This document shows, piece by piece, positions 1 to 23,189 of a DNA stretch of 23,189 nucleotides. The notes below the pieces were generated by a model. That model saw only the letters and a list, made by a program, of their open reading frames with translations, did no database searches and had not been told where the DNA came from. Numbering within the stretch: position 1 is the stretch's first letter; each line of letters opens with the position of its first letter. The position numbers and the translations under genes are program-made. The stretch is from a virus: positions 1 through 23,189 of the IMG/VR virus record IMGVR_UViG_3300044731_000902; one strand, 5' to 3'.

Positions 1-1
1 A

Positions 2-232
2 GAATTGAAAGCATACCAAGAAATGGAAGACAGATTGAAAGCAGAACTGTGCGACATGATAGGCGCAAACGAATACGCCACCGTGAACGGCACAATCATC
101 GCCACATGGAAAGGCAGAACATGGGCAAGCCTAGACATCAAAACGTTAAAAGCATTAGAACCAGCGATAGCAGAGAAATACAGTAAGAAAGTAACCAACA
201 GAACACTTCTCTTGAAAGGGGAACGAGTATGA
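2..232 (+). CDS. YqaJ-type viral exonuclease, C-terminal fragment
   Basis: This is the 3' end of a gene that begins before the window; the frame is open from base 2, so the TTG at base 5 is not the start. The roughly 76 residues seen match the C-terminal tail of YqaJ/lambda-exonuclease-type alkaline nucleases: an amphipathic helix, then the pattern ATVNGTIIATWKGR, then LDIKTLKALEPAIAEKY and a final short basic strand. This tail lies after the PD-(D/E)XK catalytic core, which is not in the window. The family degrades one strand of double-stranded DNA to make single-stranded ends for an annealing protein. The next gene overlaps the stop codon by ATGA and looks like such an annealing protein, which supports the call. 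Family is likely; activity cannot be judged from the fragment. Confidence 0.72.
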   Translation, partial: ELKAYQEMEDRLKAELCDMIGANEYATVNGTIIATWKGRTWASLDIKTLKALEPAIAEKYSKKVTNRTLLLKGERV

Positions 233-843
233 AACTAGAAGATATCCTCACCGAATACGCAGTACCAGACCCGTCAATCGTCGGGAAACTACCGAGAGGT
301 GGCATCCAACTCGACTTCGTAGGTCACGCAGAAATCACACGCATCCTCATCGACATCGACCCGATGTGGTCATGGGAACCATGCGGATGGGTGAACGGCA
401 GACCAGCCATCACAGAAGTAAACGGCATGGCAGTCATGTGGGCACACCTCACCATCCTCGGGAAATCAATCCTCGGTGTCGGCTCGGTACGCGCAGACAA
501 ACCAGACCTAGACAAAGAACTCATCGGCGATTTCCTACGCAACGCATCCATGCGCTTCGGTATCTGTCTGTCACTCTGGTCTAAATCAGAATGGGATGAC
601 AAGTCAGCAGTAGCGGGGAAGCCACAAGCAGGCAAGGCTGTGGCTTCCACCGTGACTGACGACAACGCACCACTCACCAAAACACAGGTGAAACAGTTCG
701 TTGATGCCTGCGAAAAAGCAGGGCTAGTACCTAACGCCGTCGCAGAAAAAGCAGGCTTGAACTGGGCTGGACAAATCCTACAAAAAGACCTATCAACATT
801 GCGTACAGCGTTCACAGAACTGAAAGGTGTAACCAATGGCTAA
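229..843 (+). CDS. Rad52-like single-strand annealing protein (putative)
   Basis: A 204-residue protein. Residues 28-55 (LDFVGHAEITRILIDIDPMW followed by SWEP) and 100-125 (a KELIGDFLRNASMRFG helix followed by LSLW) follow the pattern of the Rad52/Sak group: a beta-strand block with WSWE-like aromatic residues, then a helix rich in small residues ending in RFG. Phage members coat single-stranded DNA and anneal complementary strands during recombination and concatemer formation. A flexible Ala/Thr-rich linker (about 130-150) leads to a C-terminal helical part (155-200). The start ATG overlaps the exonuclease stop (ATGA), giving the classic exonuclease plus annealing-protein pair. The fold assignment comes from residue patterns, not a search; a RecT-like or unrelated family remains possible. 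Confidence 0.6.
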   Translation: MKLEDILTEYAVPDPSIVGKLPRGGIQLDFVGHAEITRILIDIDPMWSWEPCGWVNGRPAITEVNGMAVMWAHLTILGKSILGVGSVRADKPDLDKELIGDFLRNASMRFGICLSLWSKSEWDDKSAVAGKPQAGKAVASTVTDDNAPLTKTQVKQFVDACEKAGLVPNAVAEKAGLNWAGQILQKDLSTLRTAFTELKGVTNG

Positions 844-1021
844 CTATCGGACAGTAGACCCGACAGGTAAAACCCGTTCAACAGCGATAGTCGCTTTGCG
901 TTTAACAGCAGACCAAATGGAAACAATCAAACAACTATGCAAGAAACGTGGTGTCAGCAGAAGCCTTCTGTTGCGCCAACTATTAGCAGAGGAGTCGGCT
1001 CGTGTCCAAGGAACGCGCTAA
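836..1021 (+). CDS. Ribbon-helix-helix DNA-binding protein (CopG/Arc-like)
   Basis: A 61-residue protein with a basic N-terminus, a short beta strand (STAIVALRLT, about 15-24), a first helix (ADQMETIKQLCKKRG) and a second helix (SRSLLLRQLLAEES). This is the ribbon-helix-helix layout of CopG/Arc/MetJ proteins, which bind DNA as dimers through the paired beta strands. It starts inside the annealing-protein gene and overlaps the next gene, so it is translated as part of the recombination operon. It could be an autorepressor of this operon or an accessory factor for the nucleases beside it; no operator could be assigned. Fold call is fairly secure, role is inference. Confidence 0.62.
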   Translation: MANYRTVDPTGKTRSTAIVALRLTADQMETIKQLCKKRGVSRSLLLRQLLAEESARVQGTR

Positions 1022-1337
1022 AGGAACCAGTTTCGAAACCTTCATAGTGAACTATCTTGCACAGTTCTACCCTCATGTGGAACGGCGAACGTTACACGGG
1101 ATGAACGACAAAGGTGATATCGCTGGCACAGACCCGCGACTTGTTTGGGAATGCAAAAACCAGAAGGTTCTCAACTTTTCAACATGGTTGCATGAAGCAC
1201 AAGTTGAACGTGACAACGCTAACGCTGAACTTGGAATAGTTGTGGCTAAGCGTCGCAGTTACGGCAACCCAGCAGACCAGTATGCGGTCTTAAGACTTGA
1301 AGACTTGATAACCATTTTAAAGAAAGCAGGTTACTGA
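1002..1337 (+). CDS. PD-(D/E)XK nuclease, Holliday-junction-resolvase-like
   Basis: A 111-residue protein with the archaeal Hjc / VRR-NUC arrangement: KGTSFE near the N-terminus with Glu12, an ERR strand (27-29), then GD39I followed ten residues later by E50-C-K52. Asp39, Glu50 and Lys52 form the expected PD-(D/E)XK metal and catalytic set. Such enzymes cut branched DNA or clean up recombination intermediates before packaging. The start is GTG at 1002, with an AGGAG ribosome site at 990-994 inside the preceding gene; the stop overlaps the next start (TGATG). Family is well supported; whether it resolves Holliday junctions or acts as another endonuclease cannot be told. Confidence 0.66.
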   Translation: MSKERAKGTSFETFIVNYLAQFYPHVERRTLHGMNDKGDIAGTDPRLVWECKNQKVLNFSTWLHEAQVERDNANAELGIVVAKRRSYGNPADQYAVLRLEDLITILKKAGY

Positions 1338-1492
1338 TGGAAGACATAGCACGAGAACTGTACGAATGTTTAATGGAACGAATCTATAACGCAGATAAGT
1401 TTGTGCAGAAACTTGGTGTGTCACCACGTGAACGTTCCGCTTTGGATGCGTTCTTGAATCGTGGCTACGAGTCAGTTAAAATTAATGACTGA
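1337..1492 (+). CDS. Small unknown protein (51 aa)
   Basis: A 51-residue frame that starts on the stop codon of the resolvase-like gene (TGATG) and ends overlapping the next start (ATGACTGA). It is mostly helical by composition: an acidic first helix (EDIARELYECLMERIYN) and a second segment (SPRERSALDAFLNRGYESVKIND) that looks like a small helix-turn-helix or helical hairpin. I do not recognise a family. Its position between two nuclease-like genes and the overlaps at both ends argue for real translation and a role in the same DNA-processing step, but no function can be assigned. Confidence 0.6.
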   Translation: MEDIARELYECLMERIYNADKFVQKLGVSPRERSALDAFLNRGYESVKIND

Positions 1493-1925
1493 TATTAAAC
1501 GCACCGAAGGTTATGTTCCTTCGCATGACATTAACCCGCATGACTTCACAAAAGATTTAGCGTTCGGTCATCAAGGCGAAGAAATAGTTAAACAGTTTCT
1601 TGCGGATTTGAGCGAAGGTTCATTCGAAGTGAAGTACGATAGGTTCCGCAACGGAAGAATTTTTGTGGAGTTCGAACAGAACCCACGAAACACAGGCTGG
1701 AAGCCATCTGGTATAGCGGTAACAACAGCGAAATGGTGGGTGTATATGTTTGCACCCAACGCTTTCTGTATAATAGAACTCGGCAGATTAAAAAGATATT
1801 TGAGAGCAAACAAAAACAAACTCCAAATTAAAATCGCCGCACCCAACTCCGACAATCCAGCGAAAGGATTTCTCATATACCCAACAGAGGTAAACGAGTT
1901 GATGACCGTATCCACCTACGACTAG
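1485..1925 (+). CDS. PD-(D/E)XK nuclease-like phage protein
   Basis: I place the start at ATG 1485, overlapping the previous stop, rather than the in-frame GTG at 1461, giving 146 residues. A helix with GHQGEEIVKQFL (28-39, Glu32) is followed by a strand with EVKYDRF (Asp52) and then GRIFVEFEQ (Glu62, Glu64), an arrangement typical of phage PD-(D/E)XK nucleases that carry E-x-E or E-x-Q in the last motif. The central stretch SGIAVTTAKWWVYMF (about 75-89) also fits this fold. It may be a single-strand or branch-specific nuclease in recombination. The canonical lysine is missing, so activity is uncertain; the fold is an inference from spacing. Confidence 0.5.
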   Translation: MTDIKRTEGYVPSHDINPHDFTKDLAFGHQGEEIVKQFLADLSEGSFEVKYDRFRNGRIFVEFEQNPRNTGWKPSGIAVTTAKWWVYMFAPNAFCIIELGRLKRYLRANKNKLQIKIAAPNSDNPAKGFLIYPTEVNELMTVSTYD

Positions 1926-1932
1926 AGGATTA

Positions 1933-2409
1933 ATGATTAAACATATACTTGCCACCGTGACAGGGTTACTGTTCTTTGGGGGGTCTGTCTCAACAGCGAA
2001 AGCCCCACCACCTAAACCGATACAAGCAATGCAAGCAGTCAATTACCAAGCAAGGGAGACAATACCTCAACCGCCGATACCAGCAGACGCCCGACATCCA
2101 GAATGGTGGGCTTTGGCACGAGAAATCGGATGGGCGGAAAACCAGATGATGACCCTCGACTATGTGATACATCGTGAGTCACGAGGACAAATCAAAGCGT
2201 TCAACCCGACTGACCCTAATGGTGGTAGCCGTTGTCTCATCCAAATCAACGGGTCATGGACACGATGGCTTCGCGACAAAGGTGTCCTAACCCACGTCGA
2301 TGACCTCTACAACCCTCGTGTCTGTCTTACAGCAGGGCTGGTCATCTACCAGTACGGTGTAGATAAACACGGCTACGGCTGGGGACCGTGGGCTATCAAA
2401 CGCCCCTGA
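1933..2409 (+). CDS. Secreted lytic transglycosylase / lysozyme-like protein
   Basis: A 158-residue protein with a basic start, a hydrophobic stretch (about 5-18) and an AKA cleavage site near residue 24, so a Sec signal peptide is likely. A Pro-rich linker (25-50) precedes a lysozyme-like fold: Glu82 in HRESRG is the expected catalytic acid, followed by NPTDPNGGSRCLIQIN (SLT motif) and LYNPRVCLTAGLVIY. Cys101 and Cys131 could form a disulfide. The family cleaves the glycan strand of peptidoglycan without water. AGAGG at 1923-1927 is a usable ribosome site. It sits among recombination genes, away from the virion genes. It could be the endolysin, exported by the host, but no holin is visible beside it. 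Confidence 0.7.
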   Translation: MIKHILATVTGLLFFGGSVSTAKAPPPKPIQAMQAVNYQARETIPQPPIPADARHPEWWALAREIGWAENQMMTLDYVIHRESRGQIKAFNPTDPNGGSRCLIQINGSWTRWLRDKGVLTHVDDLYNPRVCLTAGLVIYQYGVDKHGYGWGPWAIKRP

Positions 2410-2421
2410 TATAGTGGCTAT

Positions 2422-2580
2422 ATGAAGGGAAGTAAACAAACCCGATGGTTCTGTGACCGTTGCGATATGACCTTAACCACCTATGTCCGCTTGTCTGAAC
2501 CCCCGTTGCATTTGTGCGACAACAAAGTCTCTAATAAAAGAGAACCAATAATCCAACCAATGAAAGAGGTATCCAAATGA
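2422..2580 (+). CDS. Small zinc-binding-like protein (52 aa)
   Basis: A 52-residue frame ending in ATGA overlap with the SSB start. The N-terminal half has WFCDRCDMTL and then LHLCDN: Cys11 and Cys14 as a CxxC knuckle, and His30 plus Cys32 (HxC) 16 residues on, enough for a single zinc site. The C-terminal half is basic and Pro-rich. Such mini zinc-ribbon proteins are common in actinophages and their roles are unknown. No good ribosome site precedes ATG 2422, so translation may depend on coupling. I am fairly sure it is coding because of the overlap and the cysteine spacing. Confidence 0.55.
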   Translation: MKGSKQTRWFCDRCDMTLTTYVRLSEPPLHLCDNKVSNKREPIIQPMKEVSK

Positions 2581-2975
2581 ATAACATAACAATCGTAGGG
2601 AACGCAGGTAAACCTGTCGAACTGAAATTCTCGCAAAGCGGGATGGCTGTGGGCACATTCACAGTTGCTACAACAAGCGGTAAAGACGACAAGAAAGTTA
2701 CCGTTTGGCACAACGTAACAGTCTTCGGACAGATGGCAGAGTACGCTGCGGCATCCATTGAAAAAGGTAGCCGAGTAATTGTTGCAGGCAAACTAGACAT
2801 CTCAACCTACGAGAAAGATGGGCAGAAGAAAACATCCAGCAAAATTCTTGCTGACGAAATCGGTTTGACTTGCCGTTTCAACCCAGTTATGGCAGATAAA
2901 ACGGTGCAGGTTGTAGCGAAAGCACAGAACGATTTCGGTAAGATTGGTTTCTTGCAAGAAGAAGAAGCGTTCTAA
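2577..2975 (+). CDS. ssb: Single-stranded DNA-binding protein
   Basis: A 132-residue OB-fold protein. The start MNNITIVGNAGKPVELKFSQ and the segments GTFTVATTS, KVTVWHNVTVFGQMAEYAAASIEKGSRVIVAGKLD and ISTYEKDGQKKTSSKILADEIG follow bacterial and phage SSB closely. The C-terminal tail is short and ends in an acidic EEEAF, like the DDDIPF tail through which SSB recruits partner enzymes. It would coat single-stranded DNA during phage replication and recombination. The ATG overlaps the previous stop, with an AGAGG ribosome site about ten bases upstream. Confidence 0.92.
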   Translation: MNNITIVGNAGKPVELKFSQSGMAVGTFTVATTSGKDDKKVTVWHNVTVFGQMAEYAAASIEKGSRVIVAGKLDISTYEKDGQKKTSSKILADEIGLTCRFNPVMADKTVQVVAKAQNDFGKIGFLQEEEAF

Positions 2976-3217
2976 TGGAGATAACCGAATTAGATTTCGA
3001 GCAATGGTTAGAAATCGGTATGCGTAGCGGATGGGTTTCACCACCCGTCTGCTACACACACGACGGGCTACCAACTTCTATAACAGAAGACGCAGAATTC
3101 GAAGACGGCTCAGACCCATGCCTTCACATCATGCGCTGTTACGAAAGCCCAGCACACAAAGACGCAATAGAACTGAACTATTCGCCAGCAATATGGAGAA
3201 ACCCTAACCATGATTGA
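2975..3217 (+). CDS. Conserved-looking actinophage protein of unknown function (80 aa)
   Basis: Starts on the last base of the SSB stop (TAATG). The 80 residues are acidic and include EQWLEIGMRSGWVSPPVCYTHDGLP and EFEDGSDPCLHIMRCYES. I have seen this pattern (a GW-x-S stretch, then C-x-THDGLP, then EFE-GxDPCxH) in other actinophage small proteins, but it has no known function. Two Cys-x-x-His type groups (C46 region and DPCLH) could bind a metal, which is speculation. Its tight coupling to SSB places it in the same expression unit. Confidence 0.65.
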   Translation: MEITELDFEQWLEIGMRSGWVSPPVCYTHDGLPTSITEDAEFEDGSDPCLHIMRCYESPAHKDAIELNYSPAIWRNPNHD

Positions 3218-3509
3218 AAACTGCAACGGCTCAGAGATACTGTTGGAAGCACACTCGCTAATCACAGGCGCAAGACAAGCACAGTACGCCCACCCATTAG
3301 AAGACTACACACAGGCACGCGACATCTTTGAAGGCATGACAGGCGTGTCGCTCACAGTAGAACAAGCAGTCATGTTCATGGTCGCAGTTAAACTGTCGCG
3401 TCTTAGGACAGCAATCGCTGACGGCGGATGGCATCACGACAGTATCGTAGACACAGCAGGCTACATCGGTTGCCTGTCAATGGTTCACCATGCTAAGGAG
3501 AGACAATGA
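3210..3509 (+). CDS. DUF6378-like phage protein
   Basis: A 99-residue protein overlapping the previous gene. The segments EAHSLITGARQAQYAHPLEDY and then VEQAVMFMVAVKLSRL plus a final DTAGYIGCLSMVH match the family usually described as DUF6378, widespread in tailed phages and often near nucleotide or DNA metabolism genes. The mostly helical fold resembles small MazG-like helical bundles, but the acidic metal-binding residues of MazG are not obvious, so I do not call it a pyrophosphohydrolase. The next small gene overlaps its stop by ATGA. Confidence 0.62.
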   Translation: MIENCNGSEILLEAHSLITGARQAQYAHPLEDYTQARDIFEGMTGVSLTVEQAVMFMVAVKLSRLRTAIADGGWHHDSIVDTAGYIGCLSMVHHAKERQ

Positions 3510-3598
3510 AAGCAAGACTGTGTTCATGTTTGCCTAAACAATTGTTGCCAGTTAAGCCCGTATGTGGAGATAAGTTAGATGACTCAGAAGAAGACTGA
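3506..3598 (+). CDS. Tiny Cys-containing protein (30 aa)
   Basis: A 30-residue frame starting ATGA on the previous stop, with a good ribosome site (AAGGAGA at 3495-3501, about five bases before the ATG). It contains three Cys (C-S-C near the N-terminus and one at residue 20) and an acidic end. The next gene starts inside it. Function unknown; the ribosome site and the double overlap are the only grounds for calling it. Confidence 0.45.
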   Translation: MKARLCSCLPKQLLPVKPVCGDKLDDSEED

Positions 3599-3707
3599 AG
3601 AAATCATAAACAATTTACTTGACGAAATATCAAGTCTGAAAGCGTTGATAGAGCAACTGAAATCCGAAATACATACAGCGAACTTAGAAAGATTTAAACA
3701 TGATTGA
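3579..3707 (+). CDS. Small coiled-coil protein (42 aa)
   Basis: A 42-residue frame with a near-continuous heptad pattern of Ile/Leu (residues 8-38: EEIINNLLDEISSLKALIEQ and onward), so a coiled coil is likely. GGAG at 3566-3569 lies about ten bases before the ATG. Its stop overlaps the WhiB start, giving an unbroken chain of translational coupling from SSB to WhiB. Function unknown; it may mediate dimerisation of a partner. Confidence 0.5.
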   Translation: MTQKKTEEIINNLLDEISSLKALIEQLKSEIHTANLERFKHD

Positions 3708-3999
3708 CCTTAAACATTTAGATTGGTTCGATGACGCGCTGTGTCGCGGAATGAAAACTACTATCTTCTTCCCTGAGACTGCTGTCGGTGTGTCTACTGC
3801 TGGTATCTATGATGAAGCGGTGAAGATTTGTGAGCGTTGCCCTGTCGCTGAGAAATGTTTGGCTTACGCTATGGAATGCGAAACGAATGACATAAGAAGG
3901 TACGGTGTGTGGGGTGGTAAGACCCCGAGAGAGCGAGAGTACCGTCGTCATGGTGGTACGGGCGGTAAGTTAAATGGACTTGCCCCGCTACGACGCTAG
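3700..3999 (+). CDS. whiB: WhiB-family iron-sulfur transcription regulator
   Basis: A 99-residue protein with the four WhiB cysteines: Cys15, then the C-x2-C-x5-C group at Cys44, Cys47 and Cys53, which hold a [4Fe-4S] cluster. The GVWGG turn (69-73) is followed by a basic region (KTPREREYRR) that contacts DNA or sigma factor. Host WhiB proteins bind domain 4 of the main sigma factor and redirect RNA polymerase; phage copies (as in mycobacteriophage TM4) act on host expression. It is the last gene of the rightward operon. Codon use is unlike its neighbours: Ala is GCT in 5 of 8 cases and never GCA, and Thr is mostly ACT, whereas the next gene upstream prefers GCA and ACA. This suggests a more recent host origin. 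Confidence 0.95.
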   Translation: MIDLKHLDWFDDALCRGMKTTIFFPETAVGVSTAGIYDEAVKICERCPVAEKCLAYAMECETNDIRRYGVWGGKTPREREYRRHGGTGGKLNGLAPLRR

Positions 4000-4027
4000 G
4001 GAAGGGGATACCTGCGGAGCAGGGCAA
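3980..4027. terminator. Possible hairpin between convergent operons
   Basis: Bases 3980-3989 and 4018-4027 form an inverted repeat of ten bases: nine Watson-Crick pairs and one mismatch on the plus strand, which becomes a G-U pair if read from the minus strand. A small nested hairpin (CCTGC-GGA-GCAGG) lies at 4011-4023. It spans the WhiB stop and lies before the end of the leftward operon, where a bidirectional terminator would be expected. There is no T-run on either side, so it is at best a weak or factor-dependent terminator. Confidence 0.3.
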
Positions 4028-4049
4028 ATCCAAACTTTATGCTAGCAGA

Positions 4050-4361
4050 TTATCTGACTAACTGTATCTGGTAGTTGTGTTTGTGGTCGAGAGTGCAAGC
4101 GTCGGTGTCTCGGCGTGCCTGATACTCGGTCATGTATTGGTATGCGAGGTGTCGGCGTTTAGTCCACCGTTCGTTTGTGCCGTGTCCTGACCCTCGCCAG
4201 TAGGCGACAGGCTGATTGCCTGCCATCTTAACTACAACGAAGTGGTGTGATGGTTCTGTGTAGGTTGGTTCTTGGTTGCGTGGCAGTAGTCGCTGTTTGA
4301 TTTCCAGCAAGATTTCTACTGATGGGCGTGTCGCTATGAACTTGATTAGTTTGTGGGTCAT
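4050..4361 (-). CDS. Unknown protein, last gene of leftward operon (103 aa)
   Basis: I choose ATG at 4361 over an upstream in-frame GTG at 4385, because it has the better start codon and a GAAAG stretch a few bases upstream. The protein is basic, rich in His and aromatic residues: an N-terminal helix (RPSVEILLEIKQRLLP), a central strand block (HHFVVVKMAGNQPVAYW) and a C-terminal basic, Tyr-rich helix. No catalytic motif or known family is recognised. It is unlike the acidic proteins upstream. It ends 50 bases from the WhiB stop, so the two operons converge here. Confidence 0.55.
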   Translation of the reverse strand: MTHKLIKFIATRPSVEILLEIKQRLLPRNQEPTYTEPSHHFVVVKMAGNQPVAYWRGSGHGTNERWTKRRHLAYQYMTEYQARRDTDACTLDHKHNYQIQLVR

Positions 4362-4409
4362 TGTGGTCTTTCGGGTAAATTGCACGCATTAGGAGCGCAT
4401 TAGAGCGTT

Positions 4410-4739
4410 TCAAACGGGTGGGTATGGTATGTGGGTGCGGTCAGTTTCGTCGTCTAGTTCGGCAGTTTTGTAGTCTTCGAAGTCTTCTACCGTGAATGGT
4501 ACTTCACGATTGTTTTGATTGAGTTGTCGGACTGCTCGGACTATCTGCTCGTTTAGTTCTGATTCGTTCGGTGCGTACTCGTCGTCACCGAGATAACCCC
4601 AATAGGTTTCGCCTGTGTCTAGGTTCATGGTTGCACCGTCGGGGAATTTCTCTCGTTCGGTTTCGACATCGTGATACCACAGTTGGTTATCTGCGTCGTA
4701 GGTCAGGATGTAGTGGTGGACTGTTGGTTGTTGTTTCAT
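4410..4739 (-). CDS. Acidic phage protein of unknown function (109 aa)
   Basis: Start set at ATG 4739, preceded by a GAAGAGGT ribosome site, rather than a longer frame beginning at 4772. The N-terminal part (HHYILTYDADNQLWYHD) and the segment FPDGATMNLDTGETYWGYLGDDE look like a small beta-rich domain; the second half is an acidic helix (ELNEQIVRAVRQLNQNN) and a disordered Asp/Glu tail. The pattern ILTYDxDxxxWxHD is familiar from small actinophage proteins without known role. The start overlaps the stop of the gene upstream. Confidence 0.62.
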   Translation of the reverse strand: MKQQPTVHHYILTYDADNQLWYHDVETEREKFPDGATMNLDTGETYWGYLGDDEYAPNESELNEQIVRAVRQLNQNNREVPFTVEDFEDYKTAELDDETDRTHIPYPPV

Positions 4740-4924
4740 TGTGTTACCTCTTCTAATGTTTCTTCTTCGCACGACAACACATCGGACTCCGAATTGTTAA
4801 GGTGTTTCTTTTCGCTGTCGTATCCATTGTCTGCCCAGTTTTGATAAGCGTCGTCTTTGTCTTCGCCTTGCACCCAGTAGGTTGTGTACTCGGCGGTGTA
4901 TGCGGTTATCTTAAATGTTTTCAT
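4736..4924 (-). CDS. Small acidic phage protein (62 aa)
   Basis: A 62-residue acidic protein: one beta strand (FKITAYTAEYTTYWVQ), a helix with EDKDDAYQNWADNGYD, then a Ser/Asp/Glu tail. The layout (strand, EDxDDAYxxW helix, acidic tail) recurs in small phage proteins of unknown role and looks like a minimal beta-alpha domain. The ribosome site AAAGGTG lies about six bases upstream. Start and stop overlap the neighbouring genes, so it is coupled on both sides. Confidence 0.62.
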   Translation of the reverse strand: MKTFKITAYTAEYTTYWVQGEDKDDAYQNWADNGYDSEKKHLNNSESDVLSCEEETLEEVTQ

Positions 4925-5229
4925 TGTGTCACCTTTCGTTTGGCTGTCCCGTTCATGTCATACTGCCCTATCTCCACCCAGTTAGATGTATCGGTAGACA
5001 GATATCCGTCTGCGTCTATCGTCTGCGGATAGGCGACTGCGTATATCGTTCTTGGTTTGTGTCCGACTGAATGGATGTTGATATCCCACTTGTCATTGAA
5101 GCAGTAGAACTCATCCATCCCTTCGTATGCTTTGTCGTGTGCGACGAGCGCATTTATGTAGCCTTGTGTGAAGGCTTGCAGTAACGCGAGTTCGCTGTCC
5201 GCTATTTTGATAGTTGGTGTGTCTTGCAT
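4921..5229 (-). CDS. Unknown phage protein (102 aa)
   Basis: Start set at ATG 5229, which has AAAGAGG four bases upstream; the longer frame from 5244 has no ribosome site. The protein has a helical N-terminal half (DSELALLQAFTQGYINALVAHDKAYEG) and a beta-rich C-terminal half (WDINIHSV, RTIYAVAYPQ, NWVEIGQYDMNG). No motif of a known enzyme is visible. It overlaps the small gene upstream by 28 bases in another frame and the gene downstream by ATGA. Confidence 0.6.
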   Translation of the reverse strand: MQDTPTIKIADSELALLQAFTQGYINALVAHDKAYEGMDEFYCFNDKWDINIHSVGHKPRTIYAVAYPQTIDADGYLSTDTSNWVEIGQYDMNGTAKRKVTQ

Positions 5230-5342
5230 TGCTCCTCTTTCCATTCAAGATATTTGATGTAGTTGCTGTCTAGTTCGGCTGGGTCGAGGTCGTTAAACCT
5301 GCACCACCGTTCGTATGACATTTGATGTGTTGGTAATCTCAT
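5202..5342 (-). CDS. Small unknown protein (46 aa)
   Basis: A 46-residue frame, read directly because it is short. A GAAGGGA ribosome site stands six bases before ATG 5342. The sequence begins MRLPTHQMSYERWCRFNDLD and ends in a helix (DSNYIKYLEWKEEQCKTHQLSK). Its 3' end carries the ribosome site of the next gene and overlaps it by 28 bases. Function unknown; the strong ribosome site and the fit between neighbours support coding. Confidence 0.5.
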   Translation of the reverse strand: MRLPTHQMSYERWCRFNDLDPAELDSNYIKYLEWKEEQCKTHQLSK

Positions 5343-5361
5343 TGCTGTCCCTTCGTTGTGT

Positions 5362-5559
5362 CTACTTTGTTACTTTGATGTCGCTTGGTTCAAACATGAT
5401 GTCAATCACTTCCAAACCTGCGTACTTTCCCTCTGTGCTTATGAAGCCCACAAAGATGAAGTCTCCCTCATCGTCTGAGCCAATCTCTGAGATAGTGCCA
5501 GTCCGCCCACAGTATGCGTGAAACTGATTGGTGACTATTGCTTTGTCTCCTTCTTTCAT
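5362..5559 (-). CDS. Small SH3/KOW-like beta protein (65 aa)
   Basis: The 65 residues begin KEGDKAIVTNQFHAYCGRTG followed by TISEIGSDDEGDFIFVGF: a strand, a Gly-rich turn and paired strands, as in SH3-like or KOW domains that bind nucleic acid or peptides. The gene has a strong ribosome site (AGGGGAAAGC). Its 5' leader holds copy 1 of a structured RNA element, so its expression may be controlled at the RNA level. Assignment to the SH3 fold is inference; target unknown. Confidence 0.58.
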   Translation of the reverse strand: MKEGDKAIVTNQFHAYCGRTGTISEIGSDDEGDFIFVGFISTEGKYAGLEVIDIMFEPSDIKVTK

Positions 5560-5580
5560 TGCTTTCCCCTTCTAGTAGTT

Positions 5581-5645
5581 ATGTGCTTCGGTCTTACGAC
5601 CTTGTGGGTGTCGGGGACTTGAACCCCGATGTCTGCTAGTCACCC
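5581..5645 (-). ncRNA. Structured leader RNA element, copy 1 (T-arm-like)
   Basis: On the minus strand this segment folds as P1 (GGGTG, 5645-5641, with CACCC, 5610-5606), a 12-base linker, hairpin P2 (CGGGG-TTCAAGT-CCCCG, 5628-5612), one unpaired A (5611), the closing P1 strand, ACAA, and hairpin P3 (GGTC-GTAA-GACC, 5601-5590) with a GNRA loop, then GAAGCACATAA. P2 has the exact tRNA T-loop pattern TTCAAGT. The element fills the gap between two genes and ends about 20 bases before a strong ribosome site. No U-run follows, so it is not an intrinsic terminator. The same fold occurs at 8351-8418 and 8107-8181. Confidence 0.6.
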
Positions 5646-5652
5646 TGCCTAC

Positions 5653-5817
5653 TTACTCCACTATCCGTGACTCGTCTACAATTGCTAACCCTTCGTAGAC
5701 GCTCGTGTTATCTCGTTTAATCATGTAACGCAGATGAGAGTCGTAACCCTCGACAACGCCACTAATTAAGTTGCCTTCACTATCGGCATAGGTAACTCGT
5801 GTGCCTTCAGTTTTCAT
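5653..5817 (-). CDS. Small SH3-like beta protein (54 aa)
   Basis: Start set at ATG 5817, with a GAGGTGA ribosome site, giving 54 residues; a longer frame to 5889 would run through the promoter and is rejected. The sequence GTRVTYADSEGNLISGVVEG, then HLRYMIKRDNTSVYEGLAIV, reads as a small five-strand barrel of SH3-like type. It is the first gene after the promoter at 5855-5883 and so probably heads the leftward run to 4050. Function unknown. Confidence 0.55.
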   Translation of the reverse strand: MKTEGTRVTYADSEGNLISGVVEGYDSHLRYMIKRDNTSVYEGLAIVDESRIVE

Positions 5818-5841
5818 ATTCACCTCGATTCCCCTTTCGTA

Positions 5842-5868
5842 ACTTGTAGATACAAGTGTATCACACTT
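5842..5868 (-). promoter_or_regulatory. Stacked palindromes over -10 box and start site
   Basis: A perfect palindrome ACTTGTA-GA-TACAAGT (5842-5857) covers the expected transcription start, and a second perfect one AAGTGT-ATC-ACACTT (5854-5868) covers the -10 box. Both are suitable for a dimeric repressor. The second is partly kept over the -10 of the promoter at 7610-7638 (CTGTATCACACTT). Confidence 0.45.
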
Positions 5869-5883
5869 AGTTACCCTTGTCAA
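5855..5883 (-). promoter_or_regulatory. Sigma-70-type promoter for leftward genes
   Basis: On the minus strand, TTGACA (5883-5878), a 17-base spacer and TACACT (5860-5855) form a near-consensus housekeeping promoter. It lies 38 bases before the ribosome-site-proximal start at 5817. A near-duplicate occurs at 7610-7638 with the same spacer and a shared AAGTGTGATACA around the -10. Confidence 0.75.
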
Positions 5884-5893
5884 GTCCAAACGA

Positions 5894-5909
5894 TGTGACC
5901 TTCGTCACA
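5894..5909. promoter_or_regulatory. CRP/GlxR-like palindrome, proximal copy
   Basis: TGTGACCTTCGTCACA is a perfect match to TGTGA-N6-TCACA, the site of CRP-family regulators such as actinobacterial GlxR/Cmr. Its centre is 23.5 bases upstream of the far -35 edge (5878), the same distance as at the promoter 7610-7638. Identity of the binding protein is inference. Confidence 0.6.
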
Positions 5910-5914
5910 ACCCC

Positions 5915-5930
5915 TGTGACCTTCGTCACA
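5915..5930. promoter_or_regulatory. CRP/GlxR-like palindrome, distal copy
   Basis: An exact repeat of the 16-base palindrome at 5894-5909, centred 21 bases away, which is two helical turns, so two dimers would sit on the same DNA face. Confidence 0.6.
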
Positions 5931-5932
5931 CT

Positions 5933-5948
5933 GTTAGGCTGACCTAAC
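5933..5948. promoter_or_regulatory. GTTAGG-N4-CCTAAC palindrome (DtxR/IdeR-box-like)
   Basis: GTTAGGCTGACCTAAC has 6-base half-sites with a 4-base centre and resembles the core of the DtxR/IdeR iron box (TTAGGTTAGSCTAACCTAA). A second copy with 14 of 16 bases identical lies at 8745-8760, also next to a CRP-like site. A repressor of the phage itself is an equal alternative. Confidence 0.45.
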
Positions 5949-5979
5949 ACAAACACCTGTTCGCCAAACATATGTTCGC

Positions 5980-6117
5980 TTAACCCTTTCGTGCTGTCGG
6001 GTGATTCGCTTTGCTTCGCTCCCTCTGCGCTTGCTTCCAAGTACTAACCGCAAACGGGGCAACCCACAGCGAACATATCGAAATAAAAATAAACACCTTC
6101 GCTGTCTCACTTTCCAT
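5980..6117 (-). CDS. Small single-helix membrane protein (45 aa)
   Basis: A 45-residue frame: short N-terminus, one hydrophobic helix (about 8-25, VFIFISICSLWVAPFAV) and a basic C-terminal tail (KQAQRERSKANHPTARKG), expected to remain in the cytoplasm. The ribosome site GAGGGGGTGA precedes ATG 6117, and the start overlaps the previous gene by 11 bases. Small membrane proteins in phage early regions can be superinfection or host-modifying proteins, or holin-like, but nothing here decides. It is the last gene before the operator cluster at 5894-5948. Confidence 0.55.
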   Translation of the reverse strand: MESETAKVFIFISICSLWVAPFAVSTWKQAQRERSKANHPTARKG

Positions 6118-6262
6118 GATTCACCCCCTCGCCTTCTCTTACTCGCTCGTCATGGCATTGCTCACAAAAGTATGAGCCATCTATCGGGTCACAATAAACC
6201 TCGTAACGATATTGAGCGCAATCAAAACACTGTCTTAAGACATTCATTGTAGATAGTCTCAT
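6107..6262 (-). CDS. Zinc-ribbon protein (51 aa)
   Basis: A 51-residue frame with two CxxC knuckles: Cys12/Cys15 (CFDC) and Cys33/Cys36 (CEQC), 17 residues apart, the normal layout of a single four-Cys zinc ribbon. Residues between are Tyr-rich and beta-like (YRYEVYCDP, DGSYF). GGGAG lies upstream of ATG 6262, and start and stop overlap neighbours. Probably binds nucleic acid or a protein partner; no function is known. Confidence 0.6.
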   Translation of the reverse strand: MRLSTMNVLRQCFDCAQYRYEVYCDPIDGSYFCEQCHDERVREGEGVNHGK

Positions 6263-6438
6263 TGCGCTGTCTCCCGTTCTGCTAGTTGTTTATATTGTCT
6301 AACCTTGCAAGCGTGCTCAAGCCAGTATTGCCCGAGCGCGTCGCTCCTGTACGCTTTGGCGTTTCGTTCTGCTCGTTTCGCTTCTGCTTCGTATGCTTTT
6401 AGTATCGCTTTCATGTTCAGTTGTTTTGTGCGTGGCAT
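6259..6438 (-). CDS. Small basic helical protein (59 aa)
   Basis: A 59-residue frame with an excellent AAGGAG ribosome site six bases before ATG 6438. It is almost wholly helical, rich in Lys, Arg and Ala (MKAILKAYEAEAKRAERNAKA and QYWLEHACKVRQYKQLAE written apart here), with no recognisable motif. It begins TAATG on the stop of the preceding gene and ends ATGA on the next. It might bind DNA through its basic helix, which is a guess. Confidence 0.55.
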   Translation of the reverse strand: MPRTKQLNMKAILKAYEAEAKRAERNAKAYRSDALGQYWLEHACKVRQYKQLAERETAQ

Positions 6439-6917
6439 TAGTAACTCCTTATCTTTTGCTCAAGTTCGGCAATAAGGGTTTGTTGTGCGAGAGTTTCTAG
6501 TTTTAATGCTTCTATCTTCTCCTGTGCTCGTTCTAAATCTATTTCCAAATAATACTTTTCGCAGTTCATCATCTCCCAATTAAATGCTGGCTCGCTCTCT
6601 GCTACCCTGCACACTTCCGCGATTACCTGATTCGCTAGGGCTATCGCCTTATCTGAGGGTGCTCCGCTTTCGAAAGTCCACGAATAGTTATTTGCCTCGC
6701 CTACCCATACCCCGTTATTTTTTACGGCGTGTCCTGCGTGCATTGTGCGGGTGCTCCCGTTCAATGTGAGAGTACCCTCCACTCGTAGCCTGTCTGCCGT
6801 GCTCATGGTGTGCACCCTTAGTGCACCTTTTGCTTTTGGTGATTCGATAGTGACGCATAGGTGTTGCCTATTGTCGTAACCATCTAGCCTGTCTGTACCT
6901 GTAATTTTTACTAGCAT
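6438..6917 (-). CDS. Unknown protein, beta domain plus coiled coil (159 aa)
   Basis: The largest leftward gene. Residues 1-85 are beta-rich (MLVKITGTDRLDGYDNRQHL, CVTIESPKAKGALRVHTM, TLTLNGSTRTMHAGHAV). Residues 110-157 form a long charged helix with a heptad pattern (YYLEIDLERAQEKIEALK and LAQQTLIAELEQKI), likely a coiled coil for oligomerisation. No known family is recognised. A strong AAAAGGGGAATAA ribosome site precedes the ATG, and the previous gene overlaps the start. Confidence 0.6.
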   Translation of the reverse strand: MLVKITGTDRLDGYDNRQHLCVTIESPKAKGALRVHTMSTADRLRVEGTLTLNGSTRTMHAGHAVKNNGVWVGEANNYSWTFESGAPSDKAIALANQVIAEVCRVAESEPAFNWEMMNCEKYYLEIDLERAQEKIEALKLETLAQQTLIAELEQKIRSY

Positions 6918-7066
6918 TTATTCCCCTTTTCTATGTTGCTTATCTGTGTATCGTCATATCCTTGAGATAACCAATATTCGGCTATCTGTTGGGCTCTTTC
7001 AAAAGTGACGGGGTAATCGTTGATTTCCCCACCGCCAACCCATATTGTCCATGTCTTTGTGTTCAT
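6911..7066 (-). CDS. Small conserved-looking phage protein (51 aa)
   Basis: A 51-residue frame with AGGGGAATA before ATG 7066. It reads WTIWVGGGEINDYPVTFE then RAQQIAEYWLSQGYDDTQIS: a strand, the GGxEINDY turn, then a helix ending in GYDD. This WVGGxEIND...A..IA..W...GYDD pattern is familiar from actinophage proteins and looks like a compact beta-alpha unit, without known function. It overlaps the 159-residue gene by seven bases. Confidence 0.6.
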   Translation of the reverse strand: MNTKTWTIWVGGGEINDYPVTFERAQQIAEYWLSQGYDDTQISNIEKGNKC

Positions 7067-7100
7067 TATTCCCCTGTTCTGTGTTGCTTATGTTATTGTA

Positions 7101-7310
7101 TTACGCTTGTATATCGTTGTCAAGTACCGTGATATTAGAATCAGCGTGCCAAGTCTCACCGTCACCCGATACAGGCGTCACCTTGTAATCGAGATGCCCA
7201 TATCTAGACCGTGCATCGAGGATTAAGACCGCAAACCTCAACGGCGAACCCGATACTGTCAGCATTGCAGTCTTGCCTATGTTTTCTTTTAGTTCTTCCG
7301 CACTAGTCAT
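7101..7310 (-). CDS. Small SH3-like beta protein (69 aa)
   Basis: A short N-terminal helix (SAEELKENIG) leads into strands: KTAMLTVSGSPLRFAVLILD, ARSRYGHLDYKVTPVSGDGE and TWHADSNITVLD. The pattern of a VxIxDxR strand, then YxVxPVSGxGxxW recurs in actinophage small proteins and fits a small barrel. It is the third such barrel-like protein in this operon, after those at 5362-5559 and 5653-5817. The ribosome site is GAAGGGAT. Function unknown. Confidence 0.58.
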   Translation of the reverse strand: MTSAEELKENIGKTAMLTVSGSPLRFAVLILDARSRYGHLDYKVTPVSGDGETWHADSNITVLDNDIQA

Positions 7311-7576
7311 TGTGTTATCCCTTCGTTATATCGTGGATAGTTTCTGCACCGTGCTGTACCTGCGTATTGCGTAGGCTTTTCTAGTTCAATTTCGTCTTCG
7401 CCGTAGTGTTCTATGTATCGGTAAGCATCACAGTCTTCTTCTAGATATGCTTTGCTTCCATTCGGTGATTGATATGAAAAGGTAGAGATACCTCTAACTT
7501 GTCTTGCTAATTCCATTGGCACTATTAACCAAGCGTGTCCGCTATCTGCTACCCATTTCGCTTTGTTTGCTTTCAT
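7307..7576 (-). CDS. Conserved-looking phage protein (89 aa)
   Basis: An 89-residue protein with the recurring phage pattern SGHAWLIVPMELARQVRGIS, then FSYQS, then KAYLEEDCDAYRYIEHYGED. The HxWLxVP and YLEEDCDA segments occur in many actinophage and other phage genomes with no assigned role. It is the first gene after the promoter at 7610-7638, which lies 34 bases from its start, and has AAAGGG as ribosome site. Confidence 0.66.
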   Translation of the reverse strand: MKANKAKWVADSGHAWLIVPMELARQVRGISTFSYQSPNGSKAYLEEDCDAYRYIEHYGEDEIELEKPTQYAGTARCRNYPRYNEGITQ

Positions 7577-7609
7577 TGTTTTTACCCTTTCGTTATGTTG
7601 ATATGTCTT

Positions 7610-7638
7610 ACTGTATCACACTTAATTAGTGTTGTCAA
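7610..7638 (-). promoter_or_regulatory. Sigma-70-type promoter, near-duplicate of 5855-5883
   Basis: TTGACA (7638-7633), 17-base spacer, TACAGT (7615-7610) on the minus strand. Similarity to the promoter at 5855-5883 extends from the CRP-like site through the -10, about 55 bases, including GACTTGACAA and TAAGTGTGATACA, so the unit was probably duplicated. Confidence 0.72.
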
Positions 7639-7648
7639 GTCTAAGCAA

Positions 7649-7664
7649 TGTGTCATTCGTCACT
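7649..7664. promoter_or_regulatory. CRP/GlxR-like palindrome, degenerate copy
   Basis: TGTGTCATTCGTCACT agrees with the sites at 5894 and 5915 at 13 of 16 positions. Its centre is 23.5 bases from the far -35 edge, as at 5894-5909. It overlaps the stop codon of the small gene at 7660-7764, which may explain why it is less perfect. Confidence 0.5.
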
Positions 7665-7764
7665 TCTTTGTTTGCCCTACATACTCGCCTACCTTGTAAG
7701 CAAGATAGATTACTGCGACTAGTGCGAGCATTACTATGCCCACAAAATTATCATCTACTATCAT
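7660..7764 (-). CDS. Very small single-helix membrane protein (34 aa)
   Basis: A 34-residue frame whose ATG overlaps the previous stop (ATGA). After a short acidic N-terminus comes one hydrophobic helix (FVGIVMLALVAVIYLAY, about 7-23) and a short basic tail ending QTKK, a normal inward-tail orientation. GAGAGTG lies just upstream. Function unknown; its stop codon overlaps a CRP-like operator. Confidence 0.5.
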   Translation of the reverse strand: MIVDDNFVGIVMLALVAVIYLAYKVGEYVGQTKK

Positions 7765-8093
7765 GAGACACTCTCTTCTTCGGTCATATATTTGCAATGA
7801 TTGAGCAACGAATCCCAAAACGCTATCTGGAATCCGCTTTCGTAGTCTGCTAACTCTTCATCGTCTGGCATATCGTCGCCAATATTTAAACCAAACAATT
7901 CGCTTATGCTTTCACTCGCCCATTCTCCGCTAAGCGGATTAGGGCACAAATCCATGACTGGCACAAATTCGTATTCGTATCCATCAAGTATTGCGAGATA
8001 CTCTGCTCTCGTTGTGTTGCCATTCCAAATAGAACCACTAGCACGCTTACCGTGCTCGTAGCCTAGTTTGTAGGCTCTGGTTTCTTCTAGCAT
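7761..8093 (-). CDS. Conserved-looking actinophage protein (110 aa)
   Basis: An acidic 110-residue protein: ETRAYKLGYEHGKRASGSIW, then NGNTTRAEYLAILDGYEYE, then NPLSGEWASESISELFGLN and an acidic helical end. The GYxxGK...GNTT...PLSGEWA pattern recurs in actinophages, with unknown function. It has a TAGGGGAA ribosome site, and the bases of that site are exactly complementary to part of the structured RNA that precedes the gene (copy 3), so translation may be regulated. Confidence 0.62.
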   Translation of the reverse strand: MLEETRAYKLGYEHGKRASGSIWNGNTTRAEYLAILDGYEYEFVPVMDLCPNPLSGEWASESISELFGLNIGDDMPDDEELADYESGFQIAFWDSLLNHCKYMTEEESVS

Positions 8094-8106
8094 TATTTCC
8101 CCTATC

Positions 8107-8181
8107 TTGTTTTGTTATCACGACACTATTGTGTCGCTAGTCCCTAGTCCGAATTGAATCGGCACGCCCAAAACGCTAGGG
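8107..8181 (-). ncRNA. Structured leader RNA element, copy 3
   Basis: Minus-strand fold: P1 (CCCTAG, 8181-8176, with CTAGGG, 8147-8142), a 13-base linker (CGTTTTGGGCGTG), hairpin P2 (CCGA-TTCAAT-TCGG, 8162-8149), one unpaired A (8148), closing P1, ACTAG joint, and hairpin P3 (CGACAC-AATA-GTGTCG, 8136-8121). The linker GTTTTG (8174-8169) can pair with a downstream CAAAAC (8114-8109), giving a pseudoknot. Bases TTCCCCTA (8184-8177) are complementary to the ribosome site TAGGGGAA (8104-8097) of the next gene, so P1 and the ribosome site could be alternative partners. Confidence 0.58.
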
Positions 8182-8191
8182 GAATTCTTGC

Positions 8192-8329
8192 CTAATTTTC
8201 TTCGCAGTCGTGCCCATAATAGTATTCGCTTGCGTCTTCTTCGTTTGTCATATCGAACACTCTTTCGCAATCTGGGCAAGTAGGCTTGCTAGGTACTTTC
8301 CACGGCTTGATATTTGGCTTGGTTTTCAT
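8192..8329 (-). CDS. Small zinc-finger-like protein (45 aa)
   Basis: A 45-residue frame starting ATG 8329 after an AGGGGAAAG ribosome site. It contains Cys18-x2-Cys21 and, near the C-terminus, YYYGHDCEEN with His40 and Cys42, giving a C2HC zinc site; the TCPDC...EYYYGHDCE pattern is familiar from actinophage small proteins. It lies between RNA element copies 2 and 3, with copy 2 in its leader. Likely binds nucleic acid or a protein; function unknown. Confidence 0.62.
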   Translation of the reverse strand: MKTKPNIKPWKVPSKPTCPDCERVFDMTNEEDASEYYYGHDCEEN

Positions 8330-8350
8330 TCTTTCCCCTGTCTGTTGGTT

Positions 8351-8418
8351 TATGTTCTTCAGTCTTGCGACTTTGTGCCTAGTGTCGCTATGACGCGACT
8401 ACCCCCAAGAGGCTAGGC
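8351..8418 (-). ncRNA. Structured leader RNA element, copy 2
   Basis: Minus-strand fold: P1 (GCCTAG, 8418-8413, with CTAGGC, 8382-8377), a 13-base linker (CCTCTTGGGGGTA), hairpin P2 (GTCGC-GTCATA-GCGAC, 8399-8384), one unpaired A (8383), closing P1, ACAA, hairpin P3 (AGTC-GCAA-GACT, 8372-8361) with a GNRA loop, then GAAGAACATAA. P3 and the tail closely match copy 1, with the closing pair changed from G-C to A-T; the linker matches copy 3 (CNTNTTGGGNGTR). It ends about 20 bases before the ribosome site of the gene at 8192-8329. Confidence 0.6.
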
Positions 8419-8430
8419 GATAACCCTAAA

Positions 8431-8631
8431 CTAGATAACCCATTCCAATCCGTCTTCATCCATTCCGCAAGCGGTAAAGAATCGGGCACGGTTGAATCGT
8501 GGATTATCTAACTCGCATATGCACGACAACGAATCGGCGATGCTCGCAATAGTGGCAGAATTTAAACCGTCATCGTTTTGACGATGCTCTTTCACCATCT
8601 TTGCAAGTTTTTCGTAATCTTTCTTAGTCAT
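8431..8631 (-). CDS. Conserved-looking phage protein (66 aa)
   Basis: Start set at ATG 8631, with an AAAGGGG ribosome site; the frame extended to 8742 would cover the promoter and is rejected. The 66 residues read KKDYEKLAKMVKEH, then SATIASIADSLSCI, then ELDNPRFNRARFFTACGM. The final DNPRFxRxRFxxACG motif is widespread among phage proteins of unknown role. It is the first gene of the leftward operon, driven by the promoter at 8674-8702. RNA element copy 2 follows directly after its stop. Confidence 0.68.
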   Translation of the reverse strand: MTKKDYEKLAKMVKEHRQNDDGLNSATIASIADSLSCICELDNPRFNRARFFTACGMDEDGLEWVI

Positions 8632-8673
8632 GAATTCCCCTTTGTTTATATGGTTTATATCCTTACACCTACA

Positions 8674-8702
8674 AGCATAGGGATAAAACGACCCAATTGC
8701 AA
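8674..8702 (-). promoter_or_regulatory. Promoter at head of leftward operon
   Basis: TTGCAA (8702-8697), 17-base spacer, TATGCT (8679-8674) on the minus strand. It is weaker than the other two leftward promoters. The CRP-like site at 8724-8739 is centred 34.5 bases from the far -35 edge, one helical turn further than at the other two promoters. Confidence 0.5.
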
Positions 8703-8723
8703 CCACCAAACACAATATTCTTT

Positions 8724-8739
8724 TATGACACTCGTCACA
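8724..8739. promoter_or_regulatory. CRP/GlxR-like palindrome, third promoter
   Basis: TATGACACTCGTCACA agrees with the 5894-5909 site at 13 of 16 positions. It lies upstream of the promoter at 8674-8702 and five bases from the GTAAGG palindrome at 8745-8760. Confidence 0.45.
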
Positions 8740-8744
8740 CACAT

Positions 8745-8760
8745 GTAAGGCTAACCTAAC
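8745..8760. promoter_or_regulatory. GTTAGG-type palindrome, second copy
   Basis: GTAAGGCTAACCTAAC differs from the site at 5933-5948 at two of 16 positions and matches the DtxR/IdeR box better on the minus strand (TTAGGTTAGCCTTAC). Order and closeness to the CRP-like site are the same as at the other copy. Confidence 0.45.
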
Positions 8761-8763
8761 TTT

Positions 8764-8793
8764 ACATAACTATTTAAACTTGACATAACTATT
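8764..8793. repeat. 11-base direct repeat, 19-base period
   Basis: ACATAACTATT occurs at 8764-8774 and again at 8783-8793, in an AT-rich segment between the leftward promoter and the non-coding region. The second copy begins inside a TTGACA (8780-8785) that could be the -35 box of a rightward promoter; the -10 at the right distance (CATTTA) is poor. Confidence 0.5.
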
Positions 8794-9011
8794 AGGCGAC
8801 CTCATTTATTTTCTACTATCGCCGTAGGGTTATTTTTTTGTAGTGAGATGACTACTCTCAGTAGTTTTGTTTGTGTATTTGTGAAAAGGTTAGCAAGATA
8901 CACAAGCGCACAAGCACAAACACACTTTTGCAAACGCACGAACTAGGGCATGTGCCGCGAAACCCCACCCATATACATAGATATATGCGTTTTCAATGCA
9001 CACACTCTTAG

Positions 9012-9086
9012 AAAAAAACGGCAAAAAAAAGATGGGTTGTTGTGGCTGTTTTTGGTGGCGGGGGGTGTGGGTTTTTTGTGGGTTGG
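9012..9086 (+). other. Phased A-tracts followed by G-rich run (possible G-quadruplex)
   Basis: A7 (9012-9018) and A8 (9023-9030) have centres about 11.5 bases apart, close to one helical turn, which tends to bend DNA. They are followed by GGTGGCGGGGGGTGTGGG and GTGGGTTGG (9054-9086), with enough G-runs for an intramolecular quadruplex on the plus strand. No function can be assigned. Confidence 0.4.
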
Positions 9087-9430
9087 TTTGTGTTTTGTTG
9101 TGGGCAAGCCGCTTGCGGCGCGCCAGTTGTTTTTGGGTGTTCGGTCGAGATAGGTTTATTGCTTCCCCCCACGTTTCACCCCTTTGAGGGTTGGTAGCCG
9201 TTAGCCAAAGTTTTAGCCGACACCATGTTTGAACTTGTACGTTGTTCACGCTGCTCCTTCACATGACATGAAGGTCTACCCCAGTTCCCTGGTGTTAATG
9301 CCCCGCACCTTGCAAATGGTGTACAGCCGTGAAGATTACTGTTTGTTTGCCGTCATCCCGACGGGTGTGATGTCGAGTGTAGTCCGCATTTTTTTTGTTT
9401 GCAACTATTTGTGGTAACATTTTTTTTCTG

Positions 9431-11407
9431 ATGGGTACTCGCCGTAATGTTTCTTCCGCAGATAAGGCACGTTTTTTTCAGGCGATAGCGGCAGGTTCCA
9501 GTATTTTGGATGCTTCACGTATTTCTGGTATCCATGTGAATACTGGGTCGAGGTGGTTGAAGAATTCGAAAGCGGTGCAGGCTCGCCGTGAGGATGCCGA
9601 GTTTCATGCACGGAAACATTTACGTGACCAGGGTGGGATGCAAAGGTATGCTGATAACGATTTGGCTGAAGCAGCGGATTTACCACCAGCCGTACCGTTA
9701 GACAGATTGTGTGATGCGGCTAAACGCGGATTAGAAGACTTCGACTTTTTCAGAAAATACTATTTGGGTAGGGTTCCGTCACCGTGGCAAGTAGAAGCAG
9801 CAGTCACCCTAGTCGAGTTGTTAGAGGCTGAAGAAAAAGAATTTGTTGTGTTGAATGTGCCGCCAGGTGCAGGCAAATCAACCCTATTCCACGATGTTGC
9901 AGTATGGGCAATAGTACGCAACAGGGCTATCCGCGTCATGATTGGGTCCATTTCACAAGCGATGGCTAAACAATACTCCCGACGCATCAGAGAAACCCTT
10001 GAAAGACCAGCACCCATCCAACCCGACCCTGAACTGGTTAAGAAAGGGTTAGCGGTCAACGCCGAAGGATGCCTCTCAATCGACTACGGCAGGTTCAAAC
10101 CATCAGACAAAGGTGCCCTGTGGCGGGCAGACGAGTTCATTGTCGAACAATACGACGGCAACGGGTTAGATAACAAAGAACCAACAGTCCGCGCATACGG
10201 TATCGACGCAGAATTCATCGGACACCGAGCAGACCTATGCCTATTTGATGACGTTGCATCCACCGAAAACTGTCGGGAGTCTGTTGCCCGCGACAAACTA
10301 TTAGAAAGATGGGATTCGATGGCTGAAGCACGATGCGACCCAGGTGGTTTACTCGCAGTAATCGGACAACGACTCGGCTCAGGCGACCTATACGCCCACT
10401 GTTTAGCAAAAGTAACATACGACGTCGACGAAGAAGACTACGATGGGTCAGATGTTACCTTGCCTGAACACATCGCAAATAAAGAACCCACCAAGTCATC
10501 GAAATATAAACACATTATTTATCAGGCATACTACCCAGATTTGGATACTGGTCCTGCGTCAAGAAAAGTCACCGCCCCCGCATACCCTAACGGACCTTTA
10601 CTCGACCCTAAACGACTTTCATGGAAAGATTTATCTTATCTCCGATACAACTCCCCAGAAAAATTTAGAATAATCTACCAACAAGAAGACCTCGCCGACG
10701 AAACATATCTCATAGACCGCACATGGATAACAGGCGGAATCGGCGCAGACGGCGTACTCTACCAAGGATGCATCGATAACGAACGCCAACACGGAATCAT
10801 CCCCCCAGGACTAGCCCCACCCGTAATCTCAATAGTCGCAGTAGACCCATCCCCAACCCAATTCTGGGCTTTAATTTGGATACTTTACCAACCGACAACA
10901 AACCTCTACTACGTCATAGACATCGAACGGGTCAAACTCACAGCCGAAGAACTCCTCGGATACAACACCACAACCAGCCAATACTCAGGAATCATGGAAG
11001 AATGGCAAAACAGGTCAATGCAACTCGGCTACCCGATATCACACTGGGTAGTAGAAATCAACGCCGCACAAAGATTCCTGCTAGCACACGACTTCGTACG
11101 CAAATGGCAGGCATTACACGGAGTGAACGTACTCCCACACACCACTACCCGCAACAAACTCGACGAAAACATGGGCGTAGAAGCCCTACTCCCACCACTA
11201 TTCCGTTCAGGTGCGGTACGTCTACCAACAATGCGCGCAAACTGGAAAACGTTAGCGGCAACAGACGAACTCGCAAAATGGACCCGCGACAAAAAAAATG
11301 GGACAGACATCGTAATGGCATTATGGATGGCAGTACTCAACATCCCGAACCTCACCAACATGAAAATCCCACCACGACAATGGCGCCCCAGTTGGCTACT
11401 GAAATAG
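9431..11407 (+). CDS. terL: Terminase large subunit
   Basis: A 659-residue protein from ATG 9431; an in-frame TTG at 9395 lies in a T-run and is less likely. An N-terminal helix-turn-helix-like part (SSILDASRISGIHVNTGSRW) precedes the ATPase: Walker A PPGAGKST (144-151) and Walker B LCLFDD (269-274). The RNase H-like nuclease carries Asp472 (VAVDPS), Glu542 (VVEIN) and Asp626 (TDIVMALW). It pumps DNA into the prohead through the portal and cuts the concatemer. The DNA-binding-like N-terminus may partly stand in for a small subunit, which is not seen beside it. There is no clear ribosome site. The first 250 bases are richer in G and T than the rest, a sign of mosaic origin. Confidence 0.93.
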   Translation: MGTRRNVSSADKARFFQAIAAGSSILDASRISGIHVNTGSRWLKNSKAVQARREDAEFHARKHLRDQGGMQRYADNDLAEAADLPPAVPLDRLCDAAKRGLEDFDFFRKYYLGRVPSPWQVEAAVTLVELLEAEEKEFVVLNVPPGAGKSTLFHDVAVWAIVRNRAIRVMIGSISQAMAKQYSRRIRETLERPAPIQPDPELVKKGLAVNAEGCLSIDYGRFKPSDKGALWRADEFIVEQYDGNGLDNKEPTVRAYGIDAEFIGHRADLCLFDDVASTENCRESVARDKLLERWDSMAEARCDPGGLLAVIGQRLGSGDLYAHCLAKVTYDVDEEDYDGSDVTLPEHIANKEPTKSSKYKHIIYQAYYPDLDTGPASRKVTAPAYPNGPLLDPKRLSWKDLSYLRYNSPEKFRIIYQQEDLADETYLIDRTWITGGIGADGVLYQGCIDNERQHGIIPPGLAPPVISIVAVDPSPTQFWALIWILYQPTTNLYYVIDIERVKLTAEELLGYNTTTSQYSGIMEEWQNRSMQLGYPISHWVVEINAAQRFLLAHDFVRKWQALHGVNVLPHTTTRNKLDENMGVEALLPPLFRSGAVRLPTMRANWKTLAATDELAKWTRDKKNGTDIVMALWMAVLNIPNLTNMKIPPRQWRPSWLLK

Positions 11408-11420
11408 TGTATATTAGACG

Positions 11421-11432
11421 TAGTTGCAACTA
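11421..11432. repeat. 12-base perfect palindrome between terminase and portal
   Basis: TAGTTGCAACTA, without a loop, in the 41-base gap between the two genes. It could be a dimer-binding site; a hairpin is unlikely without a loop. Confidence 0.35.
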
Positions 11433-11448
11433 AAAGAAAGCGTGCTGG

Positions 11449-13269
11449 ATGAAAACCGCAGAAGAAATAGTATCGCTATACAAATCACGCCAAGAAACAC
11501 AAGGACCTATCCTCGCGCAAATGCGCCGAGTCCGCGACCTCGCGAACGGTGACGTAATCGTACCACTCTCAGAACTAGACCGCAACGCCCGCACAAACGT
11601 AGCGAACCTACTAGTACAAGGATTAGACCAAACATCGATGCGAGTCGCATCAACAATGCCAATGCCATACTTCCCGCCACTCAAAGAAGGCAACGAACGC
11701 AGCAAAGACTACTCACGCACAAGACGCAAAGCAATGCTATCCATCTGGGACACAAACAAAATGGATATCAAAATGCGACGACGCGCACGCCACCTACTCG
11801 CCTACTCATCGGCACCAGTAATCATCAAACCAGACTTCAAAACACTCGTACCAAAATGGTCAGTACGAAACCCGTTAGACACCTACCCTGCAGTATCAGA
11901 CGACCCAGATAATCTCATCCCAGACGACTGCATCTTCACCTACCTCAAACCATACAACTGGCTAGTAGCAAACTACGGCGACAAAGTAATCGGCAAACTC
12001 CGCATGGGCAGAGTCCGCTACGACACACAATTCACAATCCTCGAATATGTCGACGAAGAAGAAATAGTTATCTGCGTGATGGGCGCAGAAAACAGCGCCG
12101 AATACACAATGGTTGAACGCCAAGGAATCGAAGTAATCGAACTAGAACGCATCCCGAACCGCACACAAATGCCTTTAGTAATCATCCCAAAAAGAATTTC
12201 GTTAGACATCCCACGCGGACAATTCGACGGCGTAATGGGAATGTACTACACACGCGCACGCTTACAAGCCCTCACAGAAATCGCTATCGAACGCGGCATC
12301 TTCCCAGACGAATACCTTGTAGCACGCCCTGGTGAAAACCCAGAAATCATCCAAATGGCAGAAGGCAAAACAGGACAGTTAGGTGTAGTCAAAGGCGGAG
12401 ACATCCAACAGTTGCAAACAAACCCAGGCTACAAAACCGATGTCGCACTAGACAGACTCGAAAGACAAGAACGACTGGAAGGTGCAATCCCAGCAGAGTT
12501 CGGCGGCGAATCAGGAACAAACATCCGCACAGGTCGCCGCGGAGAATCAATCCTCTCAGCAACAGTCGACTTCCGTGTACAAGAAGCCCAAGCAATCTTC
12601 GCACAATCCTTAATGGAAGAAGACAAAATTGCTATCGCAATTGAAAAAAACTATTGGGGCACAAAAGAAAAATCGTTCTTCATCGCAGGAAGAAACGGAA
12701 TCGGCAAAGTAGACTATGTTCCAAACAAAGTTTGGGAAACAGACTTCCACTACGTCAACTACCCGTCATCAGGCGCAGACGTCAACGGACTCATCGTAGG
12801 ACTAGGACAACGCCTCGGCACAGGTTTAATGTCAAAAGAATCAGCACGAGAAGCCGACCCTCTAATCACAGACCCAGAACTAGAAAAAGACCGCATCACA
12901 GCAGAATCAATGGAAGCCGCACTCCTGTCCAGCATCCAAGCACAAGCAGCAGACCCGAACGGACCATACCAGCCAGAAGATTTAGCGTACCTAACAAAAC
13001 TCACAGTAGAAGAAAACGTTCCACTCTACGAAGCAGTACGCCGAACCAACGAACGCGCACAACAACGCCAAGCAACACCAGTCCCAGCAGGTTCACCAGA
13101 AGCAATGCCAGGACTAGCAGCACCAGGCATGGGAGCAGAAGCACCAGCCACAGGCGCACCAGCAGGCATCGAAGGACTACTAGCATCACTCGGCGGACCA
13201 CAAGCAGGAGCATCCGCACAACCAGGGACACCAGGTGGTGTACTTAGCCTCGCAGGGAGATTAGGTTAA
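11449..13269 (+). CDS. Portal protein
   Basis: A 606-residue protein right after the terminase. It has the layout of actinophage portals: a helical N-terminus (EEIVSLYKSRQETQGPIL), the clip/stem region with long helices, the motif GESGTNIRTGRRGESILSAT (about 362-381), and the segment VQEAQAIFAQSLMEEDKIA. The last 80 residues are a disordered Ala/Pro/Gly-rich tail. Twelve copies form the ring through which DNA enters and leaves, and which binds the terminase. The ribosome site is weak (AAAGAAAG). The next gene starts on its stop codon (TAATG). Confidence 0.9.
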   Translation: MKTAEEIVSLYKSRQETQGPILAQMRRVRDLANGDVIVPLSELDRNARTNVANLLVQGLDQTSMRVASTMPMPYFPPLKEGNERSKDYSRTRRKAMLSIWDTNKMDIKMRRRARHLLAYSSAPVIIKPDFKTLVPKWSVRNPLDTYPAVSDDPDNLIPDDCIFTYLKPYNWLVANYGDKVIGKLRMGRVRYDTQFTILEYVDEEEIVICVMGAENSAEYTMVERQGIEVIELERIPNRTQMPLVIIPKRISLDIPRGQFDGVMGMYYTRARLQALTEIAIERGIFPDEYLVARPGENPEIIQMAEGKTGQLGVVKGGDIQQLQTNPGYKTDVALDRLERQERLEGAIPAEFGGESGTNIRTGRRGESILSATVDFRVQEAQAIFAQSLMEEDKIAIAIEKNYWGTKEKSFFIAGRNGIGKVDYVPNKVWETDFHYVNYPSSGADVNGLIVGLGQRLGTGLMSKESAREADPLITDPELEKDRITAESMEAALLSSIQAQAADPNGPYQPEDLAYLTKLTVEENVPLYEAVRRTNERAQQRQATPVPAGSPEAMPGLAAPGMGAEAPATGAPAGIEGLLASLGGPQAGASAQPGTPGGVLSLAGRLG

Positions 13270-13673
13270 TGGCAAAACAATACCCGAACCGTTCCGATTT
13301 AAGGAACCCAACAAAAAAGTTGGCAACAAAAGCAGCCCCAGGACAAACCTACGGTGAAGCAGGAAAACAAATCGCGGCACAACAACAAGTACCAATGGCA
13401 GCATCACCACAACCAGCGGTTGCACCACCACAAACAGCAGTTGAACGACCACGCCCAGGACAATTCGGACCATTAGACAGACCAACAGAACGCCCAGACG
13501 AACCACTCACAGCAGGCGCACCATTCGGACCAGGAAGAATGGCTCCGATGAGTGGCTATGCAGGCGTACGCAACAGCGACCCGATACTCGACGAACTCAG
13601 AGCACTATACGCAGCCTACCCAAGCGAAGAACTCGCAGATATGTTGGACTCATACTTACGTGAAGGATACTAA
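13269..13673 (+). CDS. Pro/Ala/Gln-rich virion-associated protein (134 aa)
   Basis: Starts on the portal stop with AGGGAGA upstream. The N-terminus (KQYPNRSDLRNPTKKLATKA, then APGQTYGEAGKQIAAQQ) recurs after the portal in other actinophages. The middle is disordered (Pro, Gln, Ala), with a short RPGQFGPLDRPTERPDEPLT motif followed by AGAPFGPG, and the C-terminus is a helix (ILDELRALYAAYPSEELADM). No enzyme motif. The position suggests a head-neck or internal virion role, possibly an adaptor or assembly factor. Confidence 0.62.
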   Translation: MAKQYPNRSDLRNPTKKLATKAAPGQTYGEAGKQIAAQQQVPMAASPQPAVAPPQTAVERPRPGQFGPLDRPTERPDEPLTAGAPFGPGRMAPMSGYAGVRNSDPILDELRALYAAYPSEELADMLDSYLREGY

Positions 13674-16600
13674 TGGTAGGTGGACTCAGCGCATTCGACC
13701 CTGTTGACGAAGAAAATAACGACAAAGACGCACAAGCAAACATCGCTGCACAAAAAAAAATACAAGCAACAGTAACACCACAACAAGCAGCAAAAGTATC
13801 CGAACTCTATAAACAAAACGGATGGGTGTCGCCACGTGTCCTATTAGACATGGCGAAACAAACAGGGCTATCAAAACAAGCAGTTGACGCTGTAGCAAAA
13901 ATAGAGGCAACAAAACTCGCCACACAAAACGACCCAAACAAAGCAGACCCAAAAGGCTGGTTTGATAAAAACATTTACAGCAAAGTAAAATCGGCAACAC
14001 GTTGGGGTTTCGCCGCACTACAACTTACCCCAGACCTGACACAAAACGTTGCGTCACAAATCTTTTCACAAAACGACCCAACAGGCACAGCAGGTGTGTT
14101 CGCTTCAACACAACTTGGCACAATGCTCTCAGGCGAAGACTCAGGCGAAGGATTCTTCTTCGGTGGGAAAGCCGCAGAAACACAAGCACAAAGGGCAAGA
14201 GAGTTCCGTGGCACAATCAACAACCATGCGTGGACAGTTGGGCGTGGCGCAGCGAACGCCGTGTTCACCCCAGGAACAAAAGAATATTCTCTGCTATCAG
14301 GTTTCTTTGACGCATCAGTAAACATCTTTGCCGACCCAACAATCGTCGCAGGTCAAGCATTCAAAGCAGCAAAAACAGGTCAACAAGTAAAAGGTTTAAT
14401 TGGCACACGGGCAGTCAGCCAAAAAGTTGCAGACCAACTCGTCGCCCGAGGCATAGTGGAAACAGACAAAATTCCGTCGCTTACACTCGAAGGCGCAAAT
14501 GCAGCAGCACGAATCTCCCGCGGAGAAATCGGTTTAGATTCCGCCGAAGCAATCTCATTCAGAGAATCAGATTACTTTGCATGGTTTGAACGCAACAGCA
14601 AAGCAGTACGACTATCTGAACGTTTAGCAGACCACGCAGCCACCGCAACCAAAAACATTGCAGACCGCGGACTAGACACCGAAAAAGCAGCCATCGAAAG
14701 AGGCAAAGCCGCATACAAAATCATGTCAGATTTCCGTGGCAAAATCGACCCAGAAACAGCAAAACGTTTAGCCGAAGCAGACTCCCCATTAAAAATCAAA
14801 GCCATCATCGGCGAAGCCGCAGCACGACTATCAGCCAACCCAGAAGACGTACTTATCCCAAAACAAATCGGTGCAATCAAAGGAACAGGCGCAACATTCG
14901 CCGCACGAGAACTTGCCCGCGAACGAATCCCTGTATATCGCACACTACGCAACAGCCGATGGTTCACAGAAATTCCAACAGAAAGAGCAATCATTGACGG
15001 CTCAGGTTTAGACAGAGCAAAATCCGTAGAAACTTACGCCAACTTTTTACGAGGATTAAAAATCCACACAGCACTTCCAGAAACTTTTGACAACTTCATG
15101 GGTCAAGCAATGGATGTATTCAGCATGGATAACGTTGCTGCACGCAAAGAAGCAGGCGACCAACTTTACGCAAAATTTCTTGAAATTACCACCGAACACG
15201 CAGGCGGGGATAAACGCATCGTCGGCGAACTTATGCGTATCCACAAAGAAGAACTAGCCCGCGTAAGAGCATTCGGCGTAGACGAATTAGGAAACCTTGA
15301 CGACGGCGGAACACTACAAGCATTACGCAGCCTTGGCATAGACGATAAAGAACTTTCACGATTCAGCCCAGACGAACTCGAAAGACTACGCATACAAGGA
15401 CCAACAGCACTAGTTGAACTTGTAGACAGCATTCATGTTTTGCCCGATTACCGCAAACTTCGAGCATTAACAGGCAACCCATTCCTCAAAAAAGCATTAC
15501 GCAACAAAACAGGCGACCAAAGATTTGTGTTAGCCGCAGCCGAAGAACTTCAAACAGAAGTATGGAAACCGATGATTCTTGCCACAGGCGGATACATCGT
15601 ACGAAACATGATTGACTCACACATCCGAATGGCAGCAAAAGGCTACCAAAACTTTTTTACACACCCATTCCAATTCATCCAAACAGTTATGGGCAGCCGT
15701 TTTGTTGGACCACTAACAGGCGGTGACGGAACAGCAAAAACATTCGAAGACGCATTCGACGATGTTAGCGGCGCATTAAACAAAGTATTAAAAGACTATA
15801 AAGAAAATGCTGGCAGAACAATCTACCAACACCTTCAAGACCCAAATGCTTACAACGAAAAAGTTTTACGAAGCGAAAACTTTTCAATCATCAGTCGAGG
15901 AAGCGATGCCGCCGCACACACAACAGGCTACGTAGATAACTTGGCACAAATTCGTCAAGACCCAATTCTCAAAAAAATGGTGGAACTATCTACACTCCCA
16001 ACCCAAGAACGCCAAGCAGCAATGAGCGCATGGTTGCAAACAACCGACGAAGGCAAAGAAGCCGCCAAAACAATTGTCGAATATTTCCGCAACGGAATAC
16101 GCATCGCAGACCCAACAACAGGTCGCAGCCAGTTCATCAAAATAACAAACATCAACGACACAGACCTCATCACCACTTGGCTAGACAGAGCATCACAAGC
16201 CAAAATAAACACAATAGTTCGCAACGACGAAGAACTACGTTTCATAGTCCAACATGGTCGTGTTCCCAAAATTGAATCATTACTTGACGAACAAGGACTA
16301 CCAACATCACGCCTCACAGAAAACGCAGACGGTCTACCAACAGCCGATGTTCAATTTGTGCCACGCGAAGAAATCCCAGTAGACAACCTTGTAATGGCAG
16401 AACGAGGACAAAACAGAGTTGTAGGCGCTTTAGTCAAACTAGACAACGGTGACGACGCAATCATCACACGCATAACGCCAAGCCAAGTAGAAGACCCATT
16501 CAACCCAGGCACACTCATTCCTCGTGACATTGCAGAAGTACAGGCAGTTGCCCCAGGACAAGCATTTACTACAAGAGAACAAGACCCAGGGCTATTCGGT

Positions 16601-18511
16601 AGTGAAGCACTCCGAGAACTTATTGACCTTAAAGGAAACCAAAGAAAACTAGCCGCGAACGTCAAAGTTGCTAACCGTATCGAAAAAGGCAAATCAGCAA
16701 AACTTGACAAAATTACTAACGCAATGGATACAGGCGTTAAATGGTTCTTTAACGGGCTGGTAGGTAAAGCCACACAGAAACTTGAACGTTCACCGCTTTA
16801 CCGTCAAGCGTTTTATCGAACAGTTGCTGACAACGCCAATCTGTTATCACCCGCAGAACAACAAACTTTGCAAGCGAACATTGCCAGATATGTTGACTCT
16901 TTAAACGCCGACCTTGCCGCCGAAGGCAAACGGGCAAACATGACAGTAGAAAAATATGTTGGCAACAAAGAAATCTACAATCAAATATTTGGAAAAACAG
17001 CCACAGGTGACGGCACAGTCGCCCAACTAGAACAATTCGCTGGAGCAATGGCAGTACAAGAACTTAAACAAACCCTGTACAACGCCCAACAAAAAGGCAA
17101 CCTAGAAGATATGTTGCGAGTAGTAGCACCATTCGCCACAGCATTCAGAGAAACACTCGGACAATACACCTCATACCTCATCGAAGACCCATCACGAATC
17201 CGCAAAACACAACTCGCATTCAACGCAGCAAACTACGACTCAGACAACCCAGACAACGCCCTATCAGGCTGGTTCGCTAAAGACCCTATAAACGGCACAA
17301 ACGTATTCAACTTCCCTGTCGGCGGATGGGCAGGAGCAATACTTCAATTCCCAATCAAAGGCGCATTCCAAGTATTAAACCTTCCAGGCGCAGGTCCAGT
17401 CCTACAAATCGCCGCATCAAACGTACTCCCAGACACCCCTGAACTAGAATTCGTACGCAAAATGATTCTCCCATACGGAGAAAAAGGTTTATCATCACTC
17501 GCACCACAATGGGCGACACGTGGCATAGAAGCCATCAGAGGTGACACCGCCAACCTTGGCACAATCTACGCAAACACCTACGCAGAAGTAGTCCGCCACA
17601 AAATCCAAAGCGGAAGTTACAACACCAAAGACGTCAACGACATGGCAAAACTATACGCCGACGCACGCCGCAAAGCACAAGTCCTCGCAGGACTACGCGC
17701 CCTATTCCAATTCACAGGACCAACCTCACCACAAATCGACTTCCGTTTAGAAACAGACGGCGGCGACATCATCGCATCATCACTCTCACAAGAGTTCTAC
17801 AAACTCAAAACAGAAAACCCAGACACAGCAGTAAGCAGATTCATCGACCGTTTCGGCGAAGACGCATTCATATACATGGGTCACAAAACTGAGCCAACAA
17901 CCAGCGGCATCGAACCAACCAAAGTGTTCTCCGATTGGGCTAAAGACAACGACGATTTGATGGCACAATACAAAGGCATCGCAGGATACTTCGCCCCTGG
18001 CGGCGACTCGTTCAGTTTCGAAGCATTCAACCGCCAAATCCAAAAAGGTGAACGACGCCGATTAACAGCAGAAGAAACGGTTGCAGCAGCCCAATACAAA
18101 ATTGCTTCATCCATCTACCGTGAAAAACGCAACCAAATGGGCGACACCCTAAACCAAGAACAACGAGACTGGCTTGCTCAATGGCGCACATTCCTCAACA
18201 AAGAATACCCAGGGTTCCCAATCAAAGCCGACTTCAACCCAGGCGAATTCCCTAACTTCATCAACGATTTGCGTACAGCCGTAACCGACAACCGTTTAGC
18301 AGACAATGATGTGGCGAACGCAGTCAAACAATATTTGGATGCCCGCGACCAAGCATTAGAAAATGCTGCAGCAGCAGGGTTCTCAAGTTTCCAATCACCA
18401 AAAACACAACCTCTAAAGGATTGGTTGGCTAGTATTGCAGCAGCACTTGTACAGCAAACCCCAGAATTTGCAAGAATTTATGAAGATAAACTTGCAGCAG
18501 AGGTAGATTAA
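13673..18511 (+). CDS. Very large virion protein (1612 aa), probably internal
   Basis: The largest gene. It sits between portal and scaffold in an unbroken chain of virion genes. An acidic N-terminus and helix-rich region (1-90) precede a segment with DASVNIFADPTIVAGQAFKA (about 210-230), a pattern seen after portals in other actinophages. Further on are helical stretches, a more hydrophobic part near 630 (ILATGGYIVRNMIDSHIRM) and another near 1210-1250 (FPVGGWAGAILQFPIKGAF). No protease, lysozyme or fibre motif was found. Size, helical content and order suit a protein carried inside the head and possibly ejected with DNA, or a large polyvalent protein. The codon mix changes within the gene (CTT/TTA rich to about 17090, then CTC/CTA rich). 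Role is inference. Confidence 0.6.
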   Translation: MVGGLSAFDPVDEENNDKDAQANIAAQKKIQATVTPQQAAKVSELYKQNGWVSPRVLLDMAKQTGLSKQAVDAVAKIEATKLATQNDPNKADPKGWFDKNIYSKVKSATRWGFAALQLTPDLTQNVASQIFSQNDPTGTAGVFASTQLGTMLSGEDSGEGFFFGGKAAETQAQRAREFRGTINNHAWTVGRGAANAVFTPGTKEYSLLSGFFDASVNIFADPTIVAGQAFKAAKTGQQVKGLIGTRAVSQKVADQLVARGIVETDKIPSLTLEGANAAARISRGEIGLDSAEAISFRESDYFAWFERNSKAVRLSERLADHAATATKNIADRGLDTEKAAIERGKAAYKIMSDFRGKIDPETAKRLAEADSPLKIKAIIGEAAARLSANPEDVLIPKQIGAIKGTGATFAARELARERIPVYRTLRNSRWFTEIPTERAIIDGSGLDRAKSVETYANFLRGLKIHTALPETFDNFMGQAMDVFSMDNVAARKEAGDQLYAKFLEITTEHAGGDKRIVGELMRIHKEELARVRAFGVDELGNLDDGGTLQALRSLGIDDKELSRFSPDELERLRIQGPTALVELVDSIHVLPDYRKLRALTGNPFLKKALRNKTGDQRFVLAAAEELQTEVWKPMILATGGYIVRNMIDSHIRMAAKGYQNFFTHPFQFIQTVMGSRFVGPLTGGDGTAKTFEDAFDDVSGALNKVLKDYKENAGRTIYQHLQDPNAYNEKVLRSENFSIISRGSDAAAHTTGYVDNLAQIRQDPILKKMVELSTLPTQERQAAMSAWLQTTDEGKEAAKTIVEYFRNGIRIADPTTGRSQFIKITNINDTDLITTWLDRASQAKINTIVRNDEELRFIVQHGRVPKIESLLDEQGLPTSRLTENADGLPTADVQFVPREEIPVDNLVMAERGQNRVVGALVKLDNGDDAIITRITPSQVEDPFNPGTLIPRDIAEVQAVAPGQAFTTREQDPGLFGSEALRELIDLKGNQRKLAANVKVANRIEKGKSAKLDKITNAMDTGVKWFFNGLVGKATQKLERSPLYRQAFYRTVADNANLLSPAEQQTLQANIARYVDSLNADLAAEGKRANMTVEKYVGNKEIYNQIFGKTATGDGTVAQLEQFAGAMAVQELKQTLYNAQQKGNLEDMLRVVAPFATAFRETLGQYTSYLIEDPSRIRKTQLAFNAANYDSDNPDNALSGWFAKDPINGTNVFNFPVGGWAGAILQFPIKGAFQVLNLPGAGPVLQIAASNVLPDTPELEFVRKMILPYGEKGLSSLAPQWATRGIEAIRGDTANLGTIYANTYAEVVRHKIQSGSYNTKDVNDMAKLYADARRKAQVLAGLRALFQFTGPTSPQIDFRLETDGGDIIASSLSQEFYKLKTENPDTAVSRFIDRFGEDAFIYMGHKTEPTTSGIEPTKVFSDWAKDNDDLMAQYKGIAGYFAPGGDSFSFEAFNRQIQKGERRRLTAEETVAAAQYKIASSIYREKRNQMGDTLNQEQRDWLAQWRTFLNKEYPGFPIKADFNPGEFPNFINDLRTAVTDNRLADNDVANAVKQYLDARDQALENAAAAGFSSFQSPKTQPLKDWLASIAAALVQQTPEFARIYEDKLAAEVD

Positions 18512-19329
18512 TGTCATTCACAGAACCAACAGACCCGAACGCAACGACAACCCCACCATCCTCGACCGCCCCAGTTATCGCCCCAAAAGTCGGTGGCGGA
18601 TTAGCACCTGACGTACAACTATCACCACGAACAGTAACCTTAACTCCACAAAAATTTCAAACAATTCCAGAAACAGAATTCACGGGCGCAAGATTAACGG
18701 GACCTGGCACCGCTGCACCACCAGCATTACGCAACATCCAAGCAGGCTATGTTGGGCAACAACTCGTAGGCAAAAACGGTGCTATTGAACGCGGTCAATA
18801 TGACCCTGACAAAGAAGCAGTAAGCGAACTGTCCAGAATGACCGCAGCGCAACGCATAGATTTTCAAAACAGACTATCTGCACGAGGACTATACGGCAAA
18901 AATGGTAGACCGCAAGGCGGAACAGGATTTGATTCTACAGATATATCTGTGATGAGAGAGTTCCTAAATTACGCCAACTCGCAAGGTCGAACGATAGAAG
19001 CCGTTCTACCACAATTCCTAACAGAAATCCAACCATCTGTGGGCATGGGCAGAACAATTCGCACCACCGCCAAACAGGACATTCGTTCAGTATTTCAAGA
19101 CACAACACAAAAAATATTAGGGCGCAACGTATCCGCTGATGAAATTGAAAAGTTTGTTAGAGCGTATGAGCGTATGGAAATATCGGAAGCAACTGGCGGT
19201 GTTCGCGCACCAAACATTGGTGTTGCGGCAGAGCAGCAAGTACAGCAACAGTTCGGTCCAGAAGCCGAAGCAGTAGGCGCTTTAGGACTATTTGACATTC
19301 TTGATAAAAAGATTAAAGGACTTGCATAA
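18511..19329 (+). CDS. Internal-virion-like protein (272 aa)
   Basis: After a disordered Pro/Thr-rich N-terminus (1-70), residues about 105-205 read LSRMTAAQRIDFQNRLSARG, then a Gly-rich loop, SVMREFLNYANSQGRTIEAV and, later, KQDIRSVFQDTTQKILGRNV. This resembles a small helical unit repeated in actinophage internal or minor virion proteins: a step of L..M....R...Q..L...G followed by an A..N..G helix. The C-terminus is Gln- and Glu-rich. It starts TAATG on the giant gene with AGAGG upstream. It probably works with the 627-residue protein, whose C-terminal part has similar helical units. No enzymatic function seen. Confidence 0.58.
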   Translation: MSFTEPTDPNATTTPPSSTAPVIAPKVGGGLAPDVQLSPRTVTLTPQKFQTIPETEFTGARLTGPGTAAPPALRNIQAGYVGQQLVGKNGAIERGQYDPDKEAVSELSRMTAAQRIDFQNRLSARGLYGKNGRPQGGTGFDSTDISVMREFLNYANSQGRTIEAVLPQFLTEIQPSVGMGRTIRTTAKQDIRSVFQDTTQKILGRNVSADEIEKFVRAYERMEISEATGGVRAPNIGVAAEQQVQQQFGPEAEAVGALGLFDILDKKIKGLA

Positions 19330-21212
19330 TGGCTGACGACAAAAAACCAATGCCGCAATGGATTAAGAACTCACTTCTTCCTGAAAGCACAAAACAATAT
19401 CTTTACGAACAATGGCTTAATGGCACACTTGACACAAAAGCACCGCCACAAGACTGGGGTTTAATCACAGACGTCGCCGAAGCAATCAGAAAATTAACTT
19501 TTAAAAAACCGAAAATACGTACCGACGTATTCCCTAAACAATCATTAGAACAACTACAACAAGCAAGTTCAGAAATTGCTCAGAACCGCAACGACTTAAG
19601 ACTTGCGATTTCGGAAACAGACGGCATTGACGTAATTTTTAAAGGCGAAACATTAACTCTTGACGAAGCGATTAAACAAGAACGCAACCTGTCAATAGTC
19701 AATGACCAATACAAAAACTCTATTCAACGCAAAAAACCAAAAGTAAAAGACGCTGACCCAAATCTTCAAGTTTCTTTAGAAACAGCACAAATGAATAGTG
19801 ACGAAGCATACCAAACAATGCTTCAAGAAATTACGGCATTTCCTGAAACATCTCAACCTTTCCGCGACAGATATTTTGCGACCCTGAAAACATTAGACCA
19901 AGTTGAAACCAAGGCATTGAACGCTGGATTAAAGATACCTAAATCGGTTACGGTCAATATGGGATTACCAACACGCGATGTTACGGCTGCACCAACAACT
20001 GCTGAAGCACTTAGAGCACCTGTCGCAACTAGACCACCATCTGGTATTGCCGCACAACAAGGGATGGGTGCAACTGCCGCAACCCCAGTAGAAGACCGCG
20101 CTGAACAAGCCCGTTTCGCTCGAATCAAAACAGGCGAACTTAAACCTGGCACAAAAACAACACCAACTCCAACACCTGTTGAACCACCTACACCTACTGA
20201 AACAGTTGTGCCTGCCACCCCAGTAGTTAACGCAAAAGAAAGAACAACATTCGTCAACACACAACTCGCTGCACGTGGCTTAGAAAACACACCAGCAAAC
20301 CGAGAAATGTTACGCAAAGAATACAAAACAACAGCCGCCACAGCAACAACAGAACAACCAGCGGCAATTAGCACAGCATGGGAAACAACATTCCGAGAAC
20401 AATTCCCAGCAAAAACATGGCTGCTAGACCTCGACCGCACCAAATACCCTGGACTGTTCAAACTATTAAACACAGCCATATCGCAACAATGGTATAAATC
20501 AACAGAAGGCTTAAATAGATTCGCCGCATCACTAGATGCAACAGACTTCTACAAAGAACTATCAACATCAAAACAACTAAAAACCATTCAATCCCTAGTA
20601 GGCACATTAGGTTTCGAAGGTAGCGATTTCACCAAATTTGTATCTGATTCAATCAACATGGGATACCAAGGAGACATCCTTAAACAAAAAGTTTACAGCG
20701 AAGTATTCAAAAAAGACGAATCAGGCAACTACGTCAACCCGACAGCCCTGGCTCGCACCCAAAAATCTGCAGATTACATCAGCACACAAAACATCGCTAA
20801 AGCATTCTTCAACCGAAACCCAGCAGACTCCGACATCGAAAAAGTTTTAACAGGTCAAATGCTCTCATCTGACTACGAACGCCAACAAAGAGAGTTCGCT
20901 AAAACACGCTACGGACATCTATCAAACCTGCTAGACCAAGGCATGACATTAGAAAGCATCGCTTCGGCATACCAAACCACAGCATCAAGACTTCTGGAAC
21001 GCAACATCAATGACATCGATATGTCCACAGGCGCATTTGAACAGGCTGTATCGTTCGGCGAAGAAGGTAAAAAGCGTTTGATGACAAACAGCGAATGGGA
21101 AAAACTATTACGCTCCGACCCACAGTACGGTTGGGAAAGAACCAGCAGCGCTAAAGATGAAGCACGGGCTTTGTCGGCTAATATTGCCCAAGCATTTGGA
21201 AGGATTATCTAA
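19329..21212 (+). CDS. Internal-virion-like protein (627 aa)
   Basis: A helical N-terminal part (1-190) is separated by a Pro/Thr linker (about 270-300, TPTPTPVEPPTPTETVVPAT) from a large helical C-terminal domain. The end of the protein (YGWERTSSAKDEARALSANI followed by AQAFGR) is a signature I recognise in actinophage proteins encoded between portal and capsid. The middle has ISTQNIAKAFFNRNPADSDI, a helical unit like that in the 272-residue protein. The Pro linker suggests two separately folding parts. Likely a minor head or ejection protein; it is not a tape measure by position. Ribosome site AAAGGA; the start overlaps the previous stop. Confidence 0.58.
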   Translation: MADDKKPMPQWIKNSLLPESTKQYLYEQWLNGTLDTKAPPQDWGLITDVAEAIRKLTFKKPKIRTDVFPKQSLEQLQQASSEIAQNRNDLRLAISETDGIDVIFKGETLTLDEAIKQERNLSIVNDQYKNSIQRKKPKVKDADPNLQVSLETAQMNSDEAYQTMLQEITAFPETSQPFRDRYFATLKTLDQVETKALNAGLKIPKSVTVNMGLPTRDVTAAPTTAEALRAPVATRPPSGIAAQQGMGATAATPVEDRAEQARFARIKTGELKPGTKTTPTPTPVEPPTPTETVVPATPVVNAKERTTFVNTQLAARGLENTPANREMLRKEYKTTAATATTEQPAAISTAWETTFREQFPAKTWLLDLDRTKYPGLFKLLNTAISQQWYKSTEGLNRFAASLDATDFYKELSTSKQLKTIQSLVGTLGFEGSDFTKFVSDSINMGYQGDILKQKVYSEVFKKDESGNYVNPTALARTQKSADYISTQNIAKAFFNRNPADSDIEKVLTGQMLSSDYERQQREFAKTRYGHLSNLLDQGMTLESIASAYQTTASRLLERNINDIDMSTGAFEQAVSFGEEGKKRLMTNSEWEKLLRSDPQYGWERTSSAKDEARALSANIAQAFGRII

Positions 21213-22366
21213 TGTCAATGTCACCGAACGACCCACGTTTAGTAGGGCTACCTGAAGAAGACTTGGCAACAATGATGCCAAATTTTAATAGAGGCGAAAC
21301 CACCGCAACAGTTAATCCAACTTTGGTTTATGAAGCCGCAGGTCTATACGGAGACACAGCCACATCACAATACATTCGCGACCTTCAAGCAGGCGTCAAC
21401 GTTGGCGCTGGCACAGTTGAACAAAGAAATGCTGCACTCAATATTCTTATTGAACAAGGCAAACAAGCCCAATCTGCTCGTGACGCCGCTGCTGCCGCTG
21501 CTGCCACTACCACAGCCCGTAAAACAACACCAACATCTGTTACACCATCTGACGGCGGTGAAACAGCCACAACAATCCTCACCAACACCCTCAAATTTTA
21601 TGGGCTAGACGACCCAGAACTAGTCAACGAAATCCGTGCAGCGCTCGCAAACCGAACCATCACAGGCTCATCAAGCATCGACGAAATCGGTATCCAACTA
21701 CGAGAATCACCAGCATTCAAACGACGATTCGTAGCAAACGAACAACGCCGAGCAGCAGGCAAACCCGTCTACTCTGTGAGCCAACTACTCCAACTTGAAT
21801 CACAATACCGAAGAAACCTACGAGACTCAGGAATGCCAGCAGGGTTCTACGACGACCCGACATCACTAACAAACTTCATTGTCAACGATGTCTCTCCAGA
21901 CGAAATCTTGGCACGAGTAACACAGGGCTATCAGGCTGTACGCAACGCCGACCCAACCGTAGTCAACGAACTAAAAACGCTATACAACCTCGATGACGGC
22001 TCAATCGCAGCGTTCTTCCTAGACCCGCAGAAAGCCCAAGACAACATCCTGCGTGCCGCCAGAGCCGCTGAGGTTGCCGCTCAAGCCCGCAAACAAGCAG
22101 GCATAGCCCTAACAGCCACATCCGCTGAAGAACTAGTCCGCCAAGGCGTCACCGAAGCCGAAGCCCAAGCAGGATTCACCACCTTCAAACAACAAGAAAG
22201 CCTATACAGACCGTTAATGGGCGAAGAAGCCTTAACCCAAGAAGAAGCCATCGCAGGCACCCTCGGCACAAGCGCACAAGCAGCCCAACGAGTAGGCACA
22301 CGCAAACGACGCCGCCGAGGAGAATTCGAAGCAGGCGGAAAAGTCAACCTACAAACAATCGAATAG
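21212..22366 (+). CDS. Conserved actinophage virion protein (384 aa)
   Basis: After an N-terminal region and an Ala/Thr linker (about 88-115), the core reads YRRNLRDSGMPAGFYDDPTS, then FIVNDVSPDEILARVTQGYQ, then GSIAAFFLDPQKAQDNIL and a helix-rich segment (ATSAEELVRQGVTEAEAQAG). The FYDDPxxxxxFIxxDVSPxEIxxR and AxFLDPxxA patterns are common in actinophage proteins next to scaffold and capsid genes. The C-terminus is strongly basic (RKRRRRGEFEAGGK), as if to touch DNA inside the head. It is the last gene before a new promoter. Exact role unknown. Confidence 0.66.
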   Translation: MSMSPNDPRLVGLPEEDLATMMPNFNRGETTATVNPTLVYEAAGLYGDTATSQYIRDLQAGVNVGAGTVEQRNAALNILIEQGKQAQSARDAAAAAAATTTARKTTPTSVTPSDGGETATTILTNTLKFYGLDDPELVNEIRAALANRTITGSSSIDEIGIQLRESPAFKRRFVANEQRRAAGKPVYSVSQLLQLESQYRRNLRDSGMPAGFYDDPTSLTNFIVNDVSPDEILARVTQGYQAVRNADPTVVNELKTLYNLDDGSIAAFFLDPQKAQDNILRAARAAEVAAQARKQAGIALTATSAEELVRQGVTEAEAQAGFTTFKQQESLYRPLMGEEALTQEEAIAGTLGTSAQAAQRVGTRKRRRRGEFEAGGKVNLQTIE

Positions 22367-22374
22367 TGAGATAG

Positions 22375-22403
22375 TTGACAACACCAAACAAGGTGTGTAA
22401 TAT
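22375..22403 (+). promoter_or_regulatory. Strong promoter for scaffold and capsid genes
   Basis: TTGACA (22375-22380), spacer of 17, TAATAT (22398-22403): the best promoter in the window. The spacer contains a perfect inverted repeat ACACC-AAACAA-GGTGT (22381-22396), a possible repressor or activator site. Transcription would start about 120 bases before the scaffold gene and so add to read-through from the terminase operon. Confidence 0.78.
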
Positions 22404-22427
22404 CGAACGTGATACGAAAGTAGGAAC

Positions 22428-22454
22428 CTACACAGAATCCCCCAGTCTGTGTGG
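22428..22454 (+). promoter_or_regulatory. Leader hairpin 1, possible pseudoknot
   Basis: A nine-pair stem (one G-U) joins 22428-22436 and 22446-22454 around a nine-base loop ATCCCCCAG. The CCCC of the loop could pair with GGGG at 22463-22466, giving an H-type pseudoknot. Lies in the leader of the scaffold gene; role unknown, may stabilise the mRNA. Confidence 0.5.
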
Positions 22455-22484
22455 AGCAATTCGGGGTGACAAATCAATAGCAGC

Positions 22485-22507
22485 CATCACATACCTCTGA
22501 TGTGATG
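22485..22507 (+). promoter_or_regulatory. Leader hairpin 2 before scaffold start
   Basis: CATCACAT (22485-22492) and ATGTGATG (22500-22507) are perfect inverted repeats of eight bases with a seven-base loop. It ends about 12 bases before the GGAGAG ribosome site of the scaffold gene, so it could shape access of ribosomes or protect the mRNA end. A T-run is absent, so it is not an intrinsic terminator. Confidence 0.55.
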
Positions 22508-22530
22508 TGGGCAGAAACGGAGAGTGCCAT

Positions 22531-22980
22531 ATGTCAGAGTTTGACAACTACGACAGCGAAGACCAGATAGAAGAATCCGAAACCCGAAACCCAGTTAGGG
22601 CAAGGATGAAGCAACTGGAAAAGGAAACCGCAGACCTACGAAAGCAGGTAGCGGAAGCCGAGTCAGCGAAACGAGAATTAGCATTTGTTAAAGCAGGCAT
22701 TGACCCGCTTCAACCGATGTCAAAATATTTCGTTAAAGCATACGATGGCGACCTTAACCCAGATGCGATTCGTCAGGCTGCTGTAGAGGCGCAATTGATT
22801 AGTCCACCCCAGACTCAACCATCTGCGGATGAGATGCAGGCATGGCAGCGAACCAATAAAGTCGCCGCTGGAAGCCAAACATCTCAACCACCAGTTGATT
22901 GGGCACGAAGGTTAAACGAAGCAACTTCGCCACGAGAAGTAGAACAAATTTTGTCTGAGGCACGGGCAGCACAACAATAA
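22531..22980 (+). CDS. Capsid scaffolding protein (putative)
   Basis: Start set at ATG 22531, with GGAGAG nine bases upstream; the GTG at 22507 lies in a leader hairpin. The 149 residues are acidic, with a charged coiled-coil-like helix (RMKQLEKETADLRKQVAEAE, then SAKRELAFVKAG) and a Gln/Ala-rich C-terminal half ending in a helix (SPREVEQILSEARAAQQ). Such short, acidic, coiled-coil proteins encoded directly before the capsid gene act as scaffolds for prohead assembly and are later removed. No protease gene is visible in the window, so removal may happen by exit rather than by cleavage. Assignment rests on context and composition. Confidence 0.75.
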   Translation: MSEFDNYDSEDQIEESETRNPVRARMKQLEKETADLRKQVAEAESAKRELAFVKAGIDPLQPMSKYFVKAYDGDLNPDAIRQAAVEAQLISPPQTQPSADEMQAWQRTNKVAAGSQTSQPPVDWARRLNEATSPREVEQILSEARAAQQ

Positions 22981-23012
22981 TATCCCCCTCAAAACAAAAG
23001 GAATAAATAATC

Positions 23013-23189
23013 ATGGCAGGCGAAACCCAACTCTCGTCACTCTCGGTAGACCAGGTAGCATTCGACCGTCTTGCGTACTTCGCATTACGTTCAGAACTCT
23101 TGTTCGACCAAGCAGCAGACGTACAACCAGTACAACAGGCAATGCCTGGAACTGGCGTCACATTCACCATCTTCGCAGACATTTCGGCA
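23013..23189 (+). CDS. Major capsid protein, N-terminal part
   Basis: The 59 codons from ATG 23013 to the window edge read AGETQLSSLSVDQVAFDRLA, then YFALRSELLFDQAADVQPVQ, then QAMPGTGVTFTIFADISA. The pattern AxDRxAYFALRxELxFDxxADVxP...MPGxxVTFTI is the start of HK97-fold capsid proteins of actinophages. AAAGGAA stands upstream. Position after the scaffold gene agrees. The gene is cut by the window end. Confidence 0.85.
   Translation, partial: MAGETQLSSLSVDQVAFDRLAYFALRSELLFDQAADVQPVQQAMPGTGVTFTIFADISA

Follow-up and report, generated by a model that had tools for sequence, protein, structure and literature searches.

A short RNA fold that resembles the acceptor and T-arm half of a tRNA, and whose 3′ side is like that of tRNAs encoded without CCA, recurs in actinobacteriophage genomes; it lies between genes, on the coding strand and just behind stop codons, and its stems and loop contacts covary. 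The copy analyzed here (copy 1) is part of a 23-kb viral record (IMGVR_UViG_3300044731_000902, referred to as the window over its full 23,189 nucleotides), which comes from a tailed phage, given its terminase, portal, and single-strand annealing protein genes. Comparison of sequences suggests that actinophages may use the host tRNA-processing machinery to cut or protect their mRNAs. The interpretation that we favor, tentatively and at somewhat less than an even chance, is that the element is a mini-tRNA between genes of a polycistronic phage mRNA, read by host tRNA 3′-end processing.

RESULTS

Fold and surroundings of copy 1

Copy 1 occupies positions 5645 to 5604 on the minus strand and consists of a 5-bp stem (P1), an 11-nt linker, and a 6-bp stem carrying a T-loop (P2), followed by R-C (Table 1). 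The small ORF upstream of it, for which a PHROG comparison gave no match, ends with a TAA (5655-5653) 7 nt ahead of P1. From that stop, the minus strand reads GTAGGCA, GGGTG, ACTAGCAGACA, TCGGGG, TTCAAGT, CCCCGA, CACCC, AC, AA, and GGTCGTAAGACC, then AAGGGG and the ATG at 5559.

The original prediction was that this segment mimics the acceptor-plus-T-arm half of a tRNA, and the near-invariant T-loop letters, the GG of the linker, and R73-C74 support it strongly. Its T-arm, CGGGG-TTCAAGT-CCCCG with the exact T-loop sequence, is indeed present at 5628-5612 on the minus strand, as are the neighboring five-pair stem (GGGTG/CACCC, 5645-5641/5610-5606) and the ACAA after the closing strand. The linker needed correction: it has 11 rather than 12 bases, with an extra T-A pair that brings P2 to 6 bp. 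Nor is it only a spacer in place of the D- and anticodon arms, since covariation reveals a pair within it and a pseudoknot with the T-loop.

Table 1. Features of copy 1, its flanks, and the other two copies in the window
Feature	Position	Strand	Basis or remarks
54-aa small ORF, function unassigned	5653..5817	(-)	upstream of copy 1
P1 5′ strand GGGTG, acceptor-like, G at +1	5641..5645	(-)	sequence, fold, and model
11-nt D-loop-like linker ACTAGCAGACA, J1-J11	5630..5640	(-)	covariation
P2 T-arm TCGGGG-TTCAAGT-CCCCGA, 6 bp, 7-nt T-loop	5611..5629	(-)	fold and model
P1 3′ strand CACCC	5606..5610	(-)	fold and model
A73-C74-like AC after acceptor stem (R73-C74 of tRNA), then AA	5604..5605	(-)	sequence
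Second hairpin GGTC-GTAA-GACC, 2 nt past C74	5590..5601	(-)	compensatory changes in relatives
Shine-Dalgarno-like AAGGGG of downstream gene	5566..5571	(-)	sequence
65-aa small ORF, function unassigned	5362..5559	(-)	downstream of copy 1; ATG at 5559
Copy 3, class-B element	8140..8181	(-)	P1 CCCTAG/CTAGGG, D-hairpin CG(T)...(G)CG, T-arm CCGA-TTCAAT-TCGG, AC
Hairpin CGACAC-AATA-GTGTCG after class-B element	8121..8136	(-)	fold and comparison
Copy 2, degenerate or divergent	8375..8418	(-)	P1 GCCTAG/CTAGGC, P2 GTCGC/GCGAC, loop GTCATA, AC
Second hairpin of copy 2, AGTC-GCAA-GACT	8361..8372	(-)	position and motif as after copy 1; 0 expected

By folding alone, the thermodynamic stability of copy 1 is unremarkable (z = -1.75). 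The 17-nt T-arm, with up to three mismatches allowed, occurs once in the window, against 0.05 occurrences expected. A covariance model (R1) built from 118 relatives, the window copy included, scores copy 1 at 63.9 bits (E = 1.4e-13); because copy 1 is one of those 118 training rows, it is the BLAST searches and the IMG/VR pattern tests described below that provide independent evidence.

It had also been proposed that tRNA and tmRNA models be run on the segment. ARAGORN called no tRNA and no tmRNA in the window, and the element has no anticodon arm. Rfam gave no family at the gathering threshold; the best weak match was to mascRNA-menRNA (RF01684; 17.7 bits, against a threshold of 42.5), with only the T-arm aligned. 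On these results, a tRNA or tmRNA gene and a known riboswitch or other Rfam family were both rejected.

Class-A consensus and covariation

Relatives of copy 1 share the consensus G-P1(5) A-N-Y-G-G-C-A-N-R-C-A P2(6; GG closing) TTCRAGY CC... P1′ R-C-D, which we call class A. Copy 1 belongs to it by its 5-bp P1, 11-nt linker, 6-bp P2 with a T-loop, and R-C end. Both sides change in 12 of the 13 pairs of the class-A alignment A2, for which the covariation score is 0.707, compared to 0.171 when shuffled; the P1 and P2 counts in it are inflated, since pairing was a requirement of the descriptor. A test free of this bias came from searching IMG/VR with a pattern whose only fixed letters were those of the linker and T-loop, P1 pairing being left free. 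Among the matches listed, there were 142 distinct sites; all five P1 pairs form in 88% of these, compared to 17% with shuffled partners and no more than 3% when the partners were slid. In 135 of the 142, positions 59-60 are GT, matching AC at J9-J10, and R73-C74 is present in 126.

The linker is itself structured. J2 pairs with J8 (CG 61, AT 40, GC 23, TA 3; n = 130), J9 with T-loop position 60 (AT 114, GC 14), and J10 with position 59 (CG 124, GC 3), and a chromosomal copy (L163) supplies a further compensated pair, C-G, at J9-60. Class A has, in addition to the J2-J8 pair, a 2-bp pseudoknot between linker and T-loop. The loop letters T54-T55-C56-R57-A58 hardly vary, nor do the closing pairs GG-TTC...CC. 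These five loop letters on the G53-C61 pair, together with a linker GG equivalent to G18-G19, are what one looks for in a tRNA elbow. The GG is found in 99 to 100% of 186 elements, a figure to which selection by descriptor and pattern contributed; in copy 1 the letters are AG. Covariation at J9-J10/60-59 and J2-J8 supports a model in which the D-loop-like linker GG would dock on the T-loop as in the tRNA elbow.

The geometry is also fixed. P1 and P2 together make 11 layers in 225 elements (5/11/6), and their lengths compensate each other so that the sum is nearly always 11. G at +1, paired with C72, is found in 92% of class-A elements, and T at -1 in 3.7%. On the 3′ side, 218 distinct class-A elements have R73 in 97% and C74 in 96%, and C at the next position (C75) in 3.7%.

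Placement between genes

A search for a stem, a linker, and a T-loop stem by means of a structural descriptor gave 43 elements across the window and eight phage regions and none in reversed controls, and all 43 are on the strand of the flanking genes. Of the 41 coding-strand elements in seven annotated regions, 39 fall in gaps, the other two overlapping gene starts that are probably mis-set. In the annotated phage regions, a class-A fold sits in the majority of the spaces between small genes; of the annotated gaps of 60 to 250 nt, 37 of 42 carry an element, and model R1 adds one.

The distance from stop codon to P1 is 6 to 8 nt in 98 of 202 distinct elements, versus 3 of 190 random positions, and is below 6 nt in only 4 of the 202. 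This is the spacing expected if the fold were placed as near the stop as a terminating ribosome permits. The distances cover all three frames, which rules out a conserved readthrough product. An ORF-based test did not discriminate on this point, with some open frame running through the element in 95 of 203 cases.

A second hairpin generally follows, its first pair lying 1 to 4 nt past C74 in 42 of 43 elements, with a mean of -10.2 kcal/mol, compared to -5.3 kcal/mol for shuffled sequence. After copy 1 come AC and this hairpin with no U run, unlike an intrinsic terminator. Among relatives of the window, upstream genes are seen to be exchanged right at the stop codon, with the element and the downstream gene conserved. 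Three relatives (L139-L141) keep the element beside the upstream stop-like codon and have a promoter-like sequence instead of the second hairpin, so the element need not belong to the downstream leader. Nor is it essential at each gene, as it is absent at the same locus in L134 to L137.

In two of the latter, L134 and L136, a promoter-like sequence stands where the element would be, and it is similar to two 52-nt repeats of the window (5857-5908 and 7612-7663). These repeats are 83% identical, lie upstream of minus-strand genes, carry TTGACA-like and TGTGATACA-like hexamers on that strand, and are probably phage early promoters.

Copies 2 and 3

Copy 3 belongs to a second, structurally different, covarying class with a T-loop (class B). 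It had been noted that copy 3 (8181-8142) keeps TTCAAT in its loop, and this holds well beyond the window: the 6-nt T-loop (consensus TTCRAT) is conserved in all relatives found, and the stems covary (score of 0.449, compared to 0.093 when shuffled; 15 sequences). P2 pairs in all 29 distinct IMG/VR copies, 28 of which end in R-C followed by a base other than C, and the modal stop spacing is 7 nt. Copy 2 retains the stems P1 and P2, the AC that follows them, and the hairpin further on, and its loop, GTCATA, is not a T-loop, nor is that of its relatives. T-loop-less relatives, which the original prediction named as evidence against it, were thus found for copy 2 only and not for classes A and B. 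Model R1 detects neither copy 2 nor copy 3.

Distribution in phages and bacteria

When the region around copy 1 was compared by BLAST, only the 47 to 55 nt of the element matched, at 85 to 92% identity; the matches lie in distant Mycobacterium phages (Send513, Papyrus, Oaker, Predator, and Konstantine) and Streptomyces phages, in stretches between genes that carry no annotation. A consensus query reached 833 places in 141 phage records (Streptomyces, Mycobacterium, and Gordonia phages), which among the matches listed lie under no annotated feature, and a second query added Microbacterium and Arthrobacter phages and cyanophage KBS-P-1A. Copy numbers ranged from 2 to 13 per genome in the eight element-bearing phages examined (Send513, 13; Izzy, 10; phiScoe15, 9; Oaker, 8; Predator, 7; Godpower, 7; Morgana, 5; Musetta, 2); phiC31 has none. 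Plasmids gave no BLAST match, and a plasmid-borne family was rejected. The element is rare in bacterial chromosomes: in a species-genome collection, the exact pattern matched once, in Jiangella, next to a probable major capsid gene and apparently within a prophage, and R1 matched in 4 of 297 Actinomycetota genomes.

DISCUSSION

The 3′ side of the element gives the strongest clue to mechanism and is best considered next to the tRNA genes of its hosts. In a sample of 68 tRNA genes from three actinobacterial genomes (loci L201-L270), 45 are without CCA. Every one of these carries C at position 74, as though the gene always supplied the first C of the tail, which fits the published cut between the Cs. 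In Streptomyces coelicolor, 53 of 65 tRNAs lack CCA, and most of those that encode it are, in maps at nucleotide resolution, cut between the Cs (PMC4681348); a cut at this place has likewise been reported for P. acnes (PMC3848588). P. acnes is reported to be without tRNase Z; candidates for the cutting enzyme are tRNase Z and another actinobacterial nuclease. In Mycobacterium tuberculosis, CCA is added to more than half of the tRNA species by an essential CCA-adding enzyme, and RNase Z is present (PMC10673834). For tRNase Z, an enzyme that takes its measure from the elbow, CCA is an anti-determinant (PMC4919913, PMC7479834).

The element shares with a CCA-less pre-tRNA the stacked T-arm and acceptor, the discriminator base followed by C74, and the missing CCA, with a stack one layer short. 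Its invariant C lies 13 nt from the T-loop, the distance of the discriminator base in a tRNA, and both the C74 sequence rule and a 13-nt ruler predict a cut after the C (5604/5603). Among the roles suggested originally, a mark for mRNA processing fits best, with the 3′ side after C74 as the better predicted site; RNase P, also suggested then, fits less well, given the 11 layers and the avoidance of C75.

In the best-supported explanation, the element would serve as a processing and stability mark for host tRNA 3′-end maturation, read by tRNase Z or by the actinobacterial nuclease that cuts tRNAs between C74 and C75. If the RNA were cut behind the invariant C, the upstream mRNA would end, shortly past its stop codon, in a compact tRNA-like structure. 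This mini-tRNA end could be finished by the CCA-adding enzyme and would resist 3′ exonucleases, and the downstream mRNA would start 0 to 3 nt before a protective 5′ hairpin. One can envision phage operons punctuated by mini-tRNAs, much as tRNAs punctuate mitochondrial transcripts. One counterpoint is the stack of 11 bp versus 12 in tRNA, which enzymes measuring from the elbow may refuse or cut one nucleotide off. Others are the relatives without the element at the same locus, the Mu-like phage L061 with no clear second hairpin, the lost T-loop of copy 2, and the reported absence of tRNase Z from P. acnes. We consider it doubtful that the whole chain operates, in which host maturation would cut each decoding-free mini-tRNA after C74, the CCA enzyme would cap it, and the next mRNA would start at the hairpin. 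If it did, CCA-tailed phage mRNAs would represent a form of mRNA maturation previously undescribed in bacteria and their viruses.

The main rival, which we think unlikely, is that the element is never cut and acts as a roadblock, its knotted fold stopping PNPase or RNase R from the 3′ side or RNase J from the 5′ side and so stabilizing single-gene mRNAs. It would then resemble a REP element or be a bacterial counterpart of viral xrRNAs, and its likeness to tRNA would reflect a stable fold only. The compact pseudoknotted structure, its place right after the stop codon and ahead of another hairpin, and the tandem arrays that some phages carry outside gene gaps all suit such a role. It leaves unexplained why two classes of different structure both have R73-C74 almost without exception and avoid C75, and why the T-loop is strictly identical down to its unpaired letters. 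A signal to the ribosome or polymerase could tune termination, reinitiation, or readthrough, with the fold at the ribosome entry while the stop codon occupies the A site, or could act by antitermination or attenuation. Pseudoknots for readthrough and frameshifting have spacers like the 6 to 8 nt of the sharp stop-to-P1 peak; yet spacings of 6, 7, and 8 represent all frames, so that no conserved extension is possible, no U tract follows, and tandem copies occur in non-coding arrays. We judge this signal distinctly improbable.

RNase P might instead recognize the elbow and acceptor stack and cut 5′ of P1, providing the downstream mRNA with a structured 5′ end, which we find quite unlikely. The T-loop, the D-loop-like GG, G+1 (92%) with C72, R73, and C74 would all suit this enzyme, and it accepts T-loop-bearing RNAs without a D-loop (PMC4919913). 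However, its elbow-to-cut distance is fixed (PMC4919913), and the 225 elements offer 5 + 6 = 11 layers rather than a 12-layer stack; the RCC(A) of a full 3′ side is incomplete in both classes, C75 being rare in class A (3.7%) and 28 of 29 class-B copies ending in R-C-notC. After such a cut, the 3′ end of the upstream mRNA would also lie bare, 7 nt past the stop. The missing U at -1 was dropped as an argument here, as the sampled host tRNAs mostly have C at -1. Exchange of upstream genes exactly at the stop, with the element and downstream gene conserved, would also be seen if the element were a recombination cassette, giving homology for gene swaps at gene boundaries with the RNA fold incidental. 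We regard that as very improbable, since the strong compensatory covariation of stems and pseudoknot needs selection on RNA, and gene exchange at this place can be a side effect. Hardly credible, and rejected because the copies have independent covarying stems, is a tRNA-gene remnant or an attP core derived from a tRNA of the host. The T-arm letters do match tRNA (the Rfam mascRNA T-arm match has E = 0.22, below threshold); against this, the window gave no tRNA call and no Rfam match, multiple copies with different stems share one 5/11/6 geometry, and R1 matches are confined to 4 of the 297 Actinomycetota genomes even though all bacteria carry tRNAs.

The individual ideas behind processing by tRNA enzymes have precedents. 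mascRNA and menRNA, the tRNA-like RNAs at the 3′ ends of MALAT1 and NEAT1, are processed by tRNA enzymes and, like the element, place a tRNA-like fold with T-arm and acceptor stem inside a long transcript, but they occur at eukaryotic lncRNA 3′ ends, in one copy and with other arms present. The tRNA-like domain of tmRNA, also processed by tRNA enzymes, is similarly an upper tRNA half with a T-arm and a D-loop lacking a proper D-stem, but it has a 12-layer stack, stands alone, and is charged with alanine, whereas the phage element has 11 layers and lies between genes. As in mitochondrial punctuation, intergenic tRNA-like folds would release single mRNAs via tRNA-processing enzymes; there the folds are whole functional tRNAs, and here they are half-tRNAs of double-stranded DNA phages with no decoding part.

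Host enzymes process other phage RNAs, among them phi80 M3, P1/P7 C4, and P4 CI RNA (by RNase P) and the T7 intercistronic sites (by RNase III); these involve other folds or enzymes and no repeated tRNA-elbow family. Plant-virus tRNA-like structures and bacterial Y RNA modules share the viral or non-coding mimicry of tRNA, but are found at 3′ genome ends or as stand-alone RNAs, not as intercistronic elements of 42 nt. Cluster A stoperators and Cluster K start-associated sequences of mycobacteriophages are also short repeated intergenic elements in one orientation; they are DNA repressor sites or start-site motifs and have no covarying T-loop fold. The element is undescribed in the full-text literature searched, which comprised open-access papers. 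While tRNA mimicry and tRNA punctuation are already known, half-tRNAs that lack a decoding part and recur between the genes of a phage appear to be a new form of them.

This structured RNA, which BLAST places in over 140 records of sequenced phages, had stayed unannotated. Processing at it would offer a testable account of how polycistronic actinophage transcripts might become stable gene-sized mRNAs, would link phage mRNA fate to host tRNA-processing enzymes, and would bear on the actinobacterial cut between the Cs of CCA. If this is confirmed, the 42-nt module could be a portable processing signal for Mycobacterium and Streptomyces expression vectors.

Related folds also occur in other settings. 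A Mu-like phage contig (L061) has two class-A elements (8717-8765 and 1072-1120, minus strand), one of them immediately ahead of the transposase gene; a clear second hairpin is lacking. Tandem class-A elements appear about every 115 nt in non-coding stretches of two high-GC phage contigs (L060:9890-11363 and L014:6613-7130, both minus strand), separated by spacers of degenerate GGCNN pentamers; ARAGORN miscalls one of these elements as tRNA-Ala. Cyanophage KBS-P-1A (L167:2440-2580) has, in a 596-nt gap between annotated genes, a related T-loop fold with a hairpin-forming D-arm and then a hairpin, and its 3′ side ends in A-T, not R-C. Finally, an AT-rich 67-kb record (IMGVR_UViG_3300035517_000474, L055:7150-9070, plus strand), in whose array ARAGORN called no tRNA, has about 13 units, most with a GUGA-tetraloop hairpin and then a top-half tRNA with a 7-bp acceptor, a 5-bp T-arm, and a GG-containing linker; the array may represent the half-tRNA idea at the size of a tRNA (12 layers).
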